From the NCBI RefSeq assembly GCF_004322855.1, contig NZ_CP036402.1:2542001-2606000 (forward strand): DNA of 64,000 bases. Direction: 5' to 3'. The position numbers were made by a program, and so were the translations under genes. The DNA is from Egibacter rhizosphaerae (GTDB lineage: Bacteria > Actinomycetota > Nitriliruptoria > Euzebyales > Egibacteraceae). The notes beneath the pieces were generated by a model. That model worked only from the letters and a program-made list of their open reading frames with translations. It was not told the origin of the DNA and did not search any database. Positions 1 to 64,000 of this stretch are shown piece by piece; position 1 is the first letter of the stretch; each line of letters begins with the position of its first letter.

Positions 1-2
1 GG

Positions 3-1997
3 CAGTACCTCGTTCAGGACGACGTCTTCAGGCACGACCGGGTCTGCGCGCAGATGTTCGACGGTGACCCCGACGGGCCGCCCCTCACCATCGAGGACTG
101 CCTGCAGGCCGTGCACCCGGTCGACCGCACGGCGCTGAGCACCGCCCTGTATCGGGTTGCCGAGCAGGGCGGGTCGTACGAGCGGACGTTCCGCGTGCAG
201 CATCACGACGGCTCGGCGCGCTGGGTGCTCGAACGGGCCCGCGCCGCGCCCGGCGCCCACGGGCGCATCGAGCGCATCGATGGCGTGGTCATGGACGTCT
301 CCGACCGCCAGGACGCTGCGCAGCGCGTGGTCGAGACCCTCGACAGCGTGAGCGACGGCTACATCTCGTTCGACCGCGAGTGGCGGTTCACTCACGTGAA
401 CCGCAGTACCGAGAGGGCGTTCGGTCTCCCCCGGGAGGAGCTCGAGGGGCGGCTGCTGTGGGAGGCGTTCCCGGGCCTGATCGGCACGGACTTCGAGTAC
501 TACTACCTGAAGGCGGCCGAGACCGGGGAGCCGCAGGTGTTCGAGGCCCACTTCGAACCGTGGGGGCGCTGGTTCGAGGAGCGCGTCTTCCCCCACGAGC
601 GCGGGGTGGCGGTCTTCTTCGTCGACATCACCGAGCGCGTCGACCGCGAGGTCGAGCAGCGCCGCCTCTTCGACGCCGAGCGCACGGCCCGGGAGGCCGC
701 GGAGGCCGCGCAGGCCGAGCTCGCGCACGCCGCGGCCCACGATGACCTCACCGGGCTGTTGAACCGCGGCGCCTTCGAGCGACGGGTGGACGAGTTCCGC
801 GGCCTTGGCGAGGGCGCGCCGGTGCTCCTGTTCTTCGACCTGGATCACTTCAAGATCGTGAACGACAGTCTCGGTCACCGCGTCGGGGACGGCCTGTTGT
901 GCGAGATCGCGTCGCGATTGCGTGCGCATCTGTCGTCCGATGCGCTCGCGTGCCGGTTCGGGGGCGACGAGTTCATCGTGGCCCTCACGGAGGTGTCGGT
1001 GAACCGCGCGCTCGAGATCGGGGAGCAGCTTCGCACGGCGCTGCGCGCCCCGTACGAGGTTCAGGGTCGCACCGTCACGATCTCGGCCAGCGTCGGGGTC
1101 GCGCCCTCCGAACCGGGCGAGCGCGCCGCCACGATCATCCGCAACGCCGACGCCGCCCTGTTCGCCGCGAAGCGGCGCGGCCGCGACCAGTCAGCGGTCT
1201 ACGACGAGGCGCTGCACCACGACGCGCTCGAGCGCCTCGACCTCGAGCAGGATCTTCGTCAGGCATGCGAGCGGGGCGAGTTCGCGCTGCACTACCAGCC
1301 GATCTTTCGGCTGGCCGACGGCCGACGCAGTTGTGCCGAGGCCCTGGTGCGCTGGCATCACCCGCGTCGCGGCCTGCTGGCCGCCGGGGCGTTCATCGGC
1401 ACCGCCGAGGAGAGCGGGCTGGCGGGGGTGATCGGTGAGTCGGTGCTCGAGGAGGCGTGTCGCACCCTGGTGGCGCACCGGCACCGGGGCAACGGGTTCC
1501 GCCGGGTCTGGATCAACGTGTCCCCCGATGAGCTGACGAGCAGCGAGTTCGTCGACCACGTCAGCGACAGGCTGCGAACGCACGGGGTGCGGTCGGGCGA
1601 GCTGGGCATCGAGCTGACCGAGCGCACGCTCGTGCGCGATCCCGAAACCGTGACCGCGCAACTCGACCGTCTGCACGGTCTGGGCGTGTGCATCGCGATC
1701 GACGACTTCGGTACGGGCTATTCGTCGATGAGTGCGCTGCAGCACCATCCGATCGACGTGCTCAAGGTCGATCGTGCGTTCGTGGGGCAGCTCGACCAGC
1801 GGAACGGGCAGGCCATCGTCGGCGCGATCATCCAGCTCGCCCACGCCCTGGGGGCGAGCGCCTCGGCCGAGGGCGTCGAGTACGCCTCCCAATGGACACA
1901 GTTGCGCGCTCTCGGCTGCGACACCGCCGCCGGGTACCTGCTGGGGCGCCCCCAGGCGCTCGACACTCCGATGCCGGACGCCTACTCCCCGGAGTGA
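3..1997 (+). CDS. PAS-PAS-GGDEF-EAL cyclic-di-GMP enzyme (5' end outside window)
   Basis: The frame is open from base 3, so the protein starts outside the window; the ATG at 54 lies inside a PAS domain. Order by nucleotide: PAS_3-type domain to about 300, second PAS about 330-640, short helical linker, GGDEF domain about 735-1200, EAL domain about 1240-1960. The GGDEF signature is intact (RFGGDEF near 955), as are the EAL motif (AEALVRW), DDFGTGYSS and LKVDRAFV. Both cyclase and phosphodiesterase activities are therefore possible; which dominates cannot be told from sequence. It turns over c-di-GMP, the ligand expected for the RsiG-like protein at 62247. Confidence 0.93.
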   Translation, partial: QYLVQDDVFRHDRVCAQMFDGDPDGPPLTIEDCLQAVHPVDRTALSTALYRVAEQGGSYERTFRVQHHDGSARWVLERARAAPGAHGRIERIDGVVMDVSDRQDAAQRVVETLDSVSDGYISFDREWRFTHVNRSTERAFGLPREELEGRLLWEAFPGLIGTDFEYYYLKAAETGEPQVFEAHFEPWGRWFEERVFPHERGVAVFFVDITERVDREVEQRRLFDAERTAREAAEAAQAELAHAAAHDDLTGLLNRGAFERRVDEFRGLGEGAPVLLFFDLDHFKIVNDSLGHRVGDGLLCEIASRLRAHLSSDALACRFGGDEFIVALTEVSVNRALEIGEQLRTALRAPYEVQGRTVTISASVGVAPSEPGERAATIIRNADAALFAAKRRGRDQSAVYDEALHHDALERLDLEQDLRQACERGEFALHYQPIFRLADGRRSCAEALVRWHHPRRGLLAAGAFIGTAEESGLAGVIGESVLEEACRTLVAHRHRGNGFRRVWINVSPDELTSSEFVDHVSDRLRTHGVRSGELGIELTERTLVRDPETVTAQLDRLHGLGVCIAIDDFGTGYSSMSALQHHPIDVLKVDRAFVGQLDQRNGQAIVGAIIQLAHALGASASAEGVEYASQWTQLRALGCDTAAGYLLGRPQALDTPMPDAYSPE

Positions 1998-2059
1998 GCC
2001 GCCCCGTCAGGCCGTGCGCCGGTTCCGGCGCGCGTGCGGGGTTCGGTGCCCGTGCCGAG

Positions 2060-3082
2060 TCAGGTGCGCGCAGTGGCCGGGGCGCTGGACTCGCGCACGA
2101 TCAACTCGGGGTAGAACAGCACCTGCTGGTGGGTGTGGTCGGGGTCGCCGGTTTCCTCGAGGAGCAACTCCGCGGCCGCGCGCCCCAGCCGGTACTTCGG
2201 CTGGCGCACCGTGGTCAGCGGCACGCGCAGCGCCGAGGCGAACTCCACGTCGTCGTACCCGATGATCGACACGTCGCCGGGGACGTCGTAACCGTGGCTG
2301 CGCAGCCCTCGCAGCGCCCCGAGCGCGACGAGGTCGTTCACGCACACCACCCCGGTCGGCGAGGGGCGGTGCTCCACGAGCTGGGTGGCGGCGGCCTCAC
2401 CCCCCGGTGCGTTGAGGGACTCGATCTCGAGCTCGACGACGTCCGTGTCCGGGTCGCCGCCGGCGATGGCGACGGCACGGCGCACGCCCTCGCGTCGGTC
2501 CTCGCACTGCTGGATGCTGCGCGGCCCGTTGATCACGGCCAGGGTCTCGTGGCCCTGCTCGAGTAGGTGAGCGGCGGCCAGTTCGCCACCGCGCACGTCA
2601 TCGACGGCGACCGAGCAGCGCTCCCCGGTGGGGCTCGGATGGTCGAGGAGCACGGCGCGCAGACCCCGGGCCACCATGGCATCGAGCAGCTCCGGCGACG
2701 TGCTCACAGGGGTGATCAGGGCCCCCATCGCGCGTTGCTGTTCGAGCTCGCGGAGGTAGTGCGCCTCCTTGTCCTCACTGTCGTCGGAGTTGCACAGCAT
2801 GACCGCGTACCCGTGCTCGTTGGCGGCGTCCTCGGCGCCTCGGGCCACCTCGGTGAAGAACGGGTTGCGCACGTCGAGGACCACGAGCCCGATGATGTTG
2901 CTGCGGCCGGTGCGCAGGTTCCGGGCCGAGCCGTTCAGCACGTACCCGAGCTCGCTCATCGCCGACTCGACCCGCCCGCGCGTCGCAGCGGCGACCAGCT
3001 CGGGATGGTTGAGCACGTTCGAGACCGTGCCGACCGAAACGCCCGCGCGGCGGGCGACGTCGTGGATGCTGGAGGACCGCAC
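2060..3082 (-). CDS. LacI-family repressor of the rhamnose locus
   Basis: 340-residue LacI/GalR regulator. The N-terminal HTH (IHDVARRAGVSVGTVSNVLN, about residues 5-25) leads into a hinge and a periplasmic-binding-protein-like effector domain (IGLVVLDVRNPFF onward). I chose the GTG at 3082 because GGGAGG lies 7 nt upstream; a TTG at 3112 would lengthen the protein but has no ribosome site. It is divergent from the ASRT/rhamnose isomerase genes, and a TTGAA-N4-TTCAA palindrome lies between them with a second before the importer operon. The likely effector is rhamnose or an intermediate of its catabolism; that is inferred from context. Confidence 0.9.
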   Translation of the reverse strand: MRSSSIHDVARRAGVSVGTVSNVLNHPELVAAATRGRVESAMSELGYVLNGSARNLRTGRSNIIGLVVLDVRNPFFTEVARGAEDAANEHGYAVMLCNSDDSEDKEAHYLRELEQQRAMGALITPVSTSPELLDAMVARGLRAVLLDHPSPTGERCSVAVDDVRGGELAAAHLLEQGHETLAVINGPRSIQQCEDRREGVRRAVAIAGGDPDTDVVELEIESLNAPGGEAAATQLVEHRPSPTGVVCVNDLVALGALRGLRSHGYDVPGDVSIIGYDDVEFASALRVPLTTVRQPKYRLGRAAAELLLEETGDPDHTHQQVLFYPELIVRESSAPATART

Positions 3083-3175
3083 TCTGTCGCCTCCCGTCGG
3101 CCTGAGCCGCAAGGGTACCGTGACCCCCCGGTGGCCCGTCCGGTGACACCCGTTGACGGGTCCCGTGCGGACTGC

Positions 3176-3189
3176 TTGAATGCTTTCAA
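3176..3189. promoter_or_regulatory. LacI-type operator, copy 1
   Basis: TTGAATGCTTTCAA is a 14-bp palindrome with one mismatched central pair, in the divergent region between the LacI gene and the ASRT/rhaI genes. Its arms TTGAA/TTCAA and central GC fit LacI-family operators, and the same arms recur at 5070-5083 before the importer operon. Confidence 0.7.
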
Positions 3190-3272
3190 TTCATGGACAC
3201 ACATAGCGTACCCACATGGGCAGGTCACGGCCTCGTGGCACCGGGGCCGTCATGCCGGCATCGGGCGGTCGC

Positions 3273-3653
3273 ATGACTGAGCGCGCGCACCCGACGGGCA
3301 GTCGATGTTGGCTGGTGCCGGACGCCTTCCTGCCTGGCGCCTCCGGACGCGGAGCCATCAGCCACGAGGCCGTCTGCGTGCTCAACACGGGCAGTGAGGC
3401 CGCGCGGCTCCGCCTCACGTTCTACTTCGAGGACCGCGAGCCTGACCAGAGTCGCGAGTTGGTGGTGGAGGGGCGTCGTACCTGGCACATCCGCCTCGAC
3501 GACGCTGGTGCGCTCGGGCTGGAGCTACCGGTCGACACGCCGTTCGCGTATCAGGTCGACAGCGACGAGCCGGTCACGGTCCAGCACTCGCGGCTCGACA
3601 CGTCCCACGGCGGCTACACCCTCGCGACGACCGCGGCGATCCCCGGGCGCTGA
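3273..3653 (+). CDS. ASRT-like protein (sensory rhodopsin transducer family, PF07100)
   Basis: About 126 residues. It matches the pattern of Anabaena sensory rhodopsin transducer: CW near the N-terminus, ISHEAVCVLNTG, an FYFEDREP strand, RRTWHIRLDD and VQHSRLDTSHG. No rhodopsin gene is in the window. The family is a small beta-sandwich tetramer also found within sugar-utilisation clusters, where its role is unproven. The ATG at 3273 gives the usual family length; ATGs at 3216 and 3252 are alternatives and none has a good ribosome site. It lies 46 nt upstream of rhamnose isomerase and behind the first LacI operator, so it is probably co-transcribed with rhaI. Confidence 0.8.
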   Translation: MTERAHPTGSRCWLVPDAFLPGASGRGAISHEAVCVLNTGSEAARLRLTFYFEDREPDQSRELVVEGRRTWHIRLDDAGALGLELPVDTPFAYQVDSDEPVTVQHSRLDTSHGGYTLATTAAIPGR

Positions 3654-3699
3654 CCCCTCAACGTTCCGGCGCCGGAGCAGCACGAGGAGGAGTACCGAG

Positions 3700-4983
3700 A
3701 TGATCGAACCAGAGAGAGTGGAAGCCCAGAACACGACGCTGCTCGCTGGTCACGAGGCCGACCTGGAGGCCGTCGCGGCGTGCCTGGAGCGGAGGGGGAT
3801 CGACGCCGAGGTCGTGATCGGGGCACTACAGGCGTTCAGTGCCGCGGCGCCCTCCTGGGCGCTGGGAACCGGTGGGACCCGGTTCGGGCGGTTCCCCACC
3901 GGGGGCGAGCCCCGCACGCTCGAGGAGAAGCTCGAGGACGTGGCGGCGATCAACGCGGTCACCGGCGCCACGCGCTCGGTGAGCCTCCACGTGCCCTGGG
4001 ACCTGCCCCGTGATCCGGGCGCGATCCGCGAGCGCGCGGCGTCGCTCGGGTTGGCGATCGACGCGATGAACTCCAACACCTTCCAGGACAACCCCGAGAC
4101 GACCCAGGACGGGAAGGTCAGCTTCAAGCACGGCAGCTTCGCCAATCCCGATCCCGCGGTCCGCGAGGCGGCGGTCGCGCACAACACCGCGGTGATCGAC
4201 CTGGGCGTCGAACTGGGCTCGCGTGCGATCACCATCTGGTTGGCGGACGGCATCAACCATCCCGGCCAAGCCGACCTGCGGCGCCAGTTCGAGCGTGTGC
4301 TCGAGGGGTTGCGCGAGGTGTACGCGCACCTGCCGCCCGACTGGGAGCTCTACACCGAGCACAAGCCGTTCGAGCCCGCGTTCTACGCGACCGTCAACGC
4401 CGATTGGGGCTCGTCGCTGTTGTTGGCCCAGGGTTTGGGCCCGCAGGCGAAGTGTCTCGTGGATCTGGGGCACCACCTGCCGAACGCGAACATCGAGCAG
4501 ATCGTCGCGCGCCTCGCGATGGTCGACCGGCTCGGCGGCTTCCACTTCAACGACTCGAAGTACGGCGACGACGACCTCACGGTCGGTTCGATCGACCCGT
4601 ACCAGCTGTTCCTGATCGTCCGTGAGCTGGTCGCGTACGGCGGCGGTCGCATGCCCGAGCTCGCCTACATGATCGACCAGAGCTGCAACGTGAAGGACCC
4701 CCTCGAGGACATCGCCCAGTCGACGGTCGCGCTGCAGCATGCGGTCGGACAGGCCCTGCTGGTCGACGGCACGGCACTCGCCGTCGCACAGGACGAGGGG
4801 GACGCGGCGATGGGCGAGGCCATCCTGCAGCGCGCGTTCCGGTTCGACGTGGGTCCGCTGGCGGCGGAGGCACGCCGACGCAACGGTGCGGCGATCGATC
4901 CGGTCGGGGCGCTCCGCGGTGTCGGGTACCGACGAGCGCGCATCGCTGAGCGTGGCGCCGCCGCGGTGGCCACGGGACTCTGA
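3700..4983 (+). CDS. rhaI: L-rhamnose isomerase (RhaI, TIM-barrel type)
   Basis: 427 residues; converts L-rhamnose to L-rhamnulose in the cytoplasm. The sequence resembles the Pseudomonas-type RhaI (xylose-isomerase-like TIM barrel). Metal-ligand segments are visible: ELYTEHKPFEP (Glu), CLVDLGHHLPN (Asp/His) and FHFNDSKYGDDDL (His/Asp), as is the substrate-loop pattern NSNTFQDNPETTQDGKVSFK. The ATG at 3700 is preceded by GAGGAGG at 3684-3690; the frame stays open upstream to 3394, but that stretch overlaps the ASRT gene and is not coding. It is first in the pathway, with importer, aldolase and kinase downstream under a separate promoter. Confidence 0.92.
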   Translation: MIEPERVEAQNTTLLAGHEADLEAVAACLERRGIDAEVVIGALQAFSAAAPSWALGTGGTRFGRFPTGGEPRTLEEKLEDVAAINAVTGATRSVSLHVPWDLPRDPGAIRERAASLGLAIDAMNSNTFQDNPETTQDGKVSFKHGSFANPDPAVREAAVAHNTAVIDLGVELGSRAITIWLADGINHPGQADLRRQFERVLEGLREVYAHLPPDWELYTEHKPFEPAFYATVNADWGSSLLLAQGLGPQAKCLVDLGHHLPNANIEQIVARLAMVDRLGGFHFNDSKYGDDDLTVGSIDPYQLFLIVRELVAYGGGRMPELAYMIDQSCNVKDPLEDIAQSTVALQHAVGQALLVDGTALAVAQDEGDAAMGEAILQRAFRFDVGPLAAEARRRNGAAIDPVGALRGVGYRRARIAERGAAAVATGL

Positions 4984-5037
4984 TCCTCGCACGTGGTCGC
5001 AGGGCGCGCTCTGGCGGGAAGTCGTCACGATCCGGTG

Positions 5038-5068
5038 TTGACAATGCTGCGGGTGGCTGGACTAAACT
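5038..5068 (+). promoter_or_regulatory. Promoter of the rhamnose importer operon
   Basis: A consensus -35 TTGACA (5038-5043) and a -10-like TAAACT (5063-5068) are separated by 19 bp. The LacI-type palindrome begins two bases downstream, where the initiation site would be, which suits repression by occlusion. Confidence 0.6.
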
Positions 5069-5069
5069 C

Positions 5070-5083
5070 TTGAAACCATTCAA
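5070..5083. promoter_or_regulatory. LacI-type operator, copy 2
   Basis: TTGAAACCATTCAA shares both arms with the site at 3176-3189. It sits directly downstream of the -10-like element and 45 nt before the importer ATPase start, so one regulator probably controls both transcription units. Confidence 0.72.
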
Positions 5084-5128
5084 CCACCTGGAGTCGGTAG
5101 TGAGGGTCCGGCTCCTGGGAGGTGCACG

Positions 5129-6712
5129 GTGAGCGAGCCGACGCCGCTGCTGGAGCTCCAAGGGATCCACAAGCGGTTCGACAGCACGGTGGCCCTGGAC
5201 GGGGTCGGCTTCTCGGTGTGTCGGGGCGAGGTCCACGGGCTCGTAGGGGAGAACGGGGCGGGCAAGAGCACGCTCGTGAAGGTCTCGGCGGGTGTGCACC
5301 AGCCCGACGAGGGTCGCATCTTCATCGGTTCGAAGGCGACCCGCCTGGCCTCGCCGCGCGAGGCCGAAGCGGCGGGCATCGCGTTGATCCCCCAGGAACT
5401 GGACCTGTTCGGAGAGCTCACGGTCGCGGAGAACCTCTTCGTCGGCCGGCGGCGCCCCCGCACGGCGTGGGGCGGCATCGATTGGAAGACGATGGCCAGC
5501 GCCGCCGCGGAGGTGTTCGAGCGGCTGGGGCTGTGCGTTCCCCCAAGAGCGACGGTCGGCCAGCTCTCGACGGCGAATCGGCAGCTGGTCGCGATCGCTC
5601 GCGCGCTGATCGGGGACGCGCGGGTCCTGTTCATGGACGAGCCGACGTCGGCGCTGTCGGATCGCGAGACCGAACGTCTCTTCCGGATCATCGAGGACCT
5701 CCGGACGCAGGGCGTGGGTGTCGTCTACATCTCGCACCGGCTCGAGGAGGTCTTCCGGCTCGCGGACCGAGTCACGGTGCTGCGCGACGGCAGCCGTGTG
5801 ATCACTGACGCGACGCGGCAGCTCACCGCCGACGGTGTCGTTCGCCACATGGTGGGTCGTGAACTCACCGAGCACTACCTGCGCTCTGACGTCGAGCCGG
5901 GCCGGGAGCGGCTCCGCGTCGAGGGGCTCACCAAGAAGGGGGAGTTCCGCGATGTCTCGTTCGCGCTCCGCGCGGGCGAGGTGGTGGGTGTTGCCGGGCT
6001 CATCGGCGCCGGTCGCACGGAGTTCGCGCAGACGATCTTCGGGTTGCGCAAGGCGGACGCGGGGCGGGTGCTTCTCGATGGGGACGAGGTCCGCATCAGC
6101 GGTCCGGCCGACGCCTTCGCGAAGGGGATCGCGTACGTACCGGAGGACCGCCAGCTGCAGGGGCTCGTGCTACCGTTCATCATCCGGCACAACATCAGCC
6201 TGTCCAGCCTCGGTCAGGTCTCGCATGCGGGTTGGATCACCCCGCGCACCGAGCGGTCCATGACCGAGCAGTTGGCCGAGCGTCTGCACGTGCGCGGAGC
6301 GCGGCTCACCGACCCCGTGAACCACCTGTCGGGGGGCAACCAGCAGAAGACGATGCTCGCACGCTGCCTGGCTCGTGACCCGGACATCCTGCTCCTCGAC
6401 GAGCCCACACGCGGCATCGACATCGGCGCGAAGGCCGAGATCTATCGCCAGATCGACGAGCTCGCGAAGGCGGGCAAGTCGCTGCTCGTCATCTCCAGCG
6501 AGCTCGAGGAGGTTCTCGGGCTCGCCGACCGCGTGCTCGTGATGAGGGAGGGACGCCTCGTCGCCGACCTCGACCGCGCGGAGGCCGACCGCGAGCGCGT
6601 GATCGGCCTTGCCACCGGCACGGTCGCGTCGGGCGATTCCGATCACGAGGACCCGTCCGCCAACGCCGAGGAGGGCGTCCCCGCCGAAGAGCAGGCGGAG
6701 GCCCCGCGATGA
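5129..6712 (+). CDS. rhaT: Rhamnose ABC importer, duplicated ATPase subunit
   Basis: 527-residue sugar ABC ATPase with two nucleotide-binding domains, like RbsA/MglA and rhizobial RhaT. The first half has Walker A GENGAGKST (residues 40-48) and Walker B LFMDEPTSAL, but a degenerate signature (LSTANRQ). The second half lacks a canonical Walker A (GVAGLIGAGRTEF) but has the signature LSGGNQQK and LLLDEPTRGIDIG. This asymmetry is normal for the family. The GTG at 5129 has GGGAGG upstream. It overlaps the next gene by 4 nt (ATGA). Substrate assignment to rhamnose rests on neighbours. Confidence 0.9.
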   Translation: MSEPTPLLELQGIHKRFDSTVALDGVGFSVCRGEVHGLVGENGAGKSTLVKVSAGVHQPDEGRIFIGSKATRLASPREAEAAGIALIPQELDLFGELTVAENLFVGRRRPRTAWGGIDWKTMASAAAEVFERLGLCVPPRATVGQLSTANRQLVAIARALIGDARVLFMDEPTSALSDRETERLFRIIEDLRTQGVGVVYISHRLEEVFRLADRVTVLRDGSRVITDATRQLTADGVVRHMVGRELTEHYLRSDVEPGRERLRVEGLTKKGEFRDVSFALRAGEVVGVAGLIGAGRTEFAQTIFGLRKADAGRVLLDGDEVRISGPADAFAKGIAYVPEDRQLQGLVLPFIIRHNISLSSLGQVSHAGWITPRTERSMTEQLAERLHVRGARLTDPVNHLSGGNQQKTMLARCLARDPDILLLDEPTRGIDIGAKAEIYRQIDELAKAGKSLLVISSELEEVLGLADRVLVMREGRLVADLDRAEADRERVIGLATGTVASGDSDHEDPSANAEEGVPAEEQAEAPR

Positions 6713-7707
6713 CCACGACGCGCCAGCCCCCCGAGCTCCCCGAGGTCGGGGCGCGCAGCCGCTGGCAGGTGCTGGCGCACCGTCCAGAGTCGCCAGCGGC
6801 GATCGTGCTGCTCGTGGTGGGCGTGCTCCTGTCGATCATCGCTCCGGGCTTCCTGACCGCCGCGAACCTCCAGTCGGTGGTCGTGCAGAGCTCGATCGTC
6901 GCGCTCATCGCGCTGGGTGTGAATCAGGTCGTCCTGGCCGGGGAGATCGACATCTCCATGGGGTCGATGTTGGGCCTCTGCGCGATGCTCGTGGGCACGG
7001 TCGCGGTCGAGGTCGGCGGCCTGCTGTTTCCGTTGCTGACGGGCTTGCTCGTGGGCGGGGCCGCCGGCGCGCTCAACGGCTTCCTGGTTGTCAAGGCGCG
7101 CATCCCGGCGATCGTCGTCGGACTCGGGATGCTCTACACGCTGCGCGGGCTCCTGCTGTTGATCTCCGGGGGCGACTCCGTATCGGGCATTCCGTTAGAG
7201 AGCCGGATCCTCGGGCGCGACGAGGTGTTCGGGCTCCACTGGGCGCTGATCCTGGTGGCGGCTGCCGCCGCTCTGCTCGCCGTCGTGGGTCGCCACACGA
7301 CGTGGGGACGCGACGTCTATGCCGTGGGCGGCAACCGCGGGGCGGCGCGCCTCACCGGGCTCGCGATCGACCGGACCCGCTTCTTCGCGTTCCTCGGCAC
7401 CGGTCTCGCCACGGGCCTCGCCAGCCTCGTCTACATCGGCCGCACCGGTGGTGTGCAGCCGAACGCCGGGTTCGCGCTCGAGCTCGAGATCATCGCCGCC
7501 GTCGTCATCGGCGGGACGAGCATCGCGGGCGGTCGCGGATCCACCTTCGCCCCGCTCGTGGGCGCGCTGCTCGTCGGGGTGATCCTGAACGGGATGGTGC
7601 TCATGAACGTGCCCGGAGTGTGGCAGGACGCGGTCCTCGGCGGTCTGATCCTGCTCGCGATCTCAGCTGACGGTGTCCGGCGACGCTGGGCGGGCGAGGT
7701 CACATGA
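6709..7707 (+). CDS. rhaP: Rhamnose ABC importer, permease 1
   Basis: 332-residue multi-spanning membrane protein of the BPD_transp_2 family (RbsC/RhaP/RhaQ type). Several hydrophobic segments are clear, and the permease loop VVIGGTSIAGGRGST near the C-terminus is typical. It should form the membrane channel with the second permease. Start and stop overlap the neighbours by 4 nt on both sides (ATGA), indicating translational coupling in the operon. Confidence 0.88.
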   Translation: MTTTRQPPELPEVGARSRWQVLAHRPESPAAIVLLVVGVLLSIIAPGFLTAANLQSVVVQSSIVALIALGVNQVVLAGEIDISMGSMLGLCAMLVGTVAVEVGGLLFPLLTGLLVGGAAGALNGFLVVKARIPAIVVGLGMLYTLRGLLLLISGGDSVSGIPLESRILGRDEVFGLHWALILVAAAAALLAVVGRHTTWGRDVYAVGGNRGAARLTGLAIDRTRFFAFLGTGLATGLASLVYIGRTGGVQPNAGFALELEIIAAVVIGGTSIAGGRGSTFAPLVGALLVGVILNGMVLMNVPGVWQDAVLGGLILLAISADGVRRRWAGEVT

Positions 7708-8669
7708 CCGCGCTCGGGAACGCCGACACCCGGCGCCGGCTGCTCTCGCCGTCACGGGAGACGGTCCTGGTCATCGTGCTCATCGCTCTCGTCCTGGTGA
7801 TGAGCCTGCTCTCCGAGCAGTTCCTCACCCTCGGCAATCTGCTGCGCACCACGCGGTTCTTCACCGAGATCGGGTTGATCGCCCTCGGGATGACACTCAT
7901 CATCATCACGGGGGGAATCGACCTCTCGGTGGGCTCGCAGCTCGCGCTGGTGTCCGTGGCGGTGGGGTTCTCGTTCGCCGCGGGCGTGCCGATCGCCATG
8001 GCGGTTGTCATCGGCCTGGTGGTCGGGATCGCCGCCGGGGCGGTGAACGGCACGATCACCACCCAGCTCGGCGTGCATCCGCTGGTGGTGACGCTCGGGA
8101 CCCTGGCCCTCTATCGAGGGCTCGCGTTCGGCGTGTCGGACGCCGACGCCGTCTCGACCTTCCCGGCCGGCTTCGACTACCTCGGCCAGTACTATCTCGG
8201 GCCCGTACCCGGCCAGCTGTTCGTGCTGGTGGGGGCCATCACGATCGCATGGCTCGTCCTGAGCCGCACCGTGGTCGGACGGTGGGTCTACGCGATCGGG
8301 TCGGGCACGGAGGCCGCGCGGGCCGCCGGGATCCCGGTTCGGCGCGTGAAGCTGTCGCTCTACGCGGTCACCGGCTTGCTGACCGCGGTCGCGGCCACGA
8401 TCTTCACCTCCCGGGTGTCGAGCGCGCGCGCCGACATCGGCGCGGGCCTCGAGTTGGAAGTGGTCGCAGCGGTCGTCCTGGGCGGCGCGAGCATCTACGG
8501 CGGCAAGGGGTCGATTCCCGGGACCGTCCTCGGTGTGCTGATCATCGCGGTGCTGCGCAACGGGCTCCAGCTCGCCGGCGTCGGCGGTACCTGGAGGCTG
8601 TTCCTGCTCGGCGTCCTCCTGCTCGTCGCTGCCTTCTTGAACGAGCGGTTCCGCCGCGCGGACCGCTGA
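7704..8669 (+). CDS. rhaQ: Rhamnose ABC importer, permease 2
   Basis: 321-residue paralogue of the preceding permease, with the motif ITGGIDLSVGSQLAL and the loop VVLGGASIYGGKGS characteristic of sugar permeases of this family. The start ATG overlaps the previous stop by 4 nt. The two permeases probably form a heterodimer, as in rhizobial RhaPQ. Confidence 0.88.
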   Translation: MTALGNADTRRRLLSPSRETVLVIVLIALVLVMSLLSEQFLTLGNLLRTTRFFTEIGLIALGMTLIIITGGIDLSVGSQLALVSVAVGFSFAAGVPIAMAVVIGLVVGIAAGAVNGTITTQLGVHPLVVTLGTLALYRGLAFGVSDADAVSTFPAGFDYLGQYYLGPVPGQLFVLVGAITIAWLVLSRTVVGRWVYAIGSGTEAARAAGIPVRRVKLSLYAVTGLLTAVAATIFTSRVSSARADIGAGLELEVVAAVVLGGASIYGGKGSIPGTVLGVLIIAVLRNGLQLAGVGGTWRLFLLGVLLLVAAFLNERFRRADR

Positions 8670-8724
8670 CCACGACACCTGCAACCAATCCGTCGTCCGA
8701 GAGCCGAATGGAAGGAGCCCGAAG

Positions 8725-9873
8725 ATGAGACAGCGATTCGCCCGCTACAGAATGCTTGGCCTTGTCGCGCTGATGGCTGCGCTGGCACTGCTCACCGCCG
8801 CCTGCGAGGGCGAGGTCGGCGAAGGCGCCGAGGAGGAGCTCGACGACGACACCGACGAGGTGGCCGCCGAGGACGATGCCGATACCGCCGACGGTGAGGA
8901 GGACGCCGACGACGACGCCGGAGACGAAGCCGACGAGGACGCCGATGACGAGCCCGACGGGGACATCACCGTCTGCATGTTGCCCAAGCTCGTCGGCATT
9001 CCGTACTTCAACGCGTCCGAGGAGGGCGCTCAGGAGGCGGCGGACGAGCTCGGCGTGACTCTCGAGTTCGACGGCCCCACCGAGGACAGCACGGCTGACC
9101 AGGTCGAGCTGATCGAGCAATGGACCGGCTCGGGTGACTGCGATGCGATCACCGTGTCCGCGAACGACCCCGACGCGCTCGCGCCCGCGATGGAGGCGGC
9201 CCAGGAGGAGGGCATCGCGACCGGCTCGTGGGACGCCGATGTCGTCGAGGAGGCCCGCGAGTTCTTCGTGAACCAGGTCGACCCCGAGGCGCTCGGCGCT
9301 CAACTCGTCGACACGATGGCCGAGCAGACCGGTGGGGCGGGCGAGTTCCTCATCGTCACCGGGTCACTCACCGCCCCCAACCAGAACGAGTGGATGGAGG
9401 CCATGAGTACCCACATGGAGGAGGAGTACCCGGACATGACCGTCGCGTCCGTGCAGCCGGGCGAAGAGGACCTGGAGCTCGGCGTCGAGGTCACCGAGAG
9501 CTACCTTCAGGCCAATCCCGACACCGCAGGCGTGTTCGGGATCACGTCGGTGGCGTTGCCCGGTGCCGCCGACGCGGTCGATCAGCTCGGCCTGTCGGGT
9601 GAGGTCGCGGTCACGGGACTCGGTGTCCCGAGCGAGGTCTCGCCCTACGTCGAGACCGGCACGGTCGAGGAGTGGGTGCTCTGGGACCCCGTCGACCTCG
9701 GCTATCTCGCGGTCCAGGTCGCGGTCGCTCAGGTGACCGGTGACATGCCCGACGAGGGCACGTTCGACGCCGCCCGAATCGGCGAGGTCGACATTGTCGA
9801 GGAGACCGGTGAGGTCTTGCTCGGCCCGCCGACGGTCTTCGACGAGTCGAACATGGGCGACTACGACTTCTAG
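8725..9873 (+). CDS. rhaS: Rhamnose ABC importer, substrate-binding lipoprotein
   Basis: 382 residues. The signal peptide has lipobox LTAAC with Cys27 as the lipidation site. Residues 28 to about 78 are a very acidic low-complexity linker (mostly Asp, Glu, Ala, Gly), followed by a type-1 periplasmic-binding fold (Peripla_BP_4) starting ITVCMLPKLVGIPYF. It is tethered outside the membrane and would deliver sugar to the two permeases. The linker is unusually long and acidic and may suit high ionic strength. It begins 55 nt after the second permease, with a GGAAGGAG-like ribosome site. Confidence 0.88.
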   Translation: MRQRFARYRMLGLVALMAALALLTAACEGEVGEGAEEELDDDTDEVAAEDDADTADGEEDADDDAGDEADEDADDEPDGDITVCMLPKLVGIPYFNASEEGAQEAADELGVTLEFDGPTEDSTADQVELIEQWTGSGDCDAITVSANDPDALAPAMEAAQEEGIATGSWDADVVEEAREFFVNQVDPEALGAQLVDTMAEQTGGAGEFLIVTGSLTAPNQNEWMEAMSTHMEEEYPDMTVASVQPGEEDLELGVEVTESYLQANPDTAGVFGITSVALPGAADAVDQLGLSGEVAVTGLGVPSEVSPYVETGTVEEWVLWDPVDLGYLAVQVAVAQVTGDMPDEGTFDAARIGEVDIVEETGEVLLGPPTVFDESNMGDYDF

Positions 9874-10004
9874 GTCGATCGGATCGGGCTCCGGGCAATG
9901 CGCCCGGGGCCCGACGGACCCGGGGCACCCAGTGGTGCGGCCGACCTTCGCGCGACCCGGGCCGGGTCCCCCGACGCGATCGAGACGGCTCAACGAGGTC
10001 AGGA

Positions 10005-12062
10005 GTGGATGCCGTGATGAAGGATCCGCGAGACCATCCCACCGTCGACGACCTCGTCGCACGGTCCCGCCGGCTGGGCGCCGACCCGACGACCACCAAC
10101 TACGGCGGGGGCAACACCTCCGCGAAGGGCACGAGCACCGATCCCGTCGACGGCGAGGACGTCGAGGTGATGTGGGTGAAGGGCTCGGGCGGCGATCTCG
10201 GCACCCTCACCCGGGAGGGGCTGTCGACCCTGGTGCTCGACCGCGTGAACGGCCTCAAACAGGTCTACGAGGGGCCCGAGCACGAGGACGAGATGCACGA
10301 GCTGCTCGACCTCTGCACGCTCGGCGCTGGGGCCGCGCCGAGCATCGACACGTCGATGCACGCGCTCCTGCCGACCGCGCACGTCGACCACCTGCATCCC
10401 GACAGCATCATCGCGCTCGCGGCCGCTGCCGACGGCGAGGAGCTCACCAAGCGCTGCTTCGGGGACGAGGTGGCGTGGACCCCCTGGCGGCGGCCCGGCT
10501 TCGAGCTCGCGCGTCGGATGGAGGAGCTGCTGCGCGCGAACCCGGACCTCAAGGGCGTGGTCATGGGCGGCCACGGCCTCACCACCTGGGGGGAGACGAA
10601 CGAGGCCTGCGAGCAGCGCTCCTGGGAGCTCATCCGCCGGGCGCAGGCCTTCCTCGACGAGCAGGGGGACCCCGAGCCGCTGGGGTCGGTGCGCGCCGGG
10701 TTCGAGCCGCTGCCCGCCGACGAGCGCCATCGCCGCGCCGCGGCCCTCGCACCGGTGATCCGGGGGCTGGCCTCGACCGACCAGCCGGTGGTCGGACACT
10801 GGAACGACGACCCGCTCGTGCTGGACTTCATCGCGCGCCAGGAGACCCCGCGTGTGGTGCCCCTGGGCACGAGCTGCCCCGACCACTTCATCCGCACCAA
10901 AGTCCGGCCGCTGCTGCTCGACCTGCCGACCGACGCGCCGCTCGAGCAGCAGATCGAACGGCTGCGCGAGCTCCACCGGGAATACCGCGAGGAGTACGCC
11001 GCCTACTACCGGCGGCACGCCGACGAGGGTTCGCCGCCCATGCGCGGGGCGGATCCCGCGATCGTCCTCGTCCCCGGTGTCGGCATGTTCTCGTTCGGTG
11101 GCGACTCGCCGACCGCGCGCATCGCGGGCGAGTTCTACGTGAACGCGATCAACGTGATCCGCGGAGCGGAGTCGGTTTCCACCTACGACCCGGTGCCCGA
11201 GGCCGAGAAGTTCCGGGTCGAGTACTGGTGGCTCGAGGAGAAGAAGCTGCGCCGCCGCCCCGCGCCGAAGCCGTTGACGGGACGCGTCGCGCTCGTCACC
11301 GGCGGCGGCTCCGGCATCGGGCGGGCGACGGCCCGTCGCCTCGCGGCGGAGGGCGCGGTCGTCGCGATCGCCGACCTCGACGGCGCCGCCGCCCGGGACG
11401 TGGCCGACGAGCTGGGTGCGCGCGACCACGCGATCGCGGTGGAGGCCGACGTCGCGGACGAGACGAGCGTCCAGGCTGCCGTCGACGAGGCGGTGACGCG
11501 GTTCGGGGGCGTCGACCTGGTGGTGAACAACGCCGGGCTCTCGCTGTCGAAGTCGCTGTTCGACACCGACGTCGACGACTGGGACCGCCAGCACGACGTC
11601 ATGGCGCGCGGCTCGTTCCTCGTCTCGCGAGCAGCCGCCCGGGTCATGGCCGCCCAGGGCGATGGGGGCGACATCGTCTACATTGCCAGCAAGAACGGGG
11701 TGGTCGCGGGTCCGAACAACGTCGCCTACGGCTCGGCGAAGGCCAGCCAGGCGCACCAGGTGCGGCTGCTGGCCGCTGAGCTCGGCGAGCACCGCATCCG
11801 CGTCAACGGCATCAACCCGGACGGCGTCGTGCAGGGCTCGGGGATCTTCGCCGGCGGATGGGGAGCCAAGCGCGCGGAGGTCTACGGGGTGAAGGAGGAG
11901 GAGCTCGGCCAGTTCTACGCGGGCCGCACGCTGCTGCAACAGGAGGTGCTGCCCGAGCACGTCGCGGCGGCGGTGTTCGCCCTCGTCGGGGGCGACCTGC
12001 ACCAGACGACCGGCCTGCTGGTGCCCGTGGACAGCGGCCTCGCGCAGGCGTTCCTGCGGTGA
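10005..12062 (+). CDS. rhaD: Bifunctional rhamnulose(-phosphate) aldolase / L-lactaldehyde dehydrogenase (RhaD)
   Basis: 685 residues. The N-terminal class II aldolase domain (to about residue 400) has the metal-binding pattern HVDHLHPDS. The C-terminal short-chain dehydrogenase domain (from about 425) has VTGGGSGIGRATA for NAD binding, NNAG, and the catalytic YGSAK. The known RhaD fusion cleaves L-rhamnulose 1-phosphate to DHAP and L-lactaldehyde and oxidises lactaldehyde to L-lactate. The start is ambiguous: GTG 10005, GTG 10014 or ATG 10017 (AGGAG at 10001-10005 favours the later ones). Its stop overlaps the kinase start (GTGA). The lactate product explains the Lut genes downstream. Confidence 0.92.
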   Translation: MDAVMKDPRDHPTVDDLVARSRRLGADPTTTNYGGGNTSAKGTSTDPVDGEDVEVMWVKGSGGDLGTLTREGLSTLVLDRVNGLKQVYEGPEHEDEMHELLDLCTLGAGAAPSIDTSMHALLPTAHVDHLHPDSIIALAAAADGEELTKRCFGDEVAWTPWRRPGFELARRMEELLRANPDLKGVVMGGHGLTTWGETNEACEQRSWELIRRAQAFLDEQGDPEPLGSVRAGFEPLPADERHRRAAALAPVIRGLASTDQPVVGHWNDDPLVLDFIARQETPRVVPLGTSCPDHFIRTKVRPLLLDLPTDAPLEQQIERLRELHREYREEYAAYYRRHADEGSPPMRGADPAIVLVPGVGMFSFGGDSPTARIAGEFYVNAINVIRGAESVSTYDPVPEAEKFRVEYWWLEEKKLRRRPAPKPLTGRVALVTGGGSGIGRATARRLAAEGAVVAIADLDGAAARDVADELGARDHAIAVEADVADETSVQAAVDEAVTRFGGVDLVVNNAGLSLSKSLFDTDVDDWDRQHDVMARGSFLVSRAAARVMAAQGDGGDIVYIASKNGVVAGPNNVAYGSAKASQAHQVRLLAAELGEHRIRVNGINPDGVVQGSGIFAGGWGAKRAEVYGVKEEELGQFYAGRTLLQQEVLPEHVAAAVFALVGGDLHQTTGLLVPVDSGLAQAFLR

Positions 12063-13423
12063 GCACCGCCCCGACGCGCGTCCTGGCCGTCGACCTCGGG
12101 GCGACCTCGGTGCGGGTCGCCTCGGTCGACCTCGACGACGACGTGCCGCGGGTCGAGATCGTCCACCGCTGGGCGCACGGTCCCGTCGAGCACCGCGACG
12201 GGACGCTGCGGTGGGACTGGGAAGGGGTCATGGCCGCGGTCGAGCGTGGGCTCGACGAAGCGCTGGCCGCCGGCCCGGCTGCGTCGATCGGGGTCGACGG
12301 CTGGGGGGTCGACTACGCGCTCCTCGATCGCGACGGTGCCCTCGTCGCGCCGCCCTTCTCCCACCGGGACGCCCGCACCGCGGGCTGGCGCGAGGTCGCC
12401 GAACGGCTGGGGCCCGCAGCGCTGTACGAGCGGACCGGGATCCAGCTCATGCCGATCAACACGCTGTTCCAGCTCGCCGCGCACGACCGCGACGAGCTGG
12501 CGCGCGCGGAGCGGCTCATGCTGCTGCCCGACCTCGTCGTCCACCGCCTGACCGGTCGCGACGCGGCCGAGTGGTCCAACGCCTCCACCACCGCGCTCGT
12601 CGACCGCGCGAGCGGTTCCTGGTCGACCGAGCTGCTCGAGCAGGTCGGCGTCGCGCCGCGGCTGCTCCCCCCGATCGACACCGCCGGCCGGCGTGCTGGC
12701 ACGTGGCGGGGCGTTCCCGTGCACACCGTCGGGAGCCACGACACGGCCTCCGCCTTCGTCGCCGTTCCCGGCGTGCCGGGGCCAGGCACGGCGATCATCT
12801 CCAGCGGCACGTGGGTCTTGGTGGGTGCCGAGCGCGACGCACCGGTGATCACGCCCGACGCGCGGGAGCGCAACTTCTCGAACGAGGGCGGCGCGCTCGG
12901 TGGGACCCGCCTGCTGAAGAACGTCATGGGCTTCTGGATGCTCGAACAGTGCCGCGCGGCCTGGGGCGACCCCCCGCGCGAGGAGCTCTTGGCGGCCGCG
13001 GCCGGCGCCGAGCTCGTGCCCACCGTGGACGCGACCGATGAGCGCTTCCTCGCCCCCGCGGACATGGACGCCGAGGTACGCGCGGCGGCGGGGCTTGGCC
13101 AGGAGGCCGGGCGGGGCGAGGTCGTGCGGTGCGTCCTCGCGTCGATCGCCGCGGCGACGGCGAGGGTCGCGGGTGAGCTCGGGACCACCACCGGCGCTCG
13201 CGTCGAGGACGTCCTCGTCGTCGGCGGCGGGGTGCGCACCGACCTCATGAACGGGCTGTTCGCCGAGCACACCGGCCTGCCGATCACCGTGGGCTCCGCC
13301 GAGGCCACGGCGCTGGGCAACGCGCTCGTGCAGGGCATCGCGCTCGGACGGTTCGAGGATCTCACCGCCGCACGGCGATGGACCGCGTCCGCCGGTCGCC
13401 CCGTCCCGTGGGCGGCCGTGTAG
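12059..13423 (+). CDS. rhaB: L-rhamnulokinase (FGGY family)
   Basis: 454 residues, starting at the GTG that overlaps the rhaD stop. FGGY-kinase features are the N-terminal phosphate-binding VDLGATSVRV, the catalytic region SIGVDGWGVDYALLD, and the C-terminal ATP-site segment VLVVGGGVRTDLMN. It phosphorylates L-rhamnulose with ATP for the RhaD aldolase. The frame is open upstream to 11858, but that part lies in rhaD and is not coding. Translational coupling to rhaD and the pathway context make the substrate assignment strong. Confidence 0.9.
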   Translation: MSTAPTRVLAVDLGATSVRVASVDLDDDVPRVEIVHRWAHGPVEHRDGTLRWDWEGVMAAVERGLDEALAAGPAASIGVDGWGVDYALLDRDGALVAPPFSHRDARTAGWREVAERLGPAALYERTGIQLMPINTLFQLAAHDRDELARAERLMLLPDLVVHRLTGRDAAEWSNASTTALVDRASGSWSTELLEQVGVAPRLLPPIDTAGRRAGTWRGVPVHTVGSHDTASAFVAVPGVPGPGTAIISSGTWVLVGAERDAPVITPDARERNFSNEGGALGGTRLLKNVMGFWMLEQCRAAWGDPPREELLAAAAGAELVPTVDATDERFLAPADMDAEVRAAAGLGQEAGRGEVVRCVLASIAAATARVAGELGTTTGARVEDVLVVGGGVRTDLMNGLFAEHTGLPITVGSAEATALGNALVQGIALGRFEDLTAARRWTASAGRPVPWAAV

Positions 13424-13500
13424 CCGACCACGGTGCCCCCGCTACCCGCCCCGATGGCTATGTGCGACGCTCGTCGTCCCGGCCGCGGAGAGGAGCGCGT

Positions 13501-14037
13501 GTGACAGCGTCGATGGTGGATGCCTTCCGGCAGGAGGCACGGGCCGCCGCCAGCACGGTGCACGAGGTCGCAACGTTGGACGAGGCCGTGCGGCTGGTGG
13601 CGACGCTCGCCGACGGCGGGGCCGTGGCGGTGGCGGGCCGGCTGGCCGACGACGAGGTCGCCGACGCCCTGCGCGCCCACGGCGTGTGCCTGGTCGTGCC
13701 CGACGACGCGGGGGACCCGGCCGAGCAGGTCGCCGACGTGGCCGTGGGCGTGGTCCGCGGCGAGCTCGCGGTCGCCGAGACCGGCAGCGTCCTCGTGTCC
13801 GAGCACGCACTCGCCGATCGCGTCGTGTCGATGCTGTGCCGACGCCTCGTGCAGGTGGTGCCGCGCGAACGGCTCGTCCCGCGCCTGGAGGAGGCCGCCG
13901 AGTGGCTGGCTGACCGGGCGGGCGCCCCCGGATTCGCGAGCCTGATGACCGGTCCGAGCCGCAGCGCCGACATCGAGCGCAGCCTCACGATCGGGGTGCA
14001 GGGACCGGACGAGGTCGACGTCGTGGTGGTCGGGTGA
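13501..14037 (+). CDS. lutC: Lactate utilisation protein C (LutC)
   Basis: 178-residue LUD-domain protein. It has the hallmark tail ETGSVLVSEHAL, FASLMTGPSRSADIE and the terminal IGVQGPDEVDVVVV segment of LutC/YkgG. With LutA and LutB it oxidises L-lactate to pyruvate. The GTG at 13501 has AGGAG 5 nt upstream. It follows rhaB by 77 nt and precedes the LutB-LutA fusion, so lactate made from rhamnose can be consumed by products of the same cluster. Confidence 0.88.
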   Translation: MTASMVDAFRQEARAAASTVHEVATLDEAVRLVATLADGGAVAVAGRLADDEVADALRAHGVCLVVPDDAGDPAEQVADVAVGVVRGELAVAETGSVLVSEHALADRVVSMLCRRLVQVVPRERLVPRLEEAAEWLADRAGAPGFASLMTGPSRSADIERSLTIGVQGPDEVDVVVVG

Positions 14038-14071
14038 GCCCGGCCGTGCCCGGCGAGTGCGAGGCGGGAGA

Positions 14072-16255
14072 ATGAAGCCGTTCGAGCAACGCTACGCCGA
14101 GGCGCTGGCCGACGAGAACGTCGCACGCGGGTTGCAGGCGTTCCAGCAGGGTTGGCGAGCGGGCCGGGACGCGCAGGTCGCGGCGTTGGAGGAGGCCGAG
14201 GGCCGCTCGTTCGACGAGCTGCGGGGCGAGCTGGCCGCCGTCAAGGATCACGTGCTCGAGCACTGGGACGACTACCTCGACGAGTTCGAGGCACGGGCCA
14301 CGGCCGCCGGGGCGACCGTCACCCGCGTCGGGACCCCCGAGGAGGCCAACCGCTTCATCATCGAGTTGTGCCGTGCGCGCGGGGTCGACCTCGCGGTCAA
14401 GGGCAAGTCGATGGTGTCCGAGGAGATCGGGCTCAATGACGCCTTCGAGGCTGCGGGGATCACCCCGGTGGAGACCGACCTCGGGGAGTGGCTCCTGCAG
14501 CTCGCCGGCGAGCATCCCAGCCACCTGGTCATGCCGGCCATCCACAAGCGCAAGGAGCAGATCGCCGCGCTGCTCGAGCGGGTCCTCGGCCGTGAGTTCC
14601 CGCCCGACGACGTCCCGCGCATGGTGCAGGTCGCACGCACCGAGCTGCGCGACCGGTTCCTGGCGGGCGGGGTGGGGCTGTCCGGCGCGAACGCGCTCGT
14701 GGCCAGCGGCGGCACCGTCATGCTGGTGTGCAACGAGGGCAACAACCGCATGAGCGTGGCCCTGCCCAAGCTGCACGTCGTGACCGCCGGCGCCGAGAAG
14801 CTGGTGCCGACGTTCGCCGACGCCGTGGCCCAGGTGCGCCTGCTCGCACGCTCGGCGACCGGGCAGCCCATCACGGTGTACACGAACTTCGTCACCGGCC
14901 CACGTCCCGGGCAGGAGCAGCACATCGTGCTGGTCGACAACGGCCGGGCGGCGATGGCCGCCGACCCGGACGTCGCGAGCGCGCTGCGGTGCATCCGCTG
15001 CGGCGCGTGCGCGAACGTGTGCCCGCCGTACGCGGTCGTGGGCGGGCACGCCTTCGGGCACGTGTACACCGGCGCGATCGGTCTGGTGAACACGCTGTGG
15101 CACCACGGGGTCGACGCCGCGGCCGGACCGCAGTCGCTGTGCGTGTCGTGCGGCGCGTGCGCGACCGTGTGCCCGGTCGACATCCCGCTGCCGACGCAGA
15201 TCCTCGAGACGCGCCACCGCGTGATGCGGGACCGTCCCGAGACCCGTGATGCCCGGCTGAGACGGCTGGTGTTCCGTGCGTTCGCCTCGCGGAGGCTGGT
15301 CGGGTCGGCCACGCGGGCAGCCGGCCTGCTGGCCGGGCCCGTGACGCGTGACGGGCTGGCGAGGGTGCCCCGGCCGCTGGCGGGCGTGCCCGCGCTCGCG
15401 AGGCGCACGTCCTGGCGCACCCCGCCCGCGCCGGCCCGCACGCCGGCCCGCGATCGGCTGCGCCCGGGCCGCCAGCCCGAGGTGGGGCGGCTCGGTGAGA
15501 CCGCGGTCACCGGCCGGACGGTCCTGCTGTTCCTGCAGTGCGTGACCGACCGCCTTGCCCCGGCGATCGCGGTCTCGGCGGCCCGCCTGCTGCGCGCGGC
15601 CGGCGCCCGGGTCGTCGTGCGCCGCCAACAGCACTGCTGCGGGCTGCCGGCGTTCGACGCGGGCGACTGGGACCGCGCGACCGCCATGGTGCGCGACACC
15701 CTCGATGCCCTCGACGGCGTCGACGACGTCGTGACGCCCGCCCCGAGCTGCGTGGCGATGCTCGGCCACGAGGCACCGCGCCTGCTGCGCGACGAGCCCG
15801 GGGAGGCCGCGCGCCTGCGGCGGCTGGCAGCCCGCACCCACGACCTCGTGGACTACCTCACCGGGCCCGCGCGCCTGCCGGCCGGTGCGCTCGACACCGG
15901 CGATCGCAGCCCGGTGACCGTCCACCGGTTCTGCCAGTCGACCAACACGCTCGGCCGGCGTGACGAGATGGAGCGCCTGGTGCGCGACGTCGCCGGCGCT
16001 CCCGTCGTCGCGCTGCCCGAGGCCACCGAGTGCTGCGGCTTCGGGGGCTCCACGTCGCTCGCCAACCCGGAGGTCGCCAGCCGCATCCTGGGTCGCAAAC
16101 TCACCAACGTCGACCGCACCGGTGCGCACACCCTGGTGAGCGACAACCCCGGGTGCCTGCTGCACCTCAAGGGCGGCGTCGATGCGTCGGGTCGCACGAT
16201 CGACGTCCGCCACATCGCGGAGTACCTCGCCGCCCGCCTCCCGGGCGCCGCCTGA
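14072..16255 (+). CDS. lutBA: LutB-LutA fusion, iron-sulfur L-lactate oxidase component
   Basis: 727 residues joining two normally separate subunits in the order B then A. The first part is a LUD domain followed by two ferredoxin-like clusters (CIRCGACANVCPP and CVSCGACATVCPVD). After a basic, Pro/Ala-rich linker near residues 420-480, the LutA part carries two cysteine-rich CCG motifs (CCGLPAF and CCGFGGSTSL). All expected cysteines are present, so the fusion looks functional. The ATG at 14072 has GGCGGGAG just upstream. Both separate and fused arrangements are compatible with one complex with LutC. Confidence 0.88.
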   Translation: MKPFEQRYAEALADENVARGLQAFQQGWRAGRDAQVAALEEAEGRSFDELRGELAAVKDHVLEHWDDYLDEFEARATAAGATVTRVGTPEEANRFIIELCRARGVDLAVKGKSMVSEEIGLNDAFEAAGITPVETDLGEWLLQLAGEHPSHLVMPAIHKRKEQIAALLERVLGREFPPDDVPRMVQVARTELRDRFLAGGVGLSGANALVASGGTVMLVCNEGNNRMSVALPKLHVVTAGAEKLVPTFADAVAQVRLLARSATGQPITVYTNFVTGPRPGQEQHIVLVDNGRAAMAADPDVASALRCIRCGACANVCPPYAVVGGHAFGHVYTGAIGLVNTLWHHGVDAAAGPQSLCVSCGACATVCPVDIPLPTQILETRHRVMRDRPETRDARLRRLVFRAFASRRLVGSATRAAGLLAGPVTRDGLARVPRPLAGVPALARRTSWRTPPAPARTPARDRLRPGRQPEVGRLGETAVTGRTVLLFLQCVTDRLAPAIAVSAARLLRAAGARVVVRRQQHCCGLPAFDAGDWDRATAMVRDTLDALDGVDDVVTPAPSCVAMLGHEAPRLLRDEPGEAARLRRLAARTHDLVDYLTGPARLPAGALDTGDRSPVTVHRFCQSTNTLGRRDEMERLVRDVAGAPVVALPEATECCGFGGSTSLANPEVASRILGRKLTNVDRTGAHTLVSDNPGCLLHLKGGVDASGRTIDVRHIAEYLAARLPGAA

Positions 16256-16294
16256 GCGTGACGGGCCATGCCGTCGCCGCCCTGTCGGGCACGA

Positions 16295-17287
16295 TCAGGC
16301 GACGGAGGCGAGGCCGTAGCCCTCGGCGACGAGCTCGAGCGAACGGTGCGCCGCGGCCTTGTCCGGCGCGGCCGAGGCCAGCATCAGCTCGTCGGCGTCG
16401 GCGTGGGCGGCGAACCGCTCGAGGTGGGCGATCGCCTCGTCCGGCGTCCCGACGGCGGTGTGGCGCACCATCTCGAGCACCGGTCCCGCCTGGGGCGAAT
16501 CCAGGATCGCGTCGGCGTCCTCGTCGGTGAGCGCCCGACCGCGCCCGAGCAGCAACTTGACCCGGCGGCGCTTGGCCTCCAGGAACTGCTGCTCGGCGTC
16601 GGCGCGCCGGTCGGCGGCGATCACGTTGATGCCCGCGATCACGTGGGGCCGATCGAGCTCCGCGGACGGGCGGAACTCGCTGCGGTAGGCCGCGACCGCG
16701 GCCCCCAGCGCCTGTGGGGCGAAGTGCGAGGCGAAGGCGTACGGGAGCCCCAGACCGGCGGCCAACCGCGCACCGAACAGCGACGAGCCCAGGATGTAGA
16801 GCGGCACGTTCGTCCCGTGCCCGGGAGTCGCGTGGACCCCGGGGATGCGCGTCTCACCGGTGAGGTAGCCCTGCAGCTCGAGCACGTCCTGCGGGAAGTC
16901 GTTCGCGGCCGCGGGGTCGCGACGCAGCGCGCGGAGGGTGTTCTGGTCGGTGCCGGGCGCGCGCCCGAGTCCGAGGTCGATGCGGCCGGGGTGCAACGTC
17001 TCGAGCGTGCCGAACTGCTCGGCGATCGTGAGCGGTGCGTGGTTGGGCAGCATCACCCCGCCGGCGCCGACTCGGATGTGCCGGGTGTGGGCGGCGACGT
17101 GCGCGATGAGCACGCTCGTGGCGGCCGAGGCGATGGCGGGGATGTTGTGGTGCTCGGCGTACCACACGCGGCGGTACCCCCAGGCCTCCGCCTGCTGGGC
17201 GAGCCGCACGCTCGCGTCGAACGCGCTGGCGGCGGTGTCACCCTCGCCGATCTCGGCGAGGTCGAGGATCGAGAGCGGGACGGGCAC
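16295..17287 (-). CDS. LLM-class flavin-dependent oxidoreductase
   Basis: 330-residue bacterial-luciferase-like monooxygenase of the group-1 LLM type: [12 protein letters not shown] at the N-terminus, [46 protein letters not shown] and a C-terminal VGTPDEAI. The family uses FMN or F420; the substrate cannot be told. The GTG at 17287 has AAAGGA 5 nt upstream; the longer frame to 17353 lacks one. It converges on the lut genes and is not obviously linked to them. Confidence 0.87.
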
Positions 17288-17389
17288 GCTGGTCCTTTGG
17301 TCGGCAGGGCTGTTCACGGCGGCGGGCGTTGGCCGCCGGCGCCTCGGTACCATGTTCGACGAATCGCTGCTCGGTCGCTGCGCAGCCGA

Positions 17390-18472
17390 TCAGATCGAGA
17401 TGATCGTGGCGCCCTGCGGGACGCGGTCGAAGAGCTCGATGACGTGCTCGTTGGACAGGCGCACGCAGCCGCGTGAGGCAGCCTGGCCGATCGAACCCCC
17501 ATCGGCGGTGCCGTGGAACCGCACGAGCGTGTCCGCGCCGTCTTCACCGAGCCAGTTCAGCGCCCGCAAGCCCAGCGGGTTGTCCGGACCCGGGTCGATG
17601 ACCTCGGGCATGTCCTCGCCCCACCCGTCCGCGGCGGGGTTGTGCCACGTGGGGCTGGCGCGTTTGGCGCCCACGACGAACCGGCCGGTCGGGGTCGGGC
17701 TGCCCCCGGCGCCGACGGCGACCGGCCACTCCGCCTCGATCTCTCCGTCGACGTAGTGATACAGGCGGCGATCCCCCTGTCGCACGAGCAGCACGTCCGC
17801 GTACTCGTCGAGCGTCCGCTGTGGTTGCACCGTACGTACCGTGCCGGTGACCTCGGCCTCGCCCGCTTTCACGGCCTCGCGCACCCGGGCGCTCGTGGCG
17901 ACCCGGTCGAGGTCTCGCCCGGTGCGCTCGGCGCGAAACTCCATCCAGCCGTCGACCACCGCGATCTCCGCGTCGACCGCGGCCTCGTCGACCTCGCCGG
18001 CCACGTCCCGGACGAAGGCGTCGACCCCGTCCCGGTCGGTGGGTAGGCGGACGTCCACCGCGATCCCGGGGGAGCGGCCGAGCCAGCGCGCCGACACCAT
18101 CCCGAACGGCGACAGCTCGCGGAAGCGGGCGTGGGACGTCTCGATCGCGTCCGCCACCTCGCGCGACAGCGCGTCGGCGTCGAGGGCCTCGGTGGCGTGC
18201 ATTGGCCACTGCCGGTCGTCGACCTCCACCGTCACGAGCGGTTGCTCATCGTCGAGCAGGTGCGCGGCCACGACGTCGACCGCCTCGGTGGGCGCGAGGC
18301 CCTCGACGTCCACGCCCGCGATCGTCGTGCCGGCCAGCAGTCGGCCGCTGTCGAACTCCTGGTGCGCCAACGCGACCACGGCCACGCCCATCGCCACGAT
18401 CACCGCAATGGATCCGCCGATCACCGCGACGACCGCCGTGCGGACACGAGACGCCCGCCCCCGTACCCCCAT
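17390..18472 (-). CDS. L,D-transpeptidase (YkuD domain) with peptidoglycan-binding-like N-domain
   Basis: 360 residues. One N-terminal membrane anchor (VVAVIGGSIAVIVAMGVAVV) is followed by an extracellular domain that reads like PF12229 (TTIAGVDVEGLAPTEA) and a C-terminal YkuD domain. The catalytic signature is complete: HGTADGGSIGQAASRGCVRL, with His, Ser, the catalytic Cys and Arg. The enzyme makes 3-3 cross-links or attaches proteins to peptidoglycan outside the membrane. Monocistronic; the 295 bp between it and the next divergent gene show no further gene. Confidence 0.9.
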   Translation of the reverse strand: MGVRGRASRVRTAVVAVIGGSIAVIVAMGVAVVALAHQEFDSGRLLAGTTIAGVDVEGLAPTEAVDVVAAHLLDDEQPLVTVEVDDRQWPMHATEALDADALSREVADAIETSHARFRELSPFGMVSARWLGRSPGIAVDVRLPTDRDGVDAFVRDVAGEVDEAAVDAEIAVVDGWMEFRAERTGRDLDRVATSARVREAVKAGEAEVTGTVRTVQPQRTLDEYADVLLVRQGDRRLYHYVDGEIEAEWPVAVGAGGSPTPTGRFVVGAKRASPTWHNPAADGWGEDMPEVIDPGPDNPLGLRALNWLGEDGADTLVRFHGTADGGSIGQAASRGCVRLSNEHVIELFDRVPQGATIISI

Positions 18473-18767
18473 GCCCGCTCCCGTCGATCTTCCCCTACGG
18501 CGCCGTCGCTCGAGTCGGCGACATGTACCCCGTAGCGCCCATTATGCCCTCACTGAAGGGTCTTGGGGAGGTCCAACGGCCCTTCGGCACGGGTCGTACG
18601 GCCCGGCTCGTGGGCCGAACGGATTGCTTTCTCCACCGGGACAGGGTCCAGGTGCGCCCTGACGGGGCATGCTTGGAGTGTGACCCGGCCGTGCACGGGA
18701 GCCACCGGGGCTCCCTGACCGAGTCGCCCTGCTCCTCGCGAGCAGAGGGAACTCGAGAGGAACGGTC

Positions 18768-19505
18768 ATGGACTCCGGCCCGGCACATCCGGTCACGTTG
18801 GACGCTCGACTGGACGAGCCGTCGCGGGCGCTGTGGTTGGTGAAGTGGTTGCTGGCGATCCCGCACCTCGTCGTGCTGTTCTTCCTGTGGATCGCGTTCG
18901 CGGTCTTAACCCTCGTCGCCGGTGTCGCGATTCTGTTCACCGCGCGCTATCCCCGATCGCTGTTCGACTTCAACGTCGGCGTTGTGCGCTGGAGCTGGCG
19001 GGTGCAGTACTACGCCTACGGCGTGCTGGGCACCGACCGGTATCCGCCCTTCAGGCTGTCGCGCACCGACTATCCCGCCGACTTCGACGTCGCCTACCCC
19101 GAGCGGCTGTCCCGCGGCCTGGTGCTGGTCAAGTGGTGGCTGCTCGCACTCCCGCACTACTTCGTCGTCGCCGTGTTCACCGGTGGGGCCGGCACGATCG
19201 CCTACCAGGCCGGCGACCAGACCTGGCAGGTCGCCCTGGGCGGTGGGTTGATCGGGTTGCTGGTGCTGATCGCCGGCGTCGCGCTGCTGTTCACCGCACG
19301 CTACCCGTCCGGGCTGTTCGACCTGGTGATGGGCCTGCAGCGCTGGGTCTACCGCGTCCTGGCCTACGCCGCCCTGATGACCGACGAGTACCCGCCCTTC
19401 CGCCTCGACCCCGGCGGACCCGAGCCCGTGCCCGCGCCAGGCCCCGGGCCGGGCGCTCCCGAGGCGGGCGCCGGCGCGACGCCACGGACGGCACCCGCCG
19501 GATAA
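18768..19505 (+). CDS. DUF4389 membrane protein
   Basis: 245 residues with an internal duplication. Each half has a WLVKWLLAIPHLVVL-like or LVKWWLLALPHYFVV helix, a second helix ending LFTARYP, then an amphipathic stretch ending DRYPPFRL or DEYPPFRL. Four transmembrane helices are predicted by eye, and the tail is Pro/Gly-rich. This is the DUF4389 pattern, common in actinobacteria and of unknown function. The ATG at 18768 is preceded by an AGAGGAACG-like ribosome site. Confidence 0.82.
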   Translation: MDSGPAHPVTLDARLDEPSRALWLVKWLLAIPHLVVLFFLWIAFAVLTLVAGVAILFTARYPRSLFDFNVGVVRWSWRVQYYAYGVLGTDRYPPFRLSRTDYPADFDVAYPERLSRGLVLVKWWLLALPHYFVVAVFTGGAGTIAYQAGDQTWQVALGGGLIGLLVLIAGVALLFTARYPSGLFDLVMGLQRWVYRVLAYAALMTDEYPPFRLDPGGPEPVPAPGPGPGAPEAGAGATPRTAPAG

Positions 19506-19563
19506 CCGCACCGGTTGGTCGGGGCCCGGTCGGGCCCCTCGCGTTGCCGTTTCGCGGGTGATG

Positions 19564-20193
19564 TCAGCGCAGGCGGCGGCGTAGCCAGGACGCCTCGAGC
19601 GCGCCGGCGTCGCGCAGGGCGTCGGCAAGGGTGGCCAACCCGTCGAGGGCGGAGAACAGCTCGGGGTCGTGGTGCTCGTGGAGGTCGTCCACGAGCTCGA
19701 GGCCGACGAAGCCGGCTGCGACGCTGCGGGCCAGCTCGTCGGCCGGCACCACCGCCTCCAGCGGGGTGTCCCCGACCAGGCGCCCGAGGGTGTCGGCGAC
19801 CGGCTCGGTCAGCAGGTCGAGGTTCTCGCGAAGCGCCTGGGCGAGCAGCGGGAAGGTGCGCGCGCCGGCGATGAGCTGGGCGAGCGTCGCGACGGTGCCG
19901 CTCGCGCGCTCTTCGTGATGGAGCTCGCGCGCGGCCGTCGCGAGCTGCCGCATGGTGGTCACCGCAGCCAGCCGCTCGCGGTAGGCCCGTGCCCGCTGCT
20001 GCGACAGCGAACGGGACGCCTCGGCCAACAGCTGGTCCACGGTGCCGAAGTGGTAGAAGATCAGCGCCTGGTTCGCGTCCGCCCGCCGGGCGATGGCCCG
20101 GGCCGAGGTCCCGACGATCCCTTCGTGGTGCACGGTGTCGAGCGCTGCGGTGCGCAATCGCGCGCGTGTGGACAGAGGCTCGTCGTCGCTCAT
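19564..20193 (-). CDS. TetR-family regulator
   Basis: 209 residues. The N-terminal HTH (TSARAIARRADANQALIFYHF) is typical TetR; the C-terminal ligand domain is not recognised. Two palindromes, 20211-20228 and 20243-20260, lie between it and the divergent membrane protein and are the likely binding sites, so it probably represses itself and the gene at 20329. Confidence 0.87.
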   Translation of the reverse strand: MSDDEPLSTRARLRTAALDTVHHEGIVGTSARAIARRADANQALIFYHFGTVDQLLAEASRSLSQQRARAYRERLAAVTTMRQLATAARELHHEERASGTVATLAQLIAGARTFPLLAQALRENLDLLTEPVADTLGRLVGDTPLEAVVPADELARSVAAGFVGLELVDDLHEHHDPELFSALDGLATLADALRDAGALEASWLRRRLR

Positions 20194-20210
20194 TCGCCGA
20201 TCATCACACG

Positions 20211-20228
20211 CTTGAGCAAATGCTCAAG
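20211..20228. promoter_or_regulatory. TetR operator, site 1
   Basis: CTTGAGCAAATGCTCAAG is an 18-bp palindrome that is perfect except for its central AA pair. It lies 18 bp from the TetR start. Confidence 0.72.
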
Positions 20229-20241
20229 CGTGCGCTACGCT
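20212..20241 (+). promoter_or_regulatory. Promoter embedded between the TetR operators
   Basis: TTGAGC (20212-20217, inside operator 1) and TACGCT (20236-20241) have an 18-bp spacer. Operator 2 begins two bases downstream. This would drive the membrane-protein gene at 20329. Confidence 0.45.
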
Positions 20242-20242
20242 G

Positions 20243-20260
20243 TTTGAGCAGTCGCTCAAA
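20243..20260. promoter_or_regulatory. TetR operator, site 2
   Basis: TTTGAGCAGTCGCTCAAA shares the TTGAGC/GCTCAA arms with site 1. The centres of the two sites are 32 bp apart, about three helical turns. Confidence 0.7.
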
Positions 20261-20328
20261 CCGGTGAGCGGTGCGAACTCGTCGGCGTACCAGGGTCCCG
20301 CGTCACGCACCCGCGAAGGGGGCTCACG

Positions 20329-20892
20329 ATGGACAGTCCGAACGCCGAGAGCATCTGCACGCCAGCTGCGGCGGCATCGCGCCCACCGCAGACGTGGCGC
20401 GTGCCCGAACTGCTCGCGGGTGCCGCGGCCGCGCTGGCGAGCGGGGTGGGTCTGCTCGTCCTGGTGTCGGTGGGTGCCGACGGCCCTGCAGCCCTCGGGG
20501 CCGCCCTCGTGCTCGGCCTCTACGGGGTGGTGTTCGCGGGCCCGGTCGTGTACGCCTTCGGGATCCCCGTCGCGTCGCTCGCCCGCCGCGTGTGGTGGCA
20601 CCATCCGCTGGCCGAGTGGGGGGCGGTGGCCGTGGCCGGCGCCGTCGGCGGCGGGTTGGTCGTCCTGGTGATCGTGTGGATGGAGCCCTCGGGACCGCCG
20701 CCACACGCGGGCTTCACGGCGCAGTTCATGGCGCTGGGCGCGGCTGCGGCTCTGGCTGGACGGGGCGTGGCGGCGTGGGTGCGCGATCGTCGGCGGTGGC
20801 GTCTCACGCTCGCGGTGCTGGGCGGGGGCATCGGCGTCCTGACGGCGGCGTCCTGGGTCTGGATCGCCGTCCAGCCGTGGGTGTCCCCGTGA
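20329..20892 (+). CDS. Integral membrane protein, TetR-regulated
   Basis: 187 residues with about five hydrophobic segments and a Trp/Val-rich C-terminus; no family recognised. The ATG at 20329 has AAGGGGG upstream. The upstream region carries two matching palindromes shared with the divergent TetR gene, so it is the likely regulated target. It ends 7 nt from the convergent P-type ATPase stop. Function unknown. Confidence 0.65.
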   Translation: MDSPNAESICTPAAAASRPPQTWRVPELLAGAAAALASGVGLLVLVSVGADGPAALGAALVLGLYGVVFAGPVVYAFGIPVASLARRVWWHHPLAEWGAVAVAGAVGGGLVVLVIVWMEPSGPPPHAGFTAQFMALGAAAALAGRGVAAWVRDRRRWRLTLAVLGGGIGVLTAASWVWIAVQPWVSP

Positions 20893-20899
20893 ACCGCGC

Positions 20900-23059
20900 T
20901 CACGCGGGGATCGCGATCTCGCTCTCCGCGCGTCGCAGGAGCTGCGCGTTGAGCGCGACGATGATCGTCGACAGGCTCATCAGCGCGGCACCGACGCTCA
21001 TGGGGAGCACGAACCCGGCCCAGGCGAGCACCCCGGCAGCGAGCGGGATCGCCGCTGCGTTGTACCCGGCGGCCCAGACGAGGTTCTGGATCATCTTGCC
21101 GTAGGTGCGGCGCGACAGGGTTCGGACGCTCACGACCCCCTGGGGATCGTCGCTGGCGAGCACGATGCCGGCGGACTCGATCGCGACGTCGGTTCCGGCA
21201 CCGATGGCGATCCCCACGTCGGCCCGGGCCAGGGCCGGCGCATCGTTCACGCCGTCCCCGACCATCGCGACCGCCTCGCCCCGCTGCTGCAGTTCGGTGG
21301 CCTTCTTGTCCTTGTCCTCGGGCAGGACCTCCGCGAAGACCTCGTCGATGCCGAGGTCGGCCGCGACCGCATCGGCGACCTGCCGGGCGTCGCCGGTCAC
21401 CATCGCGACCCGGACGCCCGCCTCGCGCAACGCGCGGACGGCTTCCCGGGACTCCGGACGCACCTGGTCCTCCATCGCCAGCACGGCCGTGACGGCATCG
21501 TCGACGACCACGTGCAGGACCGCCGCGCCGCGGGCCTGCCACGACTCGATCCGGTCGTCGAGGTCCCCGGGGACCTCCAGGCCGCGTTCGCGCAGCAACG
21601 CGGGGCCGCCGACGGCCACCTCGTGCGTGTCCACGGAGGCGGTGACCCCACGGCCGGACAGCGCCCGGAAGTCGGAGGCGCTCGGCACGTCCAGGCCGTG
21701 CTGGTGGGCGTGGGCGACGATCGCCCGGGCGAGGGGATGCTCGCTGTCGCCCTCCGTGGCCGCCGCCAACGCGAGGGTCCGGTCGGCGTCGGCGCCGCTG
21801 GTGACCGCGACCTCGACCACCGCGTGCTCACCCAGGGTCAGCGTCCCGGTCTTGTCGAACAGCACCGTGTCGATGGTCCGCATCTGCTCGAGCGCGAGGC
21901 GGTCCTTGACGAGGATCCCGTTGCGGGCCGACAGGCTCGTCGAGATCGACGTCACCAGCGGGATCGCGAGGCCCAGCGCGTGCGGGCACGCGATCACCAG
22001 GACGGTGATCGTACGCGCCATCGCCATGTCGACGTCGCCCAGGCCGAGCCAGACGATCAGCGTGATCAACCCGGCCCCGAGGGCAACGTAGAACAACAGC
22101 GCGGCGGCGCGATCGGCCAGCGCCTGCACGCGGGTGCTGGAGCGCTGCGCGTCCTCCACCATGCGCTGAATGCCAGCCAGCGTGGTGTCCTCACCGACCG
22201 CGTCGACGCGCACGCGCACGCTCGAGTCGGTGGCGACCGTGCCGGCGACGACCCGGTCGCCCTCGCTGCGGGCGACCGGGTTCGACTCGCCGGTGATCAT
22301 CGACTCGTCGACCTCGACGCGGCCGCTGGCGATCTCACCGTCGGCCGGAACCCGCGAGCCGGGGCGGACGAGCACGACGTCGCCGATCGTGAGATCGCCG
22401 ACGGGGACGGATTCCGTGCTCCCGTGGTCGGTAACCCGTTCGGCCGTGTCGGGCAGCAACTCCGCCAGGGCGGCGAGCGCGCCTCGCGCCTGCCCCAGCG
22501 CGCGCATCTCCAACCAATGGCCCAGCAGCATGACGCTGACGAGCAGGGCCATCTCCCACCAGAAGTCCACGAGGTTGACCAGCCCCAGCGTCGTGGCCAC
22601 GCTCGACCCGAACGCAACGGTCACCGCCATCGCGACGAGCAGCATCATCCCGGGCTGGCGGGCCTTGAGTTCGCTCCACCCGCCGGTCAGGAACGGCCAC
22701 CCGCCGTAGAGGAAGACCGCGGTGCCCAACACCGGCGCGAGCCACGCCGACCCGGGGAACGTGGGCGCGGTGTAGCCGAACCAGTCCTGGATGGCCTCGG
22801 CGTACACGACCACCGGGACGGTGAGCACCAGCGACACCCAGAACCGCTCGCGGAACATCGCCGCGTGGTCGCCATGATCGTGCCCGCCGTGCCCCTTGTG
22901 CCCGCCGTGCCCCTGATGGTCCGCGTGGTCCTGGGCGTGCGCGTGCTCGTCGGGCGCTCCGTGCTCGTCCGTCGCCGTCCCGCCCGGTGCGGCGGGTGCG
23001 GGGTCGGGGGAGTCGGCCCCGGCGTGGGTGGACCGTTCCGGGTTCGTGGGCTCCGGCAT
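20900..23059 (-). CDS. copB: CopB-type heavy-metal P-type ATPase (CPH motif)
   Basis: 719 residues. The cytoplasmic N-terminus is His/Gly/Asp-rich (repeated HGGHKGHGGHDHGDH-like runs). The core motifs are ITGESNPV, the metal-site CPHALGLAIPLV, phosphorylated DKTGTLTLG, SEHPLARAI and GDGVNDAPAL. A CPH motif instead of CPC, with a His-rich N-terminus, is typical of the P1B-3 (CopB) group, which exports copper. The ATG at 23059 has AGAGGAG 9 nt upstream. A CsoR-like operator at 23148-23166 suggests copper-inducible expression. Confidence 0.9.
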   Translation of the reverse strand: MPEPTNPERSTHAGADSPDPAPAAPGGTATDEHGAPDEHAHAQDHADHQGHGGHKGHGGHDHGDHAAMFRERFWVSLVLTVPVVVYAEAIQDWFGYTAPTFPGSAWLAPVLGTAVFLYGGWPFLTGGWSELKARQPGMMLLVAMAVTVAFGSSVATTLGLVNLVDFWWEMALLVSVMLLGHWLEMRALGQARGALAALAELLPDTAERVTDHGSTESVPVGDLTIGDVVLVRPGSRVPADGEIASGRVEVDESMITGESNPVARSEGDRVVAGTVATDSSVRVRVDAVGEDTTLAGIQRMVEDAQRSSTRVQALADRAAALLFYVALGAGLITLIVWLGLGDVDMAMARTITVLVIACPHALGLAIPLVTSISTSLSARNGILVKDRLALEQMRTIDTVLFDKTGTLTLGEHAVVEVAVTSGADADRTLALAAATEGDSEHPLARAIVAHAHQHGLDVPSASDFRALSGRGVTASVDTHEVAVGGPALLRERGLEVPGDLDDRIESWQARGAAVLHVVVDDAVTAVLAMEDQVRPESREAVRALREAGVRVAMVTGDARQVADAVAADLGIDEVFAEVLPEDKDKKATELQQRGEAVAMVGDGVNDAPALARADVGIAIGAGTDVAIESAGIVLASDDPQGVVSVRTLSRRTYGKMIQNLVWAAGYNAAAIPLAAGVLAWAGFVLPMSVGAALMSLSTIIVALNAQLLRRAESEIAIPA

Positions 23060-23147
23060 CGGGCTGATCTCCTCTTCGGCCTTGGGTAGGCGCCCCGACG
23101 GCGGCCGGTCGGGTCACCGTACGTCAATCAGGGTTCGGTCCGCACCC

Positions 23148-23166
23148 TACCCCCCTAGGGTATAAT
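23148..23166. promoter_or_regulatory. CsoR-like copper operator
   Basis: TACCCCCCTAGGGTATAAT has the TA-C-tract/G-tract-TA dyad of CsoR-family operators. On the minus strand it fills the 16-bp spacer between TTGCGA and TAGGGT, a plausible copB promoter. On the plus strand it overlaps a TATAAT in front of the lipoprotein gene. No csoR gene is in the window. Confidence 0.55.
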
Positions 23167-23276
23167 CGCAAACCTGAGGCGGCAAGCCCCGACCCCGGGA
23201 CCGGCCGACGTTCCCACCATTGCCAGGGTGGCCTCACAACGGCAGTCGCGTACCTGACGTGGCAGCCTCGGCTCCG

Positions 23277-24185
23277 ATGGGACGCCCTGACGACGGGCCG
23301 AGGATCCTGGTCCACCGGCGGCGGTTGGTCGCGTGCGTGTTGCCGCTCGCCCTCGCGCTGGCCGGTTGCGGGGAGGACGAACCCGACGGCGAGGTCGTGC
23401 CCGAGACGCCGATCGACGACGACGTCGGCCTCGAGCACGTGCATGGCCTCGGCCGGAATCCCGCCGACGGGCTGCTGTACGTCGCGACCCACTTCGGGCT
23501 TTGGCGCGTGGAGGACGACGGGTCGGCCGAGCGCGTCGGCGAGCATCACCTCGACCTCATGGGGTTCACCGTGGTGGGCGAGGACCACTTCCTCGCGAGC
23601 GGCCATCCCCCGCTCACCGACGAGATCCCACCGCACCTCGGGCTGATCGAGACGACCGATGCGGGTGAGACGTGGGTGCGTCGCTCGCTGTGGGGCGAGG
23701 CCGACTTCCACGCGCTCACGACCGCCCACGGGAAGCTGTGGGGCTTCGACGCGAACAACGCTCGGTTGTTGCGCTCCTCCGAAGGCGAGGAGTGGGAGGA
23801 GCTCGGCGGGCCCGATCTGCTCGACCTGGCCGTGGACCCCGACGACGAATCGCAGGTGATCGGCGCGGCCGGCGCCTTCGAGCCGCAAGGGTTGGTCGCC
23901 AGTCGCGACGGGGGCGAGAGCTTCGAGGAGGTCGAGGGTCCTCCACTGGTGCGGCTCGACTGGGCTGACCACCGCGCGCTCATCGGAGCGGACGCGAGCG
24001 GTGGCGTGTGGGAGCGCACGCAGGAGGGGGAGTGGGAGCAGATCGGCGAGCTCCCCGGGCCCCCGGAGGCGCTGACGGTCGAGGAGGACGAACTGCTCGC
24101 GGCCGCCGATGGCGCGCTGTGGCGCTCCTCCGACGGTGGCCGGGACTGGCAGGAGCTGCTGCGTTACGCCGAGCCCGCTCCGTGA
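23277..24185 (+). CDS. Beta-propeller lipoprotein (F510_1955-type glycosylhydrolase-like), copper-linked
   Basis: 302 residues. The signal peptide ends in lipobox LALAGC. The body has repeated BNR/Asp-box-like segments (TTDAGETWVR, SRDGGESFEE, SSDGGRDWQE), pointing to a sialidase-like beta-propeller. The start HVHGLGRNPADGLLYVATHFGL is the usual opening of F510_1955-type exported proteins. Catalysis is not supported by visible residues. It is divergent from copB across the CsoR-like operator, so a role in copper handling at the surface is a reasonable inference. The start among in-frame codons is uncertain. Confidence 0.75.
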   Translation: MGRPDDGPRILVHRRRLVACVLPLALALAGCGEDEPDGEVVPETPIDDDVGLEHVHGLGRNPADGLLYVATHFGLWRVEDDGSAERVGEHHLDLMGFTVVGEDHFLASGHPPLTDEIPPHLGLIETTDAGETWVRRSLWGEADFHALTTAHGKLWGFDANNARLLRSSEGEEWEELGGPDLLDLAVDPDDESQVIGAAGAFEPQGLVASRDGGESFEEVEGPPLVRLDWADHRALIGADASGGVWERTQEGEWEQIGELPGPPEALTVEEDELLAAADGALWRSSDGGRDWQELLRYAEPAP

Positions 24186-24206
24186 GGGCGGTCGTGGGTG
24201 GCTGGG

Positions 24207-25859
24207 TCAGGTCACGTTCACCCCGCGCTGGCGGAAGGCGAGCAACCCGAGCGCGGCGGCGACGATCGCGAGCAGGGTCAGGATCGCGACCGGGGCGAGG
24301 GCGAACCCTTCGAGGGGCATCTCGGCGGGATGCTCGAACGGCGAGAGGTCGAAGGCGGCCTCGGGCAGGTCGAGCAGAGGGCCGAACGTGCCCACGACGA
24401 GGCCATAGCCCACGAGCACCCACGCGATCGGCACGGCGCGCGGGAACACACCGAACAGCAGGGCGGCCACGCCGAGCACGAGCAGCGGCCCCGGCGCGTG
24501 GTTGAGGTGCGCGGCGGTGAGCTCCCCCACGTGGTGGGCCTCACCGGTCACGATGGCCGCTCCTGCGCCGGTGGCGGCACCGGTCAGGCCCATGAGCACC
24601 ACCACCGCGGCGGCCGCGACGGCGAGATTGCTGCCGAGCCAGGCCCAGCGGCTGACCGGTGTTGCGAGCACCGGTTCGGCGCGGCCACCGGTCTCCTCGT
24701 TGCGCAGGCTCCGGACCGCCATGATCGCGAAGGCGGCGACGAGGTAGGCCATGAACTCCGCCATGTAGGCCAGGTACCCGGCCACCATGTCCTCCGCCCC
24801 TCCGAACAGCTCCAGGAACACGTCGGGCATGTCGGCCAGCGCCTCAATGAGCGCGTCGGTGTAGGCGCCGAACACCAGCCCTCCGATGATGAGCGCGGCG
24901 CCCCAGCCGAGGATGCTGGCGCGCTGCAGACGCAGCGCGAGCCCGAGGGGTGTGCCCAGGGACGGGGCCGCAGTCGCTGGGCCGGGGCGCGCGGAGAACA
25001 GGCTCGCGCCGACGTCACGTCGGACGGCCAGCGCGTAGCCGACGGCCGCCGCGACCACGGCCAGGCCGAGCGGCAGCGCCAGGGGCCACCACCGGTCGAG
25101 GACGAACGGGGCGGTCTGCTGCCCCCAGCCCAGCGGGGACGTCCAGGACAGGGCGTTGCCGCCCTCGGCGGCCATGTCCCCACCCGCGCGCAGCACGAAT
25201 GCCGCCCCCAGAGCGGCGCCGGCGATGCCGGCGGCCGCCCGCGAGTACTCGGTGAGCTGTGCGGTGATCGTGGCGATCCCGCCGAAGCCCACCCCCACCG
25301 CGGCGATACTGGCGGCGAACAGCGCCGAACCACCGGCGCCGAAGCCCGCGACGGCCACCATGACCCCGAACACGGCCGCCCCGATGACGAGGTTGGTGAT
25401 GACCGTGACGATCAGTGCGGAGGTCAGGGCGGTGTGCCGGCCGACGACGTTCGCGCGGACCAGCTCTGCGCGCCCGGTCTGCTCCTCCAGTCGGGTATGG
25501 CGGACGATGAGCAGGATGCTCATTAGCGCCGACAGGATGAAGAAGTAGAGGCCGTAGCCGTTGGCGACGAAGCGCTCGAACGAGGGGTCGTCGAATCCGT
25601 ACCCCGGGCCGATCAGCATCCGGCCGACGGGATCGGCGAACAGCTGAGTGGCTGCGGCCAGGTCGGCCTCCGTCTCGTAGGCGACGGGCAAGGCCGTGAC
25701 GAGGTAGAGCGTCAACGCGGCGAACCCGGCCGTCCAGGCGAGCAGGCGGATGCGGTCGCGGCGGAGCATGAACCGGACGAGCGTGCCGGTCCCGGCCAGC
25801 GCGTGGCCGTTCGACGGGGCGCGTTCGGTATTGGCAGGAGAGTGGGTGGTGGCGGTCAT
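24207..25859 (-). CDS. ABC-2 type exporter permease (antibiotic-export-like)
   Basis: 550 residues with about 12 hydrophobic segments in two similar halves, each starting with a basic stretch and a helix ([30 protein letters not shown]). This resembles actinobacterial permeases labelled 'exporter of polyketide antibiotics'. Its ATG overlaps the ATPase stop by 4 nt. With that ATPase it would form an exporter; the substrate is unknown. The TetR gene heads the same operon. Confidence 0.85.
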
Positions 25860-26791
25860 GGCTGCGCCTTCGAGGTCGCGCTGTTGGTGCGGGCCGCGAG
25901 TTCGTCGCCGTAGTGGCGCAGCAACAGCTGCTCGAGGGTGGGCGGATGGGCGACGAGCGAGCGCACGCCAAGGGGCGCGAGCGCCCGGACGGCCTCGTCG
26001 AGCCGCTCACCGTCGACCTCGAAGCGGATCTGCCCGTCGAGGTGTTCGAAGCCGTGCACACCGGACAGCTCGGCCAGCGCCTCGGCGGGCTGCTCGGTCT
26101 CCGCGGTGACCGTGGTGCGCGTCAGGTGGCGCAGCTCGGCCAGTGTCCCGGACTCGACGATGCGGCCCTGGCGGATGATCGAGATGCGGTCGGCCAACAC
26201 CTCCACCTGGGCGAGGATGTGGCTCGAGAGCAGCACCGTCCGACCGGCGCTCTTCGCCTCGCGGATGCACTCCTGGAACACGGCCTCCATGAGCGGGTCC
26301 AGCCCGGCGGTCGGCTCGTCGAGCAGCAGCAGCTCGACGTCGCTGGCCAGGGCCGAGATCAGCGCGACCTTCTGCCGGTTGCCCTTGGAGTAGGTGCGGC
26401 CCTTCTTGGTCGGGTCGAGGTCGAACCGCTCGCACAGCTGGTCGCGGCGGGCGCGGTCGAACCGGCCTCGCAGGCGGGCGAATAGGTCGATCGCCTCGCC
26501 GCCGGTGAGGTTGGGCCAGAGCTCGACGTCGCCGGGGACGAACGCCAAGCGGCGATGCAACGCCACCGCGTCGCGCCAGGGATCGCCCCCCAGCACGCGC
26601 GCCTGCCCGCCGTCGGCGCGGAGCAGTCCCAACAGCACCCGGATGGCGGTGGTCTTGCCGGCCCCGTTGGGGCCCAGGAACCCGTGCACCTGCCCCGGCT
26701 CGACGGCGAGGTCCAGTCCGTCCAGGGCCTGCACGGGGCCGAACGCCTTCTGCAGGCCCTGCACCGAGATCGCGAGTTCACGCTCAGTCAT
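25856..26791 (-). CDS. ABC exporter ATPase
   Basis: 311 residues: Walker [10 protein letters not shown], a degenerate signature YSKGNRQKV, Walker [14 protein letters not shown], and a C-terminal accessory domain of about 90 residues. It belongs to the drug-exporter (CcmA/DrrA-like) group. The ATG at 26791 overlaps the TetR stop by 8 nt; the longer frame to 26905 runs into the TetR gene and is rejected. It energises the permease encoded next. Confidence 0.88.
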
Positions 26792-27446
26792 CGGCTTCTT
26801 CTTTCTCGAGCGAATCGCCGGCCAACTGGGCCCGGCTGTGATGGTAGGCCTCCTCGGTGAACAGGCCGCGCAGGGCCTCGATCGCCACTCGCACGTACCG
26901 GGCACGGTCCTCGGGAGTCCCGGCGATTTCGACGCCCAGGAGCCGCTCGGCGTGGTCGTGCAGCACCAACAGCCCGAGTGACCAGAGCACGAGGACCACG
27001 CTGAGGTCCCTGGGCTCGTCGATGGGCTCCAGCATCCCCGACCGCGCGCCTTCCTCGAGTGCCGCCATCGCCACGTCGACCATCCCGTCGACGAGCGGGC
27101 GCGCTTGCTCCGAGCCTTCGGCGAGCATGCGCCCGAGGTAGCGCATTACGGGCGGCCCGTCGGCTGCCTGTCGCAGTGCCTCGAACACGTCGAGCTGGGG
27201 GCCCTCCCGCATCGCCGCCTGCTTCTGCTCGTTCAGGACCGCCACCACGTGCTCGTCGCACGCGGTGCGCAACCCCTCCTTCGAGCCGAAGTGGTGGAAC
27301 ACCAGCGCCGGGGAGATCCCCACGTCCCCGGCGATCTCCTTCACGCTCGTGCTGGCCGCGCCGTGCGCCGCGAACCGCGCGATCGCGGCGTCGCGAATGC
27401 GCGCGCGGGCGGTGCGGTCCTCCTCGCGGGACGGTGCTGTTGCCAT
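26784..27446 (-). CDS. TetR-family regulator of the exporter operon
   Basis: About 220 residues with [25 protein letters not shown]. No ribosome site precedes the ATGs at 27446 or 27455. A TTGCGG/CAGAAT promoter pair with a 17-bp spacer places initiation at about 27447, so a leaderless start at 27446 is likely. The spacer is almost filled by a perfect 20-bp palindrome. First gene of a TetR-ATPase-permease operon with overlapping genes. Confidence 0.85.
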
Positions 27447-27456
27447 GATCACCATT

Positions 27457-27476
27457 CTGACTGTTGCAACAGTCAG
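27457..27476. promoter_or_regulatory. TetR operator, perfect 20-bp palindrome
   Basis: CTGACTGTTGCAACAGTCAG is self-complementary along its full length and lies between the -35-like and -10-like elements of the exporter operon, 10 bp from the start codon. Autorepression is the expected outcome. Confidence 0.78.
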
Positions 27477-27583
27477 CCGCAACCACGCAGGTCGGACCGT
27501 TCTCTGCCGGCCTTCCTGACCGGCCTCGCTTCGTGGTGGAGGCTGGTTCTGCGCGCTGTTCTCGAGCGGCTCGTCGCCGATGT

Positions 27584-28096
27584 CTAGGCCTCACGAGTGG
27601 CTTCTGACGCGGGGGAGGAAGCCGATCGACTCGGCCGCGTTCTGCCATCTCGAGCGTTCATACCGAGGGTGACGTTGACCAGCACCAGAGCCAGCGCGAC
27701 GACGGGCGCTGCCGCCAGCGGCAGGAAGTCGGTGCTGACGAAGGCCTGGTCCGCCAGTGCATCGCGCGCCGACGCAGCCAGTCGCGGCTCCAGGACGAAG
27801 ATGACTACTGCGGTCATGCCGGCGGTGATGAGCAGCTTCGCCCGCACCCACCTCGTGTGAAGGAGGCTGCGGCCGGTGACGCGCGCCTGGATAATCCCGC
27901 TGATCAGCGCCACTAGCCCAAGCGGTGCCACCACCCAGGCGTCAACGAGGTGGGCAGCCGGATAGACCATCCGCGGGTCGGCGCCTCGTACTCCGGCGAC
28001 GCCCAGCACGATGAGCGTCAACGCTGCACCGACCAGACCGGCCGCAACGGCGACATGAACGATCAACAGCAGTCTGGTTGTCCGGCCGGCCATCAT
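27584..28096 (-). CDS. Four-helix membrane protein, DUF2269-like
   Basis: 170 residues with four hydrophobic helices (LLLIVHVAVAAGLVGAALTL; WVVAPLGLVALISGII; LLITAGMTAVVIFVL; AAAPVVALALVLVNVTLGM) and a Ser/Arg tail. It resembles small actinobacterial DUF2269/CopD-like proteins but I cannot place it firmly. The start overlaps the methyltransferase stop (ATGA), so the two are translated together. Confidence 0.6.
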   Translation of the reverse strand: MMAGRTTRLLLIVHVAVAAGLVGAALTLIVLGVAGVRGADPRMVYPAAHLVDAWVVAPLGLVALISGIIQARVTGRSLLHTRWVRAKLLITAGMTAVVIFVLEPRLAASARDALADQAFVSTDFLPLAAAPVVALALVLVNVTLGMNARDGRTRPSRSASSPASEATREA

Positions 28097-28743
28097 CGCT
28101 CCGCCCGATAGAAGGCGATCCGGCCAAGGACCCGCGAGACGCGCTGCTCGACTTCGGTAACTCGTGCAAAGCCGGCCTCGTTCATCGCGGACAGGAGTCC
28201 GTTGTCGTAGTTGTCGGCCAGCCGCGCCGTGTGCGAGAGCCGACGCGCGATGAACCCGTCCCGGTGATCGACCGTGCCACCGAAGTCCACGACGTGCAGC
28301 GACCCGTCAGCGGCCAGGACGCGCCGCGCCTCTGCGAGTGCGGCCCGCCGCTGCTCCGCGTCGAGGTGGTGCAGCATGAGGGAGGACAGGACGCGATCGA
28401 AGGCGCCGTCTGAGTAAGGCATTTGCTGGGCGACACCGCAGTCCCAGCTGAGGTCGAAGCCGGTGCGCGCCGCTTTCCTCTGCGCGCTGGCGAGCGCCCT
28501 CGTGTCCGGGTCGATGCCCGTCACGTGTGCAGCGGGCTGGGTGCGCTTGACCTGGAGGGCGAGGTTGCCCGTGCCGCAGCCGATCTCCAGCACGGCGCAG
28601 AAGGGGCGCACGTCGGCCTGCTCCAGCAGTCGACCATGCAGCCTCGGCACGCCGAGCAGCCGGACGACGGTGTCGTACAAGGGTGTCAGCCGGGCATGTC
28701 CGAGGCCGGGGCGGTGGTGGTCGTGTCTGCTCAGGGCGGCCAT
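28093..28743 (-). CDS. Class I SAM-dependent methyltransferase
   Basis: 216 residues. Motif I VLEIGCGTGNLAL, the acidic ribose-binding IDPD, the motif PYSDGAFDRVLSSLMLHHL and ADGSLHVVDFGG are as in UbiE-like methyltransferases. The ATG at 28743 has GAGGAGG upstream. It is divergent from the AraC-type regulator and coupled to the membrane protein. Substrate unknown. Confidence 0.85.
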   Translation of the reverse strand: MAALSRHDHHRPGLGHARLTPLYDTVVRLLGVPRLHGRLLEQADVRPFCAVLEIGCGTGNLALQVKRTQPAAHVTGIDPDTRALASAQRKAARTGFDLSWDCGVAQQMPYSDGAFDRVLSSLMLHHLDAEQRRAALAEARRVLAADGSLHVVDFGGTVDHRDGFIARRLSHTARLADNYDNGLLSAMNEAGFARVTEVEQRVSRVLGRIAFYRAER

Positions 28744-28774
28744 AACGCCTCCTCTCACAGCGGGGACTTAGATG

Positions 28775-28810
28775 ATGTTCAACGACGATCGAAGCCTGCA
28801 TGTATGTTCA
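28775..28810. promoter_or_regulatory. Direct repeat ATGTTCA, possible AraC site
   Basis: ATGTTCA occurs at 28775-28781 and 28804-28810, 29 bp apart on the same strand, in the divergent region between the methyltransferase and the AraC-type gene. AraC proteins bind direct repeats, but two 7-bp words are weak support. Confidence 0.3.
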
Positions 28811-28815
28811 GCGGC

Positions 28816-29781
28816 ATGACAGGTCGAGAAGTTGAGACCTCTAGGACGATTGTTGGGTCGCCGCCGCAGACCACCGCGCTGCGGACTCGTGGCGAGAGAG
28901 CACCCGTCTTCGCGCTCAGCCCCGATCCGGGCGTGCCGCCGGTCGGCATGCTGCGTCAAGGCGCGCCACACTCCCCGCAGCCGCCGGCGGGACGGCCACA
29001 CGCGCACGACTTCGTCGCCCTGTCCTACTTCGAGCGTGAGGGCGGGACGTTGACCCTCGAAGGCGACCGCTGGCCCATCCGTGCCGGCGACCTGGTACTG
29101 GTCGCGCCCGGAGCGGTGGTCGCGTACGAGCCCGCGGAGACGGAGTTGTCCAAGCCGCTGGGCTGGGGGGTGTTCTTCCAGCCCGAGGCGCTGGGGTCAG
29201 CTGGCTCGGGGGTGCGGCTCTCCTGGCGCGCCAACCCGCTGCTCTTCCCGTTCGTGGACGGAGTGGGCGGGATGCCTCGCCGCTTTCAGGTACCGTCGCA
29301 GGAACGTCCCGCCTGGACCGAGCGACTGACAGCAATGTGGGAGGAGCTGCACCGCCGCGACGACGCCCACCGCGAGGCTGTACACGCCCACCTGACCCTG
29401 CTGCTGGTCGAGGTGGCCCGACTGGCCGGACCGATGTCCACCGACGTGCCGGCTCGACACGACCCGCTGCTCCCCCGGGTCTTCGCCGTCATCGAAGAGC
29501 GCTACCACGAAGGCATCTCGCTCGCCGACGTCGCGCATTCCCTCCACCTAACCCCCGGACACCTCACCACGGAGGTCCGGCGTCGCACCGGCCGGACCGT
29601 GCTGGAATGGATCACCGAGCGGCGCATGACGCAGGCCCGGCGCCTTCTGACGCAGACCGACCTGTCGATCAGCGAGGTCGGACATCGCGTCGGCTACGTC
29701 GACCCCGCCTACTTCACGCGTGCCTTCCGCAGGACGCACGGCGTGACACCCTCGAACTGGCGCCGCGCCGCGGGCGGATGA
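28816..29781 (+). CDS. AraC-family regulator with cupin N-domain
   Basis: 321 residues. A cupin-like sensory domain (HAHDFVALSYFEREGGTLTL, IRAGDLVLVAPGAVVAY) is followed by the double HTH (ISLADVAHSLHLTPGHLTTEVRR; ISEVGHRVGYVDPAYFTRAF). The ATG at 28816 or 28804 could start it; neither has a clear ribosome site. Divergent transcription suggests that it controls the methyltransferase/membrane-protein pair. Confidence 0.85.
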   Translation: MTGREVETSRTIVGSPPQTTALRTRGERAPVFALSPDPGVPPVGMLRQGAPHSPQPPAGRPHAHDFVALSYFEREGGTLTLEGDRWPIRAGDLVLVAPGAVVAYEPAETELSKPLGWGVFFQPEALGSAGSGVRLSWRANPLLFPFVDGVGGMPRRFQVPSQERPAWTERLTAMWEELHRRDDAHREAVHAHLTLLLVEVARLAGPMSTDVPARHDPLLPRVFAVIEERYHEGISLADVAHSLHLTPGHLTTEVRRRTGRTVLEWITERRMTQARRLLTQTDLSISEVGHRVGYVDPAYFTRAFRRTHGVTPSNWRRAAGG

Positions 29782-30068
29782 CGAGGTTCCCGAAAGCGGT
29801 CCTTGCCGTGTGGGCCGGTCAGCCCCGCGCCTCCCGGCGCACGGGCCAGGAGCGGTTCAGACCCGTCGCGGGTGCTGTGGCGGATAAGAGCACCGGTGAC
29901 GATGCCGACCAGCCAGCCGAGGATGGCGGAGACGACAATGATCCAAACGATCGAGACCTCGTCGGAGCCGAACACCCAGTTGACGACGTTCGCGGGAAAC
30001 CTGGGAGAACCGTGGGACCTCCACCGCTTCCCGCGTGAGCCGGACGTCCAGCTTCGGACGCCTGGCAA
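29709..30068 (-). pseudogene. LapA/DUF1049-like small membrane protein, probably truncated
   Basis: The segment VVNWVFGSDEVSIVWIIVVS and the following Gly-rich helix ending in Arg match the second half of LapA/DUF1049 proteins. The first helix expected before it is missing: upstream residues are Arg/Ser-rich and unlike the family. The frame also runs 73 nt into the AraC gene on the other strand. I read it as a decayed copy, but a short functional protein beginning near the NWVFG motif is possible. Confidence 0.35.
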
Positions 30069-30374
30069 TCTCCGCGTCTCACCACTGCGGTTCTCGCGGC
30101 GAAGGTGCGCCCATGGACCCCGGGCGGGGTCGTCGGTTTGGCTGCCAGGACGGGTCGCGTCCGATGAAGCCGGTCATCCGGGCCTGGGGTCTGCGGCCGC
30201 GGGCACGTCGACCTTGGGGCCGTCCTGCCCGGAGGAGCGCATCGACTCTTCCATGGCTTCCATGCAGGCGGCCTTTCACAGTGCCGACCCACGCCCCCAT
30301 GACGTGGCCCCAAACTTCAACCCTCGCCGGGTTTGTCCCAAACCTGATGTCGACGTGAGTGGTCAGCCATCTGA

Positions 30375-30575
30375 GGCGGTTGGACCGCTGCGGCCCCACG
30401 GCGGATGTCCCGATACGGTCCTGCGGCGGATGTCCCGATACGGTCCTGCGGCGGATGGGCCGATGCGGGCCTACGGCGGTTTGATCGCTGCGGCCCAACG
30501 GCGGTTCTCTCGATACCGGATAACGGCGGTTGTGGCGCTACGGCCCTACCAGCGGAAGGATCGATACGGCAGTAC
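30375..30575. repeat. 25-bp tandem repeat array, about eight units
   Basis: Units start at 30375, 30400, 30425, 30450, 30475, 30500, 30525 and about 30551, nearly all exactly 25 bp. They share GGCGGWTG at the left, a middle resembling CCGATACGG, and CTAC/CTGC at the right. Units 2 and 3 are identical and the others have diverged. There are no spacers, so it is not CRISPR. Since 25 is not a multiple of three it is not a protein repeat. It lies in roughly 700 bp with no convincing gene. Confidence 0.8.
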
Positions 30576-30780
30576 GGCTTTGGACCCCCATGGATCCGGC
30601 CGCCCGTAAGGGTTCCGATCCTTCATGATGACCAACCTGATGGTCGGAGGCCTAGTCAGTACCAACGTATCGGTCATTGCGAAACTGTCGAAGTCACTCT
30701 TGCAGTGCTAGCCTTCCCCCAACTTGCGGTATCTGGAGCTCAGGCCTGAGTCCGAGGAGGCGATTGCGTAAGGGTCGTCC

Positions 30781-31569
30781 ATGGTCCCCCTGGCCCAGGT
30801 AGCAGGGCAGTCCGCTGCGTCGCTGCTCATAGAAGCCCAGTACGGCGAGAACCGCGTCGCGTCAGGGACGGCCTTCGTCGTAGGGAACAGTGCGGGAGAC
30901 TGTTTTCTAATCACAAACCGGCACAACGTTCGCGGCCGCGACAACGAGACCGACGAGACACTCGACAAAGAAACTGGCGCATGGCCGGACAGCTTGTGCG
31001 TATTCTACATGGTGAATGATAATCCCATTGACTGGAACGCGATACTCGAACCCCTGTACTTAGATCCGGACATGCAGTAACCGCGATGGTTGGAGGACCC
31101 GGAGTTAGGTCCACGAGCAGATGTCGCCGCGTTGCCCATTAACCAAACGCAAGGTATACTTGTGCTGTCGTATCCGGTTGAAGACACCGATCCGATGAAA
31201 TGGGACGTGGCTGATCCAGTGTTCATTATCGGCTTCCCCTTCGGTCGCACGGCGGGCAGCAACTTCGCCGTCTGGGTGCGTGGTTCGACCGCATCCGAAC
31301 CCGAGATTGACTTTGACGAACTTCCTATGTTCCTTGTTGACGCACGCACAAGAAGGGGCCAGTCAGGCTCGCCGGTCATTTTGCACGCCAGTGGTAAGGG
31401 TGTCGTCCACACAGAGGGGGGCAGCCTGTCAGTAGGCACGGGGCAGTCGACAGGTCGATTGCTCGGGGTGTACTCGGGGCGTACTTCAGAAGGCTCGGAC
31501 TTGGGTCGCGTGTGGCGCACCGAAGTCGTCCAGCGCATCATCGAAGCGGGCGTTGCAGGCACACCCTGA
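30781..31569 (+). pseudogene. Trypsin-like serine protease interrupted by an in-frame TAA
   Basis: Both halves are in the same frame, separated only by a TAA at 31078-31080. The first part holds the catalytic His (FLITNRHNV). The second holds Asp (RADVAALPI) and Ser (RRGQSGSPVI), so the whole triad is present in order. A single C-to-T change of a CAA codon would explain the stop. The GC content is well below that of the flanking chromosome. The next gene in the same patch is a nuclease-like protein on the other strand. Readthrough cannot be excluded. Confidence 0.75.
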
Positions 31570-31574
31570 CTGGA

Positions 31575-31780
31575 GACCGCGAACACCCGATCCACGCGCC
31601 GACGTGGCTCGAGCAGTGACGGGGAGTAGCACCCGAACTTGCCCTTCGGGATGCCCAGCTCGACGTCGAGGACCGGCCTTGAGAGCGTCTTGGACCGTCC
31701 GCCGTTTCGCTGGTTCGTCCCACGTGTCGGTGCGCTCATGCTGCTGCGCCAAAGGCGAGAAGCTCCGCCGTGATGGTCAG
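31575..31780 (-). pseudogene. IS256-family transposase remnant
   Basis: Minus-strand translation gives RNGGRSKTL, then DVELGIPKGKFGCYSPSLLE and PRRRVDRVF. This is the conserved N-terminal region of IS256/Mutator transposases (RNG..KTL, VEL.IPK...GSYFPSLLEPRRR). Upstream, ERTDT is in another frame, so at least one frameshift is present. Only about 70 codons remain and no terminal repeats are visible. Confidence 0.6.
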
Positions 31781-31943
31781 CCCTGGACGGGGTCCTGAGC
31801 GGCGCGACCGAAATCAAGGCTACGCGTCGGCCCGAACGTACCGGCATGCCCCCGATAGACCATGCAGTGGTGTTGCGGTCCAATGTCCTTGGCGACCGCT
31901 CCGAACTTCAACCCTCGACGGGATAGGTGGAAGCCAAGGACGG

Positions 31944-33635
31944 TCATATGGTGGGCTCCGTATCTCCAGCGTTCTGAGTGCGGGCAGGGTCTTGGGGGTC
32001 TACGAGTCGGGCAATCGCGTCTTCGCTGCCGCCGGGAACAAGCCGGACTTGCGTCCTACGGCTTGCAGTCAAGCGTTGTCGTGCTCCGTCAAGGTCATCA
32101 ACCACAACGTGTTCGAAGATCACCCGCTGTGGGCCTAGATTGTAGGTTTGTCCCCGGAACTCCCACGCGAGGTCACGGACGACGAGCAGAGTGCCGCCTT
32201 CTGGTGAAAGCAGGCGCTCAAGGCCGGGGTCGCTCGTACTGCCCTTGACCGTCATCGTGAGTTCCGTCCAAGTGAAGCGACGCCCTGATGGACTGAGCTC
32301 TTCATCGAGTTCGAAGATCTCTCGCATTTCCGGTTCGGTGAGGTCTGTAGGCAAATCGAAGATGCTACGTGCACGCCGCTGGAGTCGGTCAAGTGCCGAC
32401 GTGAGGTCCGCGAACCACGCAGGCAGCAGTTCTGGATTGGGGCCCAAGTCCGTCCCGAACGCCGCGCGGGAAGACGAGCCAATCACCAGTTCTAGGCGGT
32501 GGCCTTCTTCGAAGGACCCGAGGAACGCTGCGACCGGTACCACCGCCGACGGTGGCAACGGATTCGGGCGGTATGAAAAGTTCATCGTCCCAGTTCCGGC
32601 TTGCCGATCGTAATGAAGCTCCACTTGGAGTTGATCGGTGCTGTCGGCACCGTAAAGCGTGCCTCCTCGCGTGCCTTGGCGATGTCGGCTCATGTTCAGT
32701 GGAAGTTCCTGCACGAGTTGCCCTTCGGCAGAAAGAACACGGACCCGGAGTGGAAGCGGTTCAGGACGCTGGTGGATGACGCCCTCTAGCCGAAGGGCCC
32801 CTCCGCTCAGGTCACCCCCTAGACCGCCCGGAGCGTCAAGCGTCATACCCTCCACAGTGCTGGGTGGAAGCTCGACGTCCTCGCCGAAGTGGATGGCACG
32901 TAGAAATGCCTCCTGAATGTCAGCATCTCCGGCGGTGAAGCTGACTGTGAACCTGCCGTTGATTGGACGGGACGCAAGTGCTCCCCGATGGCGTGGAACA
33001 ACGTCAAGGCGGACGTCACCCCGATGCACCGACAGCACTGTCTGCTTTGAGGCGCGGTGCGGCATCCCGGAACCTGTGCTGAGGAAGTACTGGTAGTGGA
33101 CGTCCAGCTCGTTCAAGCGGGTGTGAATGCGTTCGATCCGGGGCAGCGCGTCAGCGGCGGATTGCATCTGGTCGACGGCGAACGGGAGATCCTGCAGCAG
33201 TTGGTGCAGTTCTTCGCGCGCTCCCTCAAGGAAGTACCTCTGTACAACAGGCCGACTTGCCATCTGAGCATCAAGCCAGCTTCGGCCCAACCAGTGGAGA
33301 GGAAAGTCATACTTCCTCTGCAGGCGCTCGAAGAACTTCTCCTCCGCGGGAGTGGAGTTGACCGGCACGACGAGGTTCCACTCCACAGGCTCGTGCTCAG
33401 CTGCTTTTCGAAGCGACCGGCGAATCTGGTCCTTGCGCCCATCGGTGAGACGATCGGCGAAACGCTTGCACTCGAAGATGACAAGGCCGCGGTCGGTCTT
33501 GCGGACGATGTCGCGGCCGCCATCACCCCCCGACCCTTCGATGTGAACGGCGTCGGGGTGAAGGATCTGCAGCAAGACGGCGACCATATCCTCGTACTGA
33601 TGCTGGACCGCTGGATCTTTCCAGTCGATGCGCAT
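31944..33635 (-). CDS. PD-(D/E)XK nuclease-like protein with long unknown C-terminus
   Basis: 563 residues. The N-terminal 130 residues look like a restriction-endonuclease core: YEDMVAVLLQ helix, GSGGDGGRDIV and LVIFECKRF (Asp...Glu-X-Lys), then a VVPVNSTPAEEKFFERL strand and helix as in Mrr-like enzymes. The remaining 430 residues are not recognised; they look like mixed beta-rich domains. The start ATG is preceded by GGGGG. GC content is low and codon use differs from the core. The neighbours are a broken protease, an IS remnant and a toxin pair. A defence role is inferred, not shown. Confidence 0.65.
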   Translation of the reverse strand: MRIDWKDPAVQHQYEDMVAVLLQILHPDAVHIEGSGGDGGRDIVRKTDRGLVIFECKRFADRLTDGRKDQIRRSLRKAAEHEPVEWNLVVPVNSTPAEEKFFERLQRKYDFPLHWLGRSWLDAQMASRPVVQRYFLEGAREELHQLLQDLPFAVDQMQSAADALPRIERIHTRLNELDVHYQYFLSTGSGMPHRASKQTVLSVHRGDVRLDVVPRHRGALASRPINGRFTVSFTAGDADIQEAFLRAIHFGEDVELPPSTVEGMTLDAPGGLGGDLSGGALRLEGVIHQRPEPLPLRVRVLSAEGQLVQELPLNMSRHRQGTRGGTLYGADSTDQLQVELHYDRQAGTGTMNFSYRPNPLPPSAVVPVAAFLGSFEEGHRLELVIGSSSRAAFGTDLGPNPELLPAWFADLTSALDRLQRRARSIFDLPTDLTEPEMREIFELDEELSPSGRRFTWTELTMTVKGSTSDPGLERLLSPEGGTLLVVRDLAWEFRGQTYNLGPQRVIFEHVVVDDLDGARQRLTASRRTQVRLVPGGSEDAIARLVDPQDPARTQNAGDTEPTI

Positions 33636-33639
33636 ACGA

Positions 33640-34075
33640 CCCCCTGAGTGGTCCGCCCAACCCGCGGCCTACGGAAGTGTTGCTGGTGCTTGCCTCGTGG
33701 GGGACTGATCGGGGCGAACCCGGTCTAACCTACGCCGATGGCCCCGGCGAACGCGGACTTCGCCGGGTTGGCCGAAACCGATCGACCTGAGGTATGACCT
33801 CTCCGTCAGCGCCCGCCAGGGCGAGGAGAAGTTGGGGATTGGCCACCCGTTCGCTACCCACCCACTCACGGGCCTCACGTCTGCAGGGGACTGGCGGGGG
33901 GTCACGACAGCCCTGCCGGTGCCGCCCTCCACCGGCTATTCGGGGCGGGCGCGGCCCTTCAGTGCCACGGGTGCGGATCCTCGCGCCTTCCCAGCAGGTC
34001 CGGCCGGGGGAACCGATGAGAAACGGCGGCGGCGCCGGTCTGGTTACGTGCCGCCAGATACCTGCGACCGCAGCG
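33640..34075. other. Intergenic stretch without a recognisable gene
   Basis: About 440 bp between the nuclease-like gene and the DHFR-family gene. The open frames here are short, Arg/Pro-rich and resemble no family. No tRNA, strong hairpin or repeat was seen. Confidence 0.4.
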
Positions 34076-34089
34076 AGGGAGAGCAACCT

Positions 34090-34656
34090 ATGAGACCGCT
34101 CCGATACTCGATCAACGTCACCCTCGACGGCTGCTGCGATCACCAAGTGGGGGTGCCGGACGAAGAGTTGCATCGCCATTTCGCCGACGAGCTGGAACGA
34201 GCCGATGCCCTGCTCTTCGGTCGGGTGACCTACGAGATGATGGAGGCAGCGTGGCGACAGCCGGCGACGGGAACGTGGCCTGACTGGATGGCTGATTGGA
34301 TGATCCCCTTCGCCCGGACGATCGACAGGGCAGAGAAGTATGTCGTGTCGGGCACCCTGGACCAGGCCGATTGGAACGCGGAACTCGTGCAGGGTGACCT
34401 GGAGAAGGCCGTTCGGCAGCTCAAGAGCGAGCCTGGCCAAGGCCTGTTCGTGGGAGGCGTGACCCTCCCGCTGGCCTTGGCGGATCTGGGGTTGATCGAC
34501 GAGTACGAGTTCGTCGTGCAGCCCATCGTGGCGGGCCACGGGCCGACGTTGTTCGCCGGCCTGAGCGAGCGGCTCGAGCTGCAGCTCGTGGGGCGCCAGG
34601 AATTCCGGGCGGGGGCAGTCGCTCTGCGTTACCAGCCCAGTCGGGTCACGGTTTGA
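34090..34656 (+). CDS. Dihydrofolate reductase-family protein (RibD C-terminal domain)
   Basis: 188 residues: RYSINVTLDGCCDHQVG, a DALLFGRVTYEMM helix, KYVVSGTL, the Gly-rich cofactor loop LFVGGVTLPLALADLGLIDEY and VVQPIVAGHGPTLF. This is the stand-alone RibD_C/YyaP type of NADPH-dependent reductase, whose physiological substrate is usually unknown. The ATG at 34090 follows GAGGGAG; the longer frame to 33832 is not supported. Confidence 0.85.
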   Translation: MRPLRYSINVTLDGCCDHQVGVPDEELHRHFADELERADALLFGRVTYEMMEAAWRQPATGTWPDWMADWMIPFARTIDRAEKYVVSGTLDQADWNAELVQGDLEKAVRQLKSEPGQGLFVGGVTLPLALADLGLIDEYEFVVQPIVAGHGPTLFAGLSERLELQLVGRQEFRAGAVALRYQPSRVTV

Positions 34657-34783
34657 AGGTCGGCTGCCCCTGGGCATCGCATACGGATCGGCGGCCGAAC
34701 ACGGCCCAATATCCCTCCAAACCCTCGCCGAGTGCGGTCCCTGCCGGGATGGCTCGAACTCCGGCGCTGATCAGCGCCGACGC

Positions 34784-34803
34784 ATGATGTAAGCTTACAT
34801 CAT
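34784..34803. promoter_or_regulatory. Antitoxin operator overlapping the start codon
   Basis: ATGATGTAAGCTTACATCAT is a perfect 20-bp palindrome that ends on the second base of the antitoxin ATG. TAAGCT (34790-34795), 6 nt before the ATG, may be the -10 element of a leaderless transcript. The operator would then cover both promoter and start codon. Confidence 0.7.
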
Positions 34804-35056
34804 GAGCCACCGTACGCAGATCACATTAAGCGATGAGCAGTACGAACGGCTCCGGACGGAGTCCGAGCGCACTGGCACCGGGCTCGCGGAGCTGGTGCGT
34901 CGCGCGTTGGATCGAACGTACGGAACCACACCGCAGCGCGAACGCATCGAGGCGCTGGAGGCGAGTTTCGGCGCCTGGGCTGACCACGAGGACGACGCTG
35001 CCGACTACGTCCACGAGCTCCGCCGGGGGATGGAACGGCGCCTGACGGTCCGATGA
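34802..35056 (+). CDS. vapB: VapB-like ribbon-helix-helix antitoxin
   Basis: 84 residues. The RHH N-terminus RTQITLSDEQYERL is followed by a helix ELVRRALDRTYG and an acidic tail expected to bind the toxin. It overlaps the toxin start by 4 nt (ATGA). No ribosome site is visible; a leaderless start is likely. It should bind the palindrome at its own start codon and neutralise VapC. Confidence 0.85.
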   Translation: MSHRTQITLSDEQYERLRTESERTGTGLAELVRRALDRTYGTTPQRERIEALEASFGAWADHEDDAADYVHELRRGMERRLTVR

Positions 35057-35433
35057 CGGTGCTGCTGGACACCTCGGTGCTCGTCGACCACTTGCGCGGC
35101 CGCGAGGAGGCGAGGCAAGCGCTGCGCAGGGCGCTGAGTCACGGAGAGCCCCTCACGGCCTCGGTGGTCACCAAGGTCGAGGTCCTCGCGGGCATGCGAG
35201 CCTCCGAGGAAGAGGCCACCCGCACGTTGTTCCGCGCTGTGGAGTGGATCGCCGTCGATGACGGCATCGCCGAGCGTGCGGGGCAAATGGCGAACCGGTT
35301 TCTGCGGTCCCATTCCGGCGTCGATCCCAACGACTACATCATCGCGGCCACCGCCGAGCAACTCGAAGCTCAACTTTGGACACGCAACCTGAAGCACTTC
35401 CCGATGTTCCCGCACCTGACCAGCCCCTACTGA
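35053..35433 (+). CDS. vapC: VapC-like PIN-domain toxin
   Basis: 126 residues with the PIN metal-binding acids: LLDTSVLVDHL (Asp), TKVEVLAGM (Glu), VDPNDYIIAATA (Asp) and the closing LWTRNLKHFP. VapC toxins are RNases that cut tRNA or rRNA. All key acids are present, so it looks active. Coupled to the antitoxin through a 4-nt overlap. Confidence 0.88.
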   Translation: MTVLLDTSVLVDHLRGREEARQALRRALSHGEPLTASVVTKVEVLAGMRASEEEATRTLFRAVEWIAVDDGIAERAGQMANRFLRSHSGVDPNDYIIAATAEQLEAQLWTRNLKHFPMFPHLTSPY

Positions 35434-35604
35434 CGTCCGCGCGACGTTCCAACACCCCATCACCGCGTGGAAACGGTGATCTCGCCGCCGCTTGGCGGGC
35501 CGTCCGCGGGCCTGCTGCCGCGGGCTTGCTCCTCGTGGGCGGTTGAGATCAGCCCCGAGGCGCGGTGCACGCCCATGACCAGAGCCTTCGGCGTGGTGCG
35601 GCCC

Positions 35605-36021
35605 TCACGAGCGCTGGGTCCGCATGGCTTGCAGCACCTTTACGCCCCGCTCGCCCCTTGCGAGGCGTTGGTACTCCTCGGACTCCCTCGGCCACAGCCC
35701 GATGCGGCCCTGGACGTCGAAGTGCAACCCCCACCCGTAGCGCTTCGGCAGCGGTGACGTCCGCAGGCAGGGCTGCGGCTTGGCGAAGAACTCCTCGCGC
35801 GATTCGTCGCGTCGCGCCGCGGTTTGGGCCTCCGGCACGGCCTTGTGGCGCAGGTGCGTCTCGAACAGCACGTCCTCCTGTGTCAGGGCATAGGGCCGTG
35901 CGGAGAGCAACTCATGCTGAATGGTGGCGATCGTAGGCTTGCCGCCGCGAGGTTGGGGCGTCACGGCGGTCTCGACCGGGCAGTCGGCCGCCACCAGGAT
36001 GAACGTCTCCTTGTACCCCAT
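35605..36021 (-). CDS. DUF6157 family protein
   Basis: 138 residues matching the DUF6157 pattern: YKETFILVAADCP, GGKPTIATIQHELL, LTQEDVLFETH, FFAKPQPCLRTSPLPKRYGW and the end VLQAMRTQRS. Soluble, function unknown. The ATG at 36021 has GGAGG 5 nt upstream and is preferred over the one at 36033. Confidence 0.82.
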   Translation of the reverse strand: MGYKETFILVAADCPVETAVTPQPRGGKPTIATIQHELLSARPYALTQEDVLFETHLRHKAVPEAQTAARRDESREEFFAKPQPCLRTSPLPKRYGWGLHFDVQGRIGLWPRESEEYQRLARGERGVKVLQAMRTQRS

Positions 36022-36123
36022 CGCATCCTCCACCGTGGACCTGCGATCGTCCTCACTCGAGCCTCGTGGTGGACCCCTGTCAGGGCAAGGGCCAGGCCAG
36101 GGCGGCTCCTTGATCGGGGCCGC

Positions 36124-36828
36124 TCAAGTGGCCGGGGTGGCGAGCTGGTCGGACGTCGGTGTCCGCACGCCCTTGATGATCAGGTAGGCGACCATCCAGA
36201 ACTCGGCGATGGTGGGCGCGCTGATGATCGCGTGAACGACTGCGGGCAGGTCGGGGCAGAGGACCTCCACCAGCGTGCCGACGATCCAGGCGGCACCCGC
36301 GACGACGAGCAGGACGCTCAGCACCCTGGAGAACAGACCGGATCGGTAGGCCAGGTAGCCGAGCGGCAGCAGCCACAGGCCGAAGAAGACCCCGGCGATC
36401 GTGTAGCCGTGGTGGTGCATGTCCACCAGCAGCAACGCGAGGCTGTCGGCGCTGTGGGCGTCGACAGCGTAGGCGGCGGGGTCGGTTGCGACGAGCAGAG
36501 CGGCGTGGTGGAACACCAGGTTGACCAGGATCATCCCGGCGGCCACGGCCACGAAGATCACGAGCAACCCGGCGGCGTGCCGGTCGACGTGGCGTAGCAG
36601 CAGGTAAAACGCGACGCCAACGAACACGAAGATTGTGGCCATCGCGATGTCGGCGACGAGGCTGAACCGAAACAGGGTCGGGTTGGCGGCGATGTTGGCT
36701 GCGGTGGCGGCCGCCTCGCCCGGCACGCGAATATCGGCGCGGACACCGAGGTGGGCGATCCCGCCCAGGACCGCCATGAGCAGGTACAGGGCGCCGGCTG
36801 TCCGGGCGAGGTGCTTTGACGTTGACAT
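36124..36828 (-). CDS. DUF4386 membrane protein
   Basis: 234 residues with six or more hydrophobic helices; ARTAGALYLLMAVLGGIAH and LAYRSGLFSRVLSVLLVVAG are the usual DUF4386 landmarks. The ATG at 36828 has GGGAG upstream; the frame extends to 37191 but that part overlaps the kinase promoter region. Function unknown. It is divergent from the DesK-type sensor kinase, which may sense or control it. Confidence 0.82.
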   Translation of the reverse strand: MSTSKHLARTAGALYLLMAVLGGIAHLGVRADIRVPGEAAATAANIAANPTLFRFSLVADIAMATIFVFVGVAFYLLLRHVDRHAAGLLVIFVAVAAGMILVNLVFHHAALLVATDPAAYAVDAHSADSLALLLVDMHHHGYTIAGVFFGLWLLPLGYLAYRSGLFSRVLSVLLVVAGAAWIVGTLVEVLCPDLPAVVHAIISAPTIAEFWMVAYLIIKGVRTPTSDQLATPAT

Positions 36829-36984
36829 GGGTTCTCCCTGATCGAGCGGATGGACCTCAAGATGACCGGGAACCTCGATGGGCACATCGGTCTGCCGGCT
36901 CGGCTTGTCCTGGCCGCGGGCACGACACGTGTCTCGTCCCTTTGGCTGATCCGCCAGGGGCGCGATGTCCCTACGCTGTTGGGC

Positions 36985-38133
36985 ATGGTGGGAGACGCCC
37001 TCCGGGTGCTGTGGACCGAACCCCGCCCTGCGCATGCGCCCGTCCGGGTGTGGTGGGACTGGGCGCTCGTCGGCGCGCTCGGGTCGTGGTCGCTCATGGA
37101 GGTGCTGCTGCGCCAGGAGCTGGCGTGGCGCCCGGTGATGCTCGCCGCCAGCCTCGTGGTCGCGCTCTGCCTGTTGTGGCGGCGCACCCATCCCCTGGCC
37201 GCCGTGGCGGTCTCATTCGCAACCCTCACCGTCGTCGACGTCGCAAGGATCTTCGCCGCCGGCGAGACTGGGCTGCTGTGGAGCGTGGCGGCTGCGCTGC
37301 TCCTGCCCTACGCCCTGTTTCGCTGGGGCGCCGGCCGCGAGGCCGCGATCGGTCTCGGGATCGTCGTGGTCTGGCTTGGCGCCACTCACGTTGCCGACCC
37401 GGCCGGCGCGGCCGAGGTGGTGGCCGGCTACGGGTTCTTCCTGTTCTCTGCCGCGCTCGGCGCCGCGATCCGCTTCTACGCCAACACGCGCATCCGCGAC
37501 GTCGAGCAGGCCACGCTCCGCCAGCGCAACGATCTCGCCCGCGAGCTCCACGACACGGTGGGCCACCACGTCTCGGCCATCGCCATCCAGGCCCAGGCCG
37601 GGCGCGCCGTGGCAGCATCCGACCCGGACCGCGCTCTGGTCACGCTCGGAACCATCGAGGAAGCGGCGTCGAGGACGCTGGAGGAGATGCGCTCCATCGT
37701 CGGCGTGCTACGCGAGGGGGCAGAACCGGACCGCGCCCCGCAACCAAGCGTGGCGAACATCGAACAGCTCGCCCGCGGCGACGGGGGAGCTCCCCGTGTC
37801 GACGTGCAGCTGTCCGGCGCCTTCGACCACGTGAGCCCCGCCGTCGGGGCTGCGCTGTACCGGATCGCCCAAGAAGCGGTCACCAACGCGGTGCGCCACG
37901 CCACCCACGCAACCCGGATCATCGTCCAGGTCGCCGACGAGGGCGACCGGGTACGCCTGACCGTCCACGACGACGGCGCTGACCGCACCACCGCGCAGAA
38001 GCCGGGAGGCTACGGGCTCATCGGCATGGCCGAGCGTGCGAGCCTGCTCGGCGGCATGCTGCAAGCCGGACCCGACCCCGAGGGCGGCTGGACGGTCGAC
38101 GCGGTGCTGCCGCGGAGTGTCGCGACGCGATGA
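36985..38133 (+). CDS. DesK-type sensor histidine kinase
   Basis: 382 residues from the ATG at 36985. About five membrane helices are followed by the HisKA_3 dimerisation domain with phospho-acceptor His in ELHDTVGHHVSAI. The HATPase domain shows the N-box (IAQEAVTNAVRHA) and the G-box (GYGLIGMAERASLLGG). TACGCT lies 7 nt before the ATG, so the message may be leaderless; a longer frame to 36850 is possible. It overlaps the response regulator by 4 nt. Confidence 0.88.
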   Translation: MVGDALRVLWTEPRPAHAPVRVWWDWALVGALGSWSLMEVLLRQELAWRPVMLAASLVVALCLLWRRTHPLAAVAVSFATLTVVDVARIFAAGETGLLWSVAAALLLPYALFRWGAGREAAIGLGIVVVWLGATHVADPAGAAEVVAGYGFFLFSAALGAAIRFYANTRIRDVEQATLRQRNDLARELHDTVGHHVSAIAIQAQAGRAVAASDPDRALVTLGTIEEAASRTLEEMRSIVGVLREGAEPDRAPQPSVANIEQLARGDGGAPRVDVQLSGAFDHVSPAVGAALYRIAQEAVTNAVRHATHATRIIVQVADEGDRVRLTVHDDGADRTTAQKPGGYGLIGMAERASLLGGMLQAGPDPEGGWTVDAVLPRSVATR

Positions 38134-38785
38134 CCATTCGCGTGCTCATCGCCGACGACCAGGACATCGTCCGCGCGGGGCTCGGGATGATCCTCGACGC
38201 CCAGCCGGGCATCGCGGTGGTCGGCGAGGCGGCCGACGGGAGCGAGGCGGTCGCACTCGCCCGCACGCTCCGCCCCGACGTCTGCCTGTTCGACATCCGC
38301 ATGCCCCGCCTGGACGGGATCGAGGCCACCCGCCAGCTCGCCGGACCCGACGTGGCCGACCCGCTGGCGGTCGTGGTGATCACCACCTTCGACCTGGACG
38401 ACTACGTGTACGCGGCGTTGAAGGCCGGCGCCCGAGGGTTCCTGCTCAAAGACGCCGGCCCCGCCCTGCTCACCCAGGCGCTCCACGCGGCCGCGCACGG
38501 AGACGCGCTCATCGCGCCGAGTGTCACCGCGCGGCTCCTCGCAGCCTTCGCCGACACCCGCGCCAGCCGAACCCCCCGCAGCCGATCGAACCGCTCACCA
38601 GCCGGGAGGAGCAGGTCCTCATGCCGGTCGCCCAGGGGTGGACCAACAGCGAGATCGCCGACGACCTGCATATCAGCATCAGCACCGTCAAGACCCACCT
38701 GGCCAGCCTCATGCGCAAGCTCGACGCCCGGAACCGCGTCGAGATCGCGATGTGGGCCTACGAAACGGGCCGCATCAAGACCTGA
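38130..38785 (+). pseudogene. NarL/LuxR-type response regulator split by a frame change
   Basis: The receiver domain (ADDQDIVRAG, FDIRMPRLDG with the phospho-Asp, FLLKDA) reads in one frame to about 38570. The LuxR-type HTH (LTSREEQVLMPVAQGWTNSE, SISTVKTHLASLMRKL) continues one frame back and ends properly at 38785. The switch falls on a C6 run at 38572-38577. One extra C, or a -1 slip on the A-ACC-CCC heptamer, restores a normal 218-residue protein. A sequencing error is also possible. Partner of the kinase that overlaps it. Confidence 0.78.
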
Positions 38786-38865
38786 CAGCGGACACCGAAC
38801 CCGCGGAAGCCACGAGATCCTGCCTCGGTCCCTGCCTTTCGGACGCGCCCCGGAACCGTTGACGA

Positions 38866-39789
38866 TCAGTGCACCGTTGCGGCGCTGGTGACTTCTCGGC
38901 AGGTCTGGACCGGGTCAGGCGCCGCGGCTCTCGCGACGCGTCGCATCCAGTAGCGAAACCACTCGCTGCCGTAGGGCACGTAGATCCGCACGTGGTGTCC
39001 CCGAGCGAGGAGATCGACCGCATCCTCGGTGTGTACGCCGAGCAGCATCTCGATCCCGACACCGTCCACGGCCGGCAGCAGCGCTTCACGGATGACCGCA
39101 TCGTGGGTGGCGAGCGTCAGCCTGCCACCGTCGTGGTTGATCTGGTGGGCGAGCCGGACGAACGCGACGTCGACCGATCTCCCCCACGGGTAGGCCACGT
39201 TCGCCGGTTCCAGGTAGGCGCCCTTGACCAGCCGGATCGGTACCTGCGCGTCGACCAGCCGACGCGCGTCGCTGGCCGTTCGTCGCAGGTTCGCCTGCAG
39301 GGTCGCAACGACGGGCACCCCCTCGGCGGCCAGCGCCAACTCGGCGTCGACGATGCCCGGGGTGCGGTGGCTCTCCTCGGCGCTGATCTCCAGGCGAGCC
39401 GCTTCGGGCAGGACCGCCGCTATCTGGCGTATCTGCTCGCAGAAGTACTCGACCGAAAGGTCGATCCCGAGGTGGGAGGGCACGACCTCCAGGTCCAGGT
39501 CCCCATCGACGTTCGCGATCGCGCGGGCCATCTCGCAGTACTCGTCGACGATCGCGCCGATCGCCTCGCGATCGTGCAGCCCCTCCCCGAAACGGTCCAC
39601 GCTGACGGCCAGTCCCTGACTGACCAAGGTGCGGGTGGTGGTCAGCGCGTCCGCGAGCGTCTCGCCGGCCACGTACCGCCGCGCGTGCGCGAGGGCCCGC
39701 CGGCGTAGGAACGCAGAACGCGTGACCAACCCCTCCAGCCGATCGCTGGTCGCCGCCGCGTACAGCAACCGCCGTCCGGCCCGGGCCAT
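38866..39789 (-). CDS. putB: Proline dehydrogenase
   Basis: 307 residues. FAD-enzyme motifs are VATLQANLRRT, IRLVKGAYLEP, LATHD, EMLLGV and the substrate-binding IYVPYGSEWFRYWMRR. It oxidises proline to pyrroline-5-carboxylate, passing electrons to the quinone pool. No P5C dehydrogenase lies next to it. The ATG at 39789 has GGAG 4 nt upstream; the frame is open to 39864. Confidence 0.9.
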   Translation of the reverse strand: MARAGRRLLYAAATSDRLEGLVTRSAFLRRRALAHARRYVAGETLADALTTTRTLVSQGLAVSVDRFGEGLHDREAIGAIVDEYCEMARAIANVDGDLDLEVVPSHLGIDLSVEYFCEQIRQIAAVLPEAARLEISAEESHRTPGIVDAELALAAEGVPVVATLQANLRRTASDARRLVDAQVPIRLVKGAYLEPANVAYPWGRSVDVAFVRLAHQINHDGGRLTLATHDAVIREALLPAVDGVGIEMLLGVHTEDAVDLLARGHHVRIYVPYGSEWFRYWMRRVARAAAPDPVQTCREVTSAATVH

Positions 39790-40137
39790 ACAACTCCGAT
39801 CAGAGTGGGCAGCGACCGGAGCGGTCCCGCCCACTACTACGGACGGATCGGGTGCCCGGTTCACCTGCTACCCGTAGCGATAAGACGACCGTGTGGATCG
39901 ATCGCGCGACCCACGAGGAAGTGCGCCTCCGGCAGGCTCCGTAGCCGCTCTCCGACACCCCGCAGTGATCGTCACCGCTGATCGCATCCTCCTGCACCGG
40001 CCCAGCGTCGTCCAGGTCGTCCCGGTGGGCAGCACCGTGCGAAGGGCGGAGAGCCGCAGGAACCTCGGTCCAACCTCCCTCCGCGCTGCCGCGGAGTTGG
40101 GTCCTCGCCGGGAAGGACCGCTTCCAAGCGCGTAGCC
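39790..40137. other. Intergenic stretch left of the integrative element
   Basis: About 350 bp between proline dehydrogenase and the att repeat. Frames on both strands are short and Arg/Ser-rich; no conserved domain or RNA was recognised. Confidence 0.4.
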
Positions 40138-40248
40138 GCGACGATGGCACCCGCAGCAGCGCCGACCGCACTGAGCTGCAGGTCAGAAGGCGATGAGGCT
40201 GGTGGTCAGGGACGGGGTCGAACCGCCGACCTTCCGCTTTTCAGGCGG
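40138..40248. repeat. Left attachment site: 111-bp direct repeat with tRNA-Phe 3' part
   Basis: Aligns base for base with 49335-49445, with about nine mismatches in 111 bp. 40200-40248 repeats the last 49 nt of tRNA-Phe including its CCA, with one mismatch; the 5' part of the tRNA is absent. This is the signature of integration into the 3' end of a tRNA gene. Confidence 0.85.
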
Positions 40249-40459
40249 CCACGAGCGTGGCCAAGGCGTGCCCCCCGATCTCCCGTAGCGTCACTGACCA
40301 GCGGTTTCGCTGACACGGGACACCTCGATCGGCACCCTTCGCCCTCCGGGTTCCGCAGCGATCGTGAGCACCTCGTGAGCATCCCGGTGGCCCAGCCGCG
40401 GACCCCACCAAGCGCTCCAGAAAGGAGCAAGGCGGCCGGACGCGGCACGCGGTAGCCCC

Positions 40460-41824
40460 GTGGCTGCGCAGGAAACGACCCGGGTGGAGCCCACCGAGGC
40501 CCGCGATGCAATGGCGTTCGGTCAGGAAACCGGCCGCGTGCTCTCCGACGGCCGCATCGTCGGGCGGGCGGAGCCGTTCGCGAAGGTCTTTGCCAGCAGC
40601 CGCGAGGTCAAGCGCGCGGTGGGCCTGGCGGCCTGGTGTGTGCTCGAGGACATCGCGCTGGACGCGGTGATCGACCAGCACGGCCGGTTGGTGTCGGAGA
40701 CCAACGTGCGCCGCATCGGCGAGAACCTTGGGTTGAACAAAGACACGGTCAGCAAGCACCTGCGCCGGCTGCGCGAGTACGGCTTCGTGTTCCAGGAGGA
40801 GTACCGCGACCCCGCGCGGGGCCGGTGGGAGGTGTGCCGTTACGTCCTGGACCCGTCGGCGTGTGTGGAGCGGTTCACCCACACACCCAGCGGGAGCGGT
40901 GAGCCGTGTCCGAAGGATTCGGACACGGGCGAGCGTGAGCCCGTGTCCGAGTTCACCGGACATGGTGATTTCGGACACCTCTATAGACATGTTGATGTTG
41001 TTACAGAACAACAACAGCAACCGCCCGAGCGCGAGCCTGCGGCCGTCGACTGGCTGCGCGATCTGGGGGTGTCGGCCGCGGTCGCCGCGGACCTCGCGGG
41101 CCGCCACGACCAGCAGCGCATCAGCGACGTGGTCACCGCGGCGAAGGTGCAGCAGCTGCGCACGCCCGCGGGCTGGCCGCTGCCGGTGCGCTTCGCGGCC
41201 GCCAACACCGGCCACCCCGCCAGCGGCGACCCGGGTCGGCTGGCGCGTTACCTGGATCCCGAGCACGAGCGCGCGCTGGCCTCGCGAGCCGAGGCCGACC
41301 GCGCGGCGCGGCAGCGCCGACGCGCCGATGAGGACCGCCGCCGAGCCGTCGGGTGTCGCACGGTCGCGGCGCTAGGCGGGCGGTCGGGCGCGTGCTGGTG
41401 CGTGTACTGCGATCCCGCGATCCACCTCAACGAACGGCGCCAGCGGGCCGGCTGGACCGAGGGCCGATGCGTGTGCGGCGCGCTGCCGCCCCACGGCTCG
41501 GCGTGTGTCGGTCACCGCTGCCACGAGCTGGTCGTGCTCGTCGGCGACCACCCGGCCGTGGCGCTGTTGCTCGACGAGGACCGCGTCGCCTGGCTGACCG
41601 GTGCGCGCTGCCCGAGTTCAGCCGCCGGCTGTGAAAGGAGCCGCTGTGACTGTCGCCCACGAGGACGTCATTCCCGAGATCGAGCACGAGGTCACCCGCC
41701 ACGCCGACGACCTCGAGCACATCGACCAGCGCATCGCCGACGAGCTCGTCGTGCCCCTGTCCTACTACTTCGCCTACCTCTTGGTTTGGGGAGCCATCGA
41801 GAACTACCGGCTCGGTGGAAGTAG
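40460..41824 (+). CDS. Winged-helix protein with Cys-rich C-terminal region (element replication or regulation)
   Basis: The N-terminal half has a winged HTH (NVRRIGENLGLNKDTVSKHL, RRLREYGFVFQEE). A linker rich in Gln/Glu follows, then a Cys/His cluster (GACWCVYCDP, CVCGALPPHGSACVGH) that may bind zinc. From about 41602 the translation turns Arg-rich and overlaps the next gene by 179 nt. Removing two bases from the GCGCGC run near 41603 would give a natural end LPEFSRRL at the TGA 41632-41634, directly on the next gene's ribosome site. The true C-terminus is therefore probably at 41634. Function unknown. Confidence 0.6.
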   Translation: MAAQETTRVEPTEARDAMAFGQETGRVLSDGRIVGRAEPFAKVFASSREVKRAVGLAAWCVLEDIALDAVIDQHGRLVSETNVRRIGENLGLNKDTVSKHLRRLREYGFVFQEEYRDPARGRWEVCRYVLDPSACVERFTHTPSGSGEPCPKDSDTGEREPVSEFTGHGDFGHLYRHVDVVTEQQQQPPEREPAAVDWLRDLGVSAAVAADLAGRHDQQRISDVVTAAKVQQLRTPAGWPLPVRFAAANTGHPASGDPGRLARYLDPEHERALASRAEADRAARQRRRADEDRRRAVGCRTVAALGGRSGACWCVYCDPAIHLNERRQRAGWTEGRCVCGALPPHGSACVGHRCHELVVLVGDHPAVALLLDEDRVAWLTGARCPSSAAGCERSRCDCRPRGRHSRDRARGHPPRRRPRAHRPAHRRRARRAPVLLLRLPLGLGSHRELPARWK

Positions 41825-41867
41825 CTGTTTGGGTATAATCAGCACGATAATTGCAGAAGGGGTGTAG
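41646..41867 (+). CDS. Small hypothetical protein of the element
   Basis: 73 residues from a GTG with AAAGGAG 5 nt upstream. The N-terminal half is acidic and helical (HEDVIPEIEHEVTRHADDLE), followed by one hydrophobic segment. The last 20 residues look unrelated to the rest, and the DNA becomes AT-rich there, so the gene may be truncated. No family recognised. Confidence 0.45.
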   Translation: MTVAHEDVIPEIEHEVTRHADDLEHIDQRIADELVVPLSYYFAYLLVWGAIENYRLGGSSCLGIISTIIAEGV

Positions 41868-42051
41868 AATCCGCTATACAACGGGGTGGTACAGGCCGCT
41901 GCTTCGAATCGCCCGCTGACCGCCCGTTCTTCTCCTTCGTCGTCTCCGCACCCCGCCCGCTCTTCGTCCCTCTGGAGCGGCCGGGGTGCGGAGACCAGAA
42001 CGGTCGGGGGGAGTCGGGCGAGTCGAAGCAGCGGGACGGGGTGCGGTGGTG

Positions 42052-42907
42052 ATGGGGGAGCACGGTGAACAGCAGGAACTGCACGGGCTGGAGGGCACTG
42101 CCGGGTGGGCCTGGCCGCAGGGCTCGGGCGAGCTGGCGCGGGCGCGTCGGCGCGGCGCGGGATCGCAGGGAAGCGGTGGCGGGTCGGTGCGGGGCTCGGG
42201 GACGCGGGCGGCGGTCACCGAACGCGATCGCGAGATCGTGGCGTGGCTGGGCCGGCACCGGTTCGCGACGGCCAGGCAGGTGCAGCGCCGCTGGGGAGGT
42301 GCACTGGCGTGTGGCCTACCGGCGGCTGGCCAAGCTGCGCCAGCTGGGCCTGGTCGGCCATCGGCATGTGCTGCACGGCGCGCCGGGGGTGTTCTTCGCC
42401 ACGCGGGCGGGGCTGCGCATGACCGGCGTCGACCTGACCGCGGCGACGGTGGACCTGCGCACCTACCGGCACTCCCTGGCGTTGGTGAGCTTGGCCATCG
42501 ACCTGGAGGCCGATGCCGAGGCGTTGTGGACCGAGCGCGAGATCCGCCGGGCCGACGGGTCGGCGCAGTCGCGCGGCGAGCTGCAGTACGCCGTCGCGCT
42601 GGCTGATCGCTCGGGCGCGTCCCCGCGTCCGCACCTGCACATCCCCGACCTGGTGCTGCGCCACCCCGACGGCGAGCTGGAGGCGGTCGAGCTCGAGCTC
42701 ACCGCAAAGCGCACCCGCCGGCTGCGCGGCATCTTGCGCGCGTTCGTGCGCAGCCGGCATCTGCAGCGCGGGGTGACCTACTACACGCCGACTCCGACGG
42801 TCGGCCGCTTGGTCGAACGGGTCGCGCGCGAGCTCGACGCCACCCACCTGGTCCGCGTCGTGGGGTGGAGCCCACCGGCCAGCGACGGCATCGGGGAGGT
42901 GGGATGA
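42052..42907 (+). pseudogene. Replication-relaxation family protein with frameshift
   Basis: The N-terminal HTH part (TERDREIVAWLGRHRFATAR, QVQRRW) is in one frame to about 42296. The rest (VAYRRLAKLRQLGLVGHRHV, YRHSLALVSLAIDLEAD, HIPDLVLRHPDGELEAVELE, LELTAKRTRRLRGIL) is in the next frame. Deleting one G from the GGGG at 42293-42296 joins them as ...RRWEVHWRVAYRRL. The order of motifs matches the PF13814 replication-relaxation family found in actinobacterial mobile elements. Its stop overlaps the transfer ATPase start. Confidence 0.7.
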
Positions 42908-43872
42908 CCGACACCGCTCGCGAGGCCCCCCGCGGCGCGCCGCGCACCTGGCAGCCATCGGGCGGCGCCGACCCCGAGCAGCAGCGCCAACGCGACACGC
43001 TGCTGCGCGCCGCCGGGGCGGCCGCGGTCGTCGCCGCGGCGGCGGTGGCGCTGGCCGTCTGGCTGGTGCTGCACGGCTTGCTGAAGGTCGCCCAGGCGAG
43101 CTGGTGGTGGGGGCTGCTGCCAGCTGGCATCGGTGTGGCCTGGACCTTCGGGGTGGGCCTCGAGGAGATCGTCGAGGAGTACGCGGCGGTCTACCGCACC
43201 CTCGGCGAACTCGTCGCTGCGCAACGGTGGGACCAGCTCGCCGACGGGTGGACCGCTCGCGTGTTGGCGCTGGCGCCCGCCAGCGTGGCCGCGGGCAGCC
43301 TCGCTGCCGCCGCGACGCGCGGCTGGGCGGTGTTGCGGGCCCCGTCGTGGCGCTCCGAATCGTCCACCGCGCGGGCGAACCCGCGGCGCGCGGCGCGCAT
43401 GCGCCGCCGCCTCGAGCGCGACGCGTCGCGCCCGGCGGGTGCGGTGGTGCTGGGCATGGACCCGCGCGGCGACCCGGTGCGGGTGACCACCGAGCAGCTA
43501 GCCGCGCACGCGCTGCTGGTCGGCGCGAGCGGCTCGGGCAAGACCACCACCGCGCTGCACCTCACCGGGACGCTGGTGCACCAGCAGCACCCCGTGGCCG
43601 TGATCGACCTCAAGGGCGACCCCGAGGTCGCCGAGCAGCTGCGCGGCGAAGCCGCCCACGCCGGCGTGCCGTTCGCGCAGTGGACCCCCGAGGGCCCCGG
43701 TGTGTGGAACCCGCTGGGCCGCGGCGATGCCACCCGGCTCAAGGAGAAGCTCATCGCCGGGGAGCAGTTCAGCGAACCGCACTACCGCCTATGGCCTCGA
43801 TGGTGCGCCACGCGGTGGGCTGCGATGCGGTCGCCTGCCCAGCGCGCTCACCGAACAAGTAAGGATCCCTGA
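42904..43872 (+). pseudogene. Conjugative DNA-transfer ATPase (TraD/FtsK-like), 3' truncated
   Basis: Begins at the ATG overlapping the previous stop (ATGA). Two membrane helices (AAAVVAAAAVALAVWLVLHG; WWWGLLPAGIGVAWTF), a basic linker, then the ATPase core with Walker A GASGSGKTTT near residue 205 and VAVIDLKGDPEVAEQL. Homologues are typically over 550 residues. Here coherent sequence ends at about 43790 (EQFSEPHYR), where an IS1380-like fragment on the other strand begins. Walker B and the rest are lost, so it is probably inactive. Confidence 0.7.
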
Positions 43873-44100
43873 GCGCGAGGTCGGAGACGCACTCGCCGCC
43901 GTCGATGAGCATCACCGCCAAATCGCGGACCACCACCCCAGGGTCGTGCTCGCGCCACGACCGCACCCCCGACCGCGCGCCCGACAGCGCCCGCGTCAGC
44001 TCCGTGCAATTGGCGACCTACACGCCCGCGCGACCCTCCACCCCGCCGCTGTCGCCGGTGACGTCGAAACGCCCCGCGGTGCTGCTAGCCTTCACCCGCA
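43790..44100 (-). pseudogene. IS1380-family transposase remnant
   Basis: Minus-strand reading gives LTRALSGA, then VVVRDLAVMLIDGGECVSDL, LALRDPYLFG and TAWRTIEAI. This matches the N-terminal region of IS1380 transposases (DLAVMLADGG..L.DLA.LRD...LFG..ASD.TAWR). An in-frame TAG near 44010 and loss of the catalytic region show decay. Its end at about 43790 is the breakpoint of the transfer ATPase gene. Confidence 0.6.
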
Positions 44101-44216
44101 CTATGAACCCCCTGGTTCTGGGGATGTGCTCTCGACAAGCAGCATCCTCGCAGGCCAGGGGGTCCATCTCATCCTAGGCGGCCCACCCCGCGCCTCACCC
44201 CCGCGAATAGTCAGGG

Positions 44217-44876
44217 CTAGGGGAGGATCCTAATTGACCAAATGCGATTGTTCCACGCACCAAGGTGTGCACTTTGAGCTTCACCCGAAAGGGTCAGAAA
44301 GCCCGCGGTCTGGTTGCAGTTCGGGTCGGCACCGTCGAACACTCGGGTATCGTTAGATAGGTTGTTGACCCATGATGTCGCTTGCTCCGCGAACCCGTAC
44401 GGGGAAAGGCTCTGACACGGCCCAACGTCCTGAAACTGCAAGCGCCGCGGGGTGACCCCAGCCGGGGCATCCTCGTTGAAGGTCCGGTACTCGTAGAGGC
44501 AGAACCATTCGTCCTCGAACCACCCTCCCGGACACGCATCCGCACCGACGTTCTGCGGAGCAGGCTGCTCATCCGGGTCGATGCCGGCAGCGCGAGCTCG
44601 TTCCTCGAAGTGCTGCTCCACATCGGTCTCGGACCCGAAGCATTCGATATGGTCCTCGGTATAGACAAGGCAGATCCGAGCCTCGCCCCACCCCTCCGCG
44701 AGATCGATCTGGTCGCCTTCGAAGGTGGCGGGCGTAGTCATCTGGGACTCGTCTGCACTCGCTTCGCGATCGGAGGCCTGCGCGGCCGGCGCGAGGGCAC
44801 CCGCCACCATGAGCAAGAGAAGGAGCATGATGGGCAGTGACATCATGTTAACTCGTGTAGTGGGCAATGTTCTCAT
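44217..44876 (-). CDS. Secreted peptidase-inhibitor I36 / crystallin-like protein
   Basis: 219 residues. A signal peptide (LPIMLLLLLMVAGALAPAAQA) is followed by an acidic mature part with paired cysteines. The core (ACPGGWFEDEWFCLYEYRTF, later VGPCQSL, SWVNNLSNDTRVF, CNQTAGFL) resembles the I36/beta-gamma-crystallin pattern of secreted actinobacterial proteins. The start is uncertain: ATG 44876 has GAGGAG directly adjoining, and ATG 44846 begins right at the signal peptide. Probably cargo of the element. Confidence 0.6.
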   Translation of the reverse strand: MRTLPTTRVNMMSLPIMLLLLLMVAGALAPAAQASDREASADESQMTTPATFEGDQIDLAEGWGEARICLVYTEDHIECFGSETDVEQHFEERARAAGIDPDEQPAPQNVGADACPGGWFEDEWFCLYEYRTFNEDAPAGVTPRRLQFQDVGPCQSLSPYGFAEQATSWVNNLSNDTRVFDGADPNCNQTAGFLTLSGEAQSAHLGAWNNRIWSIRILP

Positions 44877-45234
44877 CTCCTCGTGTCAGCCTTGCTGATT
44901 CGTTCCACACGTGGGTGGGACCAGTTGCCAGACTTCTCAGGTGCGTCCGATTCTCTTGGTCTACAGCCTTTGCGCTCCTTGCGGGCCTGGTCGCGTGACC
45001 CTCCTTTGGTCGTGCGGTAGCTGCCTGACCGTCCGTGCAACTGCTTCGGTGACTTACATGCCCGGCTAGAGGGGCACTTGACATGAAGATGCTGATGAAC
45101 TGCCCATGGACGCATGCGTAGGGTGATGTATCCGTTGGACTATTATCATGCCGGTCAATATCATGGGCAGGTTTCCGGTGGTTTGGTCGCGTGCCGCAGT
45201 TGGCGGTGTATCAAGGTGCCCAGGTCCAGATCTC
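44877..45234. other. Intergenic stretch within the element
   Basis: About 360 bp, somewhat AT-richer than its surroundings. Frames on both strands are short and match no family; no tRNA or repeat array was seen. Confidence 0.4.
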
Positions 45235-45387
45235 ATGCAGTGGACCGTCCGCCGCGGCAACCTGCGCGCCTCTTGGCACCAGTGCGCGTCGGGCGGCAGC
45301 CGCCTGTTGTGGGTCGACGAGAACGGCCACCCGGCCGCGTCCGCTCACCGCGGTGACAACCCCGCCGCCGCGCGAGCGGCCCGCGAG

Positions 45388-45850
45388 CTACCAGCTGGCT
45401 ATGACCCGGACGCGCGCAAGGGCGATGGCTGGTATCTCACCGCCATCTTCCCCACCCGGCCCGCTCCCCGGGCGAAACGGCCTGGACACGTCCCGCGTGG
45501 ACGGCAACGCCGACCATCGCGCCGTGCGCATCGTCGACGCCAGCGACAACCCGACCCGCCGCAGCCGAGCGTTGAGCTGAGCCCAGGCCTCGGCGCCGTC
45601 GAGCGCGGCGGCGAGGTCCTCGCCCACCGGCAGGGTCGCGGGGTCGAGCTCGTGTTGGGCGAGCAGCTCGCGCAGGCGCCGGGCGAGGTGCAAGTGGCAC
45701 GCGAGCAGGGTAGGGCTTGGCGCCGCGGTGGCGGCCTGCGTCGGGCCAGCGCGGTTGCGCTGCGGCGCGGATCTCGGGCGCGTCGTCTGCCACGACCACC
45801 TCTGTGGGGTGCCCTCGAGCCCGGCGAAGAGAGTGGAGGTGGGGGCACAC
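45388..45850 (-). pseudogene. Transposase-like remnant with frameshift
   Basis: One minus frame gives PTEVVVADDAPEIRAAAQ. An adjacent frame continues CHLHLARRLRELLAQHELDP and AEAWAQLNARLRRV. The order of an acidic strand motif, a CxxHLARRL helix and a W-x-x-L-N-x-x-L-R-R segment is reminiscent of DDE transposases, but I cannot name the family. The two parts need a frameshift near 45740. An ORF on the plus strand across 45235-45470 is an alternative reading. Confidence 0.3.
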
Positions 45851-46033
45851 TCGGTCCTCTGGGCGGCTCGTGTTCGTGAGGCAAGAACCGGCAAGGGCGG
45901 TGACGATGCTGACATCTGCCCATGGGCTCGGTTGCGAGGCCGACCGTCGGGGAGGTCTGCCAAGCGATGAAAGGCCCTCTACGACTGCGGCGAGCCCCTG
46001 GTCCCCTAAGCCCGAAGCGCGGCCCCGGTCCCG

Positions 46034-47113
46034 TCAGTCGGGACGGTCGCCTACCTCGCGGACCCATGCGGTCTCCAGGACCCACCCACCAGAGATGACT
46101 TGGCCGCGCTCCAGGTCGAACTCGGAGCGATCTTCTAGCAGGACCTCCTCCTGCCCGACGCGGTCGCCGGTGTGCGGGTCGAAGTGCCACTCCTGGCGGG
46201 TGTGCCAGCCGGAGGCGTCGGACTCGAATCCGAGCGCGACGATGTCGCGGTCGAGTCGGTCGCTCGTCTGGCCCAGCGCGTCGACTCCGTCCACCGCGGC
46301 CAGCGCCTCGGCGGCGGCGCGCCGAAGCTCGGCAGGTGCGACCGGCGAGCCAAGGTACTGATCGAGGATGCCGACCAACCTCGACTGATTGCTTTCATCG
46401 ATCTCGTAATGCTCGGTCAGGTGGTCCCGCAAGGCGTCCGGCTCGGCGGGCAACTCGCGCATCTCCTCGGCTCGCGCGGAGAGATCGGTGCTGTGCTCGG
46501 AAGGCTCGGCCTCGTCCGGGGGGAACCACTCGCGCCAGCGGCGCTCGTCCTCGCTGGAGGGAAACGTCGGTGCTTGGTGCCCCCGAACGGTGTGCCGCTG
46601 CGCCTCGGGGGTGATCCAGTCCTCGGTGTGGCTGGCTACGATGCGGCTCGCGGTGTCGCCGTCGGCCACCGCCTGGTCGAGGCCGATGCCCTCGCCCTGG
46701 ACGTAGCGTACGGGTCGGTCCGGCGGCGGCACGCCGGGCTCGGGTAGTGCGGCGACAAGCTCCTCGGCGCTGTCGTACGCCTGGTCTGAGTAGGCGAGCG
46801 CCTGCGGCGCGAGGCTCGCGGGTGCGCCCGGGCTGCCTTGCTCGCCGAATGGCCACAGGGCGGGTGCCGCCACGGCGACGACGGCGACCGCCGCCACGGT
46901 GGCCGCCGTCGCCATCGGGCGCCGGCGCCACGCCGCAGACGGGCGGGTCGATTCGGCTGTTGGCGGCTCATCGGAGATCGCCCGCTCGAGTTCCTCGCGG
47001 GCTGCAGCCAGGTCCACCCGCTCGGCAACCTCGTCCTCTCCCAAGGGGTTGCGGTTCGCGAGGTGCACGCGAATCGCTTCCGCATCGTCGGTCGCCCGCG
47101 TGATCCGCTTCAT
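46034..47113 (-). CDS. CU044_5270-type membrane protein, probable ECF sigma partner
   Basis: 359 residues. A cytoplasmic N-terminus of about 65 residues (DDAEAIRVHLANRNPLGEDE) is followed by one helix (ATAATVAAVAVVAVAAPALW) and a long acidic extracellular domain with the motif LLEDRSEFDLERGQVISGG. The layout is that of CU044_5270-family proteins, which usually follow an ECF sigma gene and probably act as anti-sigma factor or sensor. The ATG at 47113 has GAGAGG upstream, 7 nt after the sigma stop. Confidence 0.72.
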   Translation of the reverse strand: MKRITRATDDAEAIRVHLANRNPLGEDEVAERVDLAAAREELERAISDEPPTAESTRPSAAWRRRPMATAATVAAVAVVAVAAPALWPFGEQGSPGAPASLAPQALAYSDQAYDSAEELVAALPEPGVPPPDRPVRYVQGEGIGLDQAVADGDTASRIVASHTEDWITPEAQRHTVRGHQAPTFPSSEDERRWREWFPPDEAEPSEHSTDLSARAEEMRELPAEPDALRDHLTEHYEIDESNQSRLVGILDQYLGSPVAPAELRRAAAEALAAVDGVDALGQTSDRLDRDIVALGFESDASGWHTRQEWHFDPHTGDRVGQEEVLLEDRSEFDLERGQVISGGWVLETAWVREVGDRPD

Positions 47114-47119
47114 TGACAC

Positions 47120-47668
47120 TCACCTCTCCGGTGCGCTCTCCCGATTGCGGCCAGACGCGATCCGCGTGGGCTCCCCGTCGCCGTCAGCCAAGGCCCGCTC
47201 GAGACGGCGTCGCGCGCGATGCAAGCGCACCCTGGCTGTCCCGGGCCGGCAGTCCAGTGCCACGGCGAGTTCCTGGAGGGAGAGCCCTTCCCAAGCGACG
47301 AGCATCACGACCTCGCGATCCGAGTCAGGCAGTGCGCTCAGGACCCGGTCAGCCTGCAGCCGGTGCACCACTTCGTCTGCGGGATCGGCGGAACTTTCCC
47401 CCGGCGACTCCCAGGTCGCCCCGTCGCCTAGCGCTTCCCGGTGTCGGCGCCAGTGGTTGGCCAGCACCCTTCGCGCGGTGAGGAACAACCACGCCCGCTC
47501 CATCCCCCCAGGCAGCTCATCGAGCCGTCGCCACGCCACGAGAAAGGCCTCCGACGCAGTGTCCTTCGCGACCTGCTCGCCGGCACGACGCCAGACGTAT
47601 GCCACTACAGCACGATAGTGCTGCTCAAACAGGCGCGTGAATCGCTGCCACGACGCCGGGTCGCCCAC
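47120..47668 (-). CDS. ECF sigma factor
   Basis: 182 residues. Region 2 (FTRLFEQHYRAVVAYVWRRA, ASEAFLVAWRRLDEL) and region 4 (ALPDSDREVVMLVAWEGLSL, ELAVALDCRPGTARVRLHRA) are complete. The GTG at 47668 has AGGAG 7 nt upstream; the ATG at 47707 lacks one. The CU044_5270-type gene follows directly, so the two form a regulatory pair. Target promoters are not identifiable here. Confidence 0.85.
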   Translation of the reverse strand: MGDPASWQRFTRLFEQHYRAVVAYVWRRAGEQVAKDTASEAFLVAWRRLDELPGGMERAWLFLTARRVLANHWRRHREALGDGATWESPGESSADPADEVVHRLQADRVLSALPDSDREVVMLVAWEGLSLQELAVALDCRPGTARVRLHRARRRLERALADGDGEPTRIASGRNRESAPER

Positions 47669-48030
47669 GCCACCGCTCCTCTCCGGTCCAAGGTTCTCAC
47701 CTCGCATATGTAGGACGACCCGGCATTGTTACACGGCCAACTCTTGGATCCGCGTGGGAGTGTCGGACACGTCCATCCCGAACGGCTTGCCGAGATTGTT
47801 CGTGCAGCTTCGCAAGGGTTCCGGGGTGGGGGTGGCGACCCTTCGGTTGAGTTCGTCGTCGGCGTGAGGCGTCGCGGGTGGGTGCGAGAGGGCGCGCCTG
47901 CGTGTTCGCGGGCAGCACGGAGTGGCGGTCGGTGGCCGCTTCGTGCGCGTCGGGTGGGTTGCCGCTGCGCTTCCGGGCGTGGCGGATCCTCCCAGCGACA
48001 CCTCGCCACGGAGTCCTCCAGTGTCAACGG
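47669..48030. other. Intergenic stretch between ECF sigma gene and IS21 end
   Basis: About 360 bp. It contains the sigma-gene promoter region and, towards its right, the outer flank of the IS21 remnant. No coherent protein was found on either strand. Confidence 0.4.
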
Positions 48031-48031
48031 A

Positions 48032-48118
48032 CATCTGGATCTCCCCAGTGGCGGTCGTGAGTTCTCCCCGCTGGCGGACATGGGTTCTCCCCAGTGGCGG
48101 TCACGAGTTCTCCCCACG
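48032..48118. repeat. IS21-type terminal repeats, 23-bp period
   Basis: The word TCTCCCC recurs at 48040, 48063, 48086 and 48109, exactly 23 bp apart. Each is followed by an AGTGGCGGTC-like segment in the first three units. Multiple short repeats just outside istB are typical of IS21-family ends, where transposase binds. Confidence 0.75.
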
Positions 48119-48122
48119 GGGG

Positions 48123-48908
48123 TCAGGTCAGTGGGGTCAGCCCCTTGCCGTCGCGGGCTTGGGCGAAGCGGTAGGAGTCGCCTTCGGTCATGACGATGTG
48201 GGCGTGGTGCATGAACCGGTCGACGGCGGCGGTGGCGATGGTTGCTGGGAGGAGTTCGTCGAACCCGCCGGGGTGGACGTTGGAGCTGATGGCGATGGAG
48301 CGGCGTTCGTAGGCGGCGTCGATGACGCGGAACAGCGCTTCGGCGGCTTCGGTGGGCACTGGGAGCAGGCCGATGTCGTCGATGACGACGAGGTCGGCTT
48401 TGATGGCGCGGTTGATGGCTTTGGTGACGGTGTCGTCGGCGCGGTGGCCGGCGACGAGTCGGCCGAGGCCCTCGATGGTGAACCAGGCGACGGTGCGGCC
48501 AGCGTCGATGGCGGTGTGCCCGAGCGCTTCGAGCAGGTGGCTTTTGCCGGTGCCTGAGGGGCCGACGACGGCGAGGTTCTCGCCGCGGTCGAGCCACTCG
48601 AGGCCGCGCAGCGCCTGTTGGGTGGCGGTGGGGATCGTTGAGGCGTGCTCGTGCCAGGAGTCGAAGGTCTTGCCGGCGGGGAACCCGGCGCGGTGGTGGC
48701 GGTTGCGGATGGTGGCCGCAGCACGGCCTTGGGCTTCCTCGTCGAGTAGGACGCGCACGACTTCGGCGGGGTCCCACCGTTGGGCTTTGGCGGTGGGCAG
48801 CACGTCGGCGGCGGCCTTGCGCAGGTGCGGCAGGCGCAGCTGGCGGGCGAGCGCGTCGACCTCGCCGGCCAGCTGCTCGGAAGTGGAAGTGGAAGTGGGG
48901 GTGCTCAT
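48123..48908 (-). CDS. istB: IS21-family helper ATPase (IstB)
   Basis: 261 residues: Walker A VVGPSGTGKSHLL, Walker B KADLVVIDDIGLLP, EALFRVIDAAYERR and a sensor-like IAISSNVHPGGFDEL. IstB assists the IstA transposase. The ATG at 48908 has AAGGAG upstream and overlaps the istA stop (TGATG). It looks intact, but its partner is truncated. Confidence 0.9.
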   Translation of the reverse strand: MSTPTSTSTSEQLAGEVDALARQLRLPHLRKAAADVLPTAKAQRWDPAEVVRVLLDEEAQGRAAATIRNRHHRAGFPAGKTFDSWHEHASTIPTATQQALRGLEWLDRGENLAVVGPSGTGKSHLLEALGHTAIDAGRTVAWFTIEGLGRLVAGHRADDTVTKAINRAIKADLVVIDDIGLLPVPTEAAEALFRVIDAAYERRSIAISSNVHPGGFDELLPATIATAAVDRFMHHAHIVMTEGDSYRFAQARDGKGLTPLT

Positions 48909-49180
48909 CAGCTGAGCTCCTTCCACTGGGCGGTGCCCGGCTGCAGGCTGCGGCTTTCGCTGATGGGCACCACGACCCGGTCGGGATCAGCGGCGCGCTG
49001 CTGGTGGCGCAGGATCGAGGCGAGGTCGCCCTCGGCGAACCGCCCGGCGGTGGCCGCGGCCGCCAGCGCGGTATCCACCGAGTCGTTGCCGTAGACGGCA
49101 GCGAACTCGACCGCCTGGTCCATCTTCACCTTGATCCGGGCCGTGCCGGCCGCCGCAGCGGCGGTCAGCCAGCCGGCCTG
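48908..49180 (-). pseudogene. istA: IS21 transposase IstA, C-terminal fragment
   Basis: About 90 codons that read RIKVKMDQAVEFAAVYG, TALAAAATAGRFAEGDLASI and LRHQQ, as at the C-terminus of IstA just before IstB. The catalytic DDE region and the N-terminus are missing. Upstream DNA switches at about 49180 into the integrase fragment on the other strand, so a deletion has joined the two. Confidence 0.7.
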
Positions 49181-49181
49181 G

Positions 49182-49312
49182 GCCATCACTCGACGGCCTT
49201 CACACTCGACATCTACTCGCACGTGATCCCCGGCATGCAGCAGCAGGCAGCGGAGCGAATCGCGGACCTCGTGCTGGGCCCCGGCGACGAGCCCCCCGAA
49301 GAGCTTTCGTGA
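49182..49312 (+). pseudogene. int: Tyrosine integrase, C-terminal fragment
   Basis: The 43 codons GLGHHSTAFTLDIYSHVIPG and onward are the end of a tyrosine recombinase, including the catalytic Tyr in DIYSHV. The rest of the gene is replaced by the istA fragment. The gene ends 22 nt before the right attachment repeat, the usual position of an integrase in a tRNA-targeted element. Confidence 0.82.
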
Positions 49313-49334
49313 GCAATTCGTGAGCAAGGAGGGA

Positions 49335-49445
49335 GCGACGATGACACCCACAGCAGCGTCAACCACACTGAAGTGCAGGTCAGAAGGCGATGTGGCTGGT
49401 GGTCAGGGGCGGGGTCGAACCGCCGACCTTCCGCTTTTCAGGCGG
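49335..49445. repeat. Right attachment site: 111-bp direct repeat
   Basis: Matches 40138-40248 at about 92% identity. Bases 49397-49445 are the 3' part of the intact tRNA-Phe gene; 49335-49396 lie beyond the tRNA 3' end, inside the element. Confidence 0.85.
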
Positions 49446-49472
49446 ACGCTCTACCTACTGAGCTACCTGACC
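49397..49472 (-). tRNA. tRNA-Phe (GAA)
   Basis: Full cloverleaf on the minus strand: acceptor GGTCAGG/CCTGACC, D-arm GCTC/GAGC, anticodon stem TCCGC/GCGGA with loop CTGAAAA (anticodon GAA), T-arm GGCGG-TTCGACC-CCGCC, and an encoded CCA. It serves as the integration site of the element to its left and remains intact. Confidence 0.95.
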
Positions 49473-49548
49473 CGGTCACCTGCCGACCCGGCCGGTGACC
49501 GGGTGGCCCGGTGATGCGGCCGGCGCCTTCACGGCGCCGGCCGAAGGG

Positions 49549-49623
49549 CGGACCTGACGGGATTTGAACCCGCGACCTCCTCCTTGACAGGGAGGTGAGC
49601 ACTCCAGACTGCTCCACAGGTCC
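49549..49623 (-). tRNA. tRNA-Asp (GTC)
   Basis: Acceptor GGACCTG/CAGGTCC, anticodon loop CTGTCAA (GTC) on a CCTCC/GGAGG stem, T-arm CGGGTTCAAATCCCG, discriminator G. CCA is not encoded. Confidence 0.93.
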
Positions 49624-49686
49624 CTATGTGATTCGCGCTGCCGCGCTCGCTTCGGAGCGTGACCTGGTCTCGCCGCCGCACGAGCG

Positions 49687-49758
49687 TGGGCCGTGCAGGA
49701 CTCGAACCCGCTCCGCCGGATTAAAAGTCCGGAGCTCTACCCGTTGAGCTAACGGCCC
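49687..49758 (-). tRNA. tRNA-Lys (TTT)
   Basis: Acceptor GGGCCGT/ACGGCCC, D-arm GCTC/GAGC, anticodon stem CCGGA/TCCGG with loop CTTTTAA (TTT), T-arm GCGGG-TTCGAGT-CCTGC, discriminator A. CCA is not encoded. Confidence 0.93.
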
Positions 49759-49818
49759 ACGACGCATGGCTTGCGCCGCAGCAGCAGACGAGAGTGTAGC
49801 GAGCCGGTGCGGGGCTCG

Positions 49819-50244
49819 CTAGCCAGTCGCTTCCCCGGTGCGGCAGGCCTCGCACACGCCGTGGACGACGATGTCGACCTGCTCGGCGACGAAGCCGTGC
49901 TGCTCGCCGAGGTGGCCGCGCAGTCGCTCCACGAGGTCCCCGGTGTGGTGCTCCACCGTCGCGCAGCCGCGGCAGACGAGGTGGAAGTCCTCATCGCTGT
50001 GCGCGATCTCCCAGTGTCCCTTGCCGTCTCCGAGGTTGACCTCCTGGACCAGGTCGAGCTCGCTCAGCAGCGACAGCGTCCGGTAAACGCTCGCGACGTT
50101 GAAGTCGGGGACGGTCTCGGAGACCCGCTCGTGGATCTCCTCGGCCGTCAGGTGCCCCCGGGCGTGACGGAGCACGTCCCAGACGAGTTGCCGCTGGGGC
50201 GTCAGTCGGTACCCGGAATCGCGAAGCCGCTGGCCAACGTCCAT
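49819..50244 (-). CDS. Fur-family metalloregulator
   Basis: 141 residues. A winged helix (RLTPQRQLVWDVLRHARGHL, FNVASVYRTLSLLSELDLV) is followed by the metal-binding HFHLVCRGC-type motif (EDFHLVCRGCATVEHH) and a second Cys pair HGVCEACRTG. Two CxxC structural zinc sites are present. Whether it is Fur, Zur or PerR cannot be settled. The frame is open far upstream, but that stretch is antisense to mshD and not coding. Confidence 0.88.
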   Translation of the reverse strand: MDVGQRLRDSGYRLTPQRQLVWDVLRHARGHLTAEEIHERVSETVPDFNVASVYRTLSLLSELDLVQEVNLGDGKGHWEIAHSDEDFHLVCRGCATVEHHTGDLVERLRGHLGEQHGFVAEQVDIVVHGVCEACRTGEATG

Positions 50245-50283
50245 GTCCGCATGATGCCCGTCGCGGGCTAGCCTGTCGCCTCC

Positions 50284-51261
50284 ATGGCCCGGATCGAGCT
50301 TCACACCAGCCTCGAGCAGCACGTCCTCGACACGATCGTCGAGCTGCTGGAGGAGACGACGCGCCTCGACGGCCACCAGCCCGTCGGGGAGCACAAGTAC
50401 GCCCATCTCGTGGTCGGCGCGACCGGGTGGACCGGGGTGCTGGCCTACGAGGGCGACCGGCTGGTCGGTTATGCCCACACGCGCTGGAACGCGCTCGGCG
50501 ACTACCCGCGGGTCGCGGTCGAGGTCGTCGTGCACCCGCAGTGGCGCGCCGACGGCAGGGTCGCGCAGGCGTTGCTCGCCGAGACCGAGGGGGTGCTCGC
50601 CCGCGCGGGCGGCGGGGTGATGTTCCTGTGGGTGCATCGGGTCAGCGATCCGCGGCGGACCGTCGCTGCCGAGCTCGGCTACGAGGTGCAGCGCGAGCTC
50701 GCGTTCATGAGCCGCCCCTTGACCGAGCGGCCCGAGCCGCGGATCCCCGAGGGGGTCGAGATCCGCCCGCACCGCCCCGGCCACGACGACGCGGAGTTGC
50801 TGCGGGTCAACAACGCCGCGTTCGAGGGGCATCCCGAGAACGGCAACTGGGACCATGCCGAGCTCGAGCGCCGCCGCGCCCTGGCCTGGTTCGACCCGGA
50901 GGATCTCCTGATGGCCTGGGAGGGCGACCAGCTCCTCGGGTTCCATTGGACGAAGTGGCACGGACACGACGCCGACGAGGTGCCTGCGCACGAGCCGGTC
51001 GGGGAGGTCTACGTCCTCGGCGTGGACCCGGCGGTACAGGGCCGCGGCCTCGGCCGGACGCTGCTGGACGTGGGGCTCGCCCACCTGCACGACCGCGGAT
51101 GCCGGATCGCGGTGCTGTACGTCGACCGGCAGGACGAGGTGGCGGTGCGGCTCTACGAGGCTCGCGGATTCACGGTGCGCTACTCCGAGGTCTGCTACCA
51201 GCGGAACGTCCCGCCCGCCATCGATGCCCCCGAGTCGGAGCTGCGCCGCCCCGCTGGCTGA
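50284..51261 (+). CDS. mshD: Mycothiol synthase (MshD-like, two GNAT domains)
   Basis: 325 residues with two acetyltransferase domains. The second is well conserved (NNAAFEGHPENG, WFDPEDLLMAW, FHWTKWHGH, GEVYVLGVDPAVQGRGLGRT, RLYEARGF) as in MshD, which acetylates Cys-GlcN-Ins in the last step of mycothiol synthesis. No ribosome site; TAGCCT lies 8 nt before the ATG, suggesting a leaderless message. Convergent with glnR, an adjacency also known from mycobacteria. Mycothiol marks the organism as actinobacterial. Confidence 0.88.
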   Translation: MARIELHTSLEQHVLDTIVELLEETTRLDGHQPVGEHKYAHLVVGATGWTGVLAYEGDRLVGYAHTRWNALGDYPRVAVEVVVHPQWRADGRVAQALLAETEGVLARAGGGVMFLWVHRVSDPRRTVAAELGYEVQRELAFMSRPLTERPEPRIPEGVEIRPHRPGHDDAELLRVNNAAFEGHPENGNWDHAELERRRALAWFDPEDLLMAWEGDQLLGFHWTKWHGHDADEVPAHEPVGEVYVLGVDPAVQGRGLGRTLLDVGLAHLHDRGCRIAVLYVDRQDEVAVRLYEARGFTVRYSEVCYQRNVPPAIDAPESELRRPAG

Positions 51262-51282
51262 CGCCGCCCGGCGGAACGAGGC

Positions 51283-51353
51283 GGGTCAACGCGCTTCGGG
51301 GAACGGGCCGGGTCAATGCGCTTCGGGGAACGGGCCGGGTCAACGCGATTCGG
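51283..51353. repeat. 27-bp tandem repeat between mshD and glnR
   Basis: Two full units (51283-51309, 51310-51336) differ at one base, and a partial third runs to 51353 into the end of glnR. Each begins GGGTCAACGCGCTTCGGG. The array makes up most of the 78-bp gap between the convergent stops. Confidence 0.85.
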
Positions 51354-52062
51354 ACCCGTCCCCCTGCTGGCCGTGCTCGTCGGGGCGCCCGCCGGCGGCC
51401 GCCCCCTGAGGATCGAGCTTGTATCCGACGCCGCGCACCGTCCCGATCAGCTGCTCGTATTCGGCGCCGAGCTTCGCGCGGAGACGCCGGATGTGCACGT
51501 CGACGGTGCGGGTGCCGCCGAAGTAGTCGTATCCCCACACCTCCTGCAGCAGCTGGCTGCGTGTGTAGACCCGCCCCGGATGATTGGCGAGGAACTTCAG
51601 CAGCTCGAACTCGCGGAAGGTCAGGTCCAGCGGCCGGCCGCGCAGCCGCACGATGTAGGTCTCCTCGTCGATCTGGAGGTCACCGACGTTCGCGGCGCGC
51701 GCCGGGGCCTCCCGCTGGTGCCGGTCGACGGCGAGGCGCATCCGGGTCTCGACTTCCGCGGGTTGAGCGCTCGGCAGCAACCAGTCGTTGAAGCCCCACG
51801 AGGCCTTCAGCGCCGCGAGACCACCGTCGGACACGACCACGAGAACCGGGATCTCGAGGTCGCGAGCAGCCAGCTCGCGGCAGGTCGTGCTCGCCCCGGC
51901 GAGGTCGCGGGTGGCGTCCACGAGGACGAGGTCGACGTCGGTCTGGGCCTCGGCGGCCGCGGCGGCGAGGTCCCCCGTGGCCAGCTCGTGGTCGAGGAAG
52001 TCCAGTGCGGGCAGCATCTGCTTGGCCCGAGCGGTGTCGTCGGACAACACGAGGAGTCGCAC
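51340..52062 (-). CDS. glnR: GlnR-type OmpR-family nitrogen regulator
   Basis: 240 residues. The C-terminal winged helix is strongly GlnR-like: LDLTFREFELLKFLANHPGR, TRSQLLQEVWGYDYFGGTRT, VHIRRLRAKLG, IGTVRGVGYKL. The N-terminal receiver-like domain carries DLVLVDATRDLAGA and VSDGGLAALKASWGFNDWLL, as in GlnR, and lacks a typical acidic pocket. The GTG at 52062 has GAAGGA 7 nt upstream. GlnR controls ammonium assimilation in actinobacteria. Its gene lies tail-to-tail with mshD. Confidence 0.88.
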   Translation of the reverse strand: MRLLVLSDDTARAKQMLPALDFLDHELATGDLAAAAAEAQTDVDLVLVDATRDLAGASTTCRELAARDLEIPVLVVVSDGGLAALKASWGFNDWLLPSAQPAEVETRMRLAVDRHQREAPARAANVGDLQIDEETYIVRLRGRPLDLTFREFELLKFLANHPGRVYTRSQLLQEVWGYDYFGGTRTVDVHIRRLRAKLGAEYEQLIGTVRGVGYKLDPQGAAAGGRPDEHGQQGDGSESR

Positions 52063-52226
52063 GCAACGATCCTTCCCGATGTGTCCCTGGCGCGGACGGT
52101 AGCAGCCCGCCCGTCGACCGGCGGGGCGGCCCACGCACCCCGGGCGAGCCTCGGGCCGGCGCGCGAGACTCGTAGGGGAGGGCCGCCAGGATCCCTCAGC
52201 GACCCATGATGGCAGGAAGGTGTTTC

Positions 52227-52511
52227 GTGGCGGTTACGGTACGGATGTTCGCGGCCCTGCGCGAGGCCGCGGGGGAGACCGAGACCCAGGTGCCCGCCGG
52301 CAGCGTCGCCGAGGTCCTCGCGGAGGTGCGGCGCCGGTACGGGGAGCCGTTCACGAGCCGCCTCGCGCTCGCCTCCGTCCTCGTGGACGGGAACACGGTC
52401 GACCACGACGCCGACACGCCGGTCGAGGACGGGGCGGAGGTCGCGCTCCTGCCGCCGTTCAGCGGGGGCGGGTTTGCACTGTTCGCATCATCGACGGGGT
52501 GGGCATTGTGA
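52227..52511 (+). CDS. MoaD/ThiS-like sulfur-carrier protein with C-terminal tail
   Basis: 94 residues of beta-grasp type (VTVRMFAALREAAGETE, VEDGAEVALLPPFSGGG). The family normally ends at Gly-Gly, which is adenylated and thiocarboxylated. Here residues 80-82 are GGG and 12 more residues follow (FALFASSTGWAL). The tail must be removed, or the protein does not work as a classical carrier. The GTG at 52227 has GGAAGG 6 nt upstream. It precedes the HTH-TusA/DsrE operon by 132 nt. Confidence 0.8.
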   Translation: MAVTVRMFAALREAAGETETQVPAGSVAEVLAEVRRRYGEPFTSRLALASVLVDGNTVDHDADTPVEDGAEVALLPPFSGGGFALFASSTGWAL

Positions 52512-52643
52512 CCGTTTCCGCGCAGCCTCCCCCACTGTGCTGGCCGATACTGGCATGGTCGAGGTAGTGGGAACCTGGCAGACGGTGCAAACCGAGCGTG
52601 CGGCGCGCCGAGGCGGGCGGCCGAGCCCGTGGTGGAGGACTGG

Positions 52644-53645
52644 GTGACGACGACGGCGCCAGCCGACCAGTGGCAGCGGCGCGAGCAGACCGTGTCGGTC
52701 GATCGCGCGTTCGCGAGCCAGACGCGCGCGCAGATCCACGAGCGGCTCCTGGCCGACGGCGAGCCCTGGAGCGTGCGGGAGGTCGCCGACGCGTTCGACC
52801 TGCACCCCAACGTCGCCCGCAGCCATCTGGAGCTGCTGGCCGACGCGGGCCTGTTGTCGGTGGGCCGGCGCAAGCATCCCAGCGGCGGACGACCCGCGAA
52901 GGTCTACCGCGCCGACGACGGCGCCCCGGCCGCGGCGACGACCGGTGTGCTGCCGGGGGCACGCCTGCAGGTGGCGTTGCTGGCCGCGCTCGCGGACGCG
53001 CCCGCGGAGGGGGAGCCCCGCCCCGCCGACGCCCGAGCCCGGGCGATCGCGGTCGCCGAGGGACGACGGCTCGCCGAGGAGTTCCCGGCCGACCTCCCCG
53101 ACCCGCCGTCGCAGGACCTCGAGGCGGCCGTGCGGTCGGGCCTCGGCGCGCTCCGCCCGCACGCGCCCCAGGCCCGTGTCGTGGGTGCCGGGGATGACCA
53201 CGTCGACGTTGCGGGGGTCGCCACCGCATTCCAGCTCGTGCGGGAGCAGCGCCCCGAACTCGCCGATGCCCTCGAGCGTGGCCTGCTCGAGGGCGTCTTC
53301 GCCGGCTCGGAGCTGCCCGTGTCGGTGAGCGACGGTCCCGCACGCGAGGGTGAGCCGGTGCGCCGCCTCCGCCTCGCGCGCGGAGGGTCGGAGGGGCCGC
53401 TCATCGCGCGACGGCTCGACGCGCGCGCCCTCCCAAGGGAGAGCGGCGTGGTGCGCGCGATGCGCGAGATCACGGCCCTCGATCCCGGTGAGGTTCTGGA
53501 GGTCATCGCCGGAGGGCCGGGCTCGCCCGCCGCGTTCGCGCGATGGGCGGACCGGGCGGCGCACCAACTGCTGGCGGTCGAGCGCGCGACCGACGAGCAG
53601 GGGCGACCCGGCATCCGGTTGCTGATCCGCAAGGGCGACCGGTGA
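52644..53645 (+). CDS. HTH regulator fused to a TusA-like domain lacking the catalytic Cys
   Basis: 333 residues. The ArsR/MarR-like winged helix spans about residues 25-90 (WSVREVADAFDLHPNVARSH, LELLADAGLLSVG). The middle is Ala/Glu-rich with a possible small-molecule domain. The C-terminal 75 residues follow the TusA/SirA pattern (LDARALPRESGVVRAMREI, DPGEVLEVIAGG), but the CPxP cysteine is replaced (LPRESG). It may sense sulfur status instead of transferring sulfur. The GTG at 52644 has GGAGGA upstream. Its stop overlaps the next start (GTGA). Confidence 0.7.
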   Translation: MTTTAPADQWQRREQTVSVDRAFASQTRAQIHERLLADGEPWSVREVADAFDLHPNVARSHLELLADAGLLSVGRRKHPSGGRPAKVYRADDGAPAAATTGVLPGARLQVALLAALADAPAEGEPRPADARARAIAVAEGRRLAEEFPADLPDPPSQDLEAAVRSGLGALRPHAPQARVVGAGDDHVDVAGVATAFQLVREQRPELADALERGLLEGVFAGSELPVSVSDGPAREGEPVRRLRLARGGSEGPLIARRLDARALPRESGVVRAMREITALDPGEVLEVIAGGPGSPAAFARWADRAAHQLLAVERATDEQGRPGIRLLIRKGDR

Positions 53646-53971
53646 GCACCGCGGCGCGGAGGTCGCGCCGTCGCGCGCTGCTGGTCTCCCACCATCCCGC
53701 CCGTGAGCTGCGGACCGCCCGCCGGTGGGCCCGCGAGGGCGACGACGTGACCGTGGCGCTGCTCGACGCGGCGGTGGCCTGCGCGCGGCCCGGTCACGTC
53801 GACGGCCCGGCGCTACGGGCGGCCCGTGCCGATGGCGTGCGGGTGCTCGCGCATGACGCGGCGCTCGCGCGTCGCGGTCTGCGCGCCCCGGTCACCGAGG
53901 TCGAGGTATGCGACACCGAGACGCTCGCGGTGCTGGTGGCCGAGGAGGCGGAGGCGGTGGTGTGGCTGTGA
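53642..53971 (+). CDS. DsrE/TusB-like protein 1
   Basis: 109 residues starting at the overlapping GTG. The fold cues are DsrE-like: RRALLVSHHPARELRTARR, WAREGDDVTVALLDAAV, ADGVRVLAHDAALARRGL and a C-terminal AEAVVWL. DsrE-family proteins relay sulfane sulfur or bind cofactors; the catalytic Cys position is not clear here, although one Cys lies near VACARPG. Coupled to the HTH-TusA gene. Confidence 0.55.
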   Translation: MSTAARRSRRRALLVSHHPARELRTARRWAREGDDVTVALLDAAVACARPGHVDGPALRAARADGVRVLAHDAALARRGLRAPVTEVEVCDTETLAVLVAEEAEAVVWL

Positions 53972-53993
53972 TGTTGGCGGCGGTGGTGCTGCT

Positions 53994-54533
53994 GTGACGT
54001 CGGCGGGTCGACGCGTGGTGATCGTGCTCGGCGGCTGCGACGAGTCGGCGAGCACGGCCCTCGATCTCGCCGAGCGGCTGCACGCGCGCGGGCACCGGGT
54101 GAGCGTCGCCGCGCACGGCGAGGCGACGGAGCTGTCGCACCACGGCAGCCACGCCGCCGAGCGGATCTCAGGGCTGTTGCGTCGCGGGGTCGAGCACGCG
54201 CCGGTCGACTGGGTCGTCGACGGCGCCTCCGGCTCGGGCGTCGACGGCGCGTCCGGACCGGGCGAGCGTGGGCACGTCGCCGGGGTGGTCGAGGGCGATG
54301 CCGGCGAGCTGTGGGCGCTGGTCCGCGCCGCCGACGTCGTTCTCTCCCCGGGCTCGGGGGGCGGTCCCGGGTCGGGTACCGGCGAAGCGTGGCCCGCCGA
54401 CCCCGGCGGTCGGGAGCAGTCCGACGTGCCCGACCAACCGGGGGACGGCCGCGCCGACGGAGTCGAGCGGGAGCCCGGTGCGCCCGACCAACCGGGGCAC
54501 GGCCGCGCCGACGGCGCCGGGGAGGAGCGCTGA
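53994..54533 (+). CDS. DsrE-like protein 2 with repetitive disordered tail
   Basis: 179 residues. The first 110 (RRVVIVLGGCDESASTALDL, AERLHARGHRVSVAAHGEAT, then LWALVRAADVVLSPGSGG) suit a DsrE-like alpha/beta fold; Cys sits in LGGCDES. The tail is Gly/Asp/Pro-rich and contains a near-exact repeat of PDQPGxGRADG, encoded by a tandem DNA duplication. The start GTG is 22 nt after the previous stop; the stop overlaps the next start (TGATG). Confidence 0.5.
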   Translation: MTSAGRRVVIVLGGCDESASTALDLAERLHARGHRVSVAAHGEATELSHHGSHAAERISGLLRRGVEHAPVDWVVDGASGSGVDGASGPGERGHVAGVVEGDAGELWALVRAADVVLSPGSGGGPGSGTGEAWPADPGGREQSDVPDQPGDGRADGVEREPGAPDQPGHGRADGAGEER

Positions 54534-54892
54534 TGGCGCGACAGGTCGTGGCGATCCTGCGGCGGGGGCCCGCGGCGTGGTGCGTCCGGGATCCGGCACT
54601 CGACGCGACCGCGTACGCCTTGGCGGTCGACGTGGATCTCGTGCTCGTGCTCCGCGGTGACGCGGTGGAGCATGCGGTCGCCGGCCCGTCCGGGCGCGAG
54701 ACGAGCGTGCTCGCGAGCTCGGCCGCGGACCTGCGCGGGCTCGTCGAGTCCGGGGTGCGGGTTCAGGCCATCGCCGAGGACGCCGCCGCGCGCGGCCTCG
54801 GCGTCGCGGCGCTCGTCGACGGCGTTGAGCTGCTCGAGGTGGACCGGCTCGCGGGATGCCTCGCCGAGGCCGACGCCGTGCTGAACTGGTAG
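54533..54892 (+). CDS. DsrE/DsrH-like protein 3
   Basis: 119 residues: VVAILRRGPAAWCVRDPALD, AYALAVDVDLVLVLRGDAVE, DLRGLVESGVRVQAIAEDAA, then ARGLGV and the tail GVELLEVDRLAGCLAEADAV ending NW. The terminal Leu/Asp-Trp pattern is common in DsrH/TusB-type subunits. Together the three may form a DsrEFH/TusBCD-like heteromer. Last gene of the operon; a strong hairpin follows at 54982. Confidence 0.6.
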   Translation: MARQVVAILRRGPAAWCVRDPALDATAYALAVDVDLVLVLRGDAVEHAVAGPSGRETSVLASSAADLRGLVESGVRVQAIAEDAAARGLGVAALVDGVELLEVDRLAGCLAEADAVLNW

Positions 54893-54981
54893 CTCCCAGG
54901 CCCTCGGATGGCGGGGAGAGTCTGCCGCGGAACTCCCGGCGGGACCCGGTCGGGGCGCTCCGGACCCCCCTGGACATGCAA

Positions 54982-55009
54982 GCGGCCCGGGCCACTGGGC
55001 CCGGGCCGC
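54982..55009. terminator. Strong GC hairpin, likely bidirectional terminator
   Basis: GCGGCCCGGGCC and its exact complement form a 12-bp stem with a 4-nt loop ACTG. It lies 90 nt downstream of the DsrE-like operon and also at the end of the minus-strand small-ORF unit. No T-tract, which is usual for high-GC actinobacteria. Confidence 0.75.
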
Positions 55010-55179
55010 GAGGCATCTCGCGCCCGCCGTTCCTTACTCTCGGCCTCGGATCACCGGAGGTGGTCCGAGTGGGTGGGTGTGACGAGCTCCCACGGACGCC
55101 GGGCGGGCGACGAGGTTGGATTCGCGAGGCACCTCAGAATCCGGTCGGATGCCTCAAGCTTCGTACGACCGGGAGACGC

Positions 55180-55224
55180 CTAGCGCCTCGTCACCTCGAC
55201 CGTCACAGCCGTATCGGAATGCAT
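55180..55224 (-). CDS. 14-residue ORF with near-complete Shine-Dalgarno
   Basis: Encodes MHSDTAVTVEVTRR and stops at TAG. Upstream, AAAGGAGGTGGTCC (55230-55243) pairs with almost the whole 16S anti-Shine-Dalgarno tail, the strongest such site I saw in the window. It could be a leader peptide, a small protein or a translated sRNA. The downstream frames resemble no known protein. Confidence 0.45.
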   Translation of the reverse strand: MHSDTAVTVEVTRR

Positions 55225-55491
55225 TGACTGGACCACCTCCTTTCCGTCGTGATTCAGAGCATGACAGTCGCAGCGCCGCACGGCAACGATCGGTGGTCCA
55301 CATGCTCCCACCTGACCGATCGACGACCCCCACCGAGGGCGGTTGCCGGCGCCTCTCTCTGGCTGCGAGCTGTCGCGCGGGCCCACGGTGCGGGACGCCG
55401 GCGACCCCATACCGCCGCGTCCCGGAGCTGCAGCGCGCGCGGGCCCCGGTGCGCGGCTGCAGGGGTCGCCCGCGCTCGCCACACTTGCGGC

Positions 55492-56439
55492 ATGGATGCG
55501 AGCCCGCTGGTCGACACACCCGCCTACGTGCGCGACAACACCGGCGCGGTCGTCGTGACCGGCGCCGACCGGTTGAACTACCTGCAGTCGCTGCTCAGCC
55601 AGGACGCCGAGCGCCGAGAGGCCGGCGACGTGGCCGACTTCCTCTACCTCGACGCGAAGGGCAACGCCAAGGCCACCGGTCGCCTCGTCGTGCGCGAGGA
55701 CGACGTGCTGCTCCTCACGCCCCCCGACGTCGCGGCACCGCTGGCCGACGAGCTGGCGCGGTACACGTTCCTGCTCGACGCACCCAACGAGGACCGGTCG
55801 GCGGACTGGGTCATCGCGCGGGCCCGTGGTCCAGAGCCCGTTGACGGCTCCGCGGTCGGGGCGCCCGACGCGCCGATGCGGGCTCGTGTCGGCGTGGATG
55901 GCGTGGTGCTGCGGGACCGGTCCGGCGGAATCGATCTCGCCGGCCCCGCTCCCTGGGTGGCCGAGGCGGCCGAGTCGCTCGGATTGCCCGAGGCGGAGGC
56001 CGAGGACTGGCACCGCTGGCGCATCGCGTTCGGCGAGCCGGCTTGGGGCGCCGAGATCACCACCGGCCGTCGCCCGCAGGAGCTCGGCCTGCTGCCCACC
56101 CACGTGCACCTCGACAAGGGCTGCTACCCGGGCCAGGAATCGATCGCGAAGACGTACAACCTGGGTCGTCCACGGCGGTCGCTCTGCGTGGTCGAGTTCG
56201 ACGCCCCGGTGACCGCGGGCGCTGCGCTCGACGCGGGCGGCAAGCAGGGCGAGGTCACCAGCGCCGCACCCGACGGAGCCGGCTCGATCGCGCTCGCGCT
56301 CGTGCCGGTGGACCGGGAGGGCGCGCTCCGCGGAGAGGGGGAGGTCACCGTCGACGGTGTGTCCGGGCGAGTGCGGTCACGCGTCGGGGAGGGGCTGCCG
56401 CAACCCGGCGCCGAGCGCCAGCCGGGCTCGGCGCGCTGA
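55492..56439 (+). CDS. ygfZ: YgfZ/GcvT-like folate-binding protein
   Basis: 315 residues. The diagnostic KGCYPGQE motif is present (HLDKGCYPGQESIAKTYNLG), with the GcvT-like N-terminus VVVTGADRLNYLQSLLSQD. YgfZ uses tetrahydrofolate to help maintain certain Fe-S enzymes. The ATG at 55492 has no ribosome site and lies 7 nt after a -10-like CACACT, suggesting a leaderless message. The frame is open upstream to 55249 but is not protein-like there. Confidence 0.9.
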   Translation: MDASPLVDTPAYVRDNTGAVVVTGADRLNYLQSLLSQDAERREAGDVADFLYLDAKGNAKATGRLVVREDDVLLLTPPDVAAPLADELARYTFLLDAPNEDRSADWVIARARGPEPVDGSAVGAPDAPMRARVGVDGVVLRDRSGGIDLAGPAPWVAEAAESLGLPEAEAEDWHRWRIAFGEPAWGAEITTGRRPQELGLLPTHVHLDKGCYPGQESIAKTYNLGRPRRSLCVVEFDAPVTAGAALDAGGKQGEVTSAAPDGAGSIALALVPVDREGALRGEGEVTVDGVSGRVRSRVGEGLPQPGAERQPGSAR

Positions 56440-56483
56440 GCGCGAACCGGTTTCGCGGCGCGCTGCGTACTACGCTCGTCCGT

Positions 56484-56960
56484 ATGCGAATCGTGACCGT
56501 CTGCTTGGGCAACATCTGCCGATCGCCGACCGCGCAGGCCGCGATAGAGGAAGCGCTCGCCGAGGAGGGGCTCGACGCTCGCGTCGAGGTCGACAGCGCG
56601 GGGACCAGTCGCTACCACGAGGGTGAGCCCCCGGACTCCCGGATGCGCCGCGCCGCGCAGGAGGCGGGCCTACACCTGCACGGCAAGGGCCGCAAGGTCA
56701 CGCGTGAGGACCTTGAGCACGCCGACCTCGTCCTCGCGATGGATCGCGCGAACCTGCGGGACCTGCAGCGCATGGCGCCCGAGGATGCCCAGGAACGGAT
56801 CCGGCTGTTCCGCGAGTTCGATCCGCAGGCGCCCGCCGACGCGGAGGTGCCCGACCCCTACTTCGGAGGGCCGCAGGGCTTCGAGGAGGTCGTTGAACTC
56901 GCCCGCCGGGCCGCCCGCGGCGTCGTCGCGCACGTCCGTGGCGAGCTGGAGGCCGCGTGA
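56484..56960 (+). CDS. Low-molecular-weight protein tyrosine phosphatase
   Basis: 158 residues. P-loop CLGNICRS at the N-terminus (CX5R), the ring VDSAGTSRYH and the general-acid loop PDPYFGG. The enzyme dephosphorylates protein tyrosines. TACGCT lies exactly 7 nt before the ATG, with no ribosome site, so the mRNA is probably leaderless. Confidence 0.92.
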   Translation: MRIVTVCLGNICRSPTAQAAIEEALAEEGLDARVEVDSAGTSRYHEGEPPDSRMRRAAQEAGLHLHGKGRKVTREDLEHADLVLAMDRANLRDLQRMAPEDAQERIRLFREFDPQAPADAEVPDPYFGGPQGFEEVVELARRAARGVVAHVRGELEAA

Positions 56961-57044
56961 CCGCCCCGACGGCGCCCGCGCAGGTTCGTGGCGGGCCGGA
57001 GGCCGCGTGACCGGCCCGACGGTGTACCGCCCGGGCGGACCTCG

Positions 57045-57137
57045 GTGCACTCATGCACACGATCCCGCCCGGACCGACAGCGGCGCAGTCTGTTCGGGCG
57101 GAGGCATGTGCACTGGTGCACACGAGCCCGCCCGGAC
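57045..57137. repeat. Pair of 30-bp direct repeats with internal palindromes
   Basis: 57045-57074 and 57108-57137 share GTGCACT-N2-TGCACACGA and CCCGCCCGGAC with three mismatches. The first 14 bases of each are near-palindromic (GTGCAC...GTGCAC). They lie in the 206-bp gap before the fructosamine-kinase-like gene. Just upstream, 56987-57021 repeats the end of the phosphatase gene. Confidence 0.7.
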
Positions 57138-57166
57138 AGCGCCACGCATGCGCTAACCGGACACTC

Positions 57167-57970
57167 ATGCGACTCCCCGACCTGCCCGAAGGGCTCACCG
57201 CTCGCGACGGCCGTCCGCTCGGCGGCGGCTCGATCTGCGACGTCTGGCGCGTCGAGCTGACCGACGGCCGGGCCGCGGTGCTGAAGCGCACGCCCTACCC
57301 CGCGGGGGTCGAGGCCGACGGGCTCGCCGCGCTCGCCGCCGCCGGCGCCCCCGTCCCGGCCGTGCTGGGGGTCGGGGACGACGTGCTCGTGCTCGAGGAG
57401 GTCGGAGCGGGCCCGCCGGGCGAGGCCGAGTGGCGGGATCTCGGCCGTGCGCTCGCGGGGATGCACGCCGATACGGGAGAGGCCTACGGCTGGCATCGGG
57501 ACAACCTGATCGGCAGCCTCCCGCAGGCCAACGACCCCGATGACGACTGGCCGCGGTTCTACGCGGAGCGGCGGCTGCGTCCGTGGCTCGGCGCCACCGC
57601 CCTACCGAAGGAGCTGCGGCGCCGCCTCGAGCGAGCCCTCGACGGGCCGCTGCAGGACCTGCTCGCGACCGGCAACCCCCCGAGCCTCGTCCACGGAGAC
57701 CTGTGGAACGGCAACGTTGTCGACGGTCGGTGGCTGATCGACCCCGCGGTGCACCGCGCCGACCGCGAGTTCGAGCTGGCGTTCGCCGACCTGTTCGGGG
57801 GCTTTCCCCCGGCGTTCCACGAGGGGTACGCCGAGACGTGGCCACTCCCCGAGGGGTGGCAGCGCCGTCGCCCCGCGTTGCAGCTCTACCACCTGCTCGT
57901 GCACGTGGAGCTCTTCGGTGCCGGCTTCGCCGGGGCGGTGGGCAGCCGGCTCGACGCGCTCGGCTGGTAG
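57167..57970 (+). CDS. Fructosamine-kinase-like protein
   Basis: 267 residues with the APH fold: an N-terminal Gly loop (LGGGSICDVWRVEL), Lys in AVLKRTPYP, catalytic LVHGDLWNGN and metal-binding LIDPAVHRADREFELAF, then the typical C-terminal YHLLVHVELFG. The family phosphorylates ketoamines on glycated proteins as a repair step, or ribulosamines. TAACCG lies 7 nt before the ATG, consistent with a leaderless start. Confidence 0.87.
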   Translation: MRLPDLPEGLTARDGRPLGGGSICDVWRVELTDGRAAVLKRTPYPAGVEADGLAALAAAGAPVPAVLGVGDDVLVLEEVGAGPPGEAEWRDLGRALAGMHADTGEAYGWHRDNLIGSLPQANDPDDDWPRFYAERRLRPWLGATALPKELRRRLERALDGPLQDLLATGNPPSLVHGDLWNGNVVDGRWLIDPAVHRADREFELAFADLFGGFPPAFHEGYAETWPLPEGWQRRRPALQLYHLLVHVELFGAGFAGAVGSRLDALGW

Positions 57971-57988
57971 CGGGGGCGAGGCTCGGTC

Positions 57989-58017
57989 GTGACTACCGGT
58001 CGTGGTCCGGTAGTCAC
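57989..58017 (+). terminator. Hairpin downstream of the fructosamine-kinase-like gene
   Basis: GTGACTACCGG and its exact complement form an 11-bp stem with a 7-nt loop, starting 18 nt after the stop codon. No T-tract. Confidence 0.6.
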
Positions 58018-58110
58018 GTTCGGTCGGGGCCAGATCGTGACGTTCGGGTGGGCGCCCATGGGTGTCACGCGGTCGCGCCCGCTCGGGGCGAGGGATGCAC
58101 GTGTCGCTCG

Positions 58111-58332
58111 TGGTGCAGTTACCCGCGAGGGCGTTTCGGCGCTGACGGTCACCCGCGTCGGCGCGGGCTGCTGTACCGCGACGGGACTCCGGAGGTGGGC
58201 GGCTCCTGGCCGTGGTGCGGTTACCCGCGCCCGCGCGGGTAACCGCACGGTGGCTCGGGTGTGCGGGGGAGGGCTGCGCGCTCGTGGTGCAGTTACCCGC
58301 GCCGCGCCGCGGGATGGTGCGGTTGCCCGCGC
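58111..58332. repeat. Dispersed 17-18-bp repeats with a 34-bp palindrome before ppa
   Basis: TGGTGCRGTTACCCGCG recurs at 58111, 58213, 58285 and 58315 (the last with one change). An inverted copy makes 58215-58248 a perfect 16-bp stem with a 2-nt loop. Spacing is irregular and the copies are degenerate. The 615-bp gap holds no convincing protein gene. Confidence 0.75.
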
Positions 58333-58584
58333 AGGCGCGGGGAGGTGTACGCCGCGTCAGGGTGGGGGGTCGCGAGCCATCGCGACGCGGCGGCGGAGGC
58401 CCCGGCGGGCGACCGATGTGCTGGCGGGCGAGGCCTCGGCGGCGGCGGCAGCGGCGGACGAGGCCCCGACGAGGGAAACTCGCGCACCGACGGCTACCCT
58501 GCGGGTCGGCGACCGACTCTCGGGGAGTCTTCGCGGGTCGCTGTCACGTCACCTGTCACCTGTCACGGCACTGGGGAACGCACG

Positions 58585-59112
58585 ATGAGCGATGTGGTCG
58601 AGATCTTCGTGGAGATCCCGAAGGGATCGCGCAACAAGTACGAGTGGGACACCAGGAGCGGCCGGTTCAAGCTCGACCGGATGCTCTTCAGCGCTGTCCA
58701 CTACCCGGGTGACTACGGGTTCGTGTCCAACGCGTGGGGGGAGGACGGCGACCCGCTCGACGCGATGGTGATCCTGTCCGACCCGACGTTCCCGGGCTGC
58801 ACGATCGACGCCCGCGTCGTCGGGGTCTTCTACATGACCGACGAGAAGGGGCGGGACACGAAGATCCTCGGCGTGCCCGACAGCGATCCGCGCTGGTCGT
58901 ACGTCAAGGAGCTCTCGGACGTTCCCAAGCACCTCCTCGACGAGATCGCCCACTTCTTCTCGATCTACAAGGACCTCGAGCAGGAGGGGGTGACCATCGA
59001 GGGCTTTGGCAGCCGCGAGGACGCCCTCACCGAGCTCGAGGCCGACTACGAGCGCTTCCGCAACCTGCCCCGCGCGCCGATCATGCCGTGGGAGGTCGCG
59101 TTCACGCCTTGA
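58585..59112 (+). CDS. ppa: Inorganic pyrophosphatase (family I)
   Basis: 175 residues. Active-site segments IPKGSRNKYEWD, LFSAVHYPGDYGFV, the signature DGDPLDAMV and DSDPRWSYVKELSDVP are all present. It hydrolyses PPi to drive biosynthesis. The ATG at 58585 has GGGGAACG upstream; the longer frame to 58261 covers the repeat region and is not coding. Confidence 0.95.
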   Translation: MSDVVEIFVEIPKGSRNKYEWDTRSGRFKLDRMLFSAVHYPGDYGFVSNAWGEDGDPLDAMVILSDPTFPGCTIDARVVGVFYMTDEKGRDTKILGVPDSDPRWSYVKELSDVPKHLLDEIAHFFSIYKDLEQEGVTIEGFGSREDALTELEADYERFRNLPRAPIMPWEVAFTP

Positions 59113-59193
59113 GTGATCCGGGGGCGACCGGCCTCGTCCGGGCGACCCTGGCCGCTACGTCGACCCGCTACCTCGACCCGCTACGTCGACCCG

Positions 59194-59703
59194 CTACGCC
59201 GAGGGCACGTCGACGTCGGTGCCCGGGGGAGCGAGCTCGGCGGCCCGCCCCAGCCACGCGGCCGCCACCCGTCGGTCGAGGCGCACGGGCACGGTGGTCG
59301 TTTGACGTTCGTGGACGATCTCGACGCGGACGAGCCCCCAGGCGCTCGGCTCGCTGGCGCGCACCCGCTCGACCGTTCGCCAGGCCAACTCCGTGGGCGC
59401 CGCACCCAGCTGCACCGCGAACCCGATCGGGCTGACGGCTGCCCGCGCGCTCGCCAGGCGCCAGAGCCACCGCCCCGCGAACACGACCGCGGCGAGCAGC
59501 AGCAGCACCAACGTCAGGCTGAACAACGTCGGCAGCTGCCCGACGACCGCAGCGAGCAACGCCGCGATCACGATCCCGGGGACGACGACCGCGGCCGCCG
59601 CGGCACGTCGTAGCGCGGCTCGTGGCTCGACCCACGTCCATCCGGTCTCGTCGGTGACCGCCCGGGTCCGCGGCCCGCGAGCGGCGACACCCGAGCGCGT
59701 CAC
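59194..59703 (-). CDS. Two-helix membrane protein with PH-like domain
   Basis: 169 residues from the GTG at 59703, which overlaps the upstream stop (TAGTG). Two adjacent hydrophobic helices (AAAAAVVVPGIVIAALLAAV; LFSLTLVLLLLAAVVFAG) are followed by a beta-rich domain (AVSPIGFAVQLGAAPTELAW, GLVRVEIVHERQTTTVPVRL) like bacterial PH domains of small actinobacterial membrane proteins. Coupled to the DUF4388 gene. Function unknown. Confidence 0.65.
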   Translation of the reverse strand: MTRSGVAARGPRTRAVTDETGWTWVEPRAALRRAAAAAVVVPGIVIAALLAAVVGQLPTLFSLTLVLLLLAAVVFAGRWLWRLASARAAVSPIGFAVQLGAAPTELAWRTVERVRASEPSAWGLVRVEIVHERQTTTVPVRLDRRVAAAWLGRAAELAPPGTDVDVPSA

Positions 59704-60770
59704 TAGCGGCGTCGCCGCCGACCGAACAAGCCGCCCCGTCGGTCGTCGCCCTCGCTCCGCTCGTCGCGGCGGGGAGGTGACCGACGCGCCTGCCGCGCGG
59801 GGTCGCCCGTCGGGTTCCGCGTGCCGCTGGGTGGTGGCGCGCCGCGGGCGGGCGGGTCGTCGAGACCGGCGAATTCGGCGAGCAGCCGCTCGCGGTCGGG
59901 AGCCCCCTCGGGTCGGCCGCCTTGCGACCCGGCCTCCCCGACTCCCGTCTCGCCAGCAGCCGCGTCCCCACCGGCCGCGTCGCCGGCGGCAGCCGCGTCC
60001 CCGCCGCCCGCACCGCCAGCCGCCCGCTCGCCGGGCGCACCCGCTTGCGTGTCGGCGTCCCCCCGGTCGACGACCTGCACCACCCCGGCCGTGACGAGCC
60101 CGTAGACGATGCGCGCGGTCTCGACCTGCCCGTAGCCCGCTTCCTCGGCGATCTCGGCCACGGTCGCACTGCCGTCGATACGGGTGAGCAGCGACCACTC
60201 GTCGGGGGTGAGCGCCAGCTCGGCGCCCGACTCACGCGGCACGAAGTCGACGACCGAGTCGAGCGACCCGAGCGCGTCGCGGATGACCTGCCACTCCTCG
60301 CAGCGGCGCGTGGCCTCCATCAGGAGGTTCTCCACGCTCGTGTCGAGCGCCATGTCCTCGTGGGTCTCGACGCCGGGGTCGAAGGCCCACCAGCCCTCGC
60401 GCCACGCGAGTAGCGCGCTCACCGAGTCGGTGATCTGATCGACGACGTACTCGCGGAGCGTCCTGCGGTCGATGTGGCCCTGCTCGACGAGCAGCTCCCC
60501 GAGCCGGCGGCGCTCCCGCAGGCCGCGCTGCATCGCGAGCGCATCGTCCAGCTGGTGCTGGGTGAGCAGTCCCGCGCCGGTCAGCCGGTCGCCGAGGCGG
60601 GCCCGCGCCTCGGGGGCACTCGCGGTGAGCACCGCGCCGTCGCGCATCCAGACGCGAGCGGTGTGCGCGTCCGATCCCAGGGTCAGCCGCCCGGTCGCCC
60701 GACGAGCGGCCAAGTCGCGGAGCAGCTGGTCTGCGCCGCGTCCCGCCAAGTCCCCGGCTCGGGCGTCCAC
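59703..60770 (-). CDS. DUF4388 domain protein
   Basis: 355 residues. The N-terminal DUF4388/PATAN-like domain (LLRDLAARRATGRLTLG, RVWMRDGAVLTASAPEARA, LAMQRGLRERRRLGELLVEQ) is followed by a helical winged-helix-like part (LTRIDGSATVAEIAEEAGYG) and a disordered Gly/Ala/Asp-rich tail ending in an Arg run. Related proteins act in signalling or gliding systems. TAAGCT lies 6 nt before the GTG, suggesting a leaderless transcript. Confidence 0.75.
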   Translation of the reverse strand: MDARAGDLAGRGADQLLRDLAARRATGRLTLGSDAHTARVWMRDGAVLTASAPEARARLGDRLTGAGLLTQHQLDDALAMQRGLRERRRLGELLVEQGHIDRRTLREYVVDQITDSVSALLAWREGWWAFDPGVETHEDMALDTSVENLLMEATRRCEEWQVIRDALGSLDSVVDFVPRESGAELALTPDEWSLLTRIDGSATVAEIAEEAGYGQVETARIVYGLVTAGVVQVVDRGDADTQAGAPGERAAGGAGGGDAAAAGDAAGGDAAAGETGVGEAGSQGGRPEGAPDRERLLAEFAGLDDPPARGAPPPSGTRNPTGDPARQARRSPPRRDERSEGDDRRGGLFGRRRRR

Positions 60771-60844
60771 ATCGGCAGCTTAGCAGCGCTCTCCAGGGTC
60801 CTCGTGCTCAAGGTCCGACGCGGCGATGCCGATCACGTACCGTG

Positions 60845-62086
60845 ATGAATCGGGTTGTGCGGGTCGCGATCGCGGGCTGCGGGCTCGCTGCGTTGCCGCT
60901 CCTCGCGGCCGCGGCCCCCGGGGCGATCGCGTCGATCGACGAGGTCGAGGAGCAGGTCGAGGAGGCCGAGGAGCAGGCCGAGTCCACGCGCGAACGCCTG
61001 CGGGAGGCCGAGGAGGCCGCCGACGTCTCGCGTCAGGAGGCCGAGGAGGCGCAGGCGCGGGTCGTCGAGCACCAGGAGGCCTTCGACGAGGCGGTCGCGG
61101 CGTACGAGGAGGCCCGCGGCCACTACGAGCAGGTCGCCGGCGAACGCGATCGAGAGGTCGATCGCGTCGAGGCGGCGGCCGAGGCCCAGGCCGAGCAGGC
61201 CACGTCGTTCGGCGAGCACTTGGCCGAGGTCTACAAGCGCCCCCCGCAGGACCTCGGCATGATCGAGCTCGTCCTCGCGAGCGAGGACGCTGCCGACGCG
61301 CTGCACCGCGCGGACCTCGTCGGCCGGGCGGCGGAGCTCGGCGCCGATCGGCTCCTCGCGGCGCGCGACCTCGAGGAGCGCACGACCGACGAGGCACAGC
61401 AGCACCACGTCGTCGCCGTCGGGCTCGACGACGCCGCCGACCGCTTGCAGGAGACACAGGAGCAGCTCGACTTCGCGCTCGCGAACGCCGAGGAGGCCGC
61501 GGCCCGCGCCGAGAGCGACGCGATCCGCGCGGAGCAGGCGGCCGCGGAGGCCGGCGAGGACCTGGAGGAGGTCGAGGGTCGGGTCGAGGCCGCCCGCGAC
61601 CGGGTGCAGGCCGTGCGACGACGGGTCGAGGCGGCGGAGGCCGCCGAGGACGCCGAGCCGCCCCCGGCGGTCGACGGGATGGTCTGCCCGATCGGCAGCC
61701 CGCACGGGTTCACCGACTCGTGGCTGGCGCCGCGCCCCGGAGGTCGCCAGCACCAGGGCATCGACATGTTCGCCGAGCACGGGATGCCGATCTACGCGGT
61801 GGAGGACGGCCAGGTCAGGACCTCGAGCAATCGTCTCGGCGGGCTCGTGATCTACCTGACGGCCGACGACGGCGATCGCTACTACTACGCCCACCTGTCC
61901 GAGCTGCACGTCGACACCGGCAACCGTGTCGAGGCGGGCGAGCAGATCGGCGCGAACGGCGACACCGGGAACGCGCGCGGCACTCCGCCGCACCTGCACT
62001 GGGAGCTGCGGGTCGGGGGCGACGAGCGCGTCAACCCGTATCCGCTGGCCCGCGACCTGTGCAGCCCCGACGGGCCGGGACACTAG
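60845..62086 (+). CDS. M23 peptidase with long coiled coil (EnvC/NlpD-like)
   Basis: 413 residues. A signal peptide (VAIAGCGLAALPLLAAAA) is followed by about 230 residues of Glu/Ala/Arg-rich coiled coil and a LytM/M23 domain with zinc-binding HQGIDMF and HLHWEL and the strand YYYAHLSEL. Both metal motifs look complete, so it may cut peptidoglycan cross-bridges directly or activate amidases. GTG 60842 and ATG 60845 are adjacent start options. Confidence 0.9.
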   Translation: MNRVVRVAIAGCGLAALPLLAAAAPGAIASIDEVEEQVEEAEEQAESTRERLREAEEAADVSRQEAEEAQARVVEHQEAFDEAVAAYEEARGHYEQVAGERDREVDRVEAAAEAQAEQATSFGEHLAEVYKRPPQDLGMIELVLASEDAADALHRADLVGRAAELGADRLLAARDLEERTTDEAQQHHVVAVGLDDAADRLQETQEQLDFALANAEEAAARAESDAIRAEQAAAEAGEDLEEVEGRVEAARDRVQAVRRRVEAAEAAEDAEPPPAVDGMVCPIGSPHGFTDSWLAPRPGGRQHQGIDMFAEHGMPIYAVEDGQVRTSSNRLGGLVIYLTADDGDRYYYAHLSELHVDTGNRVEAGEQIGANGDTGNARGTPPHLHWELRVGGDERVNPYPLARDLCSPDGPGH

Positions 62087-62246
62087 GCGCGCTCGCAGCG
62101 CCCGGCCCACCAGCTTCGACCGTGATTGTCCGCCCCACCGAGTCCGCCGGCCGGTGGAGCCTCCGCGTCCGCACGGGGGCTTTACACTGCGGCTCGCGCA
62201 GGGCGTCCACCGCGACCGGGGGCGCCGGACCGGCAAGGGAGCCTCG

Positions 62247-62843
62247 ATGAGCGGAGCCGAGGGGGAGACCTGGGCGGGCACCGGCCGCCGGCGGATCGAT
62301 CGCGTCACCGATCCGTCGTTGCCGAACCAGATACCCGAGCTGCCGACCGGGCGGGTCCGCCAACTGCGGGACGAGTGCCGAGAGGAGGAGGCGCGCCTCT
62401 CGTACACGCGGCGGCTGCTGCACGGGCGGCTGGACATCGCCCGCGCCGAGGCGTTGCGACGCAGCGGCGACGATGACGACATCCTCGCGCGCCTCCCGGA
62501 GATCCTGGCCGGGGACGAGAATTCGCGCGGCGCGGCGCGGGCGCTCGGGTTCTACGAGCCGGGCGAGCGCGAGGGCCGGCGCGTGGAGGACCGTGTCCTC
62601 GACGATTCCGCGCTGGCGCAGCTGCCCGAGTTCGATGAGCGCGGGCTGGCCGAGTTCCTCGCCGAGATCGAGGAGGTCGAGCGGCGCGTGAGTGAGCAGC
62701 GGCGGGTCGTGCTGGATCATCTCGACCGGCTGCAGGCGGAGCTCGTCGCACGCTATCGCGACGGCCGTGCACACATCGGTGAGGTGGTGTCGCCGTCAGC
62801 GCCGTCCGGTGGGGACCGCGCCGGCGATGACGACCGGGGCTAG
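62247..62843 (+). CDS. rsiG: RsiG-like anti-sigma factor with paired c-di-GMP motifs
   Basis: 198 residues, mostly helical. The first motif is E48-S52-R55-H59-D63 and the second E145-S149-R152-L156-D160. Both keep the E(X)3S(X)2R(X)3x(X)3D spacing known from RsiG, in which c-di-GMP is clamped between two helices to hold the sigma factor WhiG. The usual Gln is His in one copy and Leu in the other. The ATG at 62247 has AAGGGAG 5 nt upstream. The sigma factor is not in the window. It overlaps the asparaginase gene by 17 nt. Confidence 0.78.
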   Translation: MSGAEGETWAGTGRRRIDRVTDPSLPNQIPELPTGRVRQLRDECREEEARLSYTRRLLHGRLDIARAEALRRSGDDDDILARLPEILAGDENSRGAARALGFYEPGEREGRRVEDRVLDDSALAQLPEFDERGLAEFLAEIEEVERRVSEQRRVVLDHLDRLQAELVARYRDGRAHIGEVVSPSAPSGGDRAGDDDRG

Positions 62844-63807
62844 TGCCTCCGGGCCCGCGGTGCTCGCCGTCGAGGCGACCCGGGACGGGTTCGTCGAGGC
62901 GCGCCACCGGGCCCACGTGGCGCTCGCGACCGCCGAGGGGGAGCTCGTCGGCGGGGCCGGCGACCCCGCGGTGTGGTGCTATCCCCGTTCGGCGGTGAAG
63001 CCGCTGCAGGCGGCCGCCTGTGTCGAGGTCGTCGGCCAGTGGCTCTCGGGCCCGAGCCTCGCGATCGCGTGCGCGAGCCATGAGGCGAGCATCGACCACC
63101 AGGTCGAGGTCGCCCAGGTCCTCGCGCTCGGCGGGCTCGACGAGGACGCGCTCGGCTGCCCGCCGGCGTGGCCGGCGGACATGCCGGCGGTGCGCGAGCA
63201 GGAGCGGCCTCTGCGGCTCGCGCACAACTGCTCCGGCAAGCACGCGGCGATGGCGTGGGCGCAGACGGTCGCGACCGGACGGCCGGACGGCTACCGCGAT
63301 CCCGACAGCCCGATCCAGCAGCGGGTCACCCACGTGCTCGCCGAGGCGTGCGGCGTGCGGCCCGAGGGGCCCGGGGTCGACGGCTGTGGCGCGCCCGCGT
63401 GGCGGCTCCCGCTGGACGGACTGGCGAGGGCGATGGCGCGGCTCGTGGCGGCCCCCCGCGGCCCGCTCGCGCGCGTGCGCGAGGCGATGGGCGCGTACCC
63501 GCTGCTCGTTGGGGGACCGCAAGCGCCCGACAGCGCGCTGATGCTCGGCGACGAGCGCGTGCTCGCGAAGCGCGGCGCTGAGGGGACGCTCGTCGCGGGT
63601 GTGCTCGCCCCCGCGGGCCCGGTCGGGATCGCGGTCAAGGTCGAGGACGGGGCGGGTCGAGCGGCGGGTCCGGTCGCGGCGGCGGCGCTGGCGTCGGTGG
63701 GTGCGCGCGTGCCCGACGGCGTGCGTACACCGACCGTGCTCGGTGGGGGCGAGCCGCACGGGTCGCTCGCCCCCACCGACGCCCTGACGGCCGCACTGGG
63801 TCTCTGA
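62827..63807 (+). CDS. L-asparaginase II family protein (PF06089)
   Basis: 326 residues: an N-terminal strand GFVEARHRAHVAL, YPRSAVKPLQA, CASHEASIDHQVEVAQVL, LAHNCSGKHAAMAWA and GVDGCGAPAWRLPL, as in thermolabile/R. etli-type asparaginases, which release ammonia from asparagine. The ATG at 62827 lies within the end of rsiG. Conserved Ser/Lys (SAVKP, CSGKH) and Cys residues are present. Confidence 0.9.
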   Translation: MTTGASASGPAVLAVEATRDGFVEARHRAHVALATAEGELVGGAGDPAVWCYPRSAVKPLQAAACVEVVGQWLSGPSLAIACASHEASIDHQVEVAQVLALGGLDEDALGCPPAWPADMPAVREQERPLRLAHNCSGKHAAMAWAQTVATGRPDGYRDPDSPIQQRVTHVLAEACGVRPEGPGVDGCGAPAWRLPLDGLARAMARLVAAPRGPLARVREAMGAYPLLVGGPQAPDSALMLGDERVLAKRGAEGTLVAGVLAPAGPVGIAVKVEDGAGRAAGPVAAAALASVGARVPDGVRTPTVLGGGEPHGSLAPTDALTAALGL

Positions 63808-63878
63808 ACCGGGCTCTGAACCGGGCAACCGTGACCCCGGGTCGGCGTGGGCTACCCCTCTGGGGCAGCGTGAACTGC

Positions 63879-63906
63879 TTGCAAAAGTTTAAGAAGTGGA
63901 TAACTT
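63879..63906 (+). promoter_or_regulatory. Promoter before the last gene
   Basis: TTGCAA (63879-63884) and TAACTT (63901-63906) with a 16-bp spacer, in a locally AT-rich patch about 50 nt before the last start codon. Confidence 0.45.
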
Positions 63907-63954
63907 CGGGAAGCATCAGGGAGGGGCACGGGCCGTCCGGGGGAGGTCGCGCCA

Positions 63955-64000
63955 GTGGAACCGAGTGAAGCGCCCGGCGCTGCCGCCGCGACCGTCCGCG
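63955..64000 (+). CDS. Start of an unidentified gene (runs off the window)
   Basis: A GTG at 63955 with GGGGGAGG about 9 nt upstream opens a frame of 15 codons to the window end (VEPSEAPGAAAATVR). Too short to identify. Confidence 0.45.
   Translation, partial: MEPSEAPGAAAATVR

Follow-up and report, generated by a model that had tools for sequence, protein, structure and literature searches.

A predicted, class-specific HTH-V4R-TusA regulator of sulfur assimilation in Nitriliruptoria, essentially free of cysteine

The MsvR protein of methanogens is an autoregulated regulator composed of an HTH and a V4R domain, which recognizes the box TTCGTA-N4-TACGAA and acts through conserved cysteine of its V4R domain (PMC3729527). 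The regulator presented here shares with MsvR the succession of HTH and V4R domain, conserved boxes in the DNA that precedes its own gene and, as predicted, autoregulation; it differs in possessing a TusA domain, which MsvR lacks, and in having lost the conserved V4R cysteines. The ArsR-type repressors sHdrR and SoxR, which are likewise winged-helix regulators of sulfur genes, govern sulfur oxidation and detect sulfane sulfur through two cysteines that are essential (PMC12423496), whereas the present regulator is without conserved cysteine. In Firmicutes, the regulator of cysteine metabolism CymR is controlled by the docking of a sulfur-pathway protein, CysK (PMC2940859). A similar docking is presumed here, although the repressor family of CymR is unrelated and CysK is catalytically active. 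The TusA and TusBCD or DsrEFH systems represent a further likeness, with a TusA fold, DsrE-superfamily folds and a three-gene set, but here the catalytic cysteine is absent and TusA is fused to a DNA-binding protein. Elsewhere in Actinomycetota, homologues that we take to be COG2345/SufR-like share the same helix and V4R domain over about 240 residues, as well as a half-site, GTTTNCAC, in their promoters; unlike the regulator described here, they retain the cysteines of the V4R domain (CPF..C..C) and end before the TusA domain.

A literature search of mostly non-subscription papers returned none that joins TusA with V4R, or a "TusA domain" with a helix-turn-helix fusion, and among titles and abstracts dealing with sulfur regulation together with TusA or Nitriliruptor, nothing on an HTH-V4R-TusA protein appeared. 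The regulator is likely novel, and the control of sulfur assimilation in the deep-branching Nitriliruptoria appears to be previously undescribed. This analysis provides a candidate regulator, a predicted DNA site and a list of targets for sulfur assimilation in this class. If true, a dead enzyme relay has been converted into a signalling device.

The locus lies in the window, a stretch of 64,000 nucleotides from Egibacter rhizosphaerae, and its features are collected in Table 1.

Table 1. Features of the regulator locus, in window positions
Feature	Position	Strand	Description
GlnR-like response regulator	51340-52134	-	neighbour of the regulator locus
MoaD/ThiS-family sulfur-carrier-like protein	52206..52511	+	Pfam ThiS 3.5e-12; NCBIfam MoaD family 1.4e-13
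Predicted operator GTTTGCACTGTTCGCAT	52472..52488	+	one mismatch to GTTNNCACNGTTNNCAC; footprint common to class promoters
Second half-site GGTTTGCACC	52585..52594	-	closer to the start codon and opposite in orientation to the first; read directly from the sequence
Transcription regulator	52644..53645	+	winged helix (residues about 19-90), V4R/Bet3-fold (residues about 98-250), Cys-less TusA (residues about 250-332)
d1, DsrH/TusB-like, no conserved Cys	53642..53971	+	family profile to DsrH 2hy5_C, E=0.002; weaker to TusB 2d1p_C
d2, DsrE-fold, no conserved Cys, low-complexity C-terminal tail	53994..54533	+	fold match to TusD, DsrE and YchN
d3, DsrE/DsrH-like, no conserved Cys	54533..54892	+	Pfam DsrE E=3.2e-6, above cut-off; TusB model 7e-5, below cut-off

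The sequence-only reading had described the regulator as an HTH protein with a C-terminal TusA-like domain, and both parts are borne out, while a central V4R-type domain had been overlooked. Profile search places HTH_20 at the N-terminus (E=7.9e-9, above the Pfam cut-off) and TusA, PF01206, at the C-terminus (E=5.1e-7, 29.9 bits against a cut-off of 28.6), the sole PF01206 match in the 4.64-Mb single-contig genome. The AlphaFold model, computed like that of d2 as a single chain, shows three parts with a mean pLDDT of 89.7 and a pTM of 0.61, and because of the latter the placement of the domains relative to each other is unsure. In this model, residues 250-332 superpose on the TusA structure 3lvj_C (VIA Z 12.7, rmsd 2.0, 77 residues, 29% identity), and residues 98-250 match the TRAPP TPC6/Bet3 folds with Z up to 12.1 over 138 residues. 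Bet3 and V4R form one superfamily, and the central domain is accordingly named V4R-type. A Foldseek search with the whole regulator gave mostly long methyltransferase matches with TMq of about 0.2 and rmsd over 20, which were discarded as artefact.

The three small proteins downstream resemble DsrE and DsrH as had been proposed, each by a different line of evidence, and all three are DsrE-superfamily proteins. The product of d3 is recognized by Pfam. As a single sequence d1 falls below the Pfam cut-off (DsrE 0.008, DsrH 0.026), and its family profile matches DsrH across the entire length. The sequence match of d2 is weak and below the Pfam cut-off alone, and a profile search against the PDB was topped by the chance matches RecR and ClpC; the fold was therefore taken from a predicted structure. 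This model has a DsrE fold (Z 14.8 to both TusD 2d1p_A and DsrE 2hy5_A), and it is by this modelled fold alone that d2 is assigned to the DsrE superfamily. Its tail (window 54330-54530) is of low complexity with a repeated PDQPG(D/H)GRADG unit, and relatives are without it. Translational coupling of the regulator and the trio, also proposed earlier, agrees with overlaps of 4 bases between regulator and d1 and of 1 base between d2 and d3, but d1 and d2 are separated by 22 bases and coupling is therefore not indicated for that pair. The MoaD-like carrier reported upstream is indeed present, and its gene holds the same position in the loci of many relatives. It bears a 13-residue tail beyond the GG (window 52470-52511), while several relatives end exactly at GG.

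Among 32 aligned regulator homologues there are 14 cysteines in total, at most 2 per column, and 19 of the 32 rows have none. As the sequence-only reading had noticed, the CPxP cysteine of TusA is absent; it is missing from every aligned homologue as well, whereas the stand-alone TusA proteins of class relatives retain CPxP, and the TusA part is thereby ruled out as an active transferase. The V4R cysteine set has been lost within the class, and the two conserved sensing cysteines of ArsR-type sulfane-sulfur sensors (SqrR/sHdrR) find no equivalent column in the alignment. Judged from these alignments, the regulator no longer has either of its sites for sulfur or metal chemistry, a loss that has become fixed throughout the class. 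The trio follows the same pattern: the active cysteine of TusD/DsrE is missing in d1-d3, and their alignments of 17-21 rows have no conserved cysteine, the count in any column being 4 at most.

Each of the 29 good relatives contains a protein matching the regulator. In a phylum sample of 296 genomes, the fusion is matched in 26 of the 27 genomes of the class Nitriliruptoria, which shows that the homologues are not always separate; in 25 of these 26 it is a single full-length protein, and in the remaining one (G015) it is split over two frames. No regulator was found in the last of the 27 class genomes, a draft (G033). In this draft the motif described below nevertheless stands at MoeZ and CysO/CysM (L069) with the full fusion not found, representing a gap or a loss. 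Across the 269 genomes of the phylum outside the class, no homologue match extends into the TusA domain, and a second, independent collection agrees with this distribution. Where relatives of the regulator carry a name, they belong to Egibacter, Egibacteraceae, Euzebyaceae, Nitriliruptoraceae and Salsipaludibacter albus, and by these names the one actinobacterial class in which the fusion is fixed is Nitriliruptoria. Most relatives additionally possess a separate live TusA; in the Egibacter genome no stand-alone live TusA was detected, and a CxxC DsrE is encoded elsewhere.

The order regulator-d1-d2-d3 is conserved in 21 of the 37 loci examined, our own included, and the gene set is therefore not due to chance. 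Where present, the trio adjoins the regulator, but it is missing from many class genomes that have the fusion; it is thus accessory and not a required part of the module. That it occurs in five families of the class suggests an ancestral trio with several later losses. One genome (G005) carries the fusion twice, in one case with the trio and in the other without it (L035 and L036).

From the words common to the regulator upstream stretches across the class, a 17-bp motif, GTTNNCACNGTTNNCAC, was obtained. These stretches contain 7 exact and 11 one-mismatch sites, or 18 in total against 0.04 expected (0.02 exact and 0.02 one-mismatch, from the rest of the same loci), a count that is partly circular by itself, since these same promoters supplied the motif. 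The predicted operator of Table 1 is the only site with at most one mismatch in the window, where 0.11 would be expected; it overlaps the coding tail of the MoaD-like protein. Relatives carry GTTTGCAC-type sites near the same place as the second half-site. Winged-helix dimers usually take inverted repeats, which speaks against the regulator as binder, the motif consisting chiefly of a direct repeat of 9 bp with partial palindromic symmetry. Some promoters in the class families f1-f3 are without a good site. A strict 16-mer, GTTYGCACNGTTYGCA, proved too narrow as the motif, and a SigR-type promoter reading appears unlikely from the SigR consensus.

A scan of 41 whole class genomes found 40 exact sites for the motif and 12 for the reversed pattern as control, and the genes downstream are mostly on the strand of the motif. 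They comprise MoeZ (7), the regulator itself (7), an SseA-type sulfurtransferase (5), 1-Cys peroxiredoxin (4), the Mec/CysO/CysM operon (3), sulfite reductase (3), MetY (2) and TauE (1), with PAPS reductase behind a motif-preceded sulfite reductase at one locus (L164). By manual tally, about 32 of the 40 sites stand at the regulator or at sulfur and thiol genes, the other eight being unexplained or chance-like. Of 30 MoeZ orthologues, 14 have a promoter site with at most one mismatch, situated at -79 to -161, and 6 more have one with two mismatches, where about 0 would be expected; 13 of these 20 promoters belong to genomes not used in choosing MoeZ. Sulfite reductase promoters carry a site with at most one mismatch in 5 of 10 cases. 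In family f4, the motif precedes the 1-Cys peroxiredoxin gene in four genomes (L169, L171, L174, L176), hinting at thiol redox defence within the regulon. The predicted regulon joins CysO/MoaD-type sulfur carriers, rhodaneses and sulfite reduction, and the regulator is predicted from these sites to be an autoregulated controller of sulfur assimilation. In the Egibacter genome itself the evidence is thin, consisting of the regulator site (one mismatch), a two-mismatch site at -126 of MoeZ and one doubtful sulfonate-type binding protein. One-mismatch sites number 10 in this genome against 6 for the control, near chance level, and for seven of the eight scanned the nearest gene is non-sulfur (integrase, formamidase, TetR, PHP, Kelch and others). 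The eighth directly precedes the gene of the SsuA/NMT1-like binding protein, a doubtful target, alongside which no permease was found.

The binding of GTTNNCACNGTTNNCAC by the regulator is what we infer from the sequence comparison, and the main competing reading gives the motif to another protein, such as the GlnR-like response regulator, and makes the HTH-TusA gene one more member of the sulfur regulon. A GlnR-like gene is near the regulator locus in most genomes, and the motif is a direct repeat, as is typical of the OmpR family; its spacing of 9 bp nevertheless departs from the 10-11 bp usual for that family. Where the GlnR-like gene is 5 kb away (L058), the motif stays with the regulator. 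Additionally, the HTH-V4R homologues outside the class, which have no TusA, carry the GTTTNCAC half-site in their own promoters (6 against 0.22 expected, although two groups of closely related members account for most of the six). This links the motif with the helix family and favours the regulator helix over its GlnR-like neighbour as the binder. We therefore regard binding by another regulator as unlikely. The motif is enriched inside the class (37 sites against 7 for the control) and not outside it (about 39 against 60, manual count), and its class boundary mirrors that of the fusion.

Two further readings concern what the sulfur-relay folds do. The TusA domain and trio could form a scaffold controlling a sulfur-relay enzyme, with the DNA-binding part merely autoregulating the operon; the gene set and folds resemble TusBCD, and the promoter of the operon itself carries the motif, yet many members without the trio still have the fusion as well as motif sites at further sulfur genes, and we consider this quite improbable. 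The sequence-only reading had seen a sensor of persulfide or thiol status, not a transferase. That the protein is no transferase and is tied to sulfur control stands, the latter on the motif evidence. Sensing by its own TusA/DsrE parts would suit the predicted sulfur-gene regulon and the Tus/Dsr folds, and ArsR-type persulfide sensors exist (PMC12423496), but those need two conserved cysteines, and none is conserved in the regulator or d1-d3. With the V4R and TusA cysteine sets both gone and most homologues cysteine-free, direct sensing is very unlikely indeed. Docking to another sulfur protein is the more likely role of the TusA and DsrE-like parts.

The explanation that we consider probable is a class-specific, essentially cysteine-free regulator of sulfur acquisition and distribution, whose winged helix binds GTTNNCACNGTTNNCAC and whose signal comes through docking or a ligand and not from cysteine chemistry of its own. 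The helix would bind the motif in its own promoter, giving autoregulation, and at the promoters of MoeZ, the SseA-type sulfurtransferase, Mec/CysO/CysM, sulfite and PAPS reductase, MetY, TauE and peroxiredoxin. As input, either a sulfur-transfer partner would dock on the dead TusA domain or the V4R-type fold would take up a ligand, and the V4R-type domain would relay this state to the helix. Where the trio is present, the dead DsrE-like proteins may dock with the sulfur-transfer partner as a co-regulator. The domain composition, the absence of conserved cysteine, the conservation, and the motif with its positions and its limitation to the class are computed results; we infer the docking mechanism, its partner and the sign of regulation, and propose docking between TusA and the trio by analogy only. 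The wider proposal, that a whole cysteine-stripped relay (TusA and a TusBCD-like trio) was repurposed as a docking sensor setting the sulfur-assimilation regulon of the class, is tentative, and we rather doubt it.

A gene for a YgfZ-like Fe-S assembly protein lies downstream (window 55486-56439) and is near the regulator in many relatives. Near the regulator locus of several relatives, on the opposite strand, a cysteine-containing DsrE with the sequence VCTPCATRRGL is encoded (L036, 7503-7964, with similar genes in L035, L037, L038, L040, L041, L044 and L059), and it is a possible candidate for the docking partner.
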